Below, piece after piece: positions 1 through 64,000 of a stretch of DNA of 64,000 nt (its first letter is position 1; the number at the start of each line of letters is the position of its first letter). The notes beneath the pieces were generated by a model, which ran no database searches, was not told where the DNA came from, and saw only the letters and a program-made list of their open reading frames with translations. Origin of the DNA: a virus. A program made the position numbers and the translations under genes. The DNA lies in IMG/VR virus record IMGVR_UViG_3300042446_001484, positions 16,603-80,602 of that record. One strand, 5' to 3'.

Positions 1-850
1 CTTCCCAGTTTGTGCGTAATAATCTGGGAGGGAATTGTTTTTCCCTCTGCCCGATTTCTCCAACGCTTCCAATGATCTCGCTCCCCTGAAATCTCTCGCC
101 ATTACTGTCGGTAACATTCCTCTTATCGCCATGTCCGCCAGATTCAAGCTGTGAGTTTCCCCATTGCGCGCTACTCTGCGACCCGTTGGTGATAATATTG
201 CGTTCGGATGTTCTATCTCCTGTGTTGTTGGCGTCGGTAGTAGCCCCAACTTCTTCATCGTCGGTTGATAACCACTCATAATCTCCTGTGCTAAGGTCCC
301 ACTGTTCCCCGAAACTGGATTGGATTTTCCGCTTGAAACTTCCCCATCCATTTTTGTTGGTGTTTTTAGAAGCCACGATCCAGATTCTATCTCTTTTGTG
401 CGGAGCACCGACACCTGCAGCTGGAACAATAATCGGTTGTACTTGGTAACCTTCGTTTTCCAGGTCAAGACACACCTCTTCGAGGACCAATCCTTCATTC
501 CAACTAGTGAGGCCAAAAACATTTTCGCCCACGACGTAATCTGGGTTGATTTGTCTAATACCTTCAAGCATGAAAGGCCAGAGGTGACGATCGTCTTCCT
601 TACCAAGTCGCTTACCCGCGATTGAATATGGTTGACATGGGAATCCTCCACTAATAACTCGGACTTTATTTCTATATTTTTCAAAATTTGCTGTTTTTAT
701 GTTTTCAAATAATTCCGCATCCGGCCAATAATGATTTAAAACTTTTTGACAGAAGGGCTCAATTTCGCAATGAAATTTATTTTCCCACCCAACCCATTCA
801 GCGGCTAAATCAAAGCCACCTATACCACTAAAAAACGATCCATGTGTCAT
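1..850 (-). CDS. dcm: DNA (cytosine-5) methyltransferase, partial (runs off left edge)
   Basis: The minus-strand frame opens with ATG at 850 and stays open to base 1, so only the first 283 codons are present. It transfers a methyl group from S-adenosylmethionine to cytosine C5 in DNA. Visible motifs are motif I FFSGIGGFD (residues 6-14), motif IV with the catalytic Cys in GGFPCQPYS (Cys72), motif VI GENV (108-111) and a motif VIII-like HKRDRIW near residue 145. A Gly/Ser/Asn/Asp-rich stretch follows, as in the variable region of phage Dcm proteins. The ATG shares one base with the stop of the upstream gene (TAATG), so translation is probably coupled. Composition is uneven: the first 75 codons are AT-rich like the neighbours, while bases 1-180 are about half G+C. 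Family call is firm; target sequence unknown. Confidence 0.93.
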   Translation of the reverse strand, partial: MTHGSFFSGIGGFDLAAEWVGWENKFHCEIEPFCQKVLNHYWPDAELFENIKTANFEKYRNKVRVISGGFPCQPYSIAGKRLGKEDDRHLWPFMLEGIRQINPDYVVGENVFGLTSWNEGLVLEEVCLDLENEGYQVQPIIVPAAGVGAPHKRDRIWIVASKNTNKNGWGSFKRKIQSSFGEQWDLSTGDYEWLSTDDEEVGATTDANNTGDRTSERNIITNGSQSSAQWGNSQLESGGHGDKRNVTDSNGERFQGSEIIGSVGEIGQREKQFPPRLLRTNWE

Positions 851-1341
851 TATTCTTCTGTTTTGGTTCTATCCCATTTTGCTTTTCTAGCTTCAGGGGA
901 TAAGTATAAGGATTCATCAACTGTGTGTGGCGTACTTGCTTGTATACATGTTTGAGGGGTTCTGCAATTCTTAAAGTAATTGTTAATATACCCCATCATA
1001 TTAGCGCTACCGATTGGATTTGCGGAGTGAACATATATTTGAGGAAGTGGTATTCCCGTTTCCATACTTTTACTCACAAGGTATTTGCAAGCATCATATC
1101 CGGTTTTCTCCTCAATATTACTATACTCTAAAACATAATTCTTTTTTACATTGTTGTAATATTCAATCATAGCCGTCTCACCAAGATCATGATCCAATGA
1201 GATAACTTCAATGTTATCCAATCCATGTTCATTAATGATATCAACAAATTCCTTGTAATTTCTTACAACAATCCAATTATTGGATGTAGGTGTTCGAATA
1301 TCATCCAAATAAACATATATTTTGTCTATTTTTTCTATCAT
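850..1341 (-). CDS. cyclic-phosphate processing receiver-like (cREC) protein
   Basis: A 163-aa protein resembling the cREC_REC family, receiver-fold proteins predicted to act on cyclic phosphates. Supporting motifs are YLDDIRTP near the N-terminus (acidic pair of the receiver pocket), SLDHDLG near residue 48, TGYD in the middle and HSANPIGSANM near residue 105, in the order expected for that family. It lies one base over the Dcm start and probably shares its mRNA, transcribed from the promoter-like block just upstream. A counter-defence or RNA-end-processing role would fit what is proposed for the family but is inference. Confidence 0.72.
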   Translation of the reverse strand: MIEKIDKIYVYLDDIRTPTSNNWIVVRNYKEFVDIINEHGLDNIEVISLDHDLGETAMIEYYNNVKKNYVLEYSNIEEKTGYDACKYLVSKSMETGIPLPQIYVHSANPIGSANMMGYINNYFKNCRTPQTCIQASTPHTVDESLYLSPEARKAKWDRTKTEE

Positions 1342-1345
1342 TTGA

Positions 1346-1379
1346 CTAATATATAGGAAAATACTTTAAAAAACAAAAA
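1346..1379 (-). promoter_or_regulatory. Bacteroidota-like promoter for the cREC-Dcm pair
   Basis: Read on the minus strand: TTTTTG (1379-1374), a 20-base spacer, then TATATTAG (1353-1346), four bases before the ATG at 1341. This approximates the Bacteroidota -33 TTTG / -7 TAnnTTTG arrangement. The same block recurs at 17844-17876 and 11091-11122. Confidence 0.55.
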
Positions 1380-1400
1380 TGTTGTGATATTTATATTATT

Positions 1401-1844
1401 ATGGGCAAAAAAATCATTTTAACAGAAGAGCAAGTAATGAATTTGGTGGGTAAAATTCATTTAAATGAAGCTAAATTAGCATGTCATTATACCGATTTCA
1501 ACGATTTAGTTGAATATCTAGGCGGAAAATCGTCCAAGAAAATTGGACACAATACTTTTGTTGAACAAATTGATGAGTTTACAATCGGTATAAAATACCA
1601 CAGAACATATATTGTTAAGATGGACCCAACTGGTGTTTTAACTGTTAGCACTGGTGGTTGGGAAACAAGGACAACTAAAGACAGATTAAATCAATTTTTA
1701 GGTTGTCGTAATGTTTACATCTTCCAGAAAAAAGGTGATTGGTTTATTGCCGGCACTAACGAAACATTACCATATCAAGATGGTATGTTAGTACTTTCTG
1801 ATGGGCACGTTTCAGCCCCAGTTAAGGGACGATTAAGTTATTAA
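1401..1844 (+). CDS. phage protein with N-terminal tag and L-N-E/A site
   Basis: A 147-aa protein of unknown function. The first 24 residues form a tag: KKIILTEEQVMNLV followed by HLNEA (L21-N22-E23 before A24). The two minus-strand neighbours carry the same kind of tag on otherwise different proteins. The body (about residues 45-110, with HNTFVEQ, IGIKYHRTYIV, STGGWETRTTKDRLNQF) resembles a small domain often seen in phage hypothetical proteins, ending in an SGGW-T-TTK-R-N signature. It converges with the next gene, the stops overlapping by four bases. If the tag is cleaved by a prohead protease, the body would be an internal virion protein (inference). Confidence 0.8.
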   Translation: MGKKIILTEEQVMNLVGKIHLNEAKLACHYTDFNDLVEYLGGKSSKKIGHNTFVEQIDEFTIGIKYHRTYIVKMDPTGVLTVSTGGWETRTTKDRLNQFLGCRNVYIFQKKGDWFIAGTNETLPYQDGMLVLSDGHVSAPVKGRLSY

Positions 1845-3397
1845 GAACGAGCAGCTAATTGCTTTATTTCATTTGTTCTTAAGTTAATCTTCCAGAAAGA
1901 CCCGTCACGTTTTTTACCAATTAATATTAATTTATCTCTATCCATTGGACTATAGTTTAATGCAATGTAATCTGGTTCAACAATGAATTCGTTTTGGCTG
2001 TTAACCATTCCCCATTCACCACTTTCATCGTCAATTCTAACTAAAGCATTACCTTCACTATCAAATGTTGAGAAGTCAGAGTATTGATTTAAAAAATCAA
2101 CAACATTGGTACATCTTAATATTTTCTTTCTTAATCTAGGTGTGGATAATAAATCAGCTAACTCGCTTTCCCACTTTCTAAAACCTTTATCAATTAATGG
2201 GCAGAACTGTTGGTAAACGTTAATGAACTCCATACTAATTCTTCTAAGAATACCTTTAAACTTACTAGTGGTAGGTATTAATTCTTCAAAACCTTCATCG
2301 GTGTTCATATAATTAATAAGACGCTCACCATATATCTTCATAAATATTTTCTTTGCCTCCTCAGTTGGTAACACGTTTTCACTAGTATCAAATGCATTAA
2401 ATAATGTTTGCATTTCTACATCATATTTTGCAATAAATTCTGGGTCATATTCAGATAAACGCATTAAAGCTAACGCGATAAGGAATGTGTAGTTGTTTAT
2501 ATTTAATTCACCAGAACGAATGGCTGCAATAATCTCCGGCCAAGTGTTTTCATTTTCAATATCATATTTCAATGATGGGTTACTAGCATAAACATCTCTT
2601 CTTTGTTCGTCAGTTAAATCTGCTAAATGGAAGTTATCTTGGTATCTATGAACACCACTAGAACTTAATTTGTTAACTGGATATATTGTGTTCTTTAAGA
2701 AATCAACAATGTATCTATGGTATCTTGATGATGGTTTACTATTAGCTCTCCCATGAAAATCATATAAAATACCTTGATCATAATCTATGGTCACATGTGA
2801 TTCACCATTACCATTTGACGTAATCTCTCTCAATGATAATAAAACACCGTGAGAAGCTCTACCACAATGAGCCATTCTAGCTTTTTCATCTGAACATTCT
2901 CTAGTTCCTAAGTTAGCCCAATAAAAACCAATACCTCTACTATCTCTATAGTCAATAAATATTTCATTGGTTTCGTTGAAATTAATTTGAACTTCCACGC
3001 TTAAACTATTGTGCCAATCAGTTGCACCTTCTAAAGCATTACGGTAGTTGTAGTTTCTTAAATTAACAGTGCCATTAGTACCTCTTAACCAGTCCATTAT
3101 ATATCTGAAATTTGGCATCATCTCTGACCAAAATCTCTCGTTTTGTGGTGAATGTTCGTTTATCCTTCCAATAACCATTGTTCTATGTTCAGCATCATCC
3201 ATCTCAGATAGTTTTGGAACTTGTTGTAACATTTCTTTTAGATATGCGTCAGCAATCCAAACAGATACCTTGTCACTTATACGGTGAAATGCATCTGCCC
3301 ATGCCTGGTTAAAACCAAGTGAACTCATTATGACACTTCTTTTGTCGGCTTCAAGGATTAACCTTTGATATTGTTGTTCTGATAGTATTAATCTCAT
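1841..3397 (-). CDS. tagged phage protein with PcfJ-like motif, function unknown
   Basis: A 518-aa protein. The N-terminus MRLILSEQQYQRLILEA matches the tags of its neighbours and ends in I-L-E/A (E16-A17); YQRLILEA is reminiscent of the T4 internal-protein signal YQEFIAEA. Residues about 175-235 contain RMAHCGR, then SLRE, VTIDYDQG and FHGRANSKPSSRY. This His-Cys / Arg / Thr / GR-N order resembles the C-terminal core of PcfJ-like proteins, two clearer examples of which lie at 11-14.5 kb. No transmembrane segment is evident. The start overlaps the stop of the upstream hydrolase gene (TAATG), so both belong to one transcript. Function not recognised. Confidence 0.8.
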   Translation of the reverse strand: MRLILSEQQYQRLILEADKRSVIMSSLGFNQAWADAFHRISDKVSVWIADAYLKEMLQQVPKLSEMDDAEHRTMVIGRINEHSPQNERFWSEMMPNFRYIMDWLRGTNGTVNLRNYNYRNALEGATDWHNSLSVEVQINFNETNEIFIDYRDSRGIGFYWANLGTRECSDEKARMAHCGRASHGVLLSLREITSNGNGESHVTIDYDQGILYDFHGRANSKPSSRYHRYIVDFLKNTIYPVNKLSSSGVHRYQDNFHLADLTDEQRRDVYASNPSLKYDIENENTWPEIIAAIRSGELNINNYTFLIALALMRLSEYDPEFIAKYDVEMQTLFNAFDTSENVLPTEEAKKIFMKIYGERLINYMNTDEGFEELIPTTSKFKGILRRISMEFINVYQQFCPLIDKGFRKWESELADLLSTPRLRKKILRCTNVVDFLNQYSDFSTFDSEGNALVRIDDESGEWGMVNSQNEFIVEPDYIALNYSPMDRDKLILIGKKRDGSFWKINLRTNEIKQLAARS

Positions 3398-4887
3398 TAT
3401 ACGGCTAATTCTTTGTAAATTGATTCATTTTTCTTTCTTATGCTAGCGATTAAACTTGTAAGTGCTCTTTCGTAGCCGGCGTCCGCATATGCAGATCCTT
3501 CATCGTTTTTAAAGTCCATAATCAAATTACTAGCAGTTTTACCATTCGTCATGTATCTTCTAGCAATTAATGAATAGTAGATATCAATACCTGCTTGGTA
3601 AGTTGGTTGTGGATTACTGATTGTTTTGTTTTGACCAACGTTAAACGGATTCTTGGTTCTATGTGGTTTGTTAGTATAATCGGTAGCTAACCCACCTTCA
3701 ACAGTAATTTGAGCTAACGCTAATTCTGGTGGAACATACTTTCTATATTTCTCCATAGCCATTTTTGCACCGTCAGCCATCATTGTTCCAGTGATTGGTC
3801 CTGATGGGTTTCTTGTTGCAATATAGTTATCGCATATTTTTCTATAAGCACTATAACCTTCTGGTGTTGTTAAATCTAAGTCGGTGAAAACTTCATTGCC
3901 ACCAGTTACTTTTGCAGGGTCAACATGTGTTTTTAATGTTTCTCTTGTAACCAAATTCCCGGCTTGTAATTTACTAATCATGGTCTTAACCATATCAACA
4001 GTAATTATTGCAACAGCGGCACCTCCAACAGCAGCAGATGCAACATCTACAGGTCCATCGCTAGCTTCGCCGTTGTTAGAAACGTGTAAATGGTTATAGT
4101 GATTACCACCAATATATGTCTGCCACAATACGGCTTTTTGATTACCTTTTTCTTTGTTCCAAACGTAGCCCATAGAAACCAAAGCGTCTTTTAATTTGTC
4201 ACCGTCGGTTTTAAATGAACCACAATCATATTCTGGTCCCTTAGCACTACAAACTTTACCATTTAAATAACCAATATCTACCGCAATGTTTTTGGTGTGT
4301 CTACTCACATTTCCGGTTGTTGTTAAATAACTGTGACCAGTATTTGCTGTTGTTACCTTTGCAACCACATTAACACTTGATGCTGCAGTTTGAATATCAT
4401 CTAATAATGCTTGACTAAGATTGTCGCCACTAGATTTTGATGAGAATTTTAAGTTTGAATAGTTTGTTGACCCAGCGTTAATGAACCCTTCGTTCAATGA
4501 AATGTCCGCTATATTATTATCTTCTTTGAATTTATTTACCGCTTCTGCTGTTTCTGGTCCAAATAAACCATCCACACCAAATCTAGGTAATTTATAATCT
4601 AATAAAATTAAACCTATTTGAACCGCTTCAACACTTTCTTGAAACTTAAAACCACCGCGTTGTTGCTGGTCGATTGGTCCACTAATTGCTTCCAATTTGT
4701 TGTAATAACTATCAACATCAACATCTAATTTATCCGCTTTTTTAGGGTCATCAAATAGTTTTTCTACTTGATTTATCTTATCTTTGGTCCAAGATAGTAT
4801 TTTATCCAAAATTTCCTTACCATCATTCTCGTTTAAAGATGATTTAAGGACCTTTTTTAATTGGTTTTCTGATATTATTACTCTCAT
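3397..4887 (-). CDS. tagged multidomain peptidoglycan hydrolase (PG-binding, M15-like peptidase, GH73-like)
   Basis: A 496-aa cell-wall hydrolase. Order of parts: N-terminal tag MRVIISENQLKKVL with L18-N19-E20; a peptidoglycan-binding-type repeat near residues 80-125 (GVDGLFGPETAEAVNKF); an M15/VanY-like peptidase near 170-270 with SRHTKNIAVDIG (His197, Asp204) and YNHLHVS (His266, His268) as probable zinc ligands; a short hydrophobic Ala/Val stretch near 285-300; and a glucosaminidase/lysozyme-like domain from about 385 (LALAQITVEGG with Glu398, then NPFNVG). The domains together cut both peptide and glycan. The shared tag rather than a signal peptide suggests delivery inside the virion instead of holin-dependent lysis (inference). 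Confidence 0.85.
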   Translation of the reverse strand: MRVIISENQLKKVLKSSLNENDGKEILDKILSWTKDKINQVEKLFDDPKKADKLDVDVDSYYNKLEAISGPIDQQQRGGFKFQESVEAVQIGLILLDYKLPRFGVDGLFGPETAEAVNKFKEDNNIADISLNEGFINAGSTNYSNLKFSSKSSGDNLSQALLDDIQTAASSVNVVAKVTTANTGHSYLTTTGNVSRHTKNIAVDIGYLNGKVCSAKGPEYDCGSFKTDGDKLKDALVSMGYVWNKEKGNQKAVLWQTYIGGNHYNHLHVSNNGEASDGPVDVASAAVGGAAVAIITVDMVKTMISKLQAGNLVTRETLKTHVDPAKVTGGNEVFTDLDLTTPEGYSAYRKICDNYIATRNPSGPITGTMMADGAKMAMEKYRKYVPPELALAQITVEGGLATDYTNKPHRTKNPFNVGQNKTISNPQPTYQAGIDIYYSLIARRYMTNGKTASNLIMDFKNDEGSAYADAGYERALTSLIASIRKKNESIYKELAV

Positions 4888-4891
4888 AGTA

Positions 4892-4899
4892 TATAAATA
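4892..4899 (+). promoter_or_regulatory. possible T4-type late promoter (TATAAATA)
   Basis: An exact TATAAATA lies 23 bases before the ATG at 4922 in the divergent gap. It equals the T4 late-promoter core, but the window is AT-rich and the octamer also occurs inside genes (for example near 5352), so this is weak. Confidence 0.25.
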
Positions 4900-4921
4900 T
4901 GACCAAAGATATATATGTTAT

Positions 4922-5611
4922 ATGAAAAATCTAGTTTTTTTTGGAGATTCCCACACAGCTAGGAGTGGTTTCTTTAGTTCATTTACAAAAACAAAAAACC
5001 ATTTAGCCGGACATAGTGGTGCTGGACCATATAAAATTATGGAAGATGTTTATGATTTTATATGTGATTCGGATAAACCATTCCATACAGAAGTAAAAGA
5101 TACAGTATTGGTTATCCAATATTCTTATATTTCACGTTTATATTTACCAATTGGTGAAAATAAATTGAGATTTGATGGTAACTTCCATTCACCACCTAAT
5201 GAATACTGTGAATTTGGATTGGAATTTACAGATAAAACATTGGGAGGGTTTTATCAATATTACATAATGAACATATATGATGAAGAAGTGTATCTTAAAA
5301 AATTTATGAAGGATGTTGAAATTTTTAACGCTTATATTGAGAAGAAAGGATATAAATATATAAACTATCTTTGGGATTCATTATGTGTTGAGGAAACACT
5401 GATAAAAAGAAAAGATAATATTCTATATGATAAATTAAAAGAACTTAATTTTATCGAATTTGAACCTAGACAATTTTTATTTGGTAGAATTGCTGAAGAA
5501 AAGAAATTAAGGATTTGTGATGGCTCCGATATAAACGATCAACACTTATCGCCATATGGTAATAGTGTTCTAAAAGAATATCTAGAAAAAGAAATTGATT
5601 TAATTACATGA
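4922..5611 (+). CDS. SGNH/GDSL-like hydrolase family protein
   Basis: A 229-aa protein. The in-frame sequence runs further upstream, but that part overlaps the divergent hydrolase gene, so ATG 4922 is preferred. Block I FFGDSHTAR places the candidate nucleophile at Ser10; block V is DQHLSPYGN near residues 206-214, giving the Asp/His pair. SGNH enzymes remove or transfer acyl groups on sugars and related substrates. Three more SGNH-like proteins occur at 40.8, 46.2 and 59 kb, suggesting acylated-glycan chemistry. The gene stands alone on the plus strand and its end overlaps the next minus-strand gene by eight bases. Confidence 0.75.
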   Translation: MKNLVFFGDSHTARSGFFSSFTKTKNHLAGHSGAGPYKIMEDVYDFICDSDKPFHTEVKDTVLVIQYSYISRLYLPIGENKLRFDGNFHSPPNEYCEFGLEFTDKTLGGFYQYYIMNIYDEEVYLKKFMKDVEIFNAYIEKKGYKYINYLWDSLCVEETLIKRKDNILYDKLKELNFIEFEPRQFLFGRIAEEKKLRICDGSDINDQHLSPYGNSVLKEYLEKEIDLIT

Positions 5612-5768
5612 TTTGATTCTTGTCATTATCGTCATCACCCCAATTTAAAAAATCTTCTCCCTTATAATCGGGATGGTTTTCTTTCATATAGTCAATACCG
5701 ACAACCCATCTCCAAGAGATGAACCCGACGATGATAAACATAATAGCAAATGGTAGAATATATTCCAT
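5604..5768 (-). CDS. small single-pass membrane protein
   Basis: A 54-aa reading frame starting MEYILPFAIM. Residues 3-24 form one hydrophobic segment ending in WRWVV; the remainder is acidic (GEDF, GDDDND). It fills the gap between the SGNH gene and the HAD gene. Unknown function; small single-pass proteins are common in early regions of large phages. Confidence 0.65.
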   Translation of the reverse strand: MEYILPFAIMFIIVGFISWRWVVGIDYMKENHPDYKGEDFLNWGDDDNDKNQIM

Positions 5769-5773
5769 ATAAT

Positions 5774-6358
5774 TTAATTGTTTAAAAAGTTTAAAATTTT
5801 ATCTTTAATTCCTGTTTGTTTAATTCCTTCAATACTTTTTGGTGTTAACACGAAGTTAGTTAATCCCCAGTCCATAACCATATCTCCCCAAGTATCGTGT
5901 GTTTGTGGGATACCCATATTCAGGTCATCCACAGCAACCCAATGTGTGATTTCTTTATGGTCTTGTAGGTACTGGTTAATCTCTAAGGATCTTGACTGTT
6001 CTAGGTCCCATTGACGGGACCATATGAAGTTTTGAGGAACATCGCATTCAGCTAAATTCTTAGTGAACGCTATAGGTTTCTTTTTGATTCCCTGTGACTC
6101 ATAATATTCACCCATCTCCTCAACAGTGGCCCATCTTTTCCAATCAGATGAGATAACAATTTCAGCGCTAGTTTCTTCCAATATTTCATTTAATACATCA
6201 ATAGCTTTTTTATTAAAGTTATCAAAGCGTGCATCGACAGGTAACGACTCCACCGATTGGGTTAGTTTCCTACCAACCTTTTTTTGTTTCTTGTGTCTAC
6301 CACCCCATTCGGTCGATAAACAAATCACACCATCGTGATCCAGAAATATAACTTTCAT
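5774..6358 (-). CDS. HAD-superfamily (SAK-like) phosphatase domain protein
   Basis: A 194-aa protein starting at ATG 6358 (MKVIFLDHDGV). A longer frame to 6442 would add a poor leader, so the start beside motif I was chosen. Motif I is DHDGV (nucleophile Asp8), motif II is SSDW near residue 75 and motif IV is VAVDDLN near residue 145. The layout matches the HAD_SAK (Swiss-army-knife) domains associated with phages and nucleic-acid end processing. Substrate unknown; a nucleotide or RNA 3'-end phosphatase is plausible, the latter being of interest because a cREC-like gene lies 4.5 kb away. Confidence 0.78.
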   Translation of the reverse strand: MKVIFLDHDGVICLSTEWGGRHKKQKKVGRKLTQSVESLPVDARFDNFNKKAIDVLNEILEETSAEIVISSDWKRWATVEEMGEYYESQGIKKKPIAFTKNLAECDVPQNFIWSRQWDLEQSRSLEINQYLQDHKEITHWVAVDDLNMGIPQTHDTWGDMVMDWGLTNFVLTPKSIEGIKQTGIKDKILNFLNN

Positions 6359-6410
6359 ATTTTTATTTGTTAATATGTCAAAGATACGTAAAATACCAGA
6401 CAATATAAAT

Positions 6411-6824
6411 CTATAAATCGGATGGCCCGCACACCCAAACACCTTCGTGGGTTATTGTTGGCTTTGTGTTTCTATCAATCATAACCCATTCAGCTTTAAC
6501 AATACCCCATGGTTTAAATTGGTTTAAAACATCTTCTAACGTGAAACACTTGCAACTGTAAATGTCGAACTGAGCCATTGGTAATTCATAGTGGTCCCAT
6601 ATGTGAATAGATGAATGTGATGTTGCTAATGTAACTGTTCCAGTCAAACCTTCATTTCCAGGATAATCCACATAAACACTAGTTGGTCCACCGACAACAA
6701 CCATACCGACTTTGTGTACTAAATCGATAAACCATTTATTAAGAACCTCAACCTCTTTTGGTGGGTTTGTTATCCAGCATTTAAGTAACAGGTGCTGATG
6801 ATAAGGAACGAACTCTTCTTGCAT
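6411..6824 (-). CDS. speD-like: SpeD-like (S-adenosylmethionine decarboxylase superfamily) protein
   Basis: A 137-aa protein of the size of bacterial SpeD proenzymes. The core motif is TSHSSIH at residues 68-74, where SpeD proteins have ESH-x-S-IH; Ser69 is in the position of the serine that cleaves to form the pyruvoyl cofactor, and FDIYSCK (Cys91) matches the downstream catalytic Cys region. The residue before the cleavage serine is Thr rather than the usual Glu. True SpeD decarboxylates S-adenosylmethionine for spermidine synthesis; no other polyamine gene is seen here, so the substrate could differ. Separated by about 50 bases from both neighbours. Confidence 0.75.
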   Translation of the reverse strand: MQEEFVPYHQHLLLKCWITNPPKEVEVLNKWFIDLVHKVGMVVVGGPTSVYVDYPGNEGLTGTVTLATSHSSIHIWDHYELPMAQFDIYSCKCFTLEDVLNQFKPWGIVKAEWVMIDRNTKPTITHEGVWVCGPSDL

Positions 6825-6870
6825 TGATATGTTTTTTCTAATACATATATATCAAGAAAATAGTATTTTT

Positions 6871-7554
6871 TTAAGATTTATTAAATAATTTAAAATTCTT
6901 CATAAACACCTTTTCGTACTGTTGAAAGCATTTTTTATCTAGTGTATTATACAATCCAGTGGACATGAATGCTTGAATTTCATCATCGATGATTTTCTTA
7001 TCATCAGCATAACCCATTTTCATTAATTTCTTTCTTAATGAATCGTAATTTTTGGATTTAATTGTTTTAATAAGTTTATCAACCGACTTCTTATATTCTT
7101 TATTTGTGAAGTATAAACCATGAGCAATTTCGTGGTCTAGGGTTCTTACATCCTTACTACTTGCACCAATCAAATACCAATCACACATAGTTCCATCGTT
7201 TTTATTCTGTGAATCTATAGTACAATGAAAATAAATGTCGTTCATTATTCCATCGTATTCAGTTTCTTTGTAAAAAACGTTGTTAGCTTTTTCAACAATA
7301 TTACTGGGTATGTTGTAACCTACCCAATCATGTGGATATGTAAACACATTTTTCTTCCACGCATTTTTATAAAAACGCATATACTCCATCCACGTGAATG
7401 GTTTACCTCTGAATTCTTTATATGGTGATTCGTAGAACTCTTGATAACGACAGAACAACATTGCTCTATCATAATTGTCATCTACTTCAACACAATATAT
7501 TCTTGGTTTTATTTCAACAACCCTACCTTTAACTAACGGATGTTTGATTTTCAT
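6871..7554 (-). CDS. putative HExxH zinc metalloprotein
   Basis: A 227-aa protein with a zincin motif DHEIAHGLYF near residue 140 and a later acidic EIQAFMS near residue 195 that could provide the third ligand. The N-terminal half (YQEFYESPYKEFRGKPF) is charged and not recognised. The two-part pattern (HExxH, then D-E-x-x-A) resembles uncharacterised phage proteins of this size. Its start lies 26 bases inside the upstream methyltransferase gene. Protease activity is inferred from the motif only. Confidence 0.65.
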   Translation of the reverse strand: MKIKHPLVKGRVVEIKPRIYCVEVDDNYDRAMLFCRYQEFYESPYKEFRGKPFTWMEYMRFYKNAWKKNVFTYPHDWVGYNIPSNIVEKANNVFYKETEYDGIMNDIYFHCTIDSQNKNDGTMCDWYLIGASSKDVRTLDHEIAHGLYFTNKEYKKSVDKLIKTIKSKNYDSLRKKLMKMGYADDKKIIDDEIQAFMSTGLYNTLDKKCFQQYEKVFMKNFKLFNKS

Positions 7555-8161
7555 ATACGAGACAACTTTTTAAAACTTCTGAACAAAGTTCGTGAGGAAT
7601 TTTACTTCTTTCATATGCACCCTTTAAACCCTGGGTTCCTGTGACAGATCCCCTAGGTGCTGCAACGTGACAAGGGTCACCATTTTTACACGCTGGTTTT
7701 GGTGCCCATATATCGCTATTAGTCCAGATGTCTGTTGGTTTCATTCTGTCATCACCATACTGACAATAAGTGACAGTATGTCTTTTGAATTGCTCCATAA
7801 TCGGCATCTTTCTTAACATACCTCTTGGGTTTTCAATAAAGAAATGTTTGGGGTTATAATGATTTATAATCTCAATGGTTTTTTTTACCAATTCAATACC
7901 TAATCTAGCGGTGTCCGTCTTGGGTGTCTTATCGTGATTCCAATTACGACCAATAGCTGCAACACTAAATCCAGTACAAGGTGGTGACGCCCAGATAACA
8001 TCTGGCACAAATGGTATTTTAGAGTAATCAAACTCTCTGATATCTGCGACATAGTTTATACCACCAAAATCAATTAGATCACATGAAAATACTTCCATAC
8101 CAATTTCTTCGGCAGCTTTACCTATTGATCTACTACCAGCAAATAATTCTAATACCTTCAT
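7529..8161 (-). CDS. phage DNA cytosine methyltransferase
   Basis: A compact 210-aa C5-methylase-type protein. Motif I is LELFAGSRSIGKAA (residues 4-17), motif IV is ASPPCTGFS with catalytic Cys62, and motif VI is IENPRG (109-114). It is shorter than typical Dcm and has little room for a target-recognition domain, as in other small phage cytosine methylases. Together with the Dcm at the left edge the phage has two, which usually indicates protection from host restriction. Start ATG 8161 overlaps the stop of the small upstream gene by one base. Confidence 0.86.
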   Translation of the reverse strand: MKVLELFAGSRSIGKAAEEIGMEVFSCDLIDFGGINYVADIREFDYSKIPFVPDVIWASPPCTGFSVAAIGRNWNHDKTPKTDTARLGIELVKKTIEIINHYNPKHFFIENPRGMLRKMPIMEQFKRHTVTYCQYGDDRMKPTDIWTNSDIWAPKPACKNGDPCHVAAPRGSVTGTQGLKGAYERSKIPHELCSEVLKSCLVYENQTSVS

Positions 8162-8349
8162 TATCTTAAGTGTTTATATTTGTAAGCCATGTTGTTAATG
8201 TAATTCTCCTCGTGTATAGATAACATATCTCTACACTTTTTTAGATAATCTAAACTTTCCCAAAATGTTACGTCTTGAGGTTTGGGTTTTTTAGTGTCAT
8301 TACTTTCTTTAGGGTTGATTTCGATGTCATCTGGTGTAAGATCCAGCAT
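8161..8349 (-). CDS. hypothetical protein, 62 aa
   Basis: Small, hydrophilic, with a Lys/Pro-rich N-terminal half (KKPKPQD) and a predicted helix after residue 30 (FWESLDYLKKC). No family recognised. Placed tightly (TAATG) before the cytosine methyltransferase, so co-translated with it. Confidence 0.6.
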   Translation of the reverse strand: MLDLTPDDIEINPKESNDTKKPKPQDVTFWESLDYLKKCRDMLSIHEENYINNMAYKYKHLR

Positions 8350-8376
8350 AGTGATATGTTTTATTGTTAAAAAAAA

Positions 8377-8706
8377 TTAAAGAGCGAAACTTTCTCCACA
8401 TCCACAAGTTCGACTTGCCTGTGGGTTAATCCAATTAAAACCTTTTCCGTTTAATCCATCGGAATAATCTAATTCAGTACCGTAGAGATATAAAACCGAT
8501 TTTTTATCTATAATCACCTTCAACGCGTTTAAATCAACGACTTCATCCATGTCTGTGATTGTGTCATCAAAATCCATCGCATATGATAATCCACTACAAC
8601 CACCTCCTTTAACGCCAACACGAAGAAAATGGGTGTCTGGTGTCATTCCCTGTTGCATCATTAATTCAACAACGTGTTCAAGTGCTTTATCCGATACTGT
8701 AACCAT
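8377..8706 (-). CDS. iscA: A-type iron-sulfur carrier protein
   Basis: A 109-aa HesB/IscA-family protein. All three cluster-binding cysteines are present: Cys37 in GGGCSGLSY and Cys101/Cys103 in the C-terminal CGCGESF. These proteins accept Fe-S clusters from a scaffold and hand them to apo-enzymes. It is the last gene of a three-gene set transcribed scaffold-ferredoxin-carrier, one base after the ferredoxin gene. The presence of three radical SAM genes later in the window offers obvious clients (inference). Confidence 0.95.
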   Translation of the reverse strand: MVTVSDKALEHVVELMMQQGMTPDTHFLRVGVKGGGCSGLSYAMDFDDTITDMDEVVDLNALKVIIDKKSVLYLYGTELDYSDGLNGKGFNWINPQASRTCGCGESFAL

Positions 8707-8707
8707 C

Positions 8708-9016
8708 TTAATTATATTTTAAACCAAAGAATTCGTAGTTCTTATGAACATACTCTTCATCACCTGCTTTTATTGCTAAATCTTCGTCCTCATAAATAGC
8801 ACTAACGGGACATTCAGGTACACATGCACCACAATTGATACATATATCTGGATTTATGTAAAGTTGTCCACCAGGGAACGCATCTTTACCTTGTTTCCCA
8901 ACTTCCGAACCTGAACCCTCTATATCAATTGGTCCGTGAATACAATCAACAGGACACACATTTGCACATGCAGTATCCATACAATCAACACAAGCCCTAC
9001 CAATGATAAAACTCAT
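8708..9016 (-). CDS. fdx: ferredoxin (FdxA-type, two cluster motifs)
   Basis: A 102-aa electron carrier. The first cysteine set is C9-x2-C12-x4-C17-x3-C21P with VCPVDCIHG, typical of seven-iron FdxA-type ferredoxins; the second is CINCGACVPECP, a normal 4Fe-4S motif. Its ATG overlaps the IscU stop by four bases (ATGA), so expression is coupled to the scaffold. It may provide electrons for cluster assembly or for radical SAM enzymes. Confidence 0.93.
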   Translation of the reverse strand: MSFIIGRACVDCMDTACANVCPVDCIHGPIDIEGSGSEVGKQGKDAFPGGQLYINPDICINCGACVPECPVSAIYEDEDLAIKAGDEEYVHKNYEFFGLKYN

Positions 9017-9483
9017 AACTTATTTTTTTGTTTGTTTTCTAAAATAAACTGTTTAACACTTTCTCTTTTTTCGTCATTAAAGATATCCTCGAATTTAATT
9101 TCTTGTAATCCTTGCTTCTTTCTATAGTCATTTATTGCGGATTTAATAGCATCTTCAGCTAATACCGAACAATGTATCTTAACTGGAGGTAACGATAGTT
9201 CCTCCACTAAATCCATGTTATCAATCGTCAACGCATCATCGATACTCTTTCCTTTCAACCATTCAGTGGCTACTGAAGAAGAGGCGATTGCTGAACCACA
9301 TCCGAAGGTTTTAAATTTTGCATCAACAATGATGTTGTCAATCACTTCTATTTGTAATCTCATGACATCACCACATTCAGGTGCACCAACCAATCCCGTA
9401 CCTACATTGGATTTACTTTTATCCAAAGTTCCTACATTTCGTGGGTTATTGAAATGGTCTATTACCTTATCTCCGTATGCCAT
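9013..9483 (-). CDS. iscU: Fe-S cluster scaffold protein
   Basis: A 156-aa IscU/NifU-N homologue, a little longer than bacterial IscU because of a charged C-terminal extension. The conserved residues are all there: Cys37 and Asp39 in GAPECGDV, Cys62 in FGCGSAIASSS and Cys105 in VKIHCSV. IscU builds 2Fe-2S/4Fe-4S clusters from sulfur given by a cysteine desulfurase. No IscS gene is in the window, so host desulfurase is probably used. The chaperone-recognition LPPVK is intact (LPPVKIHC), so interaction with host HscA/DnaK-type chaperones is possible. Confidence 0.95.
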   Translation of the reverse strand: MAYGDKVIDHFNNPRNVGTLDKSKSNVGTGLVGAPECGDVMRLQIEVIDNIIVDAKFKTFGCGSAIASSSVATEWLKGKSIDDALTIDNMDLVEELSLPPVKIHCSVLAEDAIKSAINDYRKKQGLQEIKFEDIFNDEKRESVKQFILENKQKNKL

Positions 9484-9506
9484 AGTATTTGTTTATATGA
9501 TAAATA

Positions 9507-9752
9507 TCAGTTAATTAGTTCGTCCGTATTGATGTTATGGTTATCTAATATTTCGTGTATCTTCTCATAAACCAATTCTAGGGCGTCATATTTGTCAATT
9601 TCTTTACCTTCCATTGACCATTCTAACCCTTTTTTTGTGTTATGTACAATATCCCATAAAGCCAATGCCAAATCTAAAGATTTGACCGCTCTTAGATGTG
9701 CTAACACATCATCTGGTTCATTTAAATCATATTCTAACGTCGCTTTCGCCAT
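9507..9752 (-). CDS. conserved phage protein, 81 aa
   Basis: Small acidic protein starting MAKATLEYDLNEPDD and continuing HLRAVKSLDLALALWDI. It resembles a short protein found in many unrelated phages, of unknown role. The first codons overlap the end of the upstream membrane-protein gene by 19 bases. Confidence 0.7.
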   Translation of the reverse strand: MAKATLEYDLNEPDDVLAHLRAVKSLDLALALWDIVHNTKKGLEWSMEGKEIDKYDALELVYEKIHEILDNHNINTDELIN

Positions 9753-9883
9753 AAGTCACTGAGTTTTTTACCTGGTTTAGTTATTCTGTTATTTTCGTCA
9801 ACCATTGGTGCCCGATAAATTTCATAGGCAAACCAAAATCCAAAAATAATAAGAAGTGTTCCAATAATTTGTTCGGTTGTCAT
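9734..9883 (-). CDS. small single-pass membrane protein
   Basis: A 49-aa frame from ATG 9883 (MTTEQIIG), chosen because it overlaps the upstream stop as ATGA; an in-frame start at 9919 would lie deep in the neighbour. One hydrophobic helix (IIGTLLIIFGFWFAYEIY) followed by a basic tail ending WRKRR. Unknown role. Confidence 0.6.
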   Translation of the reverse strand: MTTEQIIGTLLIIFGFWFAYEIYRAPMVDENNRITKPGKKLSDLWRKRR

Positions 9884-10176
9884 AATTGAATGTATTTTGA
9901 TTTCCAAAACTCCCACCATTTTCTTTTAACAATTGGTTTACATTCAGAGAATGGATTATCCCCAAAGGCAACCTTATTTAGATATTTAGAAGATAGGACA
10001 TTAAAAAATATTTCATGGTATTTTTTGTCTATGCTTGCAAAATCTGCAACAACATCAACATTTAATTTTACTGGACCATCTTCAGTGTATATTATAAACT
10101 GCTCCTGTAATTTAACTAAACTACTTGTTTGTAGGTTTATGTAATTTCCATTACCAATGTGAAAATCTGTATCCAT
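9880..10176 (-). CDS. hypothetical protein, 98 aa
   Basis: Start ATG 10176 (MDTDFHIG) is one base after the upstream stop and is preferred to the in-frame 10209. Soluble, mixed alpha/beta in appearance, ending in a Trp/Lys-rich KRKWWEFWKSKY. Not recognised. Confidence 0.6.
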   Translation of the reverse strand: MDTDFHIGNGNYINLQTSSLVKLQEQFIIYTEDGPVKLNVDVVADFASIDKKYHEIFFNVLSSKYLNKVAFGDNPFSECKPIVKRKWWEFWKSKYIQL

Positions 10177-10177
10177 A

Positions 10178-10429
10178 TTATTCTGTTTGATTATCAATAC
10201 TATCCGCAAGAATCGGATTTATTTCGCGTAATATTTCCCAATTATATGAAAGTTCTCCATTAATCATGTGTTGAACATTTAATTCATCTCGTAAACTATC
10301 AATTTGTGTTGACGACGATACTTTAAGTTCTTGATAAACCCTATCTTTCTCAAAATATTCAAATGTCATCATGATTAAACATAATAAGGATAAAGCGATG
10401 CCACCTCTTAATTTAGTTTCAGTTGTCAT
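10178..10429 (-). CDS. membrane-anchored coiled-coil-like protein, 83 aa
   Basis: One N-terminal membrane helix (GGIALSLLCLIMMTF, residues 9-23) followed by a charged helical region (RVYQELK, IDSLRDELN). The arrangement resembles phage spanin- or anchor-like small proteins, but no cleavable signal or lipobox is seen. One base from the next gene. Confidence 0.6.
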   Translation of the reverse strand: MTTETKLRGGIALSLLCLIMMTFEYFEKDRVYQELKVSSSTQIDSLRDELNVQHMINGELSYNWEILREINPILADSIDNQTE

Positions 10430-10430
10430 T

Positions 10431-10730
10431 TTAATCTAGATTTTTTATATCAGATAATGTTTTTTCAACTTCTTGTTCTGAAAGGTAACCGAGCACATCA
10501 TTGGTAATTGGTGTTTCATAACTAATCTCACCATTTTTACCAAATACAGCTAACTCGTAAAGCCCAGATGATCCACCATATGTGTGTGGCCCTTGTACAA
10601 TACTAGCCCCATAACCATTTGAGAATTGTACTATACATTGTTTTCCGATTCCCGCTGGGTGTGCTTGGAAGTTCAACTCTTGAAACGTTGTCGCGTTTAG
10701 GTTGTTTGTTGGTCTTGTAGTTGTGTTCAT
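10431..10730 (-). CDS. hypothetical protein, 99 aa
   Basis: A soluble protein with a Gly/Ser-rich central strand region (VQFSNGYGASIVQGPHTYGGSSG) and an acidic C-terminal helix. It resembles short phage proteins of unknown function with a QFSNGYG..S motif. First-codon ATG at 10730. Confidence 0.62.
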   Translation of the reverse strand: MNTTTRPTNNLNATTFQELNFQAHPAGIGKQCIVQFSNGYGASIVQGPHTYGGSSGLYELAVFGKNGEISYETPITNDVLGYLSEQEVEKTLSDIKNLD

Positions 10731-10775
10731 ATTTAAGTTTTTGTACGAATGCTCGTGTTAAAAAGTAATTCATAA

Positions 10776-10940
10776 TTAAAAGATTTCTTCAGCAATGCCC
10801 AACACTTCGGCTAATCCGAAAAATATTGCGGCATTACCAAACTGTTCGTTAAATAAGAAATAACATGCTCCAAATCTTAATCCACTTTTGAATAAACTTA
10901 TCCAAAAATGTGTGTTTGTTTTTGATTCTTTCTGTTGCAT
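10776..10940 (-). CDS. small membrane protein, 54 aa
   Basis: Short frame starting MQQKESKTNTHFW. The C-terminal two thirds are hydrophobic with small residues (FGACYFLF, AAIFFGLAEVLG) and could cross the membrane once or twice. Its ATG shares one base with the stop of the next gene upstream (TAATG), which supports both as real genes. Confidence 0.6.
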   Translation of the reverse strand: MQQKESKTNTHFWISLFKSGLRFGACYFLFNEQFGNAAIFFGLAEVLGIAEEIF

Positions 10941-11068
10941 TATTTATAATATTTTTTTGTAATGAATAATGATAGCAAAACTAAGTAAAAGTGTTTAATC
11001 CACCCTCGAAAAGTGTTAACTCTTTCATAATTTTTGTACTTTTCTTCTAATTTTGTTCGTGCGTCCAT
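10940..11068 (-). CDS. small membrane protein, 42 aa
   Basis: Short frame starting MDARTKLEEKYK: a charged helix followed by a hydrophobic segment (FYLVLLSLFI) and a Lys/Tyr tail. Overlaps the following gene as TAATG and follows the promoter-like block at 11091-11122 by 22 bases. Confidence 0.58.
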   Translation of the reverse strand: MDARTKLEEKYKNYERVNTFRGWIKHFYLVLLSLFITKKYYK

Positions 11069-11090
11069 ATGTTTGATTGGTTTCTGGGTA

Positions 11091-11122
11091 CTAATATACG
11101 AAACAATGATTAAAAACAAAAA
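11091..11122 (-). promoter_or_regulatory. Bacteroidota-like promoter
   Basis: On the minus strand TTTTTG (11122-11117), 18-base spacer, TATATTAG (11098-11091), followed 22 bases later by the ATG at 11068. Same block as upstream of the genes starting at 1341 and 17839. Confidence 0.5.
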
Positions 11123-11146
11123 TATTAAGAAAAAATTATTAACATA

Positions 11147-12553
11147 TTAAATTTTTATACCATTGATGATATCGTATTTTTCCCTTTTCCAACTTAAATC
11201 AGCGTATTTTACCACTCTATTACTTAAAATCTCCACCGGCCTTTCAAATTCGGATGGTAAATCAATGTTGGTTTTACCTCTTGCCTGGACTAATTTACCT
11301 TTTCGGTATTGAACATTAACTCTTTTACTTCCACATGACATTGCTATGTATAGATAATGAAACCCTAAATTAAACTGACCAGCCATACAATTTTTCATCG
11401 TCATCGCTTCAATTTTAAATTGATCCTCACTCAAAATTAACATTGGTTTATAAACATTACCATTGTAATTTATTGGTTGTTCAAGATCCATTATAACATC
11501 ATCCGGAACATTATATCTAATCTTATATCCAAGTTTTAAGTGTTTCTTTAGTAATCCCCATTTTTCTAAAAGATTAGAGGTGTCTCTGCTTGATTTTGAT
11601 TTGTACTTTAAAACATAACCCCTTTCTTCTATAAATGACCTCATAGTAAACAAATCATTTATAGATTTTAATCTACCATCTAACATTATCTCCGATTCAT
11701 CCCAGTTATTTAATGTGTTTAATAAACTTTCTTTCTCAGCATCGTTTTTACATGGGTAAACCTTCTTTACTGTTATCTTCTCTGAGCATATTTTCATCCA
11801 GTTCAAACGTTTAATATACTCTAGATAGTTTTCGCCAAACAGTTTACAAAGAAAGTTTAATGAACGTATAATGATTGGTTGTTCAGTTACCCTAAACGAT
11901 AATTCACCAACAAGGTACTTACATTTAATACCATATGAATCCAAGACAGCCGGGATAAACTTAAATTCATTATTTTTCAACCATTTAGGTTTTGGATAGT
12001 CGTAAATAATGTCATTATAAATGTCATCATGTTGTTTTATTCCCTTCTTATTTAAATGGAAATCAACTATCAAATCATATAGTGCGTTGACATAGGGTTT
12101 CGAAACGTAATCCTTATCCTGGTTATATGATGTTGACATATTAGCTTTTAATGATTTTAAAAATAAATCTAAAATCTCTGAAGTAGCTTTCTTATATTTG
12201 ACACCCCAATAGTTTATTCGCTTCTCACCAAAATAAAACCCTCTTTCAGTTAATTCATTAAGATATTCAAAATTGTTTTTCTTAACCCAATTACCAGCAC
12301 GTTTTAAAACGCTAGTGTTACGGTGTTCATTATCAATACGATATGTAACAGTAAACTCACCCGTCAGTTTATTCAATGTTAAATGGTGAATAAATTTTAT
12401 TGCATTGGTTTTCCCTACCCTTACATATTCACAATGATATTCTGATGCGTAAACCAGATATTCAAAATCTTCTGCTACTTTTAATTCACAACTAGATAAC
12501 AGACCTCGATCCTTTTCTCTTTTTTCTTGATAATAATGATGCAATAATTCCAT
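11147..12553 (-). CDS. PcfJ-like protein A
   Basis: A 468-aa protein from ATG 12553; an in-frame GTG nine bases upstream is an alternative. The C-terminal quarter carries the PcfJ-type signature: KNCMAGQF (Cys where related proteins have His-Cys), then SCGSKRVNVQYRKGKLVQARGK and N-I-DLP. The N-terminal part is charged, with no recognised domain. PcfJ-like proteins were named from conjugative plasmids and occur in many phages; their biochemical role is not established. A second, longer relative lies directly upstream on the same strand, so the pair looks like an old duplication. Confidence 0.7.
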   Translation of the reverse strand: MELLHHYYQEKREKDRGLLSSCELKVAEDFEYLVYASEYHCEYVRVGKTNAIKFIHHLTLNKLTGEFTVTYRIDNEHRNTSVLKRAGNWVKKNNFEYLNELTERGFYFGEKRINYWGVKYKKATSEILDLFLKSLKANMSTSYNQDKDYVSKPYVNALYDLIVDFHLNKKGIKQHDDIYNDIIYDYPKPKWLKNNEFKFIPAVLDSYGIKCKYLVGELSFRVTEQPIIIRSLNFLCKLFGENYLEYIKRLNWMKICSEKITVKKVYPCKNDAEKESLLNTLNNWDESEIMLDGRLKSINDLFTMRSFIEERGYVLKYKSKSSRDTSNLLEKWGLLKKHLKLGYKIRYNVPDDVIMDLEQPINYNGNVYKPMLILSEDQFKIEAMTMKNCMAGQFNLGFHYLYIAMSCGSKRVNVQYRKGKLVQARGKTNIDLPSEFERPVEILSNRVVKYADLSWKREKYDIINGIKI

Positions 12554-12608
12554 ATACAACACTTGTCTTTTGTGTAGTATATGGAATTTATTTAATTAAA
12601 TAAATGGT

Positions 12609-14519
12609 TTAGAATGGTAAAGGAATTCTCATATCCGCGTTAATATGGAAAACACCACCACCAGCAGTATGAATTGGTAAACTAGTAACCTCAACACCAT
12701 TTATCATTACTGGAACTTTCTTTATATCGGTTGAATGAAGCATCCCTAATCTAGCAAATGTCTCAACACGTTCTGATAGAATTTCTAACGCATTTAGATA
12801 TTCTTCAGGCGGTTTTGCGTTGCAATAATATCTTGATTGTAAACAAGTGCCAGTTTGTGTATCGTACTCAGACGTTACCCTATCCGTACCATTTTTATTT
12901 CTTAACGAAATTATTATTGATCTGTTTTTATCAGCATAAGTTGCAACACAATGATGCATATGACTACCCTCTTCGATATATTCTTCCTCACGTTTTAATA
13001 TGTGTGGGTAATGTTCGATTAAATAAAAATTATCCTCAGACATTCTTGAAACTATTGTTTCTTCAACTTTTTTAACCATTTTAGGGTTGAACAGATATTC
13101 TATAACCCAACCCTTTTTAATGGTGCTAATTATTTTAGTCAACTCACTGTGTTCAGCCCTAAAGTCATTCCAATTTTTTGCTTTAAGAGATGTCTCTGGT
13201 ACATAATCTCTAACCTTTTTAATCATATTAAAATGGTCATTAATTAAATCGATAGTATCAGATATATCATCTTCTGGTTTAGTGTTTAAAAGTTTAACTA
13301 AGTTTTCCTTTTCAATGTCAAAAAGATTAAACACTCCATAATCAAATTGAGTACTAGGTTTTACTTTTGAAATGGGTGTGTGTAAATTTCTAACCCTGTG
13401 AAGATTTGAATCCATAAAAAATTCATCAACTATGTTTGCAACGTATTTTGAAAAATCTTTACCAAATAGAAAACATAAATTAGCTAACAAATCAACGCGA
13501 ATATTGGGATTTAAATGTAGAATTTTAATTGTTATTTTTGATTTTATTTTAAATAAATCAAGGACTGATGCCACTAATTTTCTATCATTCTTTTTTAAAT
13601 ACTTTTCGGTCGGGTACGAAGAAATTAAAAGTTTTTGATAATCGTTTGGTACTTTTATTTTTTTAACTAACACAAATTTTTCAATGACCCTTTTAATTAA
13701 ATCATCATTATTTTTTATCCAGGATTCGGGGTTCGGTGAACCTAAGTCAAGAACCTCATTAATCTTTTGGCAAAATATTTTGTTGTCAAGTTTTTGAAGA
13801 ATTTCGGTTTTTGTTTTATGTTCAATCATTTTGTCATAGCTATTATGATTAGATATGAGTCCATTATCTTTTGATAAAATTGAATGTAAAGAAAAAAAAC
13901 AATTAGTTCTAAATTGTTTACTACTAATCTTTGCACTTTTTTGCATTATCAAAGTTGTAAAATTTCCGGTTCTAATATTAAAAGTTATAGAGTAAACATA
14001 AAAACTTTTCTTAAAGTAGATGTTGTTAAACCTCCGACTTTTAATTTGATGATATATTTTTATAGTAATTTTTTCGCCGTGTAATCTAATAGAACGTTCA
14101 AACGTATGGATTACAATTTCTGAAAAAGAATTTGCAAAATGGTCAACAATGTGCCTATTTTTTGTTGTAAAAAAAGATGTATTCCCTAGTTTCCCGGCGT
14201 AGTTTATTTCTATTCTTTCTTCTAAACCAACTAAACTACTAGTGAAAAAATTGACTTTTCTTTTACCTCTTTTTTCAGGTAAATCAACAATTCGACCAAC
14301 CGTTTTACTGGGTAAAATATGACTCCATCTATCATCACCACCCCCATTAATAATTTTAGTTGCTTTACTAATTGCTGATTCAAAAACATCATCGTCTAGG
14401 GAATCTAACGAATTGTTAAAAACACCCAAATTATCTAATTTTTTATCATCTAATCGACAGTAATTGCGATATGGTATGATTTCCGCATAATTTATTCTTT
14501 GTGTTAATACGTCCTCCAT
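12609..14519 (-). CDS. PcfJ-like protein B
   Basis: A 636-aa protein. Its C-terminal region has the PcfJ-type signature more fully than its neighbour: EEGSHMHHCVATYADKNRSIIISLR, here given as key residues His-His-Cys-Val, then Ser-Leu-Arg, SEYDTQTGTCLQSRYYCNAKPPEEY. The middle contains the hydrophobic-charged pattern shared with protein A (for example the FLFGKDFSKYV and LFGENYLEYI lines). No transmembrane segment is seen. Alone between two AT-rich gaps; a TAATTTTG about 30 bases before the ATG could be a -7 element. Function unknown. Confidence 0.7.
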   Translation of the reverse strand: MEDVLTQRINYAEIIPYRNYCRLDDKKLDNLGVFNNSLDSLDDDVFESAISKATKIINGGGDDRWSHILPSKTVGRIVDLPEKRGKRKVNFFTSSLVGLEERIEINYAGKLGNTSFFTTKNRHIVDHFANSFSEIVIHTFERSIRLHGEKITIKIYHQIKSRRFNNIYFKKSFYVYSITFNIRTGNFTTLIMQKSAKISSKQFRTNCFFSLHSILSKDNGLISNHNSYDKMIEHKTKTEILQKLDNKIFCQKINEVLDLGSPNPESWIKNNDDLIKRVIEKFVLVKKIKVPNDYQKLLISSYPTEKYLKKNDRKLVASVLDLFKIKSKITIKILHLNPNIRVDLLANLCFLFGKDFSKYVANIVDEFFMDSNLHRVRNLHTPISKVKPSTQFDYGVFNLFDIEKENLVKLLNTKPEDDISDTIDLINDHFNMIKKVRDYVPETSLKAKNWNDFRAEHSELTKIISTIKKGWVIEYLFNPKMVKKVEETIVSRMSEDNFYLIEHYPHILKREEEYIEEGSHMHHCVATYADKNRSIIISLRNKNGTDRVTSEYDTQTGTCLQSRYYCNAKPPEEYLNALEILSERVETFARLGMLHSTDIKKVPVMINGVEVTSLPIHTAGGGVFHINADMRIPLPF

Positions 14520-14594
14520 ATTTGTGTTTTATGATGTTAAAACAAAATTAATGAAAAAAAAGAAAAAAAAACTATTTATTTTTAAAAATGTATT

Positions 14595-14726
14595 ATGGCA
14601 AAGGCAAAAGGTTCTTCTAGCAATTCAATAAAGATTAGTTTTGGTAAAAAGCGTAGAGGTAAAGCTAAAAAAGGTTACGGTCCAAAAGCTCAAAAACCAA
14701 AAAGATATCAAGGACAAGGTCGTTAA
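14595..14726 (+). CDS. small basic conserved phage protein, 43 aa
   Basis: Plus-strand frame starting MAKAKGSSSNSIKISFGKKR and rich in Lys/Arg/Gly, ending GQGR. Proteins of this length and pattern (ISFGK, KAKK.YGPK..KP) are familiar from large phages; they look like nucleic-acid-binding peptides, but the role is unknown. It overlaps the convergent NlpC/P60 gene by four bases. Confidence 0.72.
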   Translation: MAKAKGSSSNSIKISFGKKRRGKAKKGYGPKAQKPKRYQGQGR

Positions 14727-15214
14727 TTAAGGCGTCCAGCGCCTTTATATGATTTAAAGTAACGGGGTTCGAATAAACTACTTATTTTGACCCCTTCATT
14801 TCTATTTGCCGCGTGAGCAAATGTACTGTTACCTAAATACAATCCACAATGCCAACCACTTGGACTTTGGGTACTTCTAAAGAATATAATATCACCGACA
14901 AGTAAACTGTCTTTTTCAATTCTCTTTGTTTGTTTCCATTGTTCCGCACAGTTGTTACCTAGTTTTCTACCGTATACTTCCCAATACAATTTCTTGGTAA
15001 ATTGTGAACAATCAATACCACTTTTAGTGCTGCCACCTAACTTATATTTAACACCATACCAACTCATAACAAATGAAGATAGTGGTGTCAATTTAATTGG
15101 TTTCTCTTTTAAATTGTTAACGTAATCGTCAAACTGATTTTGACTAAATGCTGACACTGTTAACAATAACAGTACTATTATTAATATAATAATTTCTTTT
15201 ATTTTTTCTTTCAT
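14723..15214 (-). CDS. secreted NlpC/P60-family peptidase
   Basis: A 163-aa protein with a signal-peptide-like N-terminus (Lys-rich, then IIILIIVLLLLTVSAFS) and an NlpC/P60 domain from about residue 45. The catalytic set is visible: Cys69 in GIDCSQF, His122 in GWHCGLYLG and His134 in FAHAANRN. NlpC/P60 enzymes cut D-Glu to diaminopimelate bonds in peptidoglycan stem peptides. A signal peptide points to periplasmic export for lysis, unlike the tagged hydrolase at 3.4-4.9 kb. Its start overlaps the upstream stop by four bases. Confidence 0.88.
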   Translation of the reverse strand: MKEKIKEIIILIIVLLLLTVSAFSQNQFDDYVNNLKEKPIKLTPLSSFVMSWYGVKYKLGGSTKSGIDCSQFTKKLYWEVYGRKLGNNCAEQWKQTKRIEKDSLLVGDIIFFRSTQSPSGWHCGLYLGNSTFAHAANRNEGVKISSLFEPRYFKSYKGAGRLN

Positions 15215-15450
15215 GATTTTACTATGTTAATAGTGATTCCGGCAGATCCTGCACTCACTTTATATGTATTAGACCTATTATCGTTTATCCAACCATATTG
15301 TTTAAACCTGAATATTGTAACTAGTTTACCCTCAAAGTTTGCGTATATTGCGTTATCAGCATAATCAATTGATGGCTGACTTATAAATCCTAATTTCCAG
15401 GATTCTCTAAATTCAGGTTCTAGTTCATCTGGTGTAATGTGGATAAACAT
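15211..15450 (-). CDS. hypothetical protein, 79 aa
   Basis: Soluble, beta-rich in appearance (LVTIFRFKQYGWIND), no motif recognised. Lies one base after thyA in the same direction and overlaps the NlpC/P60 start (ATGA), so it belongs to that operon. Confidence 0.62.
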   Translation of the reverse strand: MFIHITPDELEPEFRESWKLGFISQPSIDYADNAIYANFEGKLVTIFRFKQYGWINDNRSNTYKVSAGSAGITINIVKS

Positions 15451-15451
15451 G

Positions 15452-16636
15452 TTAATTACTTAATGGCGCTTTTATTGACGGGTGTGATTCGTAACCCTCA
15501 ATTATGAATTGATATGGCTGAGATTCTTTTATATAGGTATCAAATGTGTCCATATGATGCTCAAAATGTGCCAATTGTATTGGACTAAACTTTAATGTTG
15601 GTAAATTCTTATATGGTTCTCTACCAATTTGTTCTTTAGCTTGTTCAATGTGATTAGAATACAAATGAACATCTCCTAAGTTACCTATTAGGTCTTCTGG
15701 TGTCATATTAACTTCATTTGCAAGAATCTCTAATAACAAACCATATGATGCAATATTGAATGGTAAACCTAAGAATGTATCGACTGAACGTTGGTTCCAC
15801 ATTAATGATATTGCTCGTTTAGGTATCTTATGGGATTCTAATTCCTCACTTAACCCACCACCAAATGGTACAACATCATCAACCATAGATTTAAATTTAT
15901 CTTCCCCAACTTTCTTTTTTAATAAATCCCACATCTCTTCACCTGTTAATTTTCTAGTGTATACTTGAAATCCATAATGACAAGGTGGTAAAACCATTTG
16001 GTCTAATTCACCTACATTCCAAGCAGATACTATTAATCTTCTATTATCAGGATTTGTTTTTAGTTCATTGATTAAGTTTTGAATTTGGTCTATACCTTCT
16101 TTCCATATTGAAGGGCCATCTAACCCTAAGGGAGTAGTGTACTCACCTTCTCTCCACCTTCTCCATTGTTTACCGTAGATTGGTCCTAAATCACCCCATG
16201 TTTTTGCGAACTCATCATTTGTTTTTATTAACTCAATAAATTCTTCTTGAGTTAATGGTGTTAAATCATCAGGGTTGCTAAACATATCTTCAATATGTGA
16301 TTGCATCCCCATTATATCACCGCACATATAACCATCAATAAGAACATTTACTTCTTTAGTGTAGTTCTTATAAGCATCACCATTCCAAATATAACACCCA
16401 TTATCAACAAGATACTTAATGTTGGTTTCTCCTTTAAGGAACCATAACAACTCCGTTACCATTGTCTTCCACGCTATTTTCTTGGTTGTAAGTAATGGAA
16501 ACCCTTGTGACATTTTATGTTTAATTTGTCTACCGAATACCGATATCGTACCAGTTCCAGTTCTATCTGTTTTAACAACTCCGTTATCTAAAATGTCCTG
16601 CAATAGGTCTTGATATTTGGAATCCAATGTATTCAT
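15452..16636 (-). CDS. thyA: thymidylate synthase with insertions
   Basis: A 394-aa ThyA from ATG 16636; an ATG nine bases upstream overlaps the previous stop and is an alternative. It converts dUMP to dTMP with methylene-tetrahydrofolate. Landmarks are DRTGTGT near the start, ELLWFLKG, the catalytic LPPCHYG (Cys219), LMWNQRSVDTFLGLPFNIASYG and the C-terminal IEGYESHPSIKAPLS. It is much longer than the roughly 264-aa enterobacterial form: one insertion lies near residues 95-145 and another near 228-273, the latter Lys/Glu-rich. Phage ThyA supports thymidine supply for genome replication. Confidence 0.95.
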   Translation of the reverse strand: MNTLDSKYQDLLQDILDNGVVKTDRTGTGTISVFGRQIKHKMSQGFPLLTTKKIAWKTMVTELLWFLKGETNIKYLVDNGCYIWNGDAYKNYTKEVNVLIDGYMCGDIMGMQSHIEDMFSNPDDLTPLTQEEFIELIKTNDEFAKTWGDLGPIYGKQWRRWREGEYTTPLGLDGPSIWKEGIDQIQNLINELKTNPDNRRLIVSAWNVGELDQMVLPPCHYGFQVYTRKLTGEEMWDLLKKKVGEDKFKSMVDDVVPFGGGLSEELESHKIPKRAISLMWNQRSVDTFLGLPFNIASYGLLLEILANEVNMTPEDLIGNLGDVHLYSNHIEQAKEQIGREPYKNLPTLKFSPIQLAHFEHHMDTFDTYIKESQPYQFIIEGYESHPSIKAPLSN

Positions 16637-16638
16637 GT

Positions 16639-17013
16639 TTACCATTTTGGTGTTTCTAACCTTTTTATATTATCTTGTTCGTCTTGTCTGCTGAAATTTT
16701 CTTTATGGGATAAAATTCTATGAAACTCTCTATATGCCTGTGGTTGATAATTTTTTAAATGGTCAACCCCATATTCATATTCAAATAAAATTTCAGAATA
16801 TCTTTTTTCTTTATAATCAAACCCATCTGATTGCATTTTCAAATCCATTCGTAATTCGTTGACTAAATTTATTAACGAATCTTCCTTACATATGTTTGTT
16901 GTTACAACGGATGTGGGTTTATCGTTAAAATACATTAACGAAACTAACACACCAAATAGGGAAACAATTGCCCCAAATGTTAATACACTTGTATCTCTAT
17001 TTTCCATGTCCAT
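16639..17013 (-). CDS. membrane-anchored hypothetical protein, 124 aa
   Basis: An N-terminal membrane helix (FGAIVSLFGVLVSLMYF, residues 13-29) and a long charged helical tail. ATG at 17013 or at 17007 (MENRD) are both possible. Two bases before the chosen thyA start. Not recognised. Confidence 0.58.
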   Translation of the reverse strand: MDMENRDTSVLTFGAIVSLFGVLVSLMYFNDKPTSVVTTNICKEDSLINLVNELRMDLKMQSDGFDYKEKRYSEILFEYEYGVDHLKNYQPQAYREFHRILSHKENFSRQDEQDNIKRLETPKW

Positions 17014-17203
17014 ATGTTTCTTGTATTTGAATCCCCATCATATAAGTTAACCACCTTATAGTTAAACCCCAAGATGGTGATGTAACTCCGGTTTCAAGAA
17101 ATTCTGTTTTATTGTAAAAAAAAACAATTGTTGGTATAATAAACCAGTGATGCTTTTTTTTATAAATAAAAAAATCCTTTTGATATACTTTTTTATTCGT
17201 CAT
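16997..17203 (-). CDS. small membrane-associated protein, 68 aa
   Basis: Basic N-terminus, a hydrophobic segment (WFIIPTIVFFY) and a second weakly hydrophobic stretch (WLTYMMGIQI). Overlaps both neighbours slightly. Unknown role. Confidence 0.5.
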   Translation of the reverse strand: MTNKKVYQKDFFIYKKKHHWFIIPTIVFFYNKTEFLETGVTSPSWGLTIRWLTYMMGIQIQETYGHGK

Positions 17204-17483
17204 AATTGCCAGTTGTTCTTCTTAATAACCTATCAACTTCATCTTCTTTTTCTTTCATTTCGATTATACGAATATAATAGCCATTAGGATTTGCATCCGA
17301 GTTTTCTGACTTTACGTTCTTATCAAACCATTTACTAAACCATTTACCTTTGTAAGCTAAAACCTGACATCTTTCAGAAAATTCTTCCGAATCTGATTGG
17401 TCTAGTAAACCTTCGCTTACTAATTTGTTCAGTACTATGTCTTTAACCTTGTTGTAATTCTCCATTTCCGCTGTTAAGTCCAT
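17193..17483 (-). CDS. hypothetical protein, 96 aa
   Basis: Acidic, helical protein with a Trp-rich KGKWFSKWFDKN in the middle and a KEKEDEVDRLLRR tail. No motif recognised. One base from the next upstream small gene. Confidence 0.6.
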   Translation of the reverse strand: MDLTAEMENYNKVKDIVLNKLVSEGLLDQSDSEEFSERCQVLAYKGKWFSKWFDKNVKSENSDANPNGYYIRIIEMKEKEDEVDRLLRRTTGNYDE

Positions 17484-17484
17484 G

Positions 17485-17658
17485 TTATTTATTTTTAGGT
17501 TTTCGAATATAATCTAATATAATGTTAAACGAACCCAAAGATATGGCACCATATCCAAAGTATTTAACTATATCTGGGTCAGCGCCCTTAATTCCGTACC
17601 GCTCAATTAGAATCCCCGTTAGGATCATCATTACGTAAGTTACTTGTCTTATTTTCAT
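17485..17658 (-). CDS. small membrane protein, 57 aa
   Basis: Short frame starting MKIRQVTYVMM with two hydrophobic stretches (TYVMMILTGILI and YGAISLGSFNIIL) and a Lys-rich end. It overlaps the upstream gene by 56 bases in another frame, so the start may be one of the internal Met codons at 17631 or 17628. Confidence 0.5.
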   Translation of the reverse strand: MKIRQVTYVMMILTGILIERYGIKGADPDIVKYFGYGAISLGSFNIILDYIRKPKNK

Positions 17659-17839
17659 ATTTAATTGTTTCTAAACACTTGTAAATCAAATGGTTCTCAA
17701 ATAATGTGAATTTATCTGTACAATTTTCCAACGCAAATTCTAACAGCTTAACAGCCATTTTTGTGTCTAAATTATCAGCTAAACCAGTTAATTGGTTTTC
17801 GTCTTTTAACTCTAATAAACCTCCAAATATTGATACCAT
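17603..17839 (-). CDS. hypothetical protein, 78 aa
   Basis: Acidic helical protein (FGGLLELKDENQL, KLLEFALENC). Its ATG sits four bases after the promoter-like TATATTAG, so it heads this minus-strand group. Not recognised. Confidence 0.6.
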   Translation of the reverse strand: MVSIFGGLLELKDENQLTGLADNLDTKMAVKLLEFALENCTDKFTLFENHLIYKCLETIKYENKTSNLRNDDPNGDSN

Positions 17840-17843
17840 GGGG

Positions 17844-17876
17844 CTAATATATGGGAAATTATTTAAAAAACAAAAA
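17844..17876 (-). promoter_or_regulatory. Bacteroidota-like promoter
   Basis: On the minus strand TTTTTG (17876-17871), 19-base spacer, TATATTAG (17851-17844), then ATG at 17839. The spacer also resembles that of the 1346-1379 copy (TTTTTTAAA near the -33 end and TTTCC near the -7 end), so the two are probably related by descent. Confidence 0.55.
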
Positions 17877-17897
17877 AAATACCTAATATTTATTGTT

Positions 17898-18245
17898 ATG
17901 GAATTAACTGTTAACGGTAAAACCTTTCAGGTTGAATTTTCTCAAGATATCCAACAGGGTATGATGGGTAGGGAGTCCTTGGATGGGTGTATGGGTTTTA
18001 AACTCAAAAAAGGTTTTCATTCATTTTGGATGAAGGATTGTTTGATACCATTAGATATCGTTTTTGTTACTAATGATAGGGTAACAAAGGTGTTTAATGA
18101 TTGTCAACCATGTTCTGATGAAGATTGTCAGCACTACACAGCGTCAGGTAATATGGTTTTTGAATTTCCGGCCGGTACCTGTGATGGGTGGAAACCTGGG
18201 GACTACGCAAACCTATATCTAGGTACGAAAAAAAATCCAGTTTAA
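17898..18245 (+). CDS. DUF192-family protein
   Basis: A 115-aa protein from ATG 17898; the frame is open further left but that part overlaps the divergent gene. DUF192 landmarks are present: QGMMGRESL, GFHSFWMKDCLIPLDIVFV and a C-terminal Gly-rich strand pair. Here Cys residues (DCQPCSDEDCQHY) sit in the loop after the WMK motif. DUF192 proteins are small beta-barrel proteins of unknown function found in bacteria, archaea and many phages. Confidence 0.85.
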   Translation: MELTVNGKTFQVEFSQDIQQGMMGRESLDGCMGFKLKKGFHSFWMKDCLIPLDIVFVTNDRVTKVFNDCQPCSDEDCQHYTASGNMVFEFPAGTCDGWKPGDYANLYLGTKKNPV

Positions 18246-18311
18246 TATTTAAAATAAAAATAAAAATCGTTATTATAGAACATAAATAAAATTATTTAAA
18301 ACACAAAAAAT

Positions 18312-18464
18312 ATGGCCTGCGGATGCAAAAAAAAGAACAACCCGGTTACAACACAACAAACACCACAAGTAACTTCGGTGCCACTACCTGAAAACACAAC
18401 TTCAGATCAAGTAATTAAAATTAGCGCTGTGCTAAAAGAAATGGCAACTAAATCAGGAAATTAA
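18312..18464 (+). CDS. small Cys-Lys N-terminal protein, 50 aa
   Basis: Frame starting MACGCKKKNN, then a Pro/Thr/Gln-rich stretch and a short helix (DQVIKISAVLKEMA). The CxC plus Lys cluster suggests metal or nucleic-acid binding, but nothing more can be said. Followed at once by a rho-independent terminator, which supports it as a real expressed gene. Confidence 0.62.
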   Translation: MACGCKKKNNPVTTQQTPQVTSVPLPENTTSDQVIKISAVLKEMATKSGN

Positions 18465-18488
18465 GAGGGGTTAACTCCCCTTTTTTTT
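18463..18488 (+). terminator. rho-independent terminator
   Basis: Stem AAGAGGGG / CCCCTTTT (one G-T wobble) around a six-base TTAACT loop, running into eight T residues at 18481-18488, directly after the stop at 18464. Confidence 0.85.
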
Positions 18489-18520
18489 GCCATAAGGATA
18501 TATATTGATATACATATATT

Positions 18521-18718
18521 ATGAAAACAAAAACAAAACTAACTACGGTACACGTCATTGACGACTTATACAAAAAATTTAAGATTGAAGTAATTGACGG
18601 TTCAATAAACTTACAGAAATTAGTAAATAGAGCAATGGATTTATACAATTGTGATGAGAGTTTTAGGGTTAAAGTAAACTCACATAAAATAAATCATGGG
18701 TCAGAGAAAAAGTTTTAA
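18521..18718 (+). CDS. ribbon-helix-helix-like small protein, 65 aa
   Basis: A strand-helix-helix pattern (KLTTVHVIDDLYKKFKIEV then NLQKLVNRAMDLYNCD) typical of short RHH DNA-binding proteins. It leads the plus-strand glycan operon, three bases before the first glycosyltransferase, and could regulate it (inference). Confidence 0.6.
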   Translation: MKTKTKLTTVHVIDDLYKKFKIEVIDGSINLQKLVNRAMDLYNCDESFRVKVNSHKINHGSEKKF

Positions 18719-18721
18719 TTA

Positions 18722-20071
18722 ATGAAGAAGAAGATATTATTATTATCTGATGACATTAGAATGACCTCTGGGATTTCAACAATGTCAAAAGAGATTGTAT
18801 TAGGAACCATTCATAAATTTGATTGGGTACAATTAGGAGCCGCTATATCACATCCAGAAAATGGTAAGATTATAGATTTAAATGATGACATTAGGAAAAG
18901 AACTGGTATTGAAGATGCGTGTGCAAAAATTTACACATATAATGGTTACGGTGATATTGCGATGTTGAGAAGAATTATTGAACTTGAAAAACCAGATGCA
19001 ATACTACATTTTACCGATCCACATTACTGGCAATGGTTATATGATAATGAGCATGAAATTAGACAACAGGTCCCTATTTTATATTACCATGTTTGGGATG
19101 ATTTACCAGATCCTAAATATAATAAAGATTCGTATGAAAGCTGTGACTGGATTGGTTGCATTTCTAAACAAACATACGGTATTGTTAAGCGAGTTGGGGC
19201 TATCAACACTAAAGCAACACAATCACAATTCGAAGATTGGCAAGTATCATATGTTCCACACGGTATTAACCCAAACGTATTTAAGCCGTTGGATGTAATT
19301 GATGAACAACTAACTAAAACAATTTTAGGTGGTAAGGAATATGATTTTATATTATTCTTTAATAATAGAAATATTAGAAGAAAGCAACCATCTGATGTCA
19401 TATATTCATTTAATACTTTTTGTGATAAATTAACGAAAGAGGAAGCTAATAAATGTTTACTATTAATGCATACAACACCAGTAGATAACAATGGAACCGA
19501 TTTATTAGCAGTGGTTGATGCGTTGTGTCCAAACTATGATGTTAGGTTCACTAACACAAAAATAGAACAGGACACATTAAATCAAATATATAATTTATCT
19601 GATTGTACAATTAATATAGCAAATAATGAAGGTTTTGGTTTGGCAACAGCAGAAAGTATTATGGCTGGAACACCTATTATTGTTAGTGTTACCGGTGGTT
19701 TACAAGACCAATGTGGTTTTGACTATACCGCTGATGATTACATCAATATAAAAACCTTACATAAAACAAAGGATGCTGTTCCAGGTAGCTGGGTTGTTCC
19801 TGTTTGGCCGGCGGCTATTAACCTTAACGGATCACCGCTCACGCCATATATTTTTGACGACAGAGTGAATGATGATGATGTTGCTGAAGCAATTTATACG
19901 GTATACAAACAGGGTAAAGAAAAAAGAAAAGAAGTTGGGTTAGAGGGTCGTGAGTTCGCGATACAAAACCTATCATCAAAAATAATGTGTGATGGTATTA
20001 TAGATGGTATTGAAACAACATTAAAAAAATATAAACCAAGAAAAAGATTTGAATTATATAAAGTAATATGA
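18722..20071 (+). CDS. GT4-type glycosyltransferase
   Basis: A 449-aa GT-B fold transferase. The N-terminal Rossmann half has an SDDIRMTSGISTMSKEI start similar to phage and archaeal glycosyltransferases that begin with a GxxT-like loop. The C-terminal donor-binding half has the GT1/GT4 signature NNEGFGLATAESIMAGTPII near residue 302, including the nucleotide-sugar Glu residues. A VPHGIN motif near 177 marks the linker. Donor and acceptor are unknown. Overlaps the next glycosyltransferase start as ATGA. Confidence 0.88.
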   Translation: MKKKILLLSDDIRMTSGISTMSKEIVLGTIHKFDWVQLGAAISHPENGKIIDLNDDIRKRTGIEDACAKIYTYNGYGDIAMLRRIIELEKPDAILHFTDPHYWQWLYDNEHEIRQQVPILYYHVWDDLPDPKYNKDSYESCDWIGCISKQTYGIVKRVGAINTKATQSQFEDWQVSYVPHGINPNVFKPLDVIDEQLTKTILGGKEYDFILFFNNRNIRRKQPSDVIYSFNTFCDKLTKEEANKCLLLMHTTPVDNNGTDLLAVVDALCPNYDVRFTNTKIEQDTLNQIYNLSDCTINIANNEGFGLATAESIMAGTPIIVSVTGGLQDQCGFDYTADDYINIKTLHKTKDAVPGSWVVPVWPAAINLNGSPLTPYIFDDRVNDDDVAEAIYTVYKQGKEKRKEVGLEGREFAIQNLSSKIMCDGIIDGIETTLKKYKPRKRFELYKVI

Positions 20072-21333
20072 GTAAACCATTTTTATTATTTAGAGGGCCG
20101 GTAAAAACCATGAGTGGTTATGGTGCTCATTCAAGAGATATTTTACAAGCATTGTACGAATTAGATTTATTTGATATTAAAATCGATAGTTGTGCTTGGG
20201 GTGTAACGCCAATGACCGCATTAAACAAAAACAAACCATTCCATATTTGGATTGAGAATAACATAATTAATTCAACCAATGCAACACCAGATGTTTATGT
20301 TCAGGTAACAGTTCCGAATGAATTCAACCCAGTCGGCAAATACAACATAGGAATTACGGCGGGTATTGAAACAACCATAGCACCAAAAGATTGGATTGAT
20401 GGTTGCAATAGGATGGATTCAATTATTGTAACCTCTAATTTTTCTAAAGAGGTTTTAGTTTCAACCGTTTATAACGAGAACGAAAATAATACTGGTAAGT
20501 TAGTTAAACAACATAGAATCACAAAAAACATTGAGGTGCTATTTGAGGGTGTTGATACTTCGATTTATAAAAACACATTAACAAAATTAAATAAACCATT
20601 GAAAATCAATGTAAAAGAAGATTTCTGTTACTTGTTTGTTGGGCATTGGTTAAAAGGTTCTACAGGTCAAGATAGAAAGGATGTGGGGATGTTGATAAAA
20701 GTTTTTTGTGAAACATTTAAAGGTGAACACGAAAATAAACCAGCACTAATTCTTAAAACATCATCAACAAATTTCTCAGTTAAAGCTAGAGAAGAGATGC
20801 GTAAGAAAATCGAGGGAGTTGTTGCTGGTATTGAGAATCCACCATCGGTTTATTTAATTTTTGGCGAACTTACGGACGATGAAATGAATAATCTTTATAA
20901 CCATCCAAAAGTTAAATCAATGGTATCGTTAACGAAAGGGGAAGGGTTTGGTAGACCGTTGTTAGAGTTCTCAATGACGGGAAAGCCAATCATAGCATCT
21001 AATTGGTCTGGTCATAGAGATTTCCTACCGATTGATAAAGCGATCTTAATCGGGGGTTCACTAACACCCGTACATCAAAGTGCAGTTGATAGTTACGTCC
21101 TTGCGGATTCAAAGTGGTTCACAGCAAATTATGACGAGTTTTCTCAAGTGATTAAAATAGTACACAAAGATTATGACACTTTCACAGAACGTTCTGAAAA
21201 ATTAAGAGAACAAAACCATACCAATTTTAGTTTTGAGGCGATGAAGAATAAGTTAAAAAATATGGTTGAAAATTTGGTAAGTCAACCAAAAATGACTAAA
21301 TTAGTTCTACCTAAATTAGAAAAAATCAATTGA
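20068..21333 (+). CDS. GT4-like glycosyltransferase
   Basis: A 421-aa GT-B protein. The N-terminus LFRGPVKTMSGYGAHSRDIL has the Gly-rich acceptor loop seen in the 906-aa fusion at 38-40.8 kb (TGYANHARS). The C-terminal half has FEGVDTSIY, FVGHWLKG and KGEGFGRPLLEFSMTGKPII, the EX7E-type donor site. Four bases of overlap with both neighbours. Specific sugar unknown. Confidence 0.85.
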   Translation: MSKPFLLFRGPVKTMSGYGAHSRDILQALYELDLFDIKIDSCAWGVTPMTALNKNKPFHIWIENNIINSTNATPDVYVQVTVPNEFNPVGKYNIGITAGIETTIAPKDWIDGCNRMDSIIVTSNFSKEVLVSTVYNENENNTGKLVKQHRITKNIEVLFEGVDTSIYKNTLTKLNKPLKINVKEDFCYLFVGHWLKGSTGQDRKDVGMLIKVFCETFKGEHENKPALILKTSSTNFSVKAREEMRKKIEGVVAGIENPPSVYLIFGELTDDEMNNLYNHPKVKSMVSLTKGEGFGRPLLEFSMTGKPIIASNWSGHRDFLPIDKAILIGGSLTPVHQSAVDSYVLADSKWFTANYDEFSQVIKIVHKDYDTFTERSEKLREQNHTNFSFEAMKNKLKNMVENLVSQPKMTKLVLPKLEKIN

Positions 21334-21950
21334 AAATAAGTTTTGCCATAACAGTTTGTAATGAGTTAGATGAAATTAAAAGATTAGTACCTTTTCTTTT
21401 AGAGAATAAAAGAATTGAAGATGAGATTGTGATTTTATTTGATGAGAAGAATGGTTCCAAAGAAGTTTTAGATTTCTTATTACCATTTAACATTAAACCA
21501 AATGTTCAAACCTGGAGAAGTATTGATTGGAATAATGACTTTGCCGATTGGAAAAATAAATTAAATGATTACTGTACTGGGGACTATGTGTTTCAATTAG
21601 ATGCAGATGAGATGATTGATGAATATATGGTTAAAAATATTAGTACCATATTAGAAATGAATCCCAAGGTTGACCTTATATTTGTACCAAGAATTAATAC
21701 AGTTCAAGGTTTAACTGAAGAACATATTAAACAATGGGGGTGGCGCTTAGATGAAAACAACTATGTTAACTTTCCTGATTGGCAAGGCAGAGTTTATAGA
21801 AAACATATGTCTTGGTATGGCAGAGTTCATGAGAAGATTATTGGTGGACAGAATTTTTCAACATTACCAACAAATTCTGTATATTGCATCCAACATCACA
21901 AAACAATTTCAAAGCAAGAAAAACAAAATAAGTACTATAATTCAATATGA
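21330..21950 (+). CDS. GT2-family glycosyltransferase, TTG start
   Basis: A 206-aa GT-A transferase. It begins at TTG 21330, inside the stop of the previous gene (TTGA), giving KISFAITVCNELDEI; no nearer ATG lies in this N-terminal strand. The DxD motif is QLDADEMID near residue 90 (cation and nucleotide-sugar binding), and the acceptor side holds GRVYRKHMSWYGRVHEKI. The protein is short for GT2 and lacks membrane segments, so it is a cytoplasmic transferase. TTG starts are rare in this window and may lower its translation. Confidence 0.83.
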   Translation: MKISFAITVCNELDEIKRLVPFLLENKRIEDEIVILFDEKNGSKEVLDFLLPFNIKPNVQTWRSIDWNNDFADWKNKLNDYCTGDYVFQLDADEMIDEYMVKNISTILEMNPKVDLIFVPRINTVQGLTEEHIKQWGWRLDENNYVNFPDWQGRVYRKHMSWYGRVHEKIIGGQNFSTLPTNSVYCIQHHKTISKQEKQNKYYNSI

Positions 21951-22645
21951 AAAAATTTTTAGTTTTAACATCTATCACAGACGGTAAGGATAAACTAATA
22001 GATCCACCTCAAGTTTTTGATAACTGTGATTACATAGCATTTGTTGATAAAGAATACGATGTTAAAGTTTGGGAACAAAGACCGGTTTTAAAATTCTCAT
22101 CCTTAGACAAATACATTAATAGAAGAAATGCTAAAACGTATAAAATATTATCAGCAATAATGTTCCCACAGTATGAATACATAATATGGGAAGATGGTAA
22201 TCATCAATTAAAGATGAACCCACAACTTATAATTGACGAGTACGGAGATGACAATGATATTCTTTTATTTAAACATCCAGATAGGAAGTGTACCTATGAA
22301 GAAATGCAAGCTGTTGCTCAGTGGCAATTAGATTATCGTGAGTTAGTTGAGTTGCAATTTAGATATTATAAGTCGTTAGGGGTACCTGAGAAGTTGGGGT
22401 TGTACGAGATGTCGACATTTATAGTTAAAACAACTAACGCAACAAAAGAATTTCAACTAATGTGGTGGGAACAGATTTCTAAATTCTCGTCTAGGGATCA
22501 AATCAGTTTACCATTTTGCTTATGGAAGATGGGTAATAAACTAAAAAGAAAACGATTAAAGGGATATGCCAATCTTTTCACAATGGAAGGACAGAAAAGT
22601 GGTAATGATTACTTTGACGACCAAGGAAGACATTTAAAGTATTAA
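21947..22645 (+). CDS. DUF616-like glycosyltransferase
   Basis: A 232-aa protein with the DUF616 pattern: FVLDKEYD-like FVDKEYDVKVWE, a RRNAKTYKIL line, then YEYIIWEDGNHQL (acidic D-x-N replacing the classical DxD) and a C-terminal SSRDQISLPFCLWK. DUF616 is the core of the plant TOD1/MUCI70 group and of many bacterial and phage sugar-operon proteins. A weak terminator hairpin follows, so this may end the first glycan transcript. Confidence 0.75.
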   Translation: MKKFLVLTSITDGKDKLIDPPQVFDNCDYIAFVDKEYDVKVWEQRPVLKFSSLDKYINRRNAKTYKILSAIMFPQYEYIIWEDGNHQLKMNPQLIIDEYGDDNDILLFKHPDRKCTYEEMQAVAQWQLDYRELVELQFRYYKSLGVPEKLGLYEMSTFIVKTTNATKEFQLMWWEQISKFSSRDQISLPFCLWKMGNKLKRKRLKGYANLFTMEGQKSGNDYFDDQGRHLKY

Positions 22646-22647
22646 AT

Positions 22648-22675
22648 GGGGGTGCATTTAAACCCCTTTATAATA
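22648..22675 (+). terminator. possible rho-independent terminator
   Basis: GGGGT (22649-22653) pairs with ACCCC (22662-22666) around an eight-base loop, followed by TTTATAAT. The T-run is interrupted, so efficiency is doubtful. Confidence 0.45.
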
Positions 22676-22714
22676 TAAAAAAAAATAATTAAATTGTAAT
22701 AAATAAAATAGTAA

Positions 22715-23899
22715 ATGAAAAAAAGTATACCGTTATTTAAGGTTTTTATGTCAGATACCGTAACTGATAAAGTAGCCGAGGTGCTAAAAAGTGGTTTTAT
22801 CGGTCAGGGTCCAGTTGTTGATGCTTTTGAAGAAAATGTAAAACAATATTTTAGACATGATAAAATATTAACTCTAAATTCAGCAACATCTGCTGAACAT
22901 TTAGCGTTACACTTATTAAAAAAACCCAATAAATTTTTAAAAGGCATTGATGGATACGCACAATACGAATCAAGTTGGCCTGGGATTGAACCTGGTGATG
23001 AAATATTGACAACACCATTAACGTGCACCGCAACTAATTGGCCTATAATTGCAAATGGCTTCAATATTAAATGGGTAGACATCGATCCAAAGACATTAAA
23101 TATGGATTTAGATGACTTAGCAAGAAAAATCACACCAAAAACTAAAGCGATTTTTGTTGTGCATTGGGGTGGTTATCCTATTGATTTAGATAAATTAAAA
23201 GACATACAAGAACAATCATATAGGTTATATGGATTTAAGCCAGCAATTATTGAGGACTGTGCACATGCTATGGGTAGTAAATATAAAAATAAATTTATAG
23301 GTACTCACGGAAATATATGTACCTTTAGTTTACAAGCAATAAAGCACATTACTTCTGGTGATGGTGGTTTATTATTTTTACCACATGATGATCTTTACAA
23401 AAGAGCAAAGTTATTAAGATGGTATGGTATTGATAGAGATGGGAACAGAAAAGATTTTAGATGTGAATCTGACATATCTGAATGGGGTTTTAAATTCCAT
23501 ATGAATGACATAAATGCATCCATAGGTAATGAGAATTTTAAACACGTTGACGAAATTACATCTAAACATAAGGAGAATGCTAAATTTTACGATAAGGAAC
23601 TTAAAAATGTTAGTGGTGTTGAGTTATTAGAAAGACATAAAGACAGAGAATCTTCTTTTTGGATTTATAGTGTTCTTGTTGACAACAGAGATGATTTTCA
23701 AAGATATATGTCTGAAAAGGGTATCGCAACATCTCAGGTTCATGAAAGAAATGATGTTCATTCTTGTGTTAGAGAATATAAAAATATATTACCTAATTTA
23801 GATAACACAATTAAAAAAGTGTCATCAATACCAGTTGGTTGGTGGGTTTCTAAAGAAGAAAGAGAATATATTGTTGATTGTATAAAAAAAGGTTGGTAG
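22715..23899 (+). CDS. DegT/DnrJ/EryC1-family sugar aminotransferase
   Basis: A 394-aa PLP-dependent enzyme that transaminates keto-sugar nucleotides. Landmarks: GFIGQGPVVDAFE at residues 27-39, NSATSAEHLAL (55-65), EDCAHAMGS with Asp181 contacting the PLP ring, and SLQAIKHITSGDGG with the PLP lysine Lys210. Full length for the family. It implies an amino-deoxysugar in the phage glycan. An AT-rich 69-base gap with a weak terminator precedes it, so it could start a second transcript. Confidence 0.93.
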   Translation: MKKSIPLFKVFMSDTVTDKVAEVLKSGFIGQGPVVDAFEENVKQYFRHDKILTLNSATSAEHLALHLLKKPNKFLKGIDGYAQYESSWPGIEPGDEILTTPLTCTATNWPIIANGFNIKWVDIDPKTLNMDLDDLARKITPKTKAIFVVHWGGYPIDLDKLKDIQEQSYRLYGFKPAIIEDCAHAMGSKYKNKFIGTHGNICTFSLQAIKHITSGDGGLLFLPHDDLYKRAKLLRWYGIDRDGNRKDFRCESDISEWGFKFHMNDINASIGNENFKHVDEITSKHKENAKFYDKELKNVSGVELLERHKDRESSFWIYSVLVDNRDDFQRYMSEKGIATSQVHERNDVHSCVREYKNILPNLDNTIKKVSSIPVGWWVSKEEREYIVDCIKKGW

Positions 23900-23900
23900 T

Positions 23901-24458
23901 ATGATTTATAAAAATCCTGAGGTTGAAAGTTCGTATAGTGAACATGATATCGGACAAACATTATATAATTTAGTTTTAGAATTAAAACCAAAGAAAATAA
24001 TTGAATTCGGTACGTTAAATGGTTATTCTGCAATTAGTATGGGAATGGCGTTACAAGAAATTAATAACGGTGGTAAAATAATCTGTTATGATTTGTGGGA
24101 TGCCTATCCATATAAACATTCAACAATTGATAAAACAAAGGAATCGCTTAAAAAGTATTCATTACTTGATTTTATTGAATTAAAACAAATGAATATAAGT
24201 GACTGGGATGTTGAAGATTTTGATTTACTTCATTTAGACATATCAAATGATGGTAACACAATAACAGATGTTTTTAATAAGGTTAAAAATAATCTTGAGA
24301 ATGGTGCAACAATGATATTTGAAGGTGGTTCTATAGAAAGAGATAATATTGAATGGATGAAAAAGTATAATAAAATACCAATAAATTCAATCAAGAATAA
24401 AATAAACTACGAGGTTTTGAATCAAAATTTTCCATCAGTTTCAAAAATATTATTATGA
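23901..24458 (+). CDS. class I SAM-dependent methyltransferase-like protein
   Basis: A 185-aa protein with a Methyltransf_24-like fold. Motif I is IIEFGTLNGYSAISMG (residues 33-48), motif II is IICYDLWD and the post-motif acidic strand is FDLLHLDISND near residue 110. Such proteins often O-methylate sugars in surface-glycan operons. Two bases after the aminotransferase stop and overlapping the next gene by four bases. Confidence 0.75.
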   Translation: MIYKNPEVESSYSEHDIGQTLYNLVLELKPKKIIEFGTLNGYSAISMGMALQEINNGGKIICYDLWDAYPYKHSTIDKTKESLKKYSLLDFIELKQMNISDWDVEDFDLLHLDISNDGNTITDVFNKVKNNLENGATMIFEGGSIERDNIEWMKKYNKIPINSIKNKINYEVLNQNFPSVSKILL

Positions 24459-25222
24459 AAAAAATTGCAGTAGTGTGTTCTGGGTGGCACTACCCATTAC
24501 ATTTTTATGAAAGTATATCTAAACAAATACTTCCAGATGATTGGTCAATGGATATGTTTTGTGTTTCACATAGAGATCCACAATATTCTGAAATAGAAAA
24601 GAAAGATGTGGTTTTAAAAGGTGATAGAAAACATTTAGATGAAAAACTATATTCTAAAATTGCAACAATTGAAGAAATTGAAAATCTAGGTTGGACTTAT
24701 AAAGAATATCCAAACACTGTTGGTGATTGGGGATGTTCCAATCAATGGTTAGAAGAATATGATTATCAAAATTATGAGTTCATGTTATTTACACATGACG
24801 ATAATTTGATCCTTAAAGATGATTGGTTTAAAAAAGTTATTGAACACGAACTATTTGACAAATGGGAAATATGGACAAACAGTGTGGGTGCGCCAATTGG
24901 TATGTTAAGAGGTTCTTGTGAATTTTTTAAAAAATCTATGATAGAGAAAATTGGTGGTAAATTTGATTTATCTATGGTAAAATTAACAAGGGTTGGTGAG
25001 AAATTTGGTAATAGGGATGTACATCAAGTTAGTGACTGGAATAATACTGTTTACCCATTAATGAATTTTATAAATAAAAACCGTATTAAAGTTTTACAGG
25101 GTTCACCATATTATAGAGTTTCAGAATTTTGTGTTGAAGGTGAAAGAGGTTATATATCTGGCACTCAAAACTCAAACATTGATAGCGAAAATAGTGGTTT
25201 AAAAAATTTTAACTTAATCTAA
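24455..25222 (+). CDS. putative glycosyltransferase-like protein
   Basis: A 255-aa protein whose start KKIAVVCSGWHYPLHFYESI and central FMLFTHDDNLI (acidic cluster resembling DxD) suggest a GT-A-like transferase. The context inside the sugar operon supports this, but no family was recognised with confidence. C-terminal half contains GERGYISGTQNSN of unknown meaning. Confidence 0.55.
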   Translation: MKKIAVVCSGWHYPLHFYESISKQILPDDWSMDMFCVSHRDPQYSEIEKKDVVLKGDRKHLDEKLYSKIATIEEIENLGWTYKEYPNTVGDWGCSNQWLEEYDYQNYEFMLFTHDDNLILKDDWFKKVIEHELFDKWEIWTNSVGAPIGMLRGSCEFFKKSMIEKIGGKFDLSMVKLTRVGEKFGNRDVHQVSDWNNTVYPLMNFINKNRIKVLQGSPYYRVSEFCVEGERGYISGTQNSNIDSENSGLKNFNLI

Positions 25223-25228
25223 AAAATA

Positions 25229-26092
25229 ATGAATGTAGTTGTAACTGGTGGTGCCGGCTTTGTTGGCACTAATCTAATTAAAAGATTAATTGCTGAAGGT
25301 CACACAGTGACATCATTCGACAATTATACAACAGGTGTTAAATCAAATCATGTTGAAGGTGCTGAGTACATTGAACATGACATTAAAGAAAGCATCGGTA
25401 AGGCGTATTTTGGTGACACAATAGATGTTGTTTACCATTTAGCCGCTATCGCTAGAATTCAACCATCATTTGAAAGACCTGTAACTTATTTTAACAATAA
25501 CGCTACCGCTACATTTCTATTAGCGCATTTTTGTGGTGAGTATAATATACCATTAATTTATGCAGGTAGTAGTTCACACCATAGTGGTAAATTTAAAAAC
25601 CCTTATACCTTTAGTAAAAGTATTGGTGAAGAAATTATTGCATTGAATCAGGAACATTATAATCTTAAATCATCCATAGCTAGGTTTTATAATGTATACG
25701 GACCACATCACCTTAAAACTGGTGGTTACACAACATTAATCGGTAGATGGGAAAACTTAACAGAAAAGAATGAACCATTAACAATTTATGGTAATGGTAA
25801 AAAGAAAAGAGATTTTACACACGTTGACGATATTGTTGATGGTTTAATTAAAATTAAAGAAAATGAATCTTGGGGGAATACCTTTGAACTTGGTCGAGGT
25901 AAAAATTACTCCATTAACCAAATTGCAGATATGTTTGGCGGTGAGAGAGTATACATGGACGATAAACCTGGTGAAGCACAAAACACACTGTGCGATAGTT
26001 CGTTAGCTAAAAAATTATTGGGGTGGAAACCACAAAAAAATATTGAAGATTACATAAATGAATATAAGTTTCGTATTAGCTGTTTACAATAA
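25229..26092 (+). CDS. NAD-dependent sugar epimerase/dehydratase
   Basis: A 287-aa extended short-chain dehydrogenase. NAD-binding GGAGFVGTNL is at residues 7-16; the catalytic pair is Tyr126 and Lys130 in NPYTFSK with a preceding Ser in YAGSSSHHSG; YNVYGPHH and RDFTHVDDIVDG follow as in UDP-glucose 4-epimerase and dTDP-glucose dehydratase relatives. It probably interconverts nucleotide sugars for the neighbouring transferases. The last 35 bases overlap the next gene. Confidence 0.92.
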   Translation: MNVVVTGGAGFVGTNLIKRLIAEGHTVTSFDNYTTGVKSNHVEGAEYIEHDIKESIGKAYFGDTIDVVYHLAAIARIQPSFERPVTYFNNNATATFLLAHFCGEYNIPLIYAGSSSHHSGKFKNPYTFSKSIGEEIIALNQEHYNLKSSIARFYNVYGPHHLKTGGYTTLIGRWENLTEKNEPLTIYGNGKKKRDFTHVDDIVDGLIKIKENESWGNTFELGRGKNYSINQIADMFGGERVYMDDKPGEAQNTLCDSSLAKKLLGWKPQKNIEDYINEYKFRISCLQ

Positions 26093-27161
26093 CCTATCTA
26101 TAACTAAAGAATGTTATAAATACTTAAGGGAGTTGTATCCAACAACACCATTAGTGATTAGTAGTGGTGGTTCTAATGATGGTACCAAAGAATGGTTAGA
26201 GTCGTTAATGGATGAAAATTTGTCATTTATTCACGACGATGATAAGTTACCATTCTCCGATACATATAACGCCGGAATCAAGCTGGTAGACACCGAGAAA
26301 TTGGTTCTAATCCATAATGATATGGTTATTGGTAATGGTTTTTTAGAAGCATTAGAAGAAGATTTAGATGAAAAGACATTATTATGTTACACGACTGTTG
26401 AGCCCCCGATATTTAAAGGTCATATTAGGCCGGGGAAAGAAATCATGGACCTCGGCTCATCATTTCTTGATTTTAGGTACGATTTATTTAATCAATATCT
26501 GGAACAAAGAAACCGTGAGAGCAAGATTGTTAGCGGTGGTACATTCTTTATGAGTGGATATAAAAAATTATTCGAGGATGTTGGACACTTCGATGGATTT
26601 AGTTTTTTCCCAGCGTTTTGTGAAGATGATGATTTTATTATCAGAACCAAACTAAAGGGTTATGATTTAAAGACGACTAATAGAGCGGTTGTTTATCATT
26701 TTGTTAGTCAAACATCTAGATTCAGCGAAGAATTTAAACACAATAGAATTCAAATCGAAATGAATTCTAATAGAAATTTTGTGAGGAAATGGGGATTACC
26801 TATTTCGATGTTTAATGAAATTAGATATTGGGAAGATTCTGTTTTTGTATTTAAAACATTCTCAATGGGGTTAACAACTAGAAATAGAAATCGCTTATTT
26901 GAGATAGAGCCATTCTTCGACAAAATTGATTTGGGTGAGATACCAGAAGATTATATTGAAGTTCAACAGAAGACAACTAATTATGATTTAAGAAGTAAAT
27001 TCTTGTTCGCTGAAACTGTTGATGTTATGGTATATGAAGAAGGTGAATTTACACCAGAAGATATTATGACACTTTATCGTTTAAGATTAAGTATACCACA
27101 ATATGATCCGGGTGAATATCGTACTGGTAATATGAAAATTGAGATTAAGAGAAAAGTTTAA
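26058..27161 (+). CDS. GT2-family glycosyltransferase
   Basis: A 367-aa protein starting MNISFVLAVYNNLSITKECYKYL, the standard GT2 first strand. Other marks are SSGGSNDGTKEWLESL, the DxD-position LIHNDMVIGN near residue 87, and FEDVGHFDGFSFFPAFCEDDDFIIRTKLKGY (given as key FCEDDDF) around 190, the acceptor ED motif. The C-terminal 120 residues are extra. The 35-base overlap with the epimerase is longer than typical here. Last gene of the plus-strand block. Confidence 0.88.
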   Translation: MNISFVLAVYNNLSITKECYKYLRELYPTTPLVISSGGSNDGTKEWLESLMDENLSFIHDDDKLPFSDTYNAGIKLVDTEKLVLIHNDMVIGNGFLEALEEDLDEKTLLCYTTVEPPIFKGHIRPGKEIMDLGSSFLDFRYDLFNQYLEQRNRESKIVSGGTFFMSGYKKLFEDVGHFDGFSFFPAFCEDDDFIIRTKLKGYDLKTTNRAVVYHFVSQTSRFSEEFKHNRIQIEMNSNRNFVRKWGLPISMFNEIRYWEDSVFVFKTFSMGLTTRNRNRLFEIEPFFDKIDLGEIPEDYIEVQQKTTNYDLRSKFLFAETVDVMVYEEGEFTPEDIMTLYRLRLSIPQYDPGEYRTGNMKIEIKRKV

Positions 27162-27424
27162 ATACTGTTATAAATCCCAACAGCACCAACTATTAACCAG
27201 AATATGTTAAGTATGATATATGGTGTGTTGCTTCTTTCCCAGGCACAATAAGTTAATATTAACGCATCGATAGTATTCCATATCCACATCAATAAAAACG
27301 GTGTATCCTTGTTTAATATGGATAACATACCGAATGCCATAATTCTCATTATTACACCGATAGTTTCTAGAACTACCAAAGTTTTTTCTGATTTAATAAA
27401 TTTACCTTTAGTTTCTTGTTTCAT
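27158..27424 (-). CDS. small polytopic membrane protein, 88 aa
   Basis: Three hydrophobic segments: VVLETIGVIMRIMAFGML, FLLMWIWNTIDALILTY and IILNIFWLIVGAVGIY. The pattern resembles small phage membrane proteins with a W-N-x-x-D-A-L motif in the middle helix. Function unknown. Its stop overlaps the end of the convergent GT2 gene by four bases. Confidence 0.65.
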   Translation of the reverse strand: MKQETKGKFIKSEKTLVVLETIGVIMRIMAFGMLSILNKDTPFLLMWIWNTIDALILTYCAWERSNTPYIILNIFWLIVGAVGIYNSI

Positions 27425-27501
27425 TTTATATAAACTTGATAATAAATGTAAATATTTTTCTATTAAATGTAAAGTTTTAAATTAACAAGTGGTACGAGAT
27501 T

Positions 27502-27663
27502 TTATGTATCTATATTTGTTTGATGTAAGTACCTAGCACAATAATTAATTGCGTGTTGTTCTTCCATAAATGGATTACTTATAATTGTTTCACCATCTTG
27601 TAAGTATTTTACGTACCAACATTGGTTTTCTAAATAAATTTCTATGTTTGTTACTTCTCCCAT
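27502..27663 (-). CDS. hypothetical protein, 53 aa
   Basis: Short frame starting MGEVTNIEIYLENQ, acidic, with no motif recognised. It follows the 129-aa tail-region gene by 13 bases on the same strand. The remaining 77 bases before the next gene hold only AT-rich sequence. Confidence 0.5.
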   Translation of the reverse strand: MGEVTNIEIYLENQCWYVKYLQDGETIISNPFMEEQHAINYCARYLHQTNIDT

Positions 27664-27676
27664 TTTAAATTTCTAA

Positions 27677-28066
27677 TTAAGGTAATGCTTGTTCTGGTAA
27701 ATTATTAACATCTGCAATTGGTAAAATTTCGGTTCTCCATTGTTGGGGTTCTTCGTCCCAAATATGAACTTTACCTTCTTCTTGTTCAGGGCATTCAATT
27801 GGTGCTTTCCAAATTTGATTAACTGTATCTAAAGACCACGATTCAAATGGTTTGGGTGGTAAAAAAATGTCTAATTCAGGTAAATACCAATACCCAATTC
27901 CGGCATACATTTTTCTTATATTACCATTATATGATGTTTGAATCCATGTTCCACCTAATTGTAAATCACTGGATAAATAATCATTTCCTCTATGTTGTTG
28001 TTCATCGGGAACAACTAAAATATCAACAACTACGTTGTTAGAATCTATTTGTGCAAAATGTGCCAT
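27677..28066 (-). CDS. phage tail-region protein of T4-like marine phages
   Basis: A 129-aa protein starting MAHFAQIDSNNVVVDILVV. The sequence of marks GTWIQTSYNG, RKMYAGIGYWYLPELDIF and PKPFESW resembles a short protein repeatedly found beside structural genes of T4-like cyanophages and related marine phages. Its role is unestablished; position right after the fibre genes suggests a virion part. One base from the next gene. Confidence 0.75.
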   Translation of the reverse strand: MAHFAQIDSNNVVVDILVVPDEQQHRGNDYLSSDLQLGGTWIQTSYNGNIRKMYAGIGYWYLPELDIFLPPKPFESWSLDTVNQIWKAPIECPEQEEGKVHIWDEEPQQWRTEILPIADVNNLPEQALP

Positions 28067-28067
28067 A

Positions 28068-29711
28068 TTATCTATATTTGTATCTTATTATAACTATTCC
28101 ACTTCCACCATCTCCACCCTTATTTGTTGCATTATAGTGAGCACCACCTCCGCCGCCACCACCAGTGTTTGTTGCGCCATTTCCGCCAGGTGTGTTAGCC
28201 CATGAACAACATGCGCCTCCACCACCATCAGAACCCCACGCTAAACCATTTCTTCCACCAAGTGCGGTACCTAACGCACCACCACCACCTCCGCCAACAC
28301 CACCATAACCACCTGTAGATAGTGAGTAACTTCCGCCACCACCACCGCCTCCGAAATAAAATGGTTTACCTAAAATTCCCGTTAATTTACCGGCACCACC
28401 ATCGGGTCTATTGTTTCCATCTGCACCTGCGGCGCCTGCACCTCCACCACCACCTGAGTAGTATGAGTTACCTTGATAACCACCTCTAAATCCTTGTCCT
28501 GAAGTACCCGCTCCTGAACCATATGCTCCAGGTGCTGCACCATCATTATTATAACCCGAAGCTCCACCACCTGAACCACCTGAATTACCAAAATGTATAC
28601 CTAATCCTTGTGTGTTATATGAAACGCCACCCCAGCCACCACCTATAGCAGTTAAACCATTAAATGAAGAATTACCACCATTAGCACCTGTTACGGTTGG
28701 GTGTCCACCTGTGGTTCCCGCGGGCGCACCTGCGCCACCTCCACCAACAGTTATTACATATGAAGTTGGGGTTAGAATTGTTGTTCCTAATAGAACGCCT
28801 CCTCCACCTCCGCCACCACCCATATTTGTTCCACCTCCACCTCCACCAGCAGCAATAAGATATTCAACCTCTATTGAACCCGATCTAAGTGATGATAGGG
28901 TAAATGTTCCACTACTATTAAATCTATGAACTCGATACTCACCAACAGTTGTTATAACACCACCTGTTGCAACTACTTTTTGTTGTTTAAGTGCGGCACC
29001 TTCAACTGTCACGGTTGTAGATTCTAACTTTGCTTGTCTGTTGTTTAATAAATCGGATATTGTTGGTTCTGAACCATCACATTTATCTAATCTTGGGTCA
29101 AACCATTGTAATCTGGTTGTGTTATCACCACAATAATAATGATATACTCTATGATATCCACCTGTTGTTCCCGGATACCATTTTACGTCACCGCCAATGT
29201 TACAAAAATTAACACTACCATTTCTACCACTTGTTATGTATCTACCAGAATCAGGGTGTGTTGTTGCACCACCAGTGTAATTAGATGGAAAACAATGTCC
29301 AACAAGTAGATACCAAACGTTTTGAGTATACGCACCAGTACCACTACATTCAAAATATGGGTTACCTTCTTGTGCTCCGTTATCTATTCTAATAACAGCA
29401 TTAGGACTACCGTAAAGTCCCAGATATGATGTTCCTCCAGCACTTGATGTTGTTCTTTTAACCCAAACTGACCATCTATATAATGAATATTCATCCACAT
29501 CATAGAATCCTGTGCCCCAACCACCATCATCAGCTGCGGAACCGTTTGGTCTAGATTCCCAGACAACTGAACTATTACCAAAAGGGTCTGTGCCGATTAC
29601 TCTTTCGTTTTCATCAGTACTACCATTTTGACCAAAAGCACCAGTACCCCCTGAACCTACCGCCCAAGAGTATGGATCTAAAATGTTTGTTCTTCTAAAC
29701 TGTACTGGCAT
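28068..29711 (-). CDS. glycine-rich tail fibre / adhesin protein
   Basis: A 547-aa protein. The N-terminal 210 residues are a beta-rich, Trp/Tyr-containing domain of a receptor-binding type (SLYRWSVWVKRTTSSAGGTSYLGL-like strands). From about residue 255 a glycine-rich domain begins (EYLIAAGGGGGG, GGGGAGAP, GGGGGGGSYSLS) and runs to the C-terminus, which closes with a conserved GGDGGSGIVIIRY motif. Such Gly-rich sheets form fibre tips in many phage and environmental proteins. It lies in a block with two LamG-type proteins and the collagen-like fibre, all transcribed together. Confidence 0.83.
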   Translation of the reverse strand: MPVQFRRTNILDPYSWAVGSGGTGAFGQNGSTDENERVIGTDPFGNSSVVWESRPNGSAADDGGWGTGFYDVDEYSLYRWSVWVKRTTSSAGGTSYLGLYGSPNAVIRIDNGAQEGNPYFECSGTGAYTQNVWYLLVGHCFPSNYTGGATTHPDSGRYITSGRNGSVNFCNIGGDVKWYPGTTGGYHRVYHYYCGDNTTRLQWFDPRLDKCDGSEPTISDLLNNRQAKLESTTVTVEGAALKQQKVVATGGVITTVGEYRVHRFNSSGTFTLSSLRSGSIEVEYLIAAGGGGGGTNMGGGGGGGGVLLGTTILTPTSYVITVGGGGAGAPAGTTGGHPTVTGANGGNSSFNGLTAIGGGWGGVSYNTQGLGIHFGNSGGSGGGASGYNNDGAAPGAYGSGAGTSGQGFRGGYQGNSYYSGGGGGAGAAGADGNNRPDGGAGKLTGILGKPFYFGGGGGGGSYSLSTGGYGGVGGGGGGALGTALGGRNGLAWGSDGGGGACCSWANTPGGNGATNTGGGGGGGAHYNATNKGGDGGSGIVIIRYKYR

Positions 29712-29725
29712 ATAAATTAAATATT

Positions 29726-30553
29726 TTAAACTCCAAACCTTGCTCTTCCATTATTATAATTTTGTAAAATTTCGGATGCGGATAATGCTCTATTATATAT
29801 TCTTACGATTGACACACCACCATTAAACCATCTTTCCGCACTTGTGCTAAATCCTCTGCCAATATTTACGTTACCCATAGTTCCCGTCCAATTTGAAAAA
29901 GTTAAACTTGATGCATTAGTCCCATTGTAATAACTTAAAAAACTACTTGCACCTGTTTTAGTAATAACGGCACAATGTATTCCAGAGGAACTCAATCCTG
30001 ATGGTACAACATTAACTCCAGTATAGTTTCCCGCAGCATCTCCAACAACCCAACCTAGTGTTCCATTTGAATCTTGTTCCAATCTTGGTCCAATATTACT
30101 ATATCCACTAGCCCCTCCATTAAACACTAAAAAATTACAATCGATTGGATTTTTATAGTTAGAAACTGAATCTGATTTAAACCAAATTTCAACAGTAAAT
30201 GTTGAGAATGAACCTATATTACCAGCACTCACAAAATCAGGAGACCCACTAAAATAAATTGACCCACCTCCAACATTATATGAGATGGCCGTAGCACCGT
30301 TGAATGTTCCATCGTACCCATTACCACTCATATCTTTCCATTGAGTGTTACAATTCGTACAGCCGGGATTTGATGAGTAGTATTGACATCCATATCCACA
30401 ATCATAATAGTTGGATGTGTTAATATATGATGCATTGTTTCCACTATCTAACCATAACACCAATCCTCTGGTCACAACCGCAGGGCTTGCCGCCTCACCG
30501 CTTGGGTTAAAATCAGTTGCATCAAATACGTTTCCGCCAATATCTATACCCAT
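29726..30553 (-). CDS. LamG/concanavalin-like tail protein
   Basis: A 275-aa protein with a jelly-roll (LamG-like) domain: WLDSGNNAS, WKDMSGNGYDGTFNG, FTVEIWFKSD near residue 120 and FNGGVSIVRIYNRALSASEILQNYN near the C-terminus. The NGYDGT and IYNRALS marks are typical of LamG domains in phage fibres, which bind glycans. The Cys-rich stretch YYDCGYGCQYYSSNPGCTNC near residues 48-67 is unusual and could bind metal or form disulfides. C-terminus RARFGV resembles that of the next protein. Confidence 0.85.
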   Translation of the reverse strand: MGIDIGGNVFDATDFNPSGEAASPAVVTRGLVLWLDSGNNASYINTSNYYDCGYGCQYYSSNPGCTNCNTQWKDMSGNGYDGTFNGATAISYNVGGGSIYFSGSPDFVSAGNIGSFSTFTVEIWFKSDSVSNYKNPIDCNFLVFNGGASGYSNIGPRLEQDSNGTLGWVVGDAAGNYTGVNVVPSGLSSSGIHCAVITKTGASSFLSYYNGTNASSLTFSNWTGTMGNVNIGRGFSTSAERWFNGGVSIVRIYNRALSASEILQNYNNGRARFGV

Positions 30554-30562
30554 AAAATTATT

Positions 30563-31336
30563 TTATCTACCAAATCTAGCTCTTGTTGCTTGATAATATT
30601 CGTTTATTTCGTAAGGATGTAAAACTCTATCATATAGTGATATCATTCCAATGTCACCCCAAGGTTGACTTGATGCATTTGGGTTATTTTGGTCTCCGTT
30701 GTTGTATGCGCCAACAGAACAAAAACCATGTTTAAATCTTGCATTTGAGCTTGAAATTGATCCTCGTATAACCCCCGCAGTTTCATTATAACTAAAGAGA
30801 TGATAAGGAACTTCAGCATCGTACCATCTCCAAACTAACATATCCCAAGAAGATGTGCCATATGCTGGTAAACTTTGTTGGCTAAATCCGTTACTATTAA
30901 AACCTGTACCATTTGTGTTATCGTACATACCGATTGCCCACGCACCTGATTGAATAATCACTTGGTGGTCTGCTCCTGAACTTAAACCTCGTAATAAAGT
31001 TCTCCATTCCGCAGTACTATTTTTAACTCTAGTCCAGCAAATACATGTTGCATTACCAGACAAAGGGACATCTGAACTTGTTTTCTTTGCGCAACCATAT
31101 GAACCATTAAAGTCCATATATTTTGGTCCAGAGGAATTGTAAGCCGATGCGTTTATAATAAAATTATAACCATTACCACTTAAATCATTCCACGCAGTTC
31201 CACTACCTGGATATGAATCAAGATCACCGGCATCTAAATGTAAAACCATCCCATCTCTCTGCACTTTAGTTTTAAAAATACCAGTACTTGTTATATCTGA
31301 TGAACTGATTATATTACTATTAATATCTAAAGGCAT
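30563..31336 (-). CDS. LamG-like tail protein, paralogue of neighbour
   Basis: A 257-aa protein with the same plan as the adjacent one: short N-terminal connector (DINSNIISSSDITSTG), HLDAGDLDSYPGSGTAWNDLSGNGYNF, a middle of beta strands and GDIGMISLYDRVLHPYEINEYYQATRARFG at the end (key marks SLYDRVL and RARFG). The shared start and end with different middles suggests duplication with divergence of the receptor-contacting part. Likely a fibre tip or alternative adhesin. Confidence 0.83.
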   Translation of the reverse strand: MPLDINSNIISSSDITSTGIFKTKVQRDGMVLHLDAGDLDSYPGSGTAWNDLSGNGYNFIINASAYNSSGPKYMDFNGSYGCAKKTSSDVPLSGNATCICWTRVKNSTAEWRTLLRGLSSGADHQVIIQSGAWAIGMYDNTNGTGFNSNGFSQQSLPAYGTSSWDMLVWRWYDAEVPYHLFSYNETAGVIRGSISSSNARFKHGFCSVGAYNNGDQNNPNASSQPWGDIGMISLYDRVLHPYEINEYYQATRARFGR

Positions 31337-31385
31337 TGGTTTATGGTTTGTTAAAATATAATGATTATTTTTTATTTAATCAATA

Positions 31386-34300
31386 TTATTCTGGTCGCTT
31401 TGGTGTTGCATCTTCTGGTTTTACTTCTTGCAACATAAATTTATATACTTTATTTCTTTTATTATTATATAAGAACAAATCATCCTCACCCTCAACAATT
31501 GTGTAATCACCAATACCGTTTGATAACGATAAATCCGATGTAAATAATGTGTTCCATCTTGCTCCAGATGAACCTAAGTTTAACGTACCATTACTTAATG
31601 GTAATATACTTCCACCTGATGTGAATGTACCTGCGATTTGCATATTTCCATTTCCTACGTTTAACGCGGCAATTGGTGTTACTCCACTTTGTCCCCAAGT
31701 GAAACCTCTTGTCGAACTATTACTATCTATATTACACTTTATGGAGTAATCTGTAACAGGGCCATAATAATATTCAGATGAACTACCCATATGAATTTTA
31801 TACGTGTCGGAACCTCCCCAAAATTTTAATCCGTTTCCATTACCCGTTGATACACCATAAGATGCGTTTAAATTACTAGCGTTTGGTGCACTACCCGCAG
31901 TAGTTGCGCTTGTAGCACTTGTTGCAAATGATACGGACTGAGAGCCAATGTTAGCTGTTGTAATTGCATCTGTAATTCCATATCCACTTATTGTTGTTGG
32001 TTTTGATGAAACGTTTGCAAAAGATATACCTGTGATGTAAGCACTATTATTTGTGAACTGTGAAATGTTCATTGATGTTAAAGCGCCCGCAGTGGTTGCA
32101 GTGGTTGCGTTTCCGGATAGTGCTCCTGAGAATGTTGGGGCTGTAATTGTACCTGGAAATGATGTGTTACCACTACCATCTAGTAATGTTGCAGTCCTAG
32201 TTATACTACTAAACACACCCGTGTATTGTCTAACATATATTGGTTCGGTACCATCATCGGAAGTTGCTATTTCAACATAACCGGCATTTGTTGCTGTACC
32301 ACCAACTCTTAATCTGAAATAATCGTTATCAGCAATTGATGCATACAATAAGTCACCAACGTTAGCACCTGTTAATACTGTGCTAACTGAACCACCACCT
32401 GTAATTGTTAAACCACCAAATGTTGGTGAGTTACTTGTTCCTAAATTTTGATTTATATTAAAACTATTAGCAAAAGAAGTACCTGACGTACCAGAAGACC
32501 CGCTAGAACCAGAACTTCCTGAAGACCCAGATGTTCCACTTGAACCAGAACTCCCCGAACTACCACTGGTTCCACTTGAACCACTAGACCCTGAAGATCC
32601 ACTTGTTCCTGAACTTCCGCTAGAACCAGAAGAACCTGAAGTTCCACTAGAACCGCTAGAACCTGATGAACCCGACGTACCACTAGATCCGTTAGAACCC
32701 GATGTTCCACTAGATCCAGAAGAACCTGAAGACCCACTTGTTCCTGAGCTTCCTGAAGTACCCGAAGTACCACTAGAACCTGAAGACCCAGACGTTCCGC
32801 TTGACCCTGAACTACCTGAAGAACCTGATGTTCCACTAGAACCATTAGAACCTGATGTTCCCGAACTTCCACTTGTTCCGGATGAACCTGAACTACCTGA
32901 AGAACCTGAGGTCCCACTTGAACCAGAACTTCCGGATGAACCAGATGTTCCACTAGAACCTGAAGAACCTGATGTTCCACTAGAACCATTAGAACCCGAT
33001 GTTCCTGACGTGCCAGATGAACCATTAGATCCCGATGTTCCGCTAGACCCTGAAGACCCTGACGTGCCAGATGAACCATTAGATCCTGAACTACCACTTG
33101 TACCACTTGTTCCTGATGAACCTGACGTACCAGACGAACCATTAGATCCTGATGTTCCACTAGAACCCGATGTGCCAGAGGTACCACTAGTTCCAGAAGT
33201 ACCTGATGAACCAGCACCAACCAGGTTGGTACCAACACCTGCCGCTAAACTTGAGATATCAATATATGCACCTCTCGCAGTTCCACCTTGTTCAAAAAAT
33301 CTTAATCTATTTTGCCAAATATCTACTGTAACTCCCTCACCAACAAGTGTTGTATTAGTTAACGCTTTCCCTAATAAAATTTCACCACCTTCATCACCAC
33401 CAGTAGCATTTACAACTAATTTATTACCACCAGTAACAATTAATGAACCAGTGATTTCTGTATTTGAATTTATCGAAACGGTTGTACCGTTGTCTGTTAT
33501 ATTTGAATCATTTAAGTGGTCTCCGCCCGCTGACTTTGCAACTCTACCACTAGTTAATGTTAATTCACTACCTAGTGAACCAGAACTTCTAGGACCTGAC
33601 AATAATACACCGCCACCATAACCCGCCTCACTTGAGTTTTGATAAATCCATCTATTGTTAACAGAATCCCAAAGAATTGAACCAGTAGCAATACCAACCG
33701 ATCCTGAATCATGAACTTCTAGTCCACCAAATCTAGATCCAGGGCTAGCAGTGTTTACTGTGATAATATTGTCTTCAACTCTTAATTGAGATGATGTTAC
33801 GTATGTTATTGAGGATGAACCTAATACTGTAAAATTGTTTGTCACAATTAAGGAACCAGATATTGTTTCGTTACCAACAACGGTTAAAAGTGAACCATCA
33901 AATCTTAAATTATTTTCCGCAGTTACGTTTGGTGAGGAACCATTAAGTGTTAGAACACCATTGTCTTGTGTTCCGCTCATTGTTACGGTTCCGCTAGATC
34001 CACTAGATCCACTAGAACCTGAGGTTCCTGATGTCCCCGCTGTACCACTAGACCCTGAACTTCCGGATGTTCCTGAACTTCCGCTTGAACCTGATGTACC
34101 GCTTGACCCTGAAGACCCAGATGTTCCACTAGAACCTGATGAACCTGAAGTTCCTGATGAACCAGATGTTCCGCTTGTTCCTGAAGTACCTGACGACCCG
34201 TTAGAACCTGATGTTCCTGATGAACCAGAACTACCGCTCGTTCCACTAGAACCTGATGAACCTGAAGTTCCTGATGAACCAGATGTTCCGCTTGTTCCTG

Positions 34301-35252
34301 AAGTACCTGACGACCCGTTAGAACCAGAAGATCCCGATGTACCACTTGTACCAGCGGTTCCGCTAGATCCACTAGAACCTGATGTTCCAGAACTACCACT
34401 AGAACCTGAGGTTCCTGAAGTTCCAGCGGTTCCTGAAGAACCACTACTTCCACTAGTACCAGAACTACCACTTGAACCTGATGTTCCTGAAGAACCAGAT
34501 GTTCCTGAAGAACCGCTACTTCCACTAGTACCTGACGTACCCGAACTTCCAGATGAACCCGAAGAACCACTCGTGCCCGAACTACCATTTGATCCTGAGG
34601 TTCCACTAGTGCCTGAGGTACCGCTTGATCCCGATGTTCCACTAGAACCAGAACTTCCGGATGAACCAGATGTTCCACTTGTACCTGATGACCCAGAACT
34701 TCCGCTGGTTCCAGACGTACCCGAACTTCCCGATGAACCTGAGGTTCCTGATGTGCCAGATGTACCTGAAGAACCACTCGTACCTGACGTTCCGCTAGAA
34801 CCAGAACTTCCACTTGATCCCGATGTTCCACTTGATCCTGAACTTCCTGAGGTTCCGCTAGTTCCACTAGTACCTGATGTTCCACTTGAACCTGAAGACC
34901 CTGAGGTTCCAGATGTACCTGAGGTTCCTGATGTACCAGATGTACCTGAGGTCGCGGCATTAAAAGATGTTCCACTTATAATTAAATCACCGGTTATAAT
35001 TAATGAACCAGTAATTTCTGAATTTGTATTAATTCTTAAACCATCTGTATTTGAAATTGATGCTGTTGATGCACCGTCAGCTATTCGTGTTAAATTAAGT
35101 CCAACAACACCACCCGCTGGGATGTTTGTGATATTAGAGCCATCACCACTAAAGGAACCACTAATTGTTCCTAAAACTTTTAAATCACCCGAAATTTCGG
35201 CTGAACTTGATACGGATAATGATCCCGATATGTGTGCGTCAAATATATTCAT
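31386..35252 (-). CDS. collagen-like GTSGSSG-repeat tail fibre
   Basis: A 1288-aa structural protein. Residues 1-100 form an attachment domain with ISGSLSVSSSAEISGDL-type repeats; 101-422 is a first Gly-x-y tract made almost only of GTS and GSS triplets with occasional GSN and GTA; 423-680 is a beta-rich spacer with SGSLIVTN-type strands; 681-925 is a second tract of the same kind; 926-1288 is a fibre tip ending in TIVEGEDDLFLYN and KVYKFMLQEVKPED. The tracts are unusually Ser/Thr-rich and lack Pro, so they may be stabilised by glycosylation; a TibC-like O-heptosyltransferase gene lies 45 bases away, upstream in transcription order. Confidence 0.9.
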   Translation of the reverse strand: MNIFDAHISGSLSVSSSAEISGDLKVLGTISGSFSGDGSNITNIPAGGVVGLNLTRIADGASTASISNTDGLRINTNSEITGSLIITGDLIISGTSFNAATSGTSGTSGTSGTSGTSGSSGSSGTSGTSGTSGTSGSSGSSGTSGSSGSSGSSGTSGTSGSSGTSGTSGTSGSSGSSGTSGTSGSSGSSGTSGTSGSSGSSGSSGTSGSSGTSGTSGTSGSNGSSGTSGSSGSSGSSGTSGTSGSSGSSGTSGSSGTSGSSGSSGTSGSSGSSGTAGTSGTSGSSGSSGTSGSSGSSGTAGTSGTSGSSGSNGSSGTSGTSGTSGSSGTSGSSGSSGTSGSSGSSGTSGSNGSSGTSGTSGTSGSSGTSGSSGSSGTSGSSGSSGTSGSSGSSGTSGSSGSSGTAGTSGTSGSSGSSGSSGTVTMSGTQDNGVLTLNGSSPNVTAENNLRFDGSLLTVVGNETISGSLIVTNNFTVLGSSSITYVTSSQLRVEDNIITVNTASPGSRFGGLEVHDSGSVGIATGSILWDSVNNRWIYQNSSEAGYGGGVLLSGPRSSGSLGSELTLTSGRVAKSAGGDHLNDSNITDNGTTVSINSNTEITGSLIVTGGNKLVVNATGGDEGGEILLGKALTNTTLVGEGVTVDIWQNRLRFFEQGGTARGAYIDISSLAAGVGTNLVGAGSSGTSGTSGTSGTSGSSGTSGSNGSSGTSGSSGTSGTSGSSGSNGSSGTSGSSGSSGTSGSNGSSGTSGTSGSNGSSGTSGSSGSSGTSGSSGSSGSSGTSGSSGSSGSSGTSGSSGTSGSNGSSGTSGSSGSSGSSGTSGSSGSSGTSGTSGSSGTSGSSGSSGSSGTSGSNGSSGTSGSSGSSGSSGTSGSSGSSGSSGTSGSSGSSGSSGTSGSSGSSGSSGTSGSSGSSGSSGSSGTSGTSFANSFNINQNLGTSNSPTFGGLTITGGGSVSTVLTGANVGDLLYASIADNDYFRLRVGGTATNAGYVEIATSDDGTEPIYVRQYTGVFSSITRTATLLDGSGNTSFPGTITAPTFSGALSGNATTATTAGALTSMNISQFTNNSAYITGISFANVSSKPTTISGYGITDAITTANIGSQSVSFATSATSATTAGSAPNASNLNASYGVSTGNGNGLKFWGGSDTYKIHMGSSSEYYYGPVTDYSIKCNIDSNSSTRGFTWGQSGVTPIAALNVGNGNMQIAGTFTSGGSILPLSNGTLNLGSSGARWNTLFTSDLSLSNGIGDYTIVEGEDDLFLYNNKRNKVYKFMLQEVKPEDATPKRPE
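32478..33212 (-). repeat. collagen-like Gly-Ser/Thr-Ser triplet tract 2
   Basis: 735 bases encoding 245 residues of G-(T/S/N)-S triplets. Codons for Gly, Ser and Thr vary strongly from repeat to repeat, so the DNA is not a perfect tandem array although the protein is near-uniform. Confidence 0.92.
33987..34952 (-). repeat. collagen-like Gly-Ser/Thr-Ser triplet tract 1
   Basis: 966 bases encoding 322 residues (101-422 of the fibre) of G-(T/S/N/A)-S triplets, again with varied synonymous codons. Longer sub-blocks recur, for example the stretches around 34141-34200 and 34261-34320, showing recent internal duplication. Confidence 0.92.
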
Positions 35253-35297
35253 CTAAATATGGTATTATACTTAGATAAATACTTGTTCGTTTGAATG

Positions 35298-37421
35298 TTA
35301 GTTAATTAATTTATCAATTTCCCCTATAACTTGTTTTGATGTTATTTGTTTAGAACATTCAAATTGTTTATCAGTATTTGAATGTACTGGGCACCACTTC
35401 CAGTTACCGGCGTCAAAATCATAATCGGACCAACAACTATTACAAACTTCTTTATTTATTACTCGGTAAATGTTTTGAAATGGTTCTGCAAATACATCTG
35501 TAAATCCGGATATTAATATTGTTGGTGTTCCACATCCCCACGCCAACCAACTCAACCCGCTACTAATCCCAATAAAGAATTCTGATTCTTGTATTGTCTT
35601 AATTACGCTGTTTAAATCACCAGCAGGTTGTTGTGTTATACCTTTTGGATGAATGTTACCCATGTAACCGTCTTCTTCTTTTGATAACAACCTAACCTCG
35701 TATCCTTTACCAATTAAGTAATCAACAACATCTTGCCAACCAGTTGGGTTATTCCAATATTTCGCTTGTGCTGTAGAATGAATTGCTATAGTTACTAATT
35801 TCTGTTTAGTGTTACCAATTTTTGGTAACTTAGGTCTAACCTCTTTATAATCTAAACCTAAAATATCTGATGCAATTTTTAATAATGGCTCCTTTTTGGG
35901 GTCGGTCAAATGTTTATCATAATCAATCATTTTAGAATCATTATAGAACATACCGATTCGATAAAGACCGTAGATGTTATTAACAGTTGAACCAGGTGAA
36001 ACAAACTCAATTTCTGGGTATTCATTTTTAAATAAATCGTTAAAGAATGTTGAACAAACAACTGAACAATTATGTTTCTTTCTAAACTCATCCACATATG
36101 GTATAAATGCTAAACTGTCACCTAATGATTTGCTCTCAAAACTAATGAAGAATCTATTTTCATTAGGGTTAAATTTATGCTCAAAATAAAAATCGTTATC
36201 AACACCACTCACCTTAATTAACCAATCAACATAATATTTTATTGATGCTTTCGCCCAGTGATTACTTTTAATATTTGTTTCATGTAAAACTCTTCCACTT
36301 TTATTATCAATAAATTCAATACGATATTCTTTGGCGGTTTTTTCTAGTATCTCAATGAATGGTCCATCAACAAAATTAACATTAATGTTTTTTGATATCT
36401 CTTTGTTTTTTCTTGTTATATTATTCTTTCGTTTAAATTCTTTAACATCATCAATAAGTAAATCAGAAAATACTTGTACGCCTTGATAATAAACTATAAC
36501 AGGTAATCCTTTAATGTATTTACCAAGTTTTTTTAAATGAAAATTACCTATGATAATTTTGTAAAACTCTTTAACATCACCATAGTTGATTTCAACCACA
36601 TAATCTTGTGTGGCCGGTTTATCATTAAAACCAGATATAAAATGGATTGACAAATCTTCATTATCATCAACACATAGATATGTTTGAAATCTAGCGCCGT
36701 TTCTATTAATACCATCCCTATTCCAAGCAGCAAAAAGATTTAACTCGTCATCATTTGCTATGTATTTTGTAACAAATATTCTTTTAGTTACAGTTTGTAA
36801 TGTTTGGTAGAATGTTTTTTCTAATTGCCATTCATGTTGTTTTCGTAAAAAGAACTCCTTCTTACTATTAATCTTATTAACCAAACTTAATGCGATGTCA
36901 GTTTTAATTGAAAATATGTACGTAGCCGAAAAGGGTGATGGTTCATTAGTTGATCCTTCACTATATTCATAAACAACCGCATCGTGATGTCTGATGTATT
37001 CAATAAACGCTTGACGATATTGAATCTCATCTGGTAGGTTATCGTACTCAAGAAAGTGTATGTATTTCTTACCCAATTGATTTGCTAGGTTAAAAGCATT
37101 CTTCATTGTTAACCATATAGCATAATCATGGTGAAATGTAACCTTGTTACTTATTTTAAAATCGTCTGTCTCTGTCCATCTATCACTAACAACACCATAC
37201 TCTTCAAAATCCTTTTCTTCTAAAATGTCATTGTTCTTGTCATAGATACAATAATCAACCATTTCTTGGAACTCAGGTTTAATTGGGTAGTGACCACATA
37301 GTATTATTGGTATATTATAAACTTTAACCCTTTCAATTAAATTAGTTAGTGCTAGCTCTTTCTCTTTAGTGTCAAGCCAACAATCAATTACAAATATATC
37401 TTCAGTGAATTGTGTGTACAT
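35298..37421 (-). CDS. autotransporter-type O-heptosyltransferase (TibC/Aah-like) with N-terminal extension
   Basis: A 707-aa protein. Residues 1 to about 330 are an extra region that looks GT-like (FLEYDNLPDEIQY, with YDN in a DxD-like position). The C-terminal 360 residues resemble the BAHT family that heptosylates Ser/Thr of self-associating autotransporters: FESKSLGDSLAFIPYVDEF, CSTFFNDLF, YPEIEFVSPGS, then the donor side AIHSTAQAKYWNNPTGWQ and GISSGLSWLAWGCGTPTI. The iron-finger cysteines of the family are present as Cys660-x2-Cys663-x13-Cys677-x11-Cys689. Its location beside the Ser/Thr-rich fibre gene suggests that fibre as acceptor (inference). Confidence 0.85.
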   Translation of the reverse strand: MYTQFTEDIFVIDCWLDTKEKELALTNLIERVKVYNIPIILCGHYPIKPEFQEMVDYCIYDKNNDILEEKDFEEYGVVSDRWTETDDFKISNKVTFHHDYAIWLTMKNAFNLANQLGKKYIHFLEYDNLPDEIQYRQAFIEYIRHHDAVVYEYSEGSTNEPSPFSATYIFSIKTDIALSLVNKINSKKEFFLRKQHEWQLEKTFYQTLQTVTKRIFVTKYIANDDELNLFAAWNRDGINRNGARFQTYLCVDDNEDLSIHFISGFNDKPATQDYVVEINYGDVKEFYKIIIGNFHLKKLGKYIKGLPVIVYYQGVQVFSDLLIDDVKEFKRKNNITRKNKEISKNINVNFVDGPFIEILEKTAKEYRIEFIDNKSGRVLHETNIKSNHWAKASIKYYVDWLIKVSGVDNDFYFEHKFNPNENRFFISFESKSLGDSLAFIPYVDEFRKKHNCSVVCSTFFNDLFKNEYPEIEFVSPGSTVNNIYGLYRIGMFYNDSKMIDYDKHLTDPKKEPLLKIASDILGLDYKEVRPKLPKIGNTKQKLVTIAIHSTAQAKYWNNPTGWQDVVDYLIGKGYEVRLLSKEEDGYMGNIHPKGITQQPAGDLNSVIKTIQESEFFIGISSGLSWLAWGCGTPTILISGFTDVFAEPFQNIYRVINKEVCNSCWSDYDFDAGNWKWCPVHSNTDKQFECSKQITSKQVIGEIDKLIN

Positions 37422-38077
37422 TATCTCTTAGTTACAATAATAATTCCATTTAGGAAATTTATGGATTCAATATCCGTTCTACATGTTGGGATGCTTTTTG
37501 AATTTTCAATTAACCAATCTTCCCTTCTTGCGTGTACATTTGGTTTGTTGTGATTCATTAGTCCACGGAAGTTTAAATCATCTGATAAGGATTTAAAATA
37601 TTCTATACTTGTACTTGGTTTTAAATAACCGCCACCATATTCATCCCAGTAAGCCGTGGCACAATCTTCAACAATATAAACGCCACCTGGTTTTACTGAA
37701 TCAAATAAATGCTGGAAAGAATAAGTTACATGGTCATTCATATGTGAACCATCATCTAAAATGATGTCAAATGGCCCATAATGTTCGCTGGTTCTAGATA
37801 AGAAACCACCATCAGCTTGAGAACCAATCTCAATTGTAATTCTTTCTTCTTCGTATTTTTTACATTCAGGATTTATATCAATACCTAGAATGTGTGAACG
37901 ATAAAAATAATCCTTCCAAGTTAATAAGGATTTACCATCTAACACACCAATCTCCATCATCATTAACTTATCATAACGATTAAATGGTAGATACTTTTCA
38001 TACTTAACACAGTAATTGTGTATATCAGAACTCTTATCAGTTCCGTGCATTTTTGCTAATTTATCTAGTGTACTCAT
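37421..38077 (-). CDS. sugar O-methyltransferase-like (MycE/CmcI-type) protein
   Basis: A 218-aa class I methyltransferase. The opening LAKMHGTDKSS and KYLPF are typical of the macrolide/tetracenomycin sugar O-methyltransferase group; motif I is MEIGVLDGKSLLTWKDYF, the acidic motif II is GIDINPEC and the metal-binding acidic stretch is IILDDGSHMNDH. Likely methylates a hydroxyl of a sugar added by a neighbouring transferase. One-base overlap with the heptosyltransferase start. Confidence 0.83.
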   Translation of the reverse strand: MSTLDKLAKMHGTDKSSDIHNYCVKYEKYLPFNRYDKLMMMEIGVLDGKSLLTWKDYFYRSHILGIDINPECKKYEEERITIEIGSQADGGFLSRTSEHYGPFDIILDDGSHMNDHVTYSFQHLFDSVKPGGVYIVEDCATAYWDEYGGGYLKPSTSIEYFKSLSDDLNFRGLMNHNKPNVHARREDWLIENSKSIPTCRTDIESINFLNGIIIVTKR

Positions 38078-40794
38078 CTTGTAAAATATATCATTTGTAG
38101 TGCGTTATTGTCACCCATAAACAATGTGTAGGGGTTAAAACCTAATCTAACCATACGATTAATTAAATCTTGTCTCAATTCTTCGTCATAATCAAAGTGG
38201 CTATGGTGATATTCCATTGAAATGTTTTTAACTTTCATTAGGTTTTCATCGCTGATACCTTTGAACGCGTGATGTTCTGCTCCCTCAATGTCTACCTTTA
38301 GAAAATCTATTTTATCAACTAACCCCGTTTCAAAAAGATAATCTAGCGTATATGTTCTTACCTTATATTCTTTAGCACCTTCCTGTGTTCCAAATAAATT
38401 AGATCCACCTATGTGTGTGCTCTCAAATAAACTTAATTCACCAATAGAATCACTTCCCGCAGCATTGAATAATACAGAACGCGGATCAGCATTTAATGAG
38501 AGAAGTTTAAAGTATCTTTTATCTGGCTCAAACGAAATAACTTTGCTAGCACCTTGACTGTACGCCCATCTATTAAAGATGCCGATATTCCCACCCAACT
38601 CAACTACAACGTCGCCATCAAAGATTCTTCTCTCTCTATTTTTATAATAATCCAAAAGATTAAATATCTCGTGAAATATGGCAACAAACCAACCATGTTT
38701 GTTTGCTATCTCAATTGTACCCCCTTCAATATTGAAATATTGATTAAAGTTTTCCAATTTATATACGTCAGTATAAAAACAATATGACTTATAAAATGAA
38801 TCATCTCTTTTCATTTTAATAAACTCAATCATCTTGTCCGATATCTCAGCATTCTTATTCCCGTGGAAATATAATATATTTGATTTATCTTCTGGTATAA
38901 ATTGATACCCAAATATTCTATTGAAGTTTTGTGGACCATCTTCATTCCAGAACTTATAAAACTGATGTAACGTTTTATCAATAAACCCTTCATCCCCATC
39001 ATATGATGATGTGTCAAAATTTGATATAGGTAAATGATTAGTAAAACCGTGGTTCCATCTTATTGCATTATCAATACCTTCATCATTCCATAAAAAATAT
39101 CGTTTATAATCTTCAGGGCTACCTTTCATCATTGTGTCATAATATCCCAATATACCATCAAAAAATGCTCTTGAACCTTGATTGTAAATGTAGAAACAAA
39201 TATGCATGTATGGTTGTTGTTTTTCAACACCCCATCTTTTAGCTAACTCTTCATTAAACAATTGCGTTTTACCGTCATCATATGTTCCAAAGAATTCTTC
39301 TTGAACATGTATATCCGACAATGGATATCTACCAACATGTTTGAAATATTTTGTAACGGTATCGATATTGTAATTAACAACAACATCACCGTCAACCCAA
39401 ATATAATAATCAAAATCTTCGTTTAATGATTCCAAACAAGCCCATTGTTTCCAATACCATTTATCGTGTTCTGATATTTTGGGTGGATTGATTGTTTTTC
39501 TAATCACATTAGGATAATCAAACGGCACTTCACAATCAACACCATAAACAATTATCTTGTGTCTTGAAAACATCATTAATGATTGTACCAACTTTTCAAT
39601 AACCGGCATATATTGTAAGTTACCAGTTGTAACAAATGCAAATGACTTGAATCTAGAGTTGATTATTTTTGATGCGTTTTCAGCTATTGTTTCCCAATTA
39701 AAGTTCTTGTGAATATCTTTAGCATCAGATCTGGATTTAATCCACATAGCTGTTTGATAATCGTACGCTTGTCTCATTTTCCATTTAAGGTCATCCCAAT
39801 CTGGTTCACAATATTCACCTGGAAATTCTTTTCTTTCTATGTTAGCAGGTCTTAATTCCTTGATACTAACCGGAACACCTTTACCTTCAGCAAATTCTAG
39901 TTGACCACCCCAATTAGAATAAATGGCCGGCGTACCGCAAGCCATCGCTTCAATAAGCGGTAGATTCCAACCTTCGCTTCTAGCACAAGAAACAAATACA
40001 TGTGCTTCTTGTAAGTATTTTACATATTCTTCTCTCGATGGAAAATTAAGAAACGTTATTTTCTCTGTATCAATTTCGTGTTTTTTAATTCGTTCCTCTG
40101 TTGACTTTAAACCATCGTTCGGGTACGGGTTCTCAACAGATGCAATTAATTCTACATCATCAACATCTTTAAAGACCTCACCAAAAGCTCTGAGTACTTC
40201 AGTCGTTCCTTTTCTATAATCCCAACGACCAAAATACACAAATCTAATCTTATCTCTTTGTGGGTATTTTTCTATTGGTTTAAATGTGTCAACATCAACA
40301 CCTTCTGGAACTATAGATATTTTTTCAGCAGGATACCCTTGCGCAACTAAACAATCAAACTGCCACTTGGTCGGCACCCAAACCTCATCAAAGTAAAATA
40401 GTCGCTTGAAGAAATTATCTGGATATAATGTTGATTCCCAAACATTGTACGCTATTTTATAGCCATCATAATCATGATAAAAATAAATGTTGTCGGTTTC
40501 CACCAAAACAATGTGGACATCTGGAACAAAATCTTTTTTAAAGTTATAAATTGGATAATCACTAGTTGAACCATCAGCGTTAAACAAACTTTGAAGGATT
40601 AACATATCCTTCATCTCATCAGTGATATATGATTCGCCTTCGTGTGGCTTTTCATTATAATCATTCCAACTATTACCAATGGTAAGGTTTCTAACCCTTA
40701 CTTTGTGATACTTGTTTAAGGCGCAGAAAAACGACCTTGCATGATTGGCATACCCAGTGGTACCAATAAACGACGTATGTGCTAATATATTCAT
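38074..40794 (-). CDS. three-domain fusion: GT4, second glycosyltransferase, FkbM methyltransferase
   Basis: A 906-aa protein. Domain 1 (about 1-370) is GT4: TGYANHARSFF, VPEGVDVDTF, FGRWDYRKG and ARSEGWNLPLIEAMACGTPAI. Domain 2 (about 385-660) is a GT-A-like transferase with YYIWVDGDVVVNYN (DGD near residue 475) and a CFYIYNQGSRAFF acceptor line. Domain 3 (about 720-905) is FkbM: VELGGNIGIFNRWA, ISFEPDK, KIDFLKVDIEGAEH. One chain could add two sugars and methylate one. No frameshift signs; reading frame is continuous. Confidence 0.87.
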   Translation of the reverse strand: MNILAHTSFIGTTGYANHARSFFCALNKYHKVRVRNLTIGNSWNDYNEKPHEGESYITDEMKDMLILQSLFNADGSTSDYPIYNFKKDFVPDVHIVLVETDNIYFYHDYDGYKIAYNVWESTLYPDNFFKRLFYFDEVWVPTKWQFDCLVAQGYPAEKISIVPEGVDVDTFKPIEKYPQRDKIRFVYFGRWDYRKGTTEVLRAFGEVFKDVDDVELIASVENPYPNDGLKSTEERIKKHEIDTEKITFLNFPSREEYVKYLQEAHVFVSCARSEGWNLPLIEAMACGTPAIYSNWGGQLEFAEGKGVPVSIKELRPANIERKEFPGEYCEPDWDDLKWKMRQAYDYQTAMWIKSRSDAKDIHKNFNWETIAENASKIINSRFKSFAFVTTGNLQYMPVIEKLVQSLMMFSRHKIIVYGVDCEVPFDYPNVIRKTINPPKISEHDKWYWKQWACLESLNEDFDYYIWVDGDVVVNYNIDTVTKYFKHVGRYPLSDIHVQEEFFGTYDDGKTQLFNEELAKRWGVEKQQPYMHICFYIYNQGSRAFFDGILGYYDTMMKGSPEDYKRYFLWNDEGIDNAIRWNHGFTNHLPISNFDTSSYDGDEGFIDKTLHQFYKFWNEDGPQNFNRIFGYQFIPEDKSNILYFHGNKNAEISDKMIEFIKMKRDDSFYKSYCFYTDVYKLENFNQYFNIEGGTIEIANKHGWFVAIFHEIFNLLDYYKNRERRIFDGDVVVELGGNIGIFNRWAYSQGASKVISFEPDKRYFKLLSLNADPRSVLFNAAGSDSIGELSLFESTHIGGSNLFGTQEGAKEYKVRTYTLDYLFETGLVDKIDFLKVDIEGAEHHAFKGISDENLMKVKNISMEYHHSHFDYDEELRQDLINRMVRLGFNPYTLFMGDNNALQMIYFTR

Positions 40795-40835
40795 TAGTAC
40801 CTAAAATAAGGAAAATTTGTAAGAAAACCAAGCCC

Positions 40836-41606
40836 CTAAGGGATATATGTTGGGAAGTTTTTCTTAATGAAGTCATATAAATTTTTGGCATATTCTTCAT
40901 TGTGTTTTCCTGTTGCATGTTTACCGTCAACGGAAAACTCTCTGAAGTTACCATAGTCACCATCAAAACGATGTTTATCTGATATAACTTCATCCATTAG
41001 AAAAGAACCATTCCAAGTATATGGGATTTTTCTTAGTGATAGGAAATTGGTTATTAATAAATGATTTTTATACCAATTAATCAAATCATTTTCATCATGG
41101 GTTATCTTTGCGATTGCCTTGTATTCATCAACACCTTCCGAATCTTCTTTGAAATATCCCCAGGGGGTCATATGAAAGGGCTCTAAATCCCCATTAAACT
41201 TGTAGTATTCTTTTCTTGAGGGGTATGTGTACATTAGATTAACCAGATTGGGTCTAAAGGTGTCAATTAAGGACACAATACACCTAGCAATGTAATCATT
41301 ACTTCTACCACCAAACCCAGCATTTAAATCAATACCATTAGGTATTAACCTAGAAAATATATGCGGCCAAGTTTCCCAGTCATTTACCCCCACACCTTCC
41401 GTATGTGAACAACCGACAGACAGAATTCTAAAACCATCCTTGTATATTGAATCACCTCTGAATCCTAGTTCATTATATGTGTAGGTATTGGTTTCACTAT
41501 CATCCGAACCAGAGCCATTAAATGTTTTATTACGTCTTTCTGATAAATTCCATTTATAAGTTGCAACATCGAATCCGCTTTTATTCCAAAATTTTATTGA
41601 TTTCAT
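40836..41606 (-). CDS. SGNH-like hydrolase family protein (GCSHT variant)
   Basis: A 256-aa protein. Block I is LSVGCSHTEGVG, with Cys in place of the usual Asp before the serine; block II-III positions are filled by GFGGRSNDYIARC; the C-terminal SVDGKHATGKHNEEYAK gives DxxH. Probably acts on acyl groups of glycans. Its ATG overlaps the stop of the upstream dehydrogenase gene. It is the first product of this sub-block without the K-x-L-I tail (ends TYIP). Confidence 0.7.
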   Translation of the reverse strand: MKSIKFWNKSGFDVATYKWNLSERRNKTFNGSGSDDSETNTYTYNELGFRGDSIYKDGFRILSVGCSHTEGVGVNDWETWPHIFSRLIPNGIDLNAGFGGRSNDYIARCIVSLIDTFRPNLVNLMYTYPSRKEYYKFNGDLEPFHMTPWGYFKEDSEGVDEYKAIAKITHDENDLINWYKNHLLITNFLSLRKIPYTWNGSFLMDEVISDKHRFDGDYGNFREFSVDGKHATGKHNEEYAKNLYDFIKKNFPTYIP

Positions 41607-42160
41607 ATTAATTTATTTGTTTTAAATTCTTTCTCCAATGTTGTACAATATATACTCATCTCTCTAATTTCTATTTCTTGTGGTTGTTTTATTAACCAAT
41701 TTATAATTTTTGCAAGATTTTCAGTATCTAATTTATTTAAACTTTCAAACCCCATATGAGTTGATAAGGTGGATGGATATAAATTTATGACCCTAACTTT
41801 TTTATTTTTATTATTTCTAATCGCATTTAAAGATACTTCTTTTAACTCTTTTTTATTATTTGCATATTCTGGCGACCAATCGGATGAATGATACACACAA
41901 CTGCTATTCATATTAATAATTGTTTTTGGTAAAAATTTCCATTTATCAAAAATTAATTCAAATAATATTGTTTGATAGTTTCCTTCGTAAGCGTTGTTTA
42001 TAAAAATATCACAATCATCCAATTGTTCTATAATTTTATCCGTATTTTTAATATCAAAACCATTACTTCTACTAAATCCTATAACATCATATTCTTTTAT
42101 TAAATTTGAATAAATGTCATTTCCAATTCCGTTAGAATGTCCTGTTATTCCAATTTTCAT
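41603..42160 (-). CDS. short-chain dehydrogenase/reductase-like protein
   Basis: A 185-aa Rossmann protein, shorter than usual (about 250 aa). NAD(P)-binding GITGHSNGIGNDI at residues 3-15, IFINNAYEG (the NNAG motif altered to NNAYE) near 53, the catalytic MNSSCVYH serine near 85 and YANNKKEL (YxxxK) near 99. The C-terminal substrate lobe is reduced. Ends KTNKLI. Confidence 0.78.
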   Translation of the reverse strand: MKIGITGHSNGIGNDIYSNLIKEYDVIGFSRSNGFDIKNTDKIIEQLDDCDIFINNAYEGNYQTILFELIFDKWKFLPKTIINMNSSCVYHSSDWSPEYANNKKELKEVSLNAIRNNKNKKVRVINLYPSTLSTHMGFESLNKLDTENLAKIINWLIKQPQEIEIREMSIYCTTLEKEFKTNKLI

Positions 42161-42687
42161 ATTAGTGATTTTTTAGGGAAATCTAAATTATCAATATGTA
42201 AAAATCCAATAATGCTCCACCTTTCACCCTTTATTATTTTTTTTACTTCATGTATTCTTTGACTAGGGAAAGTATATATGTTACCCGTTTCTTTTGGTAA
42301 TTGTTCTTCTGGATTATATAAAACAAATTCACCTCCATCATAATCATTGTTTAAACATACCCCTACATTGTGTATTTGTGTTTTATAATATGTGTCAGCA
42401 TGTTTTTCAAATTGTTGGCCGGTGTCATATTTGTGTATATATATTTTATCTAATTCTTTTTTTATCTTTATATTAGTTTTATTTATAAAATACGTTTGAA
42501 TTTTATCAAATATCCATTGGGTTTTATTGTTTCTATTGATAACCCAAACAAAATATCTAATTGTTATTTTTTCTTTATTAACATTGTCATCATAACCAAA
42601 TGGTTTAAGTTCATCCAACTCTTTGGATAAATTTATTATGTAATCACACTCATCTTTACTAAATGATATTTTTTCTCTTAAAATCAT
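42157..42687 (-). CDS. 2-oxoglutarate/Fe(II) oxygenase (prolyl-4-hydroxylase-like)
   Basis: A 176-aa dioxygenase. The facial triad is His96 and Asp98 (KHADTY) with distal His146 (QRIHEV); Arg156 (GERWSI) is placed to hold 2-oxoglutarate. It hydroxylates an unknown substrate using O2 and 2-oxoglutarate. Ends KKSLI. Four other proteins of this kind occur at 47.9, 48.5, 51.2 and 58.2 kb. ATGA overlap with the next gene. Confidence 0.86.
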   Translation of the reverse strand: MILREKISFSKDECDYIINLSKELDELKPFGYDDNVNKEKITIRYFVWVINRNNKTQWIFDKIQTYFINKTNIKIKKELDKIYIHKYDTGQQFEKHADTYYKTQIHNVGVCLNNDYDGGEFVLYNPEEQLPKETGNIYTFPSQRIHEVKKIIKGERWSIIGFLHIDNLDFPKKSLI

Positions 42688-43219
42688 GTGTTAAAGTATA
42701 TGTGTCTTTTCTATATTTTTTATCATAATCAAGCATATCCAAATGTTTTGGGTTTTCAATGTTTAAATAACTAATAACTCTATTAACGTCTATTTTATTA
42801 ATATACATATTTTCATACGTTATTTGAAATAAATCTTTATTTTTTAATAAGGTTTTTAATTGTTCATATTTGTAAACAGTTTCTATTATTTTATTTTTAT
42901 TATCTTCAATCCACTCATTTGTTATTTCATATATGTCGTGCCACCTGCTTTTGTTATCAGCATTAATAAAACTTATGGCACTGTCAATATTATTTTCCCT
43001 ACTTAAACAAATAACTTTATCAAATTTTTCAATAACTTCATTTGGTGGATTGTATTCTTCGATAACAATTTTTTTTATTATATTATTTTTAATGAAAATT
43101 GAATTAAATGTGTTAGCATCGTAATGATCATAATCTACTTCAAAATTCAATTCTTTTGATATCCATTTACATAATGTGGTAGAACCACATCTTGTATGTG
43201 ATAGTATTAAAATTCTCAT
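42659..43219 (-). CDS. sulfotransferase-like protein 1
   Basis: A 186-aa protein. The 5'-phosphosulfate-type loop is SHTRCGSTTLCKWI at residues 7-20 and a 3'-phosphate-type motif is VICLSRENNIDSAISF around 69-84, the expected order for PAPS-dependent sulfotransferases. Small for the family. The 3' end overlaps the oxygenase gene by 29 bases. Ends KRKNII. Activity is inferred from motifs. Confidence 0.68.
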   Translation of the reverse strand: MRILILSHTRCGSTTLCKWISKELNFEVDYDHYDANTFNSIFIKNNIIKKIVIEEYNPPNEVIEKFDKVICLSRENNIDSAISFINADNKSRWHDIYEITNEWIEDNKNKIIETVYKYEQLKTLLKNKDLFQITYENMYINKIDVNRVISYLNIENPKHLDMLDYDKKYRKDTYTLTHDFKRKNII

Positions 43220-44269
43220 CTATATTAAAGTTTTATTTGTGTTGTCAATAAACTCATATAAATTATGAAAAAGGTTTTCATTTTTCCATACTTTATTAAA
43301 CTCTTTTTTAAATAACTCATGTTCTGGATGTTCCGTATCCCATACTTGTTTTAATTTAAATTCACCTTCTGAAAATGTCCCCCAATTAGTTATCTTACCA
43401 AAAAACACATTTACTCTTTTACCAAATATTGAGTACATTAAGTTGTAAAAAATACCCATTTCCATGTAATTGGAATCTTGAACCACAAATGATGTTTTAA
43501 CTGAAATTGGTAGAGTGCTTATGAATTTTAAATTATCAATTAAATTATCCCATTTACCACCCAACCTGGTTTTATTTTCATAGGTGTCTTTTGTACCAGC
43601 GTCGATGCTAATTTCACAAGAGTGGACATATCCGTGTATGTTTGGCATACTATCCCACATTTCTTTATTCCACATAGACGCATTTGTGTGTAGGTGTATG
43701 GAATTTAAGTTTGGGTATTTTTTAGGGTTAAAATTTCTTAGATAATTTCTGAATCCGACAGAAACAAACGGATCCCCTGATCCAGTAATATATAGGGTTT
43801 TAACATATTTCGAGTAGTGATTATCAATCTCCTCTATTGTTTTTTCTACACGTTTTATACCCTCACTATTTTCAACTATTAAATCAACTCTACATGATGG
43901 ACATTTGTAGTTACATGTTCTATCAAAATTCATCATCAAATAATCTGGTGCGTTATTTTTTACAATAGGGCTATTAACATTTGAATTTGATTTTAAAGTG
44001 ACTGGCCCAGATTCCGCACCATACTTCACTAATTTACTTAAATAAGGACAAAGCTCTTGACTACAATATCTAAATGAACCATCTAATATCGAGTTTCTTA
44101 TATCAATAATTGGTTCGCTATTATAAACATCTTTTAATGGAATTTCACTAAGTTCTACTTTGTTTGGTAACCAGGATGGACAGCACACAAAACAAACATT
44201 GTTATGTATTTCTAATGATGTAAATGGCACACTACACGTATAATTTTTTAAATCAATTTTATTACCCAT
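43220..44269 (-). CDS. N-twitch radical SAM protein 1
   Basis: A 349-aa radical SAM enzyme. The cluster motif is Cys119-x3-Cys123-x2-Cys126 in DRTCNYKCPSC. Upstream of it is a cysteine-bearing domain (Cys12, CFVCCPSW at 26-32, Cys69, Cys74) of the N-terminal twitch type that would hold an auxiliary Fe-S cluster. TGSGDPF near residue 163 is the SAM-binding GGE-like strand. Closely related to the protein at 52.2 kb (shared ISIDAGTKDTYENKTRL). Substrate unknown; cluster supply could come from the phage IscU/IscA set. Ends NKTLI. Confidence 0.88.
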   Translation of the reverse strand: MGNKIDLKNYTCSVPFTSLEIHNNVCFVCCPSWLPNKVELSEIPLKDVYNSEPIIDIRNSILDGSFRYCSQELCPYLSKLVKYGAESGPVTLKSNSNVNSPIVKNNAPDYLMMNFDRTCNYKCPSCRVDLIVENSEGIKRVEKTIEEIDNHYSKYVKTLYITGSGDPFVSVGFRNYLRNFNPKKYPNLNSIHLHTNASMWNKEMWDSMPNIHGYVHSCEISIDAGTKDTYENKTRLGGKWDNLIDNLKFISTLPISVKTSFVVQDSNYMEMGIFYNLMYSIFGKRVNVFFGKITNWGTFSEGEFKLKQVWDTEHPEHELFKKEFNKVWKNENLFHNLYEFIDNTNKTLI

Positions 44270-45439
44270 TTAAATTAATGTTTTAGGAATTGTTAAGTTT
44301 TTAACATCACAAATTTTATTTAAAAAAAACTCATTATATATTTTTTTTCTGTGTTGAAAATTAAAATATAATTCTTGGTTAAATCTACATATATCTAATA
44401 CTTTGGGGGTGTCATAGATACTAGCCAGTTCTTCAGCGCTTTTTATAACTTGTGTTATTTTATCTTTACCTAGCATCTCATCATAATCCTCATTAATCAC
44501 AGAATTAAATGTCTTGAATCCCATATCCCTTAAGGTTTTAAGATAGTGTTTAGATGGTGAATATATAACAAACGGGACACCTAAATAAATTGCTTTCCAG
44601 GTTTTTTCTGTCAGATGAATTGAATTTGGGTATAGCATTGTTTCCAATATAATATTAACTTTACTTTTATAATACCATTTGGGGTTTATGGTGTAAAGAT
44701 ACTTTTCCATAACTAAATCAGCACCATACATTACATCATCTTCTAACTGAATAGGGTTAAAGTTATCAACATCTATGTTTAATTCATTAAGTAATTCTTT
44801 ATTTAACAGATTTTTATTCGTGCTATTTTTTACCCAAGAAAATCTGGTGTCATTTAACAACCCCATATGATATAACCTCTCGATTAATTTATATTTTTCA
44901 TAACCCATTCTTCTATTTAAACATAAGAATTTTTTATCAGGTATGGTGTTAGGGTTTAATTCAGTTACATATGACTTTAAATGCTCATAGGTAGATAAAA
45001 AGAAATTAGGAAAAAAACAGGTGTTTAATATAAAATCCCCATATTTTGTTTTACCTATACCAATTTTAGATGAATCGTTATTTACAATTATTAATCTGTT
45101 AAAATCAATTTTATTTTTTTTTAACAAATTAAAAAAATTCAAGGATAAATTATCCACCCAAAGTTCGGCTTCCCCAGAATTATTACACATAAAATAGAAA
45201 TTTTCAGATTGTAACTTAATTAGTAATTCAATAAATTCACTAGAATGAGTATACGCTATGTTTGGGATATCGGAATTAGTCCATTCAGTTTCTAACAAAA
45301 AAAATAAAAAATTTAATTTTGTAACATCTACCTTATCGGTGTGGATATTTTTAAATAAGATGTCACTATCTATTTTTTCGATTGAATTTCTAATATTTGT
45401 ATTTGGTAAAATATCGCTATACCAAAATTGAATTTCCAT
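44270..45439 (-). CDS. GT10-like glycosyltransferase paralogue 1
   Basis: A 389-aa protein whose C-terminal half carries KKFLCLNRRMGYEKYKLIERL, NDTRFSW, then IHLTEKTWKAIYLGVPFVIYSP and LRDMGFKTF. This LTEKT-x-K-x(4)-G-x-PF pattern resembles the donor site of fucosyltransferase-type (GT10) enzymes. Two relatives lie at 55.1 and 61.9 kb. The N-terminal 150 residues are divergent. Family assignment is by motif pattern only. Ends PKTLI. Confidence 0.62.
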   Translation of the reverse strand: MEIQFWYSDILPNTNIRNSIEKIDSDILFKNIHTDKVDVTKLNFLFFLLETEWTNSDIPNIAYTHSSEFIELLIKLQSENFYFMCNNSGEAELWVDNLSLNFFNLLKKNKIDFNRLIIVNNDSSKIGIGKTKYGDFILNTCFFPNFFLSTYEHLKSYVTELNPNTIPDKKFLCLNRRMGYEKYKLIERLYHMGLLNDTRFSWVKNSTNKNLLNKELLNELNIDVDNFNPIQLEDDVMYGADLVMEKYLYTINPKWYYKSKVNIILETMLYPNSIHLTEKTWKAIYLGVPFVIYSPSKHYLKTLRDMGFKTFNSVINEDYDEMLGKDKITQVIKSAEELASIYDTPKVLDICRFNQELYFNFQHRKKIYNEFFLNKICDVKNLTIPKTLI

Positions 45440-46170
45440 TACAATAATGTTTTAGTTGTTTTTCTTTGGTCAAATTCTTTATAAAGATTATCATATTTCT
45501 GTTTAAAATTATCATCGTTCTCCATTACTGAATTAAAATGTTTACTTGAATTTATTTTTTCCATTTTAAAATCTCTATTTAGTTTTTTTGACACCCAATT
45601 TTCTAAATCTCTCAAACTGTTAATATCAAACCAGATAATATTTGGGTCGTTATTTGTAAGTTCAACTACTGGCATAAACAATATATCTAACATATTTTTA
45701 GTGTAAGATTCTTCTTTTGAAATTTCTAACCTAGATAAAAAATTATCAATAACTTTAATTCTATTTTCCGAATTATAAATGTCATTTGGTTTAATATTAA
45801 CAAACAGATCATTAGTTGTTAATTTTGAAAAGATGTCAGCAATATCAAGTTTGTTAATTCTGTGTAATTCGTCTATGATGTGTTTCCATAAAGATAAAAA
45901 TCTATCGTACTTATTTCGTTTTATTGAAATAATTTGGTTGTTCGTCCCAAATTTTTCTTGTAACATATGTAATGGTTCGTGCGCATGTACTAATCTATCC
46001 GCCAATTCTTCATTACCCATTTTTTCCCATTCATTGATTTTAATCAACTGATTATCATGGTTTGAGTTGAAATGCTCTATTGGTATTTTGTTTTTAACAC
46101 ACCTAATCATAAATGATGTTGATGCGCATCTTGGTAAACTTATAAAAATAAATTTTTTATCGACTAACAT
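45439..46170 (-). CDS. sulfotransferase-like protein 2
   Basis: A 243-aa protein. Residues 11-20 SLPRCASTSF form the 5'-phosphosulfate loop and IISIKRNKYDRFLSLWKH near residue 80 is a good 3'-phosphate-binding motif, as in PAPS-dependent carbohydrate sulfotransferases. HAHEPLHM between them may contain the catalytic His. This is the clearest sulfotransferase of the three. Ends KTTKTLL. TAATG junction with the next gene. Confidence 0.78.
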   Translation of the reverse strand: MLVDKKFIFISLPRCASTSFMIRCVKNKIPIEHFNSNHDNQLIKINEWEKMGNEELADRLVHAHEPLHMLQEKFGTNNQIISIKRNKYDRFLSLWKHIIDELHRINKLDIADIFSKLTTNDLFVNIKPNDIYNSENRIKVIDNFLSRLEISKEESYTKNMLDILFMPVVELTNNDPNIIWFDINSLRDLENWVSKKLNRDFKMEKINSSKHFNSVMENDDNFKQKYDNLYKEFDQRKTTKTLL

Positions 46171-46839
46171 TTAAACTAATGAGGGTTTAATATATAATTT
46201 TTTATATAGAAATTCGCTAAATCTTTTATGACCATTAAAACTAAAATGATAATCTTTTATATTACCCTCAGTGTGTTGACCTATTGTTTCAATTTTACCG
46301 TCTAAAAAATCTAAAACATCCCATATTAATATTTTATCTGTTTTATTATTTAATTGTGCTTGTATAAATTCAAATCGTTTATCTTGTCTTTCTTTAAATA
46401 ATTTATTGTCGGAAAATAAAACACCATAATTTAATACCGTTTCAATTTCTAATTTATCTTCACAAAAATATCTTTCCATTTTTAAATCAATAGAAAGTTG
46501 ATAAAGTCCTTCAGCATAAATTGTTTGAAACCCATCACCCGTTGATTTAGGTATATCAAATCTTTGGTAAAATGTTTTTTCAATTATCACCACATCATTT
46601 GGTTCTATCATGTTAAAATTATCAATAATAGAATCTAAAATATAGTCATTACTTGCACCGCTTTTTCCTAGATTTTTTACGTCATATCCTAAAGTTTTAC
46701 CTAATAAATTAGGCCATATATCACTGCCTAGTTTTTTATATTCGTTATAATATCTAAAATCACCGTCTCTAATTCTTAGGTTTTCTACACACCCGTCTCC
46801 AGAAGTAAATGAATCCCCAAATGTCCAAATAGTTGCCAT
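46171..46839 (-). CDS. SGNH/GDSL-like hydrolase
   Basis: A 222-aa protein with block I TFGDSFTSG (Ser10), block II-III KSGASNDYIL and C-terminal DYHFSFNGHKRF (Asp196, His198), so the catalytic set looks complete. WPNLLGK after block I is typical of sugar O-acyl esterase or transferase relatives. One base from its neighbours on both sides. Ends IKPSLV. Confidence 0.82.
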   Translation of the reverse strand: MATIWTFGDSFTSGDGCVENLRIRDGDFRYYNEYKKLGSDIWPNLLGKTLGYDVKNLGKSGASNDYILDSIIDNFNMIEPNDVVIIEKTFYQRFDIPKSTGDGFQTIYAEGLYQLSIDLKMERYFCEDKLEIETVLNYGVLFSDNKLFKERQDKRFEFIQAQLNNKTDKILIWDVLDFLDGKIETIGQHTEGNIKDYHFSFNGHKRFSEFLYKKLYIKPSLV

Positions 46840-46840
46840 A

Positions 46841-47530
46841 TTAAATTAATTGATTTCTTTTTTCAAATATTTTTTCAAATTTTTCCCAAACAAAAGATTT
46901 CAATTCATTATTTACTATTAATTTATTTGGTCTTTTTGTAGATACGTTTTTCTTTTCTATTATTAATTTTTCACCAAACCTATTTTCAATGAAATTGACA
47001 AAATCGTCTAATTTTTTAATATCAAATTCATATGTGCATTTTACATTACTTTTCCAATAGCGTTCAGATATTAGAGTTATTATTATTCCATAAATTTCTT
47101 TGGGTACGTTTATAATATCTTCGGTGTTCCTTTTTAATAATTTCAAAAAACATTCTTCATTAGAGGTATGATTTAATGAGTAAAGTTTATTTACAAATTC
47201 GCTATCAAATATCTCATAAATAACATTATTATTGATGTCCTCCCATTTACATACTGGTTCATATTCACTATATAATTCTATATAATCCCAAATAAAATTT
47301 AATGAACTTAACCATTTTTCAAACCAATCTCTAGTGATACATATTGTTTCTTTTTTACCAAACTTAGTTAAGCACTCGTTTAGTGGTATATGCATATGGG
47401 TATGTTGTTCGAAGTGTTCGCTATATTTTTTTAAATTTAAACTTGAGTTTAATAATGCAGTTTCTATTGAGTCGCTAGCACATTTAGGGGTGATCACCCA
47501 TAAAAGGTCATCGTTTATTAAATAACCCAT
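46841..47530 (-). CDS. sulfotransferase-like protein 3
   Basis: A 229-aa protein with an N-terminal VITPKCASDSIETALL loop (residues 12-27, Lys in place of Arg in the 5' loop) and ETICITRDWFEKWLSSLNF near 61-79 resembling the 3'-phosphate motif (R-x(6)-S). HMHIPL lies between them. Weaker match than protein 2. Ends KRNQLI. Confidence 0.62.
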   Translation of the reverse strand: MGYLINDDLLWVITPKCASDSIETALLNSSLNLKKYSEHFEQHTHMHIPLNECLTKFGKKETICITRDWFEKWLSSLNFIWDYIELYSEYEPVCKWEDINNNVIYEIFDSEFVNKLYSLNHTSNEECFLKLLKRNTEDIINVPKEIYGIIITLISERYWKSNVKCTYEFDIKKLDDFVNFIENRFGEKLIIEKKNVSTKRPNKLIVNNELKSFVWEKFEKIFEKRNQLI

Positions 47531-47532
47531 AA

Positions 47533-47850
47533 CTAAAGAAATGTTTTTTTAGTTTTATATTTAATCGTGTCACTATGTTTACTCATAAATTCCATTTCAA
47601 CTTCTTTCCATTTATCAAGTGGACAAGATTTGTCTTTAGTAAGATATGTTGTTTCAGTGTAAACTTTTGCGCCTAAAGGGCAACCACATTCTTTACATTT
47701 AAAAAGCCATTTCTTGTATTTTAAAATTTCTATTTTAGAGGGGCATTCTAAACATATTGCGAATCTTTTATCTGCTAATTCCTTTTGTTCTGGTGTGTGA
47801 TTTATAACATTATACCACGCATTTAATATTTCTTTAAAATTTATTTTCAT
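47533..47850 (-). CDS. zinc-ribbon-like small protein
   Basis: A 105-aa protein with CLECPSK, CKECGCPLGAK and SCPLDKW: two Cys pairs plus extra Cys, the pattern of short DUF6171-type phage proteins thought to bind zinc. The remainder is charged. Ends KTKKTFL. Confidence 0.7.
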   Translation of the reverse strand: MKINFKEILNAWYNVINHTPEQKELADKRFAICLECPSKIEILKYKKWLFKCKECGCPLGAKVYTETTYLTKDKSCPLDKWKEVEMEFMSKHSDTIKYKTKKTFL

Positions 47851-47851
47851 A

Positions 47852-48436
47852 CTATAAAAGTGTTTTTTTATAATCTTTTTTTTGTTTTAATTTCACCCAA
47901 TTAACTAGTGTATATCTAATCCCACTTTTTACTGGCACTACTCTATGTTCAATATTTGATAAAAATAATATCAAATTTCCTGTACCCTTTTCAACTGTTA
48001 GGGTCCCATTCTGATCATCTTTTATTTGTAAATCACCCTCTCCATACTCATCATTTAGTTGTATCACTAATGAACAATACCTGTCATAATCCGTTATTTT
48101 TTTTCCATGAGCATCTCTATGCCAGCCAAAATGTCCGCCTGGATGATACTCAGTAAACTGAAATTGACTTTCTTTAAAATCTAAATCGAACCCTTTAACA
48201 AAAATATGTTGATTTAATAATTTACTCATTTTTTCTAATAAAAATGGAAATTTTTTATAATAGGGGTAAAATACTTGATTTGATTTTCTAATATCGGTAT
48301 TAACGTCGCCACCATCGGTGTAATTGGTAAGAATTTCCGATGGTACTAATTTTAATTCTTTTAATGAAAAATCTAATATTAAATCACATTCTTCTTTTGT
48401 TAAAAAGGTTGACTCTATTGTATATGTAAATGGCAT
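47852..48436 (-). CDS. 2-oxoglutarate/Fe(II) oxygenase (PKHD-like)
   Basis: A 194-aa dioxygenase with a complete set: His106 and Asp108 (GWHRDAH), distal His164 (SNIEHRVVPV) and Arg174 (GIRYTLVNW). The core SLVIQLNDEYGEGDLQI is typical of the prolyl/PKHD hydroxylase group. Ends YKKTLL. Confidence 0.88.
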   Translation of the reverse strand: MPFTYTIESTFLTKEECDLILDFSLKELKLVPSEILTNYTDGGDVNTDIRKSNQVFYPYYKKFPFLLEKMSKLLNQHIFVKGFDLDFKESQFQFTEYHPGGHFGWHRDAHGKKITDYDRYCSLVIQLNDEYGEGDLQIKDDQNGTLTVEKGTGNLILFLSNIEHRVVPVKSGIRYTLVNWVKLKQKKDYKKTLL

Positions 48437-48447
48437 AATTTATTTTT

Positions 48448-48981
48448 TTATAATAATGATTTTGTTTTTTTTGCGACGTAATCAGAAGGTTTCCAATGTA
48501 AAAAAAATTGGACAACTCTTTCTTTCTCCAGACATATTAAGGGTTCCCTCCAATGTGTGATTTTATCCGCATCAAATAATAAAATACCGTCACCAATATT
48601 TGTGTTGAAACAATATTCCTTATTTCCGATTTCCGCACATAACGGCCATTCTTTATTTATTGTGGATTCTAAACATATAGACATAGTAACACTAATGTCT
48701 TTTCTATCTAAATGTTTTTTTAACATTGAGGTGTTCATATATTCCCTAACAAATGTGTTTACATTGAATAAATCATCAAAATTATTGTTATATTCTAACA
48801 CTTTTGATTTTAATTTATTTAAATAGGTATTAAACGCAAATGAAGGGGCAAACCCATATGATATATTGGTGCCAGTATATTCATTATCCACCGAGATTTG
48901 ATATTTTCTTTCGAAATCAAATTGATTCGTTAAGTATTCACACTCATCCTTAGTAAGAATATTTGGTATGAAATGTATCAT
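48448..48981 (-). CDS. 2-oxoglutarate/Fe(II) oxygenase-like protein
   Basis: A 177-aa protein with His90 and Asp92 (KKHLDRKD), distal His143 (KITHWREP) and Arg155 (EKERVVQFFLHW). The spacing matches the other small oxygenases of the window. Ends TKSLL, the first member of the consecutive tailed group in transcription order. The 142-base gap before it holds at most one tiny frame. Confidence 0.8.
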   Translation of the reverse strand: MIHFIPNILTKDECEYLTNQFDFERKYQISVDNEYTGTNISYGFAPSFAFNTYLNKLKSKVLEYNNNFDDLFNVNTFVREYMNTSMLKKHLDRKDISVTMSICLESTINKEWPLCAEIGNKEYCFNTNIGDGILLFDADKITHWREPLICLEKERVVQFFLHWKPSDYVAKKTKSLL

Positions 48982-49004
48982 AAAATAACTTATTAGATTT
49001 TATA

Positions 49005-49094
49005 CTAACTGTTTGCTGTTACAATTAAACTACCTATTGTTGTAATTGTGGTGTTTAAAGTATTGATGTCTGTATTTGATATAATTGTTGCCAT
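49005..49094 (-). CDS. possible 29-aa peptide
   Basis: A short frame MATIISNTDI... rich in Thr/Ile/Asn in an otherwise empty 142-base gap. No homology recognised; it may be chance. Confidence 0.3.
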   Translation of the reverse strand: MATIISNTDINTLNTTITTIGSLIVTANS

Positions 49095-49123
49095 TTTTTA
49101 TTTAAATTTATTTAAGAAGGTTA

Positions 49124-50611
49124 TTAACATACTGGAAAACAGTAATTAGATTGACAAGACATATACTTCGGACATGATGGACAGACGGACCAGCAAACGT
49201 TTGTACATGTCCAATTGGGACAAGATATAAGGTTATGTTCAATTGAAACATATGATTCGTTATTGGTTGACCCGGCTGTTTTAGTTAAAAATAACATAGC
49301 GGTATCAACTGAAATAAACCAACCAGAGAACACTCTCTTAACTTGAATATTTGATGTAACTGTTTTTCTTACAAAATTTATATTATCATCAGTAGTATCT
49401 AATAATATAACCACATCTCCTGGAAATATCCCCCATAATGATTTAAACATAACCACACCTTCTCTGTCTATCAAATACTTTGAGCCCATAGTATCTTCCC
49501 AGGTACTAGCATCTTCAAATGTTAATTCATTTATAAAAGTTAAGGTGTTTACTTTTTGTTTTTTGGTTACGACATTAGTTGTATATATTGCATCACTTAC
49601 CAACGTATCGTACGTAAGCCCAAATTCGGAGGATACGTAACTATCTATACTAGTTCCCTTTTCATTTGGTATTTCAATTGTTTTAATAACGTCCCCAATT
49701 TGTAAATCCAATGCAGTTTTTAATGTCCCATCTGCCATTTCTACCATATCAGTATTCAATAATTTAGGTTGAAAACCGGTAGGTGGGTTTGTACTATAAC
49801 TCTCTTTGAAATCTGAATATACTTCAAATGTGATTGAATCATATGTCACATTATCTAGTAACATATTTTGATTCAATTTTGTATATTGGCCAATTTGAAT
49901 TGATTCTAAATTTGGTGGGACTAAAATGTTTAAACTTCTTATAACCGTTAAATGCCCTTCCCATAGTTTATTGACGTTACATAGGTACTCCATTAAAAAA
50001 TACTCACTTGTAACATTATTTGCTATTATAGTGTCTAATTCAGATTGAGTTGTAACTTTAAAAAATTTTGGATAAATTAACTTGTCATAACCTGGAAATC
50101 TAGATTTTAAAATAAAATTAGGGTGTTCGCCGTTATCATTTATAGATGTGATATTTGACACCAATGTGTTATTTTCGTCAATGTACGCAAATTGGGAGCC
50201 AAAAGAAGAATCTTTAATTAGATTCATGAACTCTATTTTATCCTTACAATATGTGTCATCCACTAGTGCTGTTGTGTCATATGCACTCCTAATAATTAAA
50301 GTCGTTTCAGTATCTTCTATGTATGGAACTGTAATGGAAGTAGCTCCAACCCCATGAAATTCATATGTAACAGAACTTCCGCTATAATGTGTCATTAATG
50401 TCACGTGTAATGGACCAATATCACCAACATAATGTATCGTTTGGAAATTATTATCCTCAACAAATTGATATAAACTTGTTAAATCCAAACAATCTGCATC
50501 GTCTTCCACTTTTTCGGGACCATCCCAACCAACCGCAGTGTTTATTTCGATGGGTCTTAAATTACCATCCTTATCGTACATAAAATCTGATCCTATCAAT
50601 ACTGTTCTCAT
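49124..50611 (-). CDS. phage protein with Hint-like segment and Cys-rich tail
   Basis: A 495-aa protein. The N-terminus MRTVLIGSDFMYDKDGNLRPIEINTAVGWDG resembles the GSDF/EIN-T start of uncharacterised marine phage proteins with an ATP-grasp-like look. About residues 285-460 (VEMADGTLKTALDLQIGDVIKTI ... FSGWFISVDT ... SIEHN) resemble a degenerate Hint (intein-like) domain, here without an N-terminal catalytic Cys. The last 33 residues hold eight cysteines (464, 469, 473, 477, 480, 486, 491, 495), suggesting metal binding, disulfides or modification. Radical SAM genes lie on both sides. Function not established. Confidence 0.6.
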   Translation of the reverse strand: MRTVLIGSDFMYDKDGNLRPIEINTAVGWDGPEKVEDDADCLDLTSLYQFVEDNNFQTIHYVGDIGPLHVTLMTHYSGSSVTYEFHGVGATSITVPYIEDTETTLIIRSAYDTTALVDDTYCKDKIEFMNLIKDSSFGSQFAYIDENNTLVSNITSINDNGEHPNFILKSRFPGYDKLIYPKFFKVTTQSELDTIIANNVTSEYFLMEYLCNVNKLWEGHLTVIRSLNILVPPNLESIQIGQYTKLNQNMLLDNVTYDSITFEVYSDFKESYSTNPPTGFQPKLLNTDMVEMADGTLKTALDLQIGDVIKTIEIPNEKGTSIDSYVSSEFGLTYDTLVSDAIYTTNVVTKKQKVNTLTFINELTFEDASTWEDTMGSKYLIDREGVVMFKSLWGIFPGDVVILLDTTDDNINFVRKTVTSNIQVKRVFSGWFISVDTAMLFLTKTAGSTNNESYVSIEHNLISCPNWTCTNVCWSVCPSCPKYMSCQSNYCFPVC

Positions 50612-50635
50612 ATTTTCTAATTTATATATAAATAC

Positions 50636-50851
50636 TTATTTTTTATCTTTTACCCCGAACTTTATCCATCTATACCAAATCCTTTCGTGTAGGTAATATT
50701 GAATAGGTTTGTACACCAATTCAGCCACACCAAAGGTCGCGCCAATCTTAATTGATCCACTAACCCACCACATTATAAGGAAACCTATTATAGTGCTTAT
50801 AATGCGATAGGATATTGTTTTCGCAATATGTCGTTTACGTTCTACAATCAT
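50636..50851 (-). CDS. DUF2061 membrane protein
   Basis: A 71-aa protein with KRHIAKTISYRIISTIIGFLIMWW and FGVAELVYKPIQYYLHERIWYRW, the standard DUF2061 layout (two membrane segments, conserved E-x(3)-K-x(3)-Y-x(2)-HER-W). In bacteria DUF2061 is often found near or fused to APS kinase, and a cysC-like gene is 0.9 kb away here. TAATG overlap with the upstream gene. Confidence 0.88.
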   Translation of the reverse strand: MIVERKRHIAKTISYRIISTIIGFLIMWWVSGSIKIGATFGVAELVYKPIQYYLHERIWYRWIKFGVKDKK

Positions 50852-51231
50852 TATCCTTTTGTTTGGTCATATTTTATTGAACCATCAGCGGTCATATGTC
50901 CAGTTCTAATCGCAGTTCCACTTATTACCGCAACATCCGCCGGTGGCTCATGATAAATTACATCGTAACCAACACCTCTACCGTAATTAACCGATTCGAT
51001 ATCTGGGATAATTGATAGTAAAATCTTATCAAAATTCTCGTTAAAAAAGGGCTCCTGGATTAACATTTGAAAAACCTCTTGAGCTGTTTTAGGGTTGTTC
51101 TCGTCAACTTCAACATCCCTAATAGCTACCCATATGTTCTTACCTTGGTCCATTTGTTGACGGATCAACCATTCGTGACCTTTATGCCAATTTTGCCACC
51201 TACCGATGTACATTGCATATTTCTTACTCAT
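50851..51231 (-). CDS. nucleotidyltransferase (HxGH family)
   Basis: A 126-aa protein with YIGRWQNWHKGHEWLI (His16-x-Gly-His19) and ISGTAIR (the ISxTxIR signature), the two motifs of cytidylyl/adenylyl-transferases such as NadM and glycerol-3-phosphate cytidylyltransferase. It would activate a small molecule with a nucleotide. Between DUF2061, an oxygenase and CysC, a role in activation of a sulfur or sugar compound is possible but unproved; it is too small for ATP sulfurylase. Confidence 0.8.
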   Translation of the reverse strand: MSKKYAMYIGRWQNWHKGHEWLIRQQMDQGKNIWVAIRDVEVDENNPKTAQEVFQMLIQEPFFNENFDKILLSIIPDIESVNYGRGVGYDVIYHEPPADVAVISGTAIRTGHMTADGSIKYDQTKG

Positions 51232-51743
51232 ATATTGTTATTTTTTAATTTACAAAAAAACGTGAAAGTTAATCTACCATTATTAATATCGTTACCAAAA
51301 GATTCTTTTAAAGAGTGTAACTCATTCGCTGGATAAATTACTAATCTATTATAAACGTTTTCCAAGTAACCGGTTTCTTCACCTAAATCATTATAAAAAG
51401 ACGTACCTGAATTTTTTTGTGGGTTTGGTGCTAGGTATAAAACCCCAGCATAATCAAAACCATAATCACGATGTGTGTTTTTTTTACCTACATTATGTTC
51501 TTCCAATGTATAATGAAAAAAACACCTCATATCACAATTATCAAATTTTATATTAGTTTCAACTAACTTTTCTTTAATCTTTTCATGTAAATCAAGTGTC
51601 AACATGTTTCCATTTAAACACCTAAACCCTTTCCAACCTTCACTTTCAGGTAATGATTTAGTATAATCTAATAACAACGCTTCCTCTCTTATTTCATCAA
51701 CATTGTCTAAAAAATTGTCAATGATAATACCATTTGTCATCAT
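51228..51743 (-). CDS. DUF6445-like 2-oxoglutarate/Fe(II) oxygenase
   Basis: A 171-aa protein (start MMTNG; the second Met is also possible). Triad: His91 and Asp93 (NTHRDYG), His143 (ANELHSLKESFG), Arg157 (NGRLTFTFF). AGVLYLAPNP and the YPANELHS motif match small phage and bacterial DUF6445-type proteins. Four-base overlaps on both sides link it to CysC and the nucleotidyltransferase. Confidence 0.82.
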   Translation of the reverse strand: MMTNGIIIDNFLDNVDEIREEALLLDYTKSLPESEGWKGFRCLNGNMLTLDLHEKIKEKLVETNIKFDNCDMRCFFHYTLEEHNVGKKNTHRDYGFDYAGVLYLAPNPQKNSGTSFYNDLGEETGYLENVYNRLVIYPANELHSLKESFGNDINNGRLTFTFFCKLKNNNI

Positions 51744-52174
51744 AATGATAATTTTTTTAATAGTTCAAAATACGAATCTGTTTCGTTTTTTATTGTTGTA
51801 TCTATGTCTATAAAATTTTCTAATGGTGGTTCATATTCCTCAACATGGAATTGGTTTCTACCTCTATCTTCTGTGGTATGTACATAAATCTCGACAACCG
51901 ATGTACTAAATTTAAATTCTTCTCTTTGGTCTCTATATGGTGAAACTAAGGACACAATAACATTATGTCCCTTACTATGCATAAATTGTGCAATGTATTG
52001 TGCTCTTTGGATGTTTAATCTTCTACCTGTTATGGAATAGTCCTTGTTTTTAAAGATGTCCCTTAAGTCATCCCCATCGATGTGAGTAACCTCATCTTTC
52101 GGAAAGTATTCCACTAAGTATTTTGCTAAGGTTGTTTTTCCTGCGCCGGGTTGGCCTGTTAACCAGTATATCAT
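51740..52174 (-). CDS. cysC: adenylylsulfate (APS) kinase
   Basis: A 144-aa P-loop kinase from ATG 52174 (MIYWLTG); an in-frame start at 52201 would add nine poor residues. Walker A is G7QPGAGKTT15, followed by HIDGDDLRDIF, RAQYIAQFM and VSLVSPYRDQR, all as in CysC. It phosphorylates APS to PAPS, the donor for sulfotransferases, three of which lie at 42.7-47.5 kb. No ATP sulfurylase is seen here, so APS must come from the host. TATATTAG is located five bases before the start, but its -33 partner is not well spaced. Confidence 0.88.
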   Translation of the reverse strand: MIYWLTGQPGAGKTTLAKYLVEYFPKDEVTHIDGDDLRDIFKNKDYSITGRRLNIQRAQYIAQFMHSKGHNVIVSLVSPYRDQREEFKFSTSVVEIYVHTTEDRGRNQFHVEEYEPPLENFIDIDTTIKNETDSYFELLKKLSL

Positions 52175-52206
52175 ATTACTAATATAACTAAAAAAAGTCA
52201 AAAAAC

Positions 52207-53328
52207 CTATAGAAGATGGTTGAAATTATGATTAACAAACGGTTGGTTGTGTATCTTTTTTAATTCAGACATAAAATCTTGATATTCAGGGTGTTCTGTG
52301 TTAAAGACCTGTAATTCTTCTAACGTTTCTTTTGAAAATGTGCCCCAGTCAACCAATTGTCTGTAGTTGATTGATAGTCCCCATTTAAAATTTGAATTTT
52401 TAAATATGTCAGTTATCAATTCATAGAACGTATACATTTCTTTATAATTGTGTTTACTAACCACCATTGATAACACAAATTCCTCAATAATGTGATTCTG
52501 GGTACTTAAAAAACGTAGATTTTCCATTAACACATCCCATTTACCATTTAACCTTGTTTTGTTCTCATATGTGTCTTTAGTTCCGGCGTCAATACTAATC
52601 TCAATGATTTTAATGTGTGGAGTTGCTTTCATTGAGTTCCACATTTTTTCATTTAATAGGTTACCATTGGTTATAATCTGTAACGCTTCTAACTTGGGAT
52701 ACTTACTACTGTCAAAATTTATTAAGTAATCGCGATAGATTTTAGAATAGAACGGATCACCACTACCGGTTATCATTATTCTTTTTAAATTACTAGCAAA
52801 ATTCTTCTCGATTGAGTTTAGTAGATGTAATTTATTTTTATAATCCTCAGATTCGACATTGTCATTTGGTATTAAGTTTACCCTACAGCTCGGACATTTA
52901 AGATTGCAACTTCTATCAAACCCAAACAATATTTCTTCTGGTGGCGTGTCAAACTTTTTTAAATCGTCCTCATTATATATGTTAAAGGTTTTTTGAAATT
53001 CTTCCTTCTTCATAAACATATATGGCGTGGTCTCACTACCATTGATTAATTGATTTAATCTTGGACATACTACATGATTGCAATGTCTGTATGAACCATC
53101 AACCATTGATTTTCTAATGTCATGTGCTGGCGTTGATGTCCAGTTCCTCATTACGTCTGCGCTAGTGTCAAAGTAAGATGCCCAATCTTCTTCTTCGCCA
53201 TTCTCATCTACTCTTAAACTTTTAAAGCACCAAGATGGGCAACAAACGAATTGTGATGCTTGCTGAACGTCGGTGGATAAGAATGGCATTAAGCAAACGT
53301 AATCTTTTAATATTTCCTTGTTTTCCAA
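52207..53328 (-). CDS. N-twitch radical SAM protein 2
   Basis: A 373-aa paralogue of the protein at 43.2 kb. Cluster motif Cys141-x3-Cys145-x2-Cys148 (DRSCNLKCPSC); N-terminal cysteines 12, 29, 30, 34, 83 and 88 for a twitch-type auxiliary cluster; TGSGDPFYSKIYRDYL and IEISIDAGTKDTYENKTRL shared with the first copy. Ends FNHLL. A 38-aa gene precedes it with 11 bases between. Confidence 0.88.
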   Translation of the reverse strand: MENKEILKDYVCLMPFLSTDVQQASQFVCCPSWCFKSLRVDENGEEEDWASYFDTSADVMRNWTSTPAHDIRKSMVDGSYRHCNHVVCPRLNQLINGSETTPYMFMKKEEFQKTFNIYNEDDLKKFDTPPEEILFGFDRSCNLKCPSCRVNLIPNDNVESEDYKNKLHLLNSIEKNFASNLKRIMITGSGDPFYSKIYRDYLINFDSSKYPKLEALQIITNGNLLNEKMWNSMKATPHIKIIEISIDAGTKDTYENKTRLNGKWDVLMENLRFLSTQNHIIEEFVLSMVVSKHNYKEMYTFYELITDIFKNSNFKWGLSINYRQLVDWGTFSKETLEELQVFNTEHPEYQDFMSELKKIHNQPFVNHNFNHLL

Positions 53329-53339
53329 TTGTAATGTTT

Positions 53340-53456
53340 TTAGTGTTTATAAATGAATGGGTCTCTCTTCTTTAACTCAGCAATTTTCTTTTTAAGTTTA
53401 CGATCTCTTTTGATTCTTTCAATCTTATCTAAGAACCATTTAATTAATTTTTTCAT
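53340..53456 (-). CDS. small basic helical protein, 38 aa
   Basis: Short frame starting MKKLIKWFLDKIERIKRDRK, strongly basic and amphipathic, ending DPFIYKH. ATGA overlap with the upstream carbamoyltransferase stop supports it. May be a membrane-surface or nucleic-acid-binding peptide; unknown. Confidence 0.6.
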   Translation of the reverse strand: MKKLIKWFLDKIERIKRDRKLKKKIAELKKRDPFIYKH

Positions 53457-55132
53457 ATTGTTTTTTTATAAATTACGTTATTACCTAATACTAAGATATC
53501 CATTTCCGTGTCTAAAAATGTATCCATAGCATCTTGTGGCGTTAATACCATTGTTTTATCTTTAACGTTAAACGATGTGTTCAATAATACTGATACACCA
53601 CTAATCTTTTCAAATTCAATTAATAAGTCATATACGTTATTTTCACTTGTAACTGTTTGAATTCTAGCTGTATCGTCAACGTGAGTTGTTGCTATTAACT
53701 TACCAACGTATTCCTTTTTAACCTTAACAACTTGATTCATATATGGCACATCCTTGTCATATAGAAAATATTTTGTTTGATTTTCTTTTGTCACCATAGG
53801 TGCAAATGGTCTAAAAAGTTCTCGCTTCTTTATAACACGATTAATCTTCTTTTGCATACCAATTATCATTGGATTTGCTAGTATCGACCTGTTACCCAAT
53901 GCTCTAGAACCAAATTCAATTTTACCTTGGAACCATCCAACAACTTTGCCATTATATAATTCGGTAGAAATTAATTTTAATAGTTTTTCTCTACTTATTT
54001 CACTGTATCTCACTATTTCTTCATCGATAACCGACAAGTATTCCTCATTAGTGTATTCTGGGCCTAAGAACGGTGTTGTGTCAATCTTTTTTGTTAGTTT
54101 ATTATTAGTGTCCAGATAATTTAAACACGCACCAATAGCCGATCCTGCATCAGATGGTGCTGGAGGTATCCATAAATTTTTAAACCAACCGTTATTTGTT
54201 AACTTTCCATTTGCTGATCCGTTGTAAGCACAGCCACCGCTAAGACATAAATTTCTAGTGTTAGTTAATATTGATATCTCTTCTAGTATTTTACTTAAAA
54301 TAACCTCGTAGGTTTCTTGAACCGCGGCCGCTAAATCGTGATGTTGTACTGTTAGTTTTTCATCTGGTAATCTATTTTCAATCCCTAATTTTTTTGATAG
54401 ATTATGGTTGAACATAACCTTGTCACTTCTATCCCAAACAAAACAATCCATATTGCAAGTTAAAAACCCTTGTTTGTATGAAATTAATGAATCTATTTTT
54501 TGTCTATATTTTTTAGGGTTTCCATAAGATGCCAAACCCATTACTTTATATTCACCTTCATTGGGTTTAAACCCTAAGAAAGATGTCATAGCAGAATAAA
54601 ATAACCCTAATGAGTTTGGGTATTCTGTGTGTGGTATTTGATATAACTTATTATTATAGATTGTGGCAATTTGTATTGTTTCACTTTCACCAACACCATC
54701 AACCGATAAAACAACAGCGTCATTAAATGGTGATGTATAAAATGAATAGTATGTATGTGAGTCGTGATGTTTAGAGTAGAAAACTTTATCAGATATTTTT
54801 GCTAAATTCTTCTTAACATCTTTTTTGTTCTTTAAAACATTATATACACTCTTAATAGAATATATTGGTGTCTTAAGGAAAACTTTTTTTGAATTATTAA
54901 TAACTCTTTGTACTTTTAAATCTAAATCTTCATAATAACATACCGCCTCAATATCTTTTTTAGTTAAATTATACTTTTTAAAGATGTATTCAATGGTTTT
55001 ATTTGGGAATGAACTATCATGTTTTATACCTGTGAATTTTTCTTCTTCACATGCAAACAACAATTCGCCATCCTTCAACAAACAAGCTGAAGAATCGTGA
55101 TAGTATGCCGATATCCCAATTATATAACTCAT
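53453..55132 (-). CDS. NodU/CmcH-family carbamoyltransferase
   Basis: A 559-aa full-length carbamoyltransferase. N-terminal kinase-like half: YIIGISAYYHDSSACLL, HHDSHTYYSFYTSPF (histidines of the active site) and SVDGVGESET. C-terminal half: GLFYSAMTSFLGFKPNEGEYKVMGLASYG, CLSGGCAYN and IEFGSRALGNRSILANP. These enzymes put a carbamoyl group from carbamoyl phosphate on a hydroxyl of a sugar or antibiotic. In this context a sugar is the likeliest acceptor. One-base overlap with the upstream GT10-like gene. Confidence 0.93.
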   Translation of the reverse strand: MSYIIGISAYYHDSSACLLKDGELLFACEEEKFTGIKHDSSFPNKTIEYIFKKYNLTKKDIEAVCYYEDLDLKVQRVINNSKKVFLKTPIYSIKSVYNVLKNKKDVKKNLAKISDKVFYSKHHDSHTYYSFYTSPFNDAVVLSVDGVGESETIQIATIYNNKLYQIPHTEYPNSLGLFYSAMTSFLGFKPNEGEYKVMGLASYGNPKKYRQKIDSLISYKQGFLTCNMDCFVWDRSDKVMFNHNLSKKLGIENRLPDEKLTVQHHDLAAAVQETYEVILSKILEEISILTNTRNLCLSGGCAYNGSANGKLTNNGWFKNLWIPPAPSDAGSAIGACLNYLDTNNKLTKKIDTTPFLGPEYTNEEYLSVIDEEIVRYSEISREKLLKLISTELYNGKVVGWFQGKIEFGSRALGNRSILANPMIIGMQKKINRVIKKRELFRPFAPMVTKENQTKYFLYDKDVPYMNQVVKVKKEYVGKLIATTHVDDTARIQTVTSENNVYDLLIEFEKISGVSVLLNTSFNVKDKTMVLTPQDAMDTFLDTEMDILVLGNNVIYKKTI

Positions 55133-56493
55133 TACTTATTTAAAAATTCAATTACGTTATTTCTATTATCGTCTTGGAGCTTTGGTGACCCAATATTAAA
55201 TAGCATCCTATAGTTGTGGTATAAAACACTTTTTAATTTCATCGTAATATCAATCATCTCATCTTTAGTTAGTTTACCTAGACGAATGACTTCGTTACTA
55301 ATTGCTTTCATTCTCTCATTATCATCCGTAATCGAATCATATGTTTCATCAATATATGGATGAAAAGATTTAAAACCTAATTCATTCAAATGTTTAATAA
55401 CACCGGCCGGTCCCGCAAATATAAATGGTTGAAAGTGTGCCATTGGTTTAAACGGTTTTTCTGAAACGTATCCAGATGGTGTGTCATCTTGATAATAAAT
55501 AGTTTCACCAACAATATGAAAAAAACTTTGTAAGTATATTTCTTTTGTTTCAAAACCATAACCATGAACATTTGCGATATCTGGATAATCTAAAATCGAT
55601 GATTCGTTCTTCATGATTTCCATTAACTCGGTATCGTCATATTTTTCAATAAATGCTCTTGCTTCGCTGTGGCTAACCATATTCTTATCCCACGATACCA
55701 ATGAATCTTCCAATAAACCGTTATCCCTGAGTGTTTTAATTAACTCCAATCTATGCATCTTCCAGTTACGATTTAACATCAAAAATTTCTTATCCTTTTT
55801 GGTTAAATTTAATTCGAAATCTTCAATACGTGTAACTTTGGAAACAAATGAAGTATTATTTTTCCAAAAGAAATAACGACCTTCATGTAATAATGTATTA
55901 TATATTTCATTTGACTTTTGCATCAACGCTAAATTAAAATGAAACACATTTAAATTTTGAATCCCACTAATTTTTTCAAGATTACCTTTAAAATTAATAT
56001 CATTCATAAGAAAGTAAATCTTACGAAATGGGATGTTTGTTGCTTTTAAAAGTTCAAACAATTTAGTTATTGTGTTTCTATTAACATCGATACCCCCATC
56101 AATAGTGTAATTGATCAATAAACGACCGTTCCCTGAGATTATTTCGTGTTTTGCAATATCTGACATATGTATAGTGAATTCATCATCCACTTTACCATTT
56201 AACAGACCCAAAAATCCTCTGAAATTACCAAATGGTTCTATTGTATAATACCATACTTCGTTTATACCTTGTTGTCTATTTTTGTGGATTTCATAAACAC
56301 TTTTTTTAATTATTTTGTGGTCAAAGTGCCCAGCTAAATAAACTGGATTAGTGTCTAAACTATTAAAATATAATATCTCCCTAAAATTCCATTTAACTTG
56401 GTCATAGATGAATTTAAACCTAGCAGGATCAAGTCCATTAGGTAATTCACCTCTGGGTGTTATAATATCGTATCCAAAAGTTGGTCTATGCAT
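55132..56493 (-). CDS. GT10-like glycosyltransferase paralogue 2
   Basis: A 453-aa protein taken from ATG 56493 (MHRPTFGYD); a GTG seven codons upstream is an alternative. Marks shared with the paralogues at 44.3 and 61.9 kb: FLMLNRNWKMHRLELIKTLRDNGLLEDSLVSW near residue 232 (key LNR), VSEKPFKPMAHFQPFIFAGP and LGFKSFHPYIDETYDSI. SEK-x-F/I followed by PFI-x-G is the donor-site-like part. N-terminal 200 residues are specific to this pair. Donor sugar unknown. Confidence 0.65.
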   Translation of the reverse strand: MHRPTFGYDIITPRGELPNGLDPARFKFIYDQVKWNFREILYFNSLDTNPVYLAGHFDHKIIKKSVYEIHKNRQQGINEVWYYTIEPFGNFRGFLGLLNGKVDDEFTIHMSDIAKHEIISGNGRLLINYTIDGGIDVNRNTITKLFELLKATNIPFRKIYFLMNDINFKGNLEKISGIQNLNVFHFNLALMQKSNEIYNTLLHEGRYFFWKNNTSFVSKVTRIEDFELNLTKKDKKFLMLNRNWKMHRLELIKTLRDNGLLEDSLVSWDKNMVSHSEARAFIEKYDDTELMEIMKNESSILDYPDIANVHGYGFETKEIYLQSFFHIVGETIYYQDDTPSGYVSEKPFKPMAHFQPFIFAGPAGVIKHLNELGFKSFHPYIDETYDSITDDNERMKAISNEVIRLGKLTKDEMIDITMKLKSVLYHNYRMLFNIGSPKLQDDNRNNVIEFLNK

Positions 56494-57007
56494 TGTATAG
56501 GTCGGGGTATTCACAAATGATTATTGGTTTTTTATTATCGTACGCCCTTTTATACGTATCAAAAACTTGATTTGCTTCAGTTAAATTTACAACCTCTACT
56601 TGTTGCATTAATAATTTAAATGCTTCGGTATAATCTGCTTTATGTTGATGTCCTGGGTCCAATGGGTTTGTGCTACCAACACCAACTCTAATGATTACGT
56701 GTGGTGCGTGTCCTGTCATCAATTCAAACTTATCTATGTGGTTTACTAATTGATTAGTTGCCAATATTAAAAAGTCCCATCTTGGGTAAATTGACACTAC
56801 ACATTTATCGGTTAAACTCATACCTAACGCAACCCCTGTTTGTGTTTCTTCTAGTACTGGAAATTCGATTAATTTTTCTTTAGATACATTTGTTAATGTA
56901 CTGTATAATGATGTACCAGGGAAAGCCACAGATTGCCCCATGAAGACACTGTTTTCTTGTTCTCCAATATATGTCATGGCTCTAGTTAATTCGTCTTTGT
57001 AGGTCAT
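56486..57007 (-). CDS. E1-beta-like (thiamine diphosphate enzyme pyrimidine domain) protein
   Basis: A 173-aa protein matching only the pyrimidine-binding domain of 2-oxoacid dehydrogenase E1 beta or transketolase-like enzymes: VFMGQSVAFPG, EFPVLEETQTGVALGMSL (with the conserved Glu) and HAPHVIIRVGVG. The separate C-terminal swivel domain is absent. The partner PP-binding half is encoded 6.2 kb upstream in transcription order at 63243-63872. Product of the pair is unknown. Confidence 0.8.
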   Translation of the reverse strand: MTYKDELTRAMTYIGEQENSVFMGQSVAFPGTSLYSTLTNVSKEKLIEFPVLEETQTGVALGMSLTDKCVVSIYPRWDFLILATNQLVNHIDKFELMTGHAPHVIIRVGVGSTNPLDPGHQHKADYTEAFKLLMQQVEVVNLTEANQVFDTYKRAYDNKKPIIICEYPDLYNA

Positions 57008-58188
57008 ATAAGATATTTTTTTAGATATGTTAATTCTTCTGGTAAAACCGTGTTATTGGTCTCATCACCTAATTTAATGAAATTTTTTAAATAATTCAAG
57101 GCATAAAAATGAGGGTCATTGAAGGTTTTCAAGTAAATTATATAATTGTTCAACTCGGTGCGCAGTGAATCATTTTGTATCGTATCTATTTTACCCTCAA
57201 AATATGTGATAACCTCATCTTTTAAATCAAAATGTGCTGGATTCAACCAAAATGGATACTCAGCAACACCAAATTGTAATTGCCCATCATTTGATATGAA
57301 TTTTATATCATATAACATATCTCTGAAGTCAAAAAAATGAAAACAATTAAGTATTGATGATGTATATTGAAAACCATATGAAAAATTGGCGCCGTTGTTT
57401 ATTGCATTACCCAATTTATACACATTCTCTTTAAATGTTTCCCATTTAAAATTGGTTCTAACATATTCACCAATAGGTCCGTATCCATCGCAGGATATTC
57501 CAATATGTACTTTTTTGAAATCTTTAAATAAATCAAAAACAGATTTATTTTTATGTTTTATTATACTGAAATTCGTGTTAAAGTATAATTCAACCTTTTC
57601 TTTATTTTTAATCTTGTCAATAAACTTATACATATCATCCATATATAAAGGTTCACCACCAGCAAAATAGATTTTCTCTAGATTATTGATGTTTTCTTGC
57701 GGAATATCAAATGATGTAACTTGTGTTTTATAATCTATAACATCGTTACCCATAATTTCCCTAAATTTTGTTCTCTCATCAATCCAAGTTGTTGAAAAAT
57801 CTGGGGTACAAGTTCTGCACTTGAAATTACATATATTTGAAGGTCTTAAATCTAACGAAACAAAGTCGGGTTGGTAATATCCATCTTCTTGTGTTCTTTC
57901 AATAATATCTTCTTTTTTATCTTCATAAAATTTTGACCATTTAATTCTTTGGCTTTCTCCACCATTTTTTTCTGTTTTCCAACAAACATCACAGAACTTG
58001 TGTTCAACGCCATTTAGTAAATCATTTCGTAGTTTCTGGTATTCTTCAGAATTAAAAGCGGTAACAATATCTTGATTTTTTAATGTGGTATTTTCAAAAA
58101 ATGATTGCGAGTAGCAACAAGGTTTAATTTGTTTGTCTGGATATGCGTTAAAATGAATAAATGGTAGTGGGCAAAATGTTTCTGTCAT
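57004..58188 (-). CDS. N-twitch radical SAM protein 3
   Basis: A 394-aa protein from ATG 58188 (MTETFCPLPFIHF), which overlaps the upstream stop as TAATG; an in-frame start at 58221 lies inside that gene. Twitch cysteines Cys6, Cys24, Cys25, Cys66 and Cys69 precede the radical SAM motif Cys120-x3-Cys124-x2-Cys127 (SNICNFKCRTC); FAGGEPLY and GISCDGYG follow. It matches the N-terminal twitch radical SAM pattern more classically than the other two. Ends KKYLI. Confidence 0.9.
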   Translation of the reverse strand: MTETFCPLPFIHFNAYPDKQIKPCCYSQSFFENTTLKNQDIVTAFNSEEYQKLRNDLLNGVEHKFCDVCWKTEKNGGESQRIKWSKFYEDKKEDIIERTQEDGYYQPDFVSLDLRPSNICNFKCRTCTPDFSTTWIDERTKFREIMGNDVIDYKTQVTSFDIPQENINNLEKIYFAGGEPLYMDDMYKFIDKIKNKEKVELYFNTNFSIIKHKNKSVFDLFKDFKKVHIGISCDGYGPIGEYVRTNFKWETFKENVYKLGNAINNGANFSYGFQYTSSILNCFHFFDFRDMLYDIKFISNDGQLQFGVAEYPFWLNPAHFDLKDEVITYFEGKIDTIQNDSLRTELNNYIIYLKTFNDPHFYALNYLKNFIKLGDETNNTVLPEELTYLKKYLI

Positions 58189-58964
58189 TATATCATTTTT
58201 TTTATCTTGTGTTTTTTCCATTCGTCTGTTATCATTAAAGATTCTGACACCTCATAAAAAGACACATATGTGTATCTTGTACCATCTATAACTTTTAACA
58301 CCTCATGTTCTAAATTATTTTTTGTGAAATCTAAAACACAAACGCTTGGGGCTTTTGGTGTTAATGAAATTTTATCATTGTTTTTAGAGTAAATAACTAA
58401 ATCTCCACCATTGGTATCTTCCCATTCTTTATTTAGGTATACTAAAATAACAAATAACCTTTTATTGTTAAAACCATCTTTATGTTTAGCAATATGACAA
58501 TCTTCATCATATGTTGCAATCCTTTTAGTGGTGCTGTGTATTTCTTTTTTTCTAAAATTATCTAAATTAAAAATATGTGAATAATATTTGTCAGCAATTG
58601 CATGTGACATTTTATCACATAAATAAGAAAACCTATCTATTTCATAAAAACTTTCAGCATATGTTTGCACCGAATCAAAGTATTTTTGAATTAGTTTTTT
58701 TTTCATTTTAACTGAAAATTTTTTTTCTGGACTATCACCAACATCAATTTTATCTACAAATTTAACACTAGAATTTTCGCCAGTTAAACCAAAATAACTT
58801 GTGTCTTCTTTTGTAAAACAATATTCAAATTCATAGAATTTTGTGTATTTTTTTTCGGATGTACTGATGGAATCACATAACGTGTCTAATTCTTTAAAAT
58901 GTTCTTCAGATAGTAAATCTTTAGCATCTTCGATTATGTAACCATTTTCAATTAATGTATTCAT
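58188..58964 (-). CDS. 2-oxoglutarate/Fe(II) oxygenase
   Basis: A 258-aa dioxygenase. His161 and Asp163 (AKHKDGF), distal His220 (LEHEVLKV) and Arg230 (DGTRYTYVSFY) complete the site; VYLNKEWEDTNGGDLVIYS is the core strand pair. The N-terminal 140 residues are charged and divergent. Two bases after the SGNH gene, overlapping the radical SAM start by one base. Confidence 0.86.
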   Translation of the reverse strand: MNTLIENGYIIEDAKDLLSEEHFKELDTLCDSISTSEKKYTKFYEFEYCFTKEDTSYFGLTGENSSVKFVDKIDVGDSPEKKFSVKMKKKLIQKYFDSVQTYAESFYEIDRFSYLCDKMSHAIADKYYSHIFNLDNFRKKEIHSTTKRIATYDEDCHIAKHKDGFNNKRLFVILVYLNKEWEDTNGGDLVIYSKNNDKISLTPKAPSVCVLDFTKNNLEHEVLKVIDGTRYTYVSFYEVSESLMITDEWKKHKIKKMI

Positions 58965-58966
58965 TT

Positions 58967-60004
58967 TTACAAATTTAATGTTGGTAGTAATTCCTCAATT
59001 ACAAATTTTCTAGCCATTATTGATGATGTATGTCCGTACCATCTTCCGGATTTTAAATAATCTCTTTCATTAATTTTCTGTTGAATACATTCTTCATAGA
59101 TTGTAACATCTAATTGGTGTTCGTTAAAATTAACGTATTTTTCTAGATTAACCTTATCATAATTTTTTATTGTCCATTCTAATAATCCACCATACTTGTG
59201 TGTAGGCGTTTTAAATAACCAAAAATCATCATATAGCCCTATGTTATTTATATACGGTCTAAATAACTCATTCTGTTCTAACCAACATTGATCCTTGCTT
59301 GTATCTGCAATTAGTTTCTCATCCAAAACAGCGCGTTCAAACTCGTGCTCTTTAAGTCCAGCGTAAAATCCAAAACCAGTTCTTTGCATAGATTCAGATA
59401 AAATATCACACATTGAAATGTAGTTATTTTTTATCTTATGTTTATCAAAAAATAATTTAAGATTTGACCAGTTTTCCAACCAAGCAAGCGTTTGATTAAC
59501 CATACCTCTATCACTGCCATAATAATAGATGTACTCCTTTAATAATTCTCTAATTTTAAACTTCTCACTAGCATCTTGTAAATTAAATCCACCACTCAAA
59601 TAAAAAACACCATTGTCATATATGTCATCATTTTTTAAATAATGACTAGTATGTCCATAGTATTCTTTACCTCTCGGCAATTTATCCTTTGGTACATAAA
59701 AATTGGTTCTTTGTGGTGTGCTCCATTGAATAATCACATGAATATCTTCTGGGTTAACACCCTTACTCATTAACTCGTTAACCCAATAAAATATTGTTCT
59801 AGAGATTGTAACATTATCATTTGTTTGTGACGCTAGGTTGATTACAGAATACTCCTCACCCAATGATTCTTGTAACCAATCAGTCCATTTAAAAAGGTTA
59901 GGATTGCCTTGTTTGTGGATTTGTTTAAAATCACTAGTAACTGACATTCCGTTAAAGAAACCTATCCTAGTAAATGAGCATCCAGATGTTAGTACGTATT
60001 TCAT
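58967..60004 (-). CDS. SGNH-like protein (GCSFT variant)
   Basis: A 345-aa protein starting KYVLTSGCSFTRIGF, again with Cys before Ser in block I, as in the 40.8-kb member. SQTNDNVTISRTIFYWV is in the block II-III position. A clear C-terminal DxxH is not seen, so activity is uncertain. One-base overlap with the double epimerase stop. Confidence 0.62.
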   Translation of the reverse strand: MKYVLTSGCSFTRIGFFNGMSVTSDFKQIHKQGNPNLFKWTDWLQESLGEEYSVINLASQTNDNVTISRTIFYWVNELMSKGVNPEDIHVIIQWSTPQRTNFYVPKDKLPRGKEYYGHTSHYLKNDDIYDNGVFYLSGGFNLQDASEKFKIRELLKEYIYYYGSDRGMVNQTLAWLENWSNLKLFFDKHKIKNNYISMCDILSESMQRTGFGFYAGLKEHEFERAVLDEKLIADTSKDQCWLEQNELFRPYINNIGLYDDFWLFKTPTHKYGGLLEWTIKNYDKVNLEKYVNFNEHQLDVTIYEECIQQKINERDYLKSGRWYGHTSSIMARKFVIEELLPTLNL

Positions 60005-61908
60005 TAATTAAATTCTTCTCTATTTGTTAAATACCAATCGTACGCCTTTTTAAGTCCAACAGATAGTTCTGTTTTAGGTTCCCAACCAAGTACTTTATTA
60101 ATTTTATTTGAATCAATATATCTAACAGGAATCATTGATGGTTTTCCTTGAACATATTCAATTGGTGCATCATATTCTGCAATGTTTTTCATTGTTGTTA
60201 ACACATCATTTACGGTATACCCCTTATTTGAACCAACATTGAACACATCGTGTGTTTCTTGTTTCTCTAAGATTAATAATAACGCGTCAACAAAGTCATC
60301 AATGAATAATAAATCTCTAACTTCTAACCCATCACCCCATACTGGTATTGGATTCAGTTTATCTGCAACCTTTCTGATTGTTGCTGGTGTTACATGACAT
60401 TTATTGAAATCATATTTGTCATGTGGTCCAAAAAGATTTGCTGGTCTAACAATAACTGTAACCATCTTTTCTGGTAGGTATTTGGAATATAATTCACATT
60501 GAATTTCCGCATATCTTTTCATCCAACCGACTGGGAAATAAACTGGGTAAATGTCACTGAATACAAAATCGGTTTCAACCACTGGTTCATCACCTTTTGG
60601 TGGGTATATTGTATTTGACGATAAGAAGATATATTTTTTAACTTTATTTCTCCAGGCGGCGTCAATAAGAAAATTATTCATCGCCACATTCGGTGTAACG
60701 TGCGCCAACGGATCAACAACAGTATCTACCGCATTAGATGTGGATGCCGCGCAATGAAACACCGCATCAACATTTTTAGTGGCTTCTAAAGCACCTTCTC
60801 TTGTTTCTAAATCAATCATTAGATATTCAACATTAGGATGTTGTATTCTTGGCATTTTTCTGTGTATTGTTACGCGAATATCTCTGTAGCCCTCACTAAC
60901 TAATTTATTGGTTAAGTTTTGGCCCACTAATCCAGATCCACCGGTGATTAGTATCTTAGAATTTTTAGTTATCATTTGTTGTGTTTTTTTATAATGTGAA
61001 TAGGTTTCACTTATCGCATTTTCAAAACCTAATTTTGGTAATAAATTATTTTCCTTTTGTTTGGTGATATCCATTTGTCTTCTCATATCACCATTAGGTT
61101 TACTTGAATCCCATTTAACAGCCAACGATTTACCGCTTACCTTGATAACGGTATCAATCATTTGTTTGATAGTAATTTCTTCACCGGCACCGAAGTTAAC
61201 TGTGATGCGCTTGTCGTTTAAGTATAAATCTATAATAGCATCTGCAACATCACCAGCATATACAAAATCTCTGATTGGTGTACCATCGCCCCATGCTTCA
61301 ATTTCATTATTAGCTTCAAATACCTTTTTAATTGTGGATGCAATTACTGTTCCGTTACCTTCAAAATCATCATACTCACCAAAAATATTTGCTGGGCGAA
61401 TAATAGCCCAATTATTATAATTGTATTGAACCTTATATGCTTCTAATAAAAGTTCACCCATTCTTTTGCTCCAAGATGGGAACCAATCCGCATCAGATGG
61501 TAAAGTGCTCCATACGGTATCCTCAACAAATTTTTCAGCAGGTGCATATACCCCAACAGAACTTACAAACACTAACCAAATTTGTTTTTTAGCACATTGG
61601 TTAATAATCTCTGTGTTAATTTTAAATGATGGATATAAAAAAGATACTGGCTGATTTTTCGCCTTTAACGGTGAACCTTTAACACCAAAAGTGTTAAACA
61701 CTGCATCTAAGTTATTTTCATTAAAAATTTGCTCAATGACATCTCCTTTCGTTAAATCCGCTTGGATAAACTTAAAGTTATTTACATTTTGTAAATTGGT
61801 TACTGGGGTAATGTCTACACCAATAACGTCATAGCCCATGTTTGTGCATTTCTTAACTAAATGTGTACCTACCAAACCGTTACACCCTGTTACTAATATT
61901 TTTTTCAT
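60004..61908 (-). CDS. fusion of two NAD-dependent epimerase-like domains
   Basis: A 634-aa protein with two extended-SDR domains: 1-305 (VTGCNGLVGTHL, VFVSSVGVY, RPANIFGEYDD) and 316-634 (ITGGSGLVGQNL, IFLSSNTIY, RPANLFGPHD). Each would bind NAD(P). In both domains the YxxxK site lacks Tyr: the Lys is in WFPSWSKRMGE (Lys148, Pro at the Tyr place) and YFPVGWMKRYAE (Lys463, Val at the Tyr place). RDFVYAGDVADAI and RDLLFIDDFVDAL are the usual substrate-lobe signatures. The closest relatives by motif are GDP-fucose synthase and dehydratase types. Confidence 0.88.
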   Translation of the reverse strand: MKKILVTGCNGLVGTHLVKKCTNMGYDVIGVDITPVTNLQNVNNFKFIQADLTKGDVIEQIFNENNLDAVFNTFGVKGSPLKAKNQPVSFLYPSFKINTEIINQCAKKQIWLVFVSSVGVYAPAEKFVEDTVWSTLPSDADWFPSWSKRMGELLLEAYKVQYNYNNWAIIRPANIFGEYDDFEGNGTVIASTIKKVFEANNEIEAWGDGTPIRDFVYAGDVADAIIDLYLNDKRITVNFGAGEEITIKQMIDTVIKVSGKSLAVKWDSSKPNGDMRRQMDITKQKENNLLPKLGFENAISETYSHYKKTQQMITKNSKILITGGSGLVGQNLTNKLVSEGYRDIRVTIHRKMPRIQHPNVEYLMIDLETREGALEATKNVDAVFHCAASTSNAVDTVVDPLAHVTPNVAMNNFLIDAAWRNKVKKYIFLSSNTIYPPKGDEPVVETDFVFSDIYPVYFPVGWMKRYAEIQCELYSKYLPEKMVTVIVRPANLFGPHDKYDFNKCHVTPATIRKVADKLNPIPVWGDGLEVRDLLFIDDFVDALLLILEKQETHDVFNVGSNKGYTVNDVLTTMKNIAEYDAPIEYVQGKPSMIPVRYIDSNKINKVLGWEPKTELSVGLKKAYDWYLTNREEFN

Positions 61909-63292
61909 AATTTAAAGTTTCTATAAACCTATTTTCGAAGTTATTATTGAACGACATTTGATAAAGTAAGGTTCTATTATGGACTAATATGTCCTTGATA
62001 GAGTTATACCATTCATGTATTTCTAACCTATCCAATTTACTTAATTTTTTGATTAAATTACATAGTAACATCAATCTTTTTTCGTCATTTTCTTCATCAT
62101 CATATGTCTCATCGATAAACGGACTAAATGTTTTGAATCCAAGTTTTTTAAGGTATTTTAAGAAGTGTGCAGCGCCAAATACAATAAACGGTTGTAGAAC
62201 TATCATTGGATTACAGATTTTCTCTGAAAAATAGATATGTTTATCAAATTTGGTTTCTGTAACCACGTAAATGTAACTGTTCAGATATAAATCTTTACGA
62301 TACGCTCTCACAACACTAAAACACATTCTTTGTTCATCATTAAGTGATTGTGTATCAAGCTCTAATGGTGTTTTTTTTATAAAATCAGGTAATGCGTCTA
62401 GTAATCGATTTCTAAACTCCATATTTCTAAACCCGTGTGTGGTGTTATGGATTCTATCATGTGATTTAAGATCCTCTAAAAAACTAATATAGAATTTATC
62501 CCATAGATTTTCACTTTCAACAAACAATCCAAGATTTAATCGATGTCCTTTATGGCTATTTCTATTTAAACAAATAAAATGTTTATCTCTAACGTCTGTT
62601 TTAATTTCAGATTCCGTTATTAAGGTCGTTTCATAGTTTAATTCGTTATGTTTTCCGCCATCCATCAGATTCCTAAGTGATTGTCCAGAAGTTGACATAA
62701 CAACATTATCCGTATAAACTTTAAACTTGTATTTTGATAAACTTTGTTGACACAAATGATTGATATTCATACATCCAGTGAAAAACATAATATTTTCTTC
62801 TAGTATTCCATTTCTAGAACAGAACTCACCAATTAGGTCAAATAACAAATCATCACCTATAGGTTCGTGTGAATAGTTAATAACAATTTTTAACTGCCCA
62901 TCCTGAGCCATTTTAAGCGCCTTAGGGCTCATATTTTTAATAAGGAGTGTGCTATATCGATTATCCTGACTAATATCCATGAAAAGGCGGAAATCACATC
63001 CCACACCCTCTAGTAAATAGAAATAGGTGATATCCTCGTCATATTTTTCGGTTATGATGTGGATTCCACCAACGTCTTCTCTATTTCTATACTTAAACTG
63101 ATTGTTAAGTTCGCTATGTGTTGATGAATATTGGTACTGTGGGTTGTGCTTACCATTTTCAATAAAATCCTCTCTTAAAAATTTTGCCCATCCGTTAGGG
63201 AAGGGCATATTTGTAATTGGATTCCAATAGTCATAAGCTATTTTAAAAGTTAATCCACTTTCCAGTTCCATAATGAGGGTATTTTGATTCAT
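61880..63292 (-). CDS. GT10-like glycosyltransferase paralogue 3
   Basis: A 470-aa protein (ATG 63292; a Met codon at 63271 is possible). It has the same plan as the 55.1-kb protein: N-terminal charged part with VDFRLF-like strands, HFICLNRNSHKGHRLNLGLFV, IYFSEKICNPMIVLQPFIVFGAAHFL and LGFKTFSPFIDETYDD. The 50-base overlap with the E1-alpha-like gene upstream and 29 bases with the downstream epimerase are long for this window. Confidence 0.63.
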   Translation of the reverse strand: MNQNTLIMELESGLTFKIAYDYWNPITNMPFPNGWAKFLREDFIENGKHNPQYQYSSTHSELNNQFKYRNREDVGGIHIITEKYDEDITYFYLLEGVGCDFRLFMDISQDNRYSTLLIKNMSPKALKMAQDGQLKIVINYSHEPIGDDLLFDLIGEFCSRNGILEENIMFFTGCMNINHLCQQSLSKYKFKVYTDNVVMSTSGQSLRNLMDGGKHNELNYETTLITESEIKTDVRDKHFICLNRNSHKGHRLNLGLFVESENLWDKFYISFLEDLKSHDRIHNTTHGFRNMEFRNRLLDALPDFIKKTPLELDTQSLNDEQRMCFSVVRAYRKDLYLNSYIYVVTETKFDKHIYFSEKICNPMIVLQPFIVFGAAHFLKYLKKLGFKTFSPFIDETYDDEENDEKRLMLLCNLIKKLSKLDRLEIHEWYNSIKDILVHNRTLLYQMSFNNNFENRFIETLNYEKNISNRV

Positions 63293-63872
63293 ATTTGTAA
63301 TATATCACATCATCTGGTAATTCGCGTTTTTCTTTCCACGTTGATAATGTAGGTGTGTTGGTTGATTTATCATTATCCTCAACAATAAAGTGCAATGGTA
63401 AATCAAAACGTCTAGCGTATTTGTGGACTTCATAAAATAATCCACTTTCAAATGTCATATCACCAATACAACACCAAACCTTTTCATCTCCACCACTCAT
63501 TTTAATTCCTTTTGCAACACCTAAAGCGATTGGTAGTATACCGCCAACGATTGCTGATGCGTAAAATCTTTCTGGTATGTTACAAATAGTAATTGACTTA
63601 CCGGCCAAGATTTCTTCTTCTAACCAAACAGGACAAATACCTTTGAGTAATGCATGGTAGTGTGATCGCCAAGTTGAAAATACCCAGTCGGTTTTTTTTA
63701 CTCTTTTAAAAATTTCAATTAACGGTTCTTCGTTACCGTCAGATAAATGCACTGGTCCTCTAATCTTACCACCTTCCCAGTGTTCACTAATTAAGGTTTC
63801 AAAATTAACCAAATCTTCTTTGGTATATTGTGGGTCTTTAACAATTTTGTATTGTTCTAAATTCTTAATCAT
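63243..63872 (-). CDS. E1-alpha-like (thiamine diphosphate PP-domain) protein
   Basis: A 209-aa protein with STWRSHYHALLKG (as in E1 alpha subunits), GGILPIALGVAKG and the diphosphate/Mg motif GDMTFESGLFYEVHKYARRFDLPLHFIVEDN (key GDM...EDN, the GDG-x(25-30)-N type with the second Gly replaced by Met). With the 56.5-kb beta-like protein it could form a small two-subunit thiamine enzyme, for instance a decarboxylase or ligase of a 2-oxoacid. Truncated against family alpha subunits (around 320 aa). Confidence 0.8.
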   Translation of the reverse strand: MIKNLEQYKIVKDPQYTKEDLVNFETLISEHWEGGKIRGPVHLSDGNEEPLIEIFKRVKKTDWVFSTWRSHYHALLKGICPVWLEEEILAGKSITICNIPERFYASAIVGGILPIALGVAKGIKMSGGDEKVWCCIGDMTFESGLFYEVHKYARRFDLPLHFIVEDNDKSTNTPTLSTWKEKRELPDDVIYYKYESKYPHYGTGKWINF

Positions 63873-63880
63873 AAAATATA

Positions 63881-64000
63881 TTAAATTAAATTATTGTCTC
63901 TATCTAAAATCCTGCATAGAAAATTATTGTTCTCAGAAACATCCCAGACCTTGTAATTGCTTTGGTTTTCAAAATCAAAATAAAATACAAAATTTGGTTT
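63881..64000 (-). CDS. C-terminal fragment of a protein cut by the right edge
   Basis: Minus-strand frame open from base 64000 to a TAA at 63881, 39 codons, rich in Asn, Phe and Asp (YFDFENQ, WDVSENNN), ending NNLI. Eight bases separate it from the next start. Too short to name. Confidence 0.55.
   Translation of the reverse strand, partial: KPNFVFYFDFENQSNYKVWDVSENNNFLCRILDRDNNLI

Follow-up and report, generated by a model that had tools for sequence, protein, structure and literature searches.

Why should three neighbouring proteins that are otherwise unlike each other begin with the same short sequence? The question is raised by a window of 64,000 nucleotides, bases 16603-80602 of the 80,602-base IMG/VR virus record IMGVR_UViG_3300042446_001484 (L001), in which three adjacent ORFs had been predicted to share an N-terminal tag ending in an L-x-E site (Table 1). 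The ORFs, the tag and the residue numbers of the three sites were all as predicted, and the same tag was found on two other proteins of the 80.6 kb record. It reads M-[K/R]-x-I-[I/L]-[S/T]-E-x-Q and runs through a helix to L/I-x-E. The bodies behind it are indeed unrelated, matching different families or none. In our opinion, such tags are very likely removable propeptides that target proteins to the prohead and are cut off by a gp21-type protease, comparable to the T4 capsid-targeting sequence (CTS) in the way they work and different from it in sequence.

Table 1. Tagged proteins, their tags and upstream elements (window positions, except where L001 positions of the whole record are given)
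Feature	Position	Strand	Basis or remark
Tagged protein 1, 147 aa	1401..1844	+	ORF; tag, then Kyano_Gp96-like domain (residues 50-129), Pfam PF23790, E 1.1e-8
Protein 1 tag, residues 1-23, MGKKIILTEEQVMNLVGKIHLNE, predicted cut before A24	1401..1469	+	LNE at 21-23
Tagged protein 2, 518 aa, no assigned function	1841..3397	-	ORF
Protein 2 tag, residues 1-16, MRLILSEQQYQRLILE, predicted cut before A17	3350..3397	-	ILE at 14-16, core YQRLILE
Tagged protein 3, 496 aa, probable peptidoglycan hydrolase	3397..4887	-	PG_binding_1 PF01471, E 7.1e-5; M15-type zinc motif
Protein 3 tag, residues 1-20, MRVIISENQLKKVLKSSLNE, predicted cut before N21	4828..4887	-	LNE at 18-20
Promoter-like element GATATTTATA before protein 1	1386..1395	+	Motif upstream of tagged genes
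Promoter-like element ATATTTATA before protein 3 and overlapping protein 2	4892..4900	-	Motif upstream of tagged genes
Extra tagged protein left of window, start MKYIISEDQYKKIAQSISE	L001 4071-4328	-	In the 16.6 kb outside the window
Extra tagged protein left of window, start MKLIITESQLSLIQESSYNGLFE	L001 12777-13037	-	In the 16.6 kb outside the window

Protein 3 is probably a cell-wall hydrolase, as judged from its sequence. It was originally described as having three domains; Pfam recovers PG_binding_1 and the M15-type zinc motif can be recognized by eye (SRHTKNIAVDI at residue 195, HYNHLHVS at 263), but a third domain was not detected by Pfam. Protein 2 has a distant relative in Salicola phage SCTP-2 (25.8% over residues 44-277, tblastn). 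For these two larger proteins, no sequence relatives were found in the PDB, and a pattern search for relatives returned only 100% identical contigs. AlphaFold models of proteins 3 and 1 were set aside (mean pLDDT 35.3 and 36.6, respectively). The body of protein 1 occurs without a tag in T7-like Ghunavirus phages (L611, L614), where it is the leftmost early gene. Given this position as first early gene near the left end, the Kyano_Gp96-like body may serve a function needed at once after DNA entry.

The original prediction called for a search for the same start in this genome and in related phages, and such starts do recur on many unrelated proteins. IMG/VR was scanned with DNA patterns of the tag starts, leaving the tag end out of the patterns; in unannotated records, gene starts are guesses from the longest ORF. 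The scans gave at least 471 tagged proteins of at least 60 aa, belonging to at least 212 body families, and at least three classes of tags, 16-24 residues long, which start with MKKIIITESQLKKI... (class A), MKKIIRLTESDLTRIVKRVINE (class B) and MNLQENIQRIKEMMGVINE (class C). Class B is probably related to class A, and class C is unrelated to them. A/B pairs align from residue 1, consistent with classes A and B being probably variants of one tag. A pattern-free comparison revealed further repeated starts, also ending in (L/I)xE, in two relatives of the window's phage. One is G004, a 287-kb genome that has 19 proteins in common with the window's record (identity up to 75%) and in which the start is MGKRFTITESEKNEIRKKYNLINE; about 18-20 of its genes are tagged, clustering at about 124-140 kb and nearly all pointing in the same direction. 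The other is the cultured Flavobacterium phage vB_FspM_immuto_2-6A (immuto), with 15 proteins related to the window's record and the starts MENFDLKKFLVENKLTTNSKILKE and MKKQILSEQFKRMQFLAGIITE on several proteins; these end like the window's tags but differ from them in sequence. A tblastn search with a 22-residue consensus tag gave no match, the query being too short for the E-value limit. Overall, the tags are carried by large, mostly uncultivated T4-like phages, on many otherwise unrelated proteins. No description of the tag strings, or of such tags in these phages, was found in the open-access papers searched; subscription papers and preprints were outside this search.

How do the tags end? 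When each family is represented only once in a class, (L/I)xE with its E at residues 14-26 is present in 90% of class A (n=40), 95% of class B (n=124) and 82% of class C (n=49), compared with 4-15% in equal windows farther downstream and 24-38% in shuffles. The L-x-E rule proposed from three proteins is thus obeyed by 82-95% of independent tagged proteins. In the non-redundant classes A, B and C, conservation ends after the terminal Glu, and when 130 unrelated tagged proteins are aligned, no column except E21 is nearly invariant. Many tags contain an earlier second (L/I)xE. Starts with two sites exceed random internal stretches in G004 (26 vs 11.0, maximum 20 in 300 draws) and in G006 (23 vs 7.6, maximum 16); in immuto they are not clearly above random internal stretches (11 vs 6.9, maximum 15). 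The early site of classes A-C is partly forced by the search pattern.

The same residue marks the point at which tags are replaced by one another. The bodies of a class B protein (L368) and a class C protein (L416) are 85% identical, starting directly after VINE, and an exchange between classes B and C at Glu is seen on a second body too. In G004, a relative of the window's hydrolase, protein 3, is 43% identical and bears another tag (start MKKSLIEELERIHTLTYGKELLSE), and homology starts just past L-x-E in both. According to these alignments, tags are exchanged on the same body at the terminal Glu. A/B pairs, whose two tags are probably forms of a single one, were not counted as exchanges.

In T4, the internal proteins ipII and ipIII start with MKTYQEFIAE followed by A, and gp24 starts with MAKINELLRE followed by S. 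The cuts fall directly behind these sequences (MKTYQEFIAE/A, MAKINELLRE/S). T4 internal proteins are highly diverse defence proteins that have only a conserved CTS in common (PMC3012670), and T4 propeptides are 10-20 residues long (PMC5694885). Like the CTS of the internal proteins and Alt, which is cut by gp21, the tags are short, presumably removable N-terminal extensions on otherwise diverse proteins; they end in (L/I)-x-E, occur in phages with gp21, gp22 and gp23, and are attached to proteins of early-effector type. Unlike the single T4 class, however, they fall into several unrelated classes, often have two (L/I)xE sites, and are found on tens of genes in one genome (about 18-20 in G004) and on at least 212 body families in this sample, without overall similarity to MKTYQEFIAE. 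Only an h-x-x-h-[IL]-x-E core is common to both, in 20%, 86% and 49% of classes A, B and C, respectively, and in one window protein. YQRLILE had been considered close to YQEFIAE of T4; this is true of the core of that one protein, but not of the tag as a whole. As the tags are not close to the T4 sequence, their equivalence with the T4 CTS rests on architecture and context: they may work like the CTS by analogy, while homology remains unproven. Inner-head proteins of the giant Salmonella phage SPN3US and of phiKZ also have N-terminal propeptides, removed by a prohead protease and proposed to direct proteins to the prohead. Those propeptides, however, mostly exceed 100 residues, have another cleavage motif and another protease lineage, and are not a short tag common to hundreds of families.

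The major capsid protein gp23 of tag-bearing phages offers a second comparison. In all 22 phages, its inferred maturation site is (L/I/V)xE with A, S or G as the next residue; in 17 of the 22 it is INE-A or INE-S, mostly INE/A. In contrast, the residue after the predicted cut in the tags is often Q, S, E or N. This difference, and the fact that no cutting has been observed, are consistent with a tag that targets its protein to the prohead core but stays on it, (L/I)-x-E being a docking surface by which cargo, scaffold and capsid bind the same partner. Against such a permanent tag, conservation and tag exchange both stop exactly at Glu, as would be expected of a cut more than of a binding patch, and it is gp21 that removes the T4 propeptides of the internal proteins and gp24. 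Although it ranks marginally above the other alternatives, we find a permanent tag very unlikely.

If the tags are cut by a gp21-type protease, this enzyme should be encoded by phages carrying them. PF03420 (gp21) and PF07068 (gp23) matched the same 8 of 40 tag-bearing records, and gp21 was found in 29 of 46 records of a second set. In 13 of the 14 tagged records of at least 250 kb, both T4-type gp21 and gp23 are encoded, and immuto has both as well. In the second set, 13 tagged records of at least 100 kb are without gp21; gp23 is missing from every one of them too, as one would expect if they are fragments. In a small control of AT-rich contigs, gp21 was encoded by 3 of the 7 that measure at least 100 kb and by neither of 2 that reach at least 250 kb, and none of 20 carried the class B start. 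The protease sought by the original prediction is therefore present in tag-bearing phages, including G004, but absent from the window's own 80.6 kb record, a fragment without head module in which PF03420 was unmatched (the control genomes held no positive either). That the window's phage itself encodes gp21 is an inference.

In tag-bearing phages, the gp23 gene lies beside gp21, and tagged genes are found in the same neighbourhood: between gp20 and gp21 in G052, between gp21 and gp22 in G048, and adjoining gp21 in G041, G074 and G076. The gp21 ORFs of the last two (L610 and L607 for G074 and G076, respectively) are 609 aa long and match PF03420 in two segments separated by about 0.9 kb, which would suit an intein or another insertion within the protease. 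A promoter-like element accompanies the tagged genes. In the window's record, (G)ATATTTAT stands 11-13 bp before the ATG of 4 of 5 tagged genes, compared with 9 of 105 genes overall; the tagged gene without it comes second in a gene pair overlapping at base 3397. Because these data are also where the motif was first noticed, the p-value for the window lacks independence. In G004 (L173-L187), TATTTATA is found no more than 60 bp upstream of 53 genes, including head and tail genes, with 3.9 expected. The looser TATTTAT precedes 13 of 20 tagged genes and 87 of 342 overall (p = 1.4e-4), its carriers including genes read as gp17, gp20, gp21 and gp22 and also tail genes. We infer that this element is possibly the late promoter of the lineage.

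The proteins behind the tags are of several kinds. Among 130 tagged representatives, Pfam identified cell-wall hydrolases, ART-PolyVal ADP-ribosyltransferases, the ArdC N-terminal domain, S-adenosylmethionine lyase, shikimate-kinase and AAA-type domains, an HD domain and an acetyltransferase, and PHROGs identified endolysins and one anti-restriction protein. Anti-restriction proteins, ADP-ribosyltransferases and cell-wall hydrolases are of the injected-effector type, although injection is inferred here without virion data. By eye only, annexin-like repeats (GLGTDE) can be seen in two class B-tagged proteins (L294:1596-2027 and L275:1450-1887). In G004, tag-like starts are also present on a tRNA nucleotidyltransferase, an HD protein and a pterin dehydratase-like protein. 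The last lacks the terminal L-x-E, and a class C-tagged protein with a similar-looking body exists; pterin dehydratases may simply start in a way similar to the tag, and we cannot decide between chance and tag in this case. Tags on clearly cytoplasmic proteins were to count against packaging. The tRNA nucleotidyltransferase and the HD protein are indeed tagged, but they have not been proven to be non-virion proteins and at present are merely unexpected cargo.

Such enzymes could also be explained if the tag had nothing to do with the head and instead served docking or localisation elsewhere, such as to a replication or transcription complex or to another phage-made compartment. That would leave unexplained why the tag ends in a gp21-type site as in gp23, why tagged genes lie in the head module, and why their promoter-like motif is common with structural genes; moreover, the repeated starts found in immuto are not on annotated replication enzymes. 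A non-head signal thus appears very unlikely. It is also conceivable that the unit being spread by recombination is a DNA-level gene-start cassette, comprising promoter and start codon region, and that the likeness of the peptides is a by-product. The common upstream motif would agree with this, as would the near-constancy of some class C codons (at residue 7, 48 of 49 use ATA). However, synonymous codon use in classes A and B mostly varies as much as the background does, which indicates selection on the peptide in these classes (class C is less clear); the unrelated classes all end in (L/I)xE, and the window's tags lie on opposite strands. We therefore give this cassette little credence, as a highly improbable source of the likeness. 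Finally, T/S-E-x-x-L also caps ordinary helices, as perhaps at the start of pterin dehydratases, but chance likeness can practically be excluded because the core string [IVL][ILTV][ST]E.Q occurs at 5 of 105 protein starts and only twice elsewhere in the 25,811 residues of the 80.6 kb record, and because, among the matches listed, an ORF of at least 50 aa is opened by 149 of 157 in class A, 183 of 184 in class B and 143 of 150 in class C, with zero matches for a reversed-pattern control.

With removable prohead-targeting propeptides, the following course of events may be proposed. Late in infection, a timing that we infer, tagged proteins would be made alongside head and tail proteins. Each would presumably dock, through its tag's amphipathic helix, on the prohead core formed by a gp22-like scaffold, and the docked protein would be enclosed while the gp23 shell forms. 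A gp21-like protease, whose cut in gp23 follows an (L/I)-x-E of this kind, would then cut the tag after its terminal Glu, and the cargo freed inside the head could be injected along with the DNA. With interchangeable tag classes, almost any protein might become cargo by gaining a tag. Packaging of the tagged proteins in the capsid, as first proposed, is supported, but neither cleavage nor packaging has been demonstrated. The weak points of this scheme are the absence of virion or peptide data, the lack of gp21 in the window's fragment, a residue after the cut unlike that of gp23, and the surprising enzymes among the cargo.

A broader possibility, which we think has somewhat more in its favour than against it, is that the tags form an open, modular packaging code, in which interchangeable propeptide classes are used on tens of genes per genome and the whole injected set can be read from N-termini. 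That set would then span hundreds of families, among them enzymes so far unsuspected as virion cargo. Host defences are first met by the proteins that enter with the phage DNA, and these are known for few phages. Should the tags be packaging signals, it would become possible to predict from sequence what a large group of environmental T4-like phages inject, and for hundreds of hypothetical proteins there would be a role to test, whether as early effectors, anti-restriction factors or entry enzymes. The capsid-targeting principle of T4 would then be carried by several unrelated, exchangeable peptides.

Apart from the tagged genes, the window contains large sugar-modification gene clusters (18722-27161 and 31386-63292), in which several genes are 44-63% identical to those of phage immuto, and it encodes a collagen-repeat tail-fibre-like protein of 1288 aa at 31386-35252.
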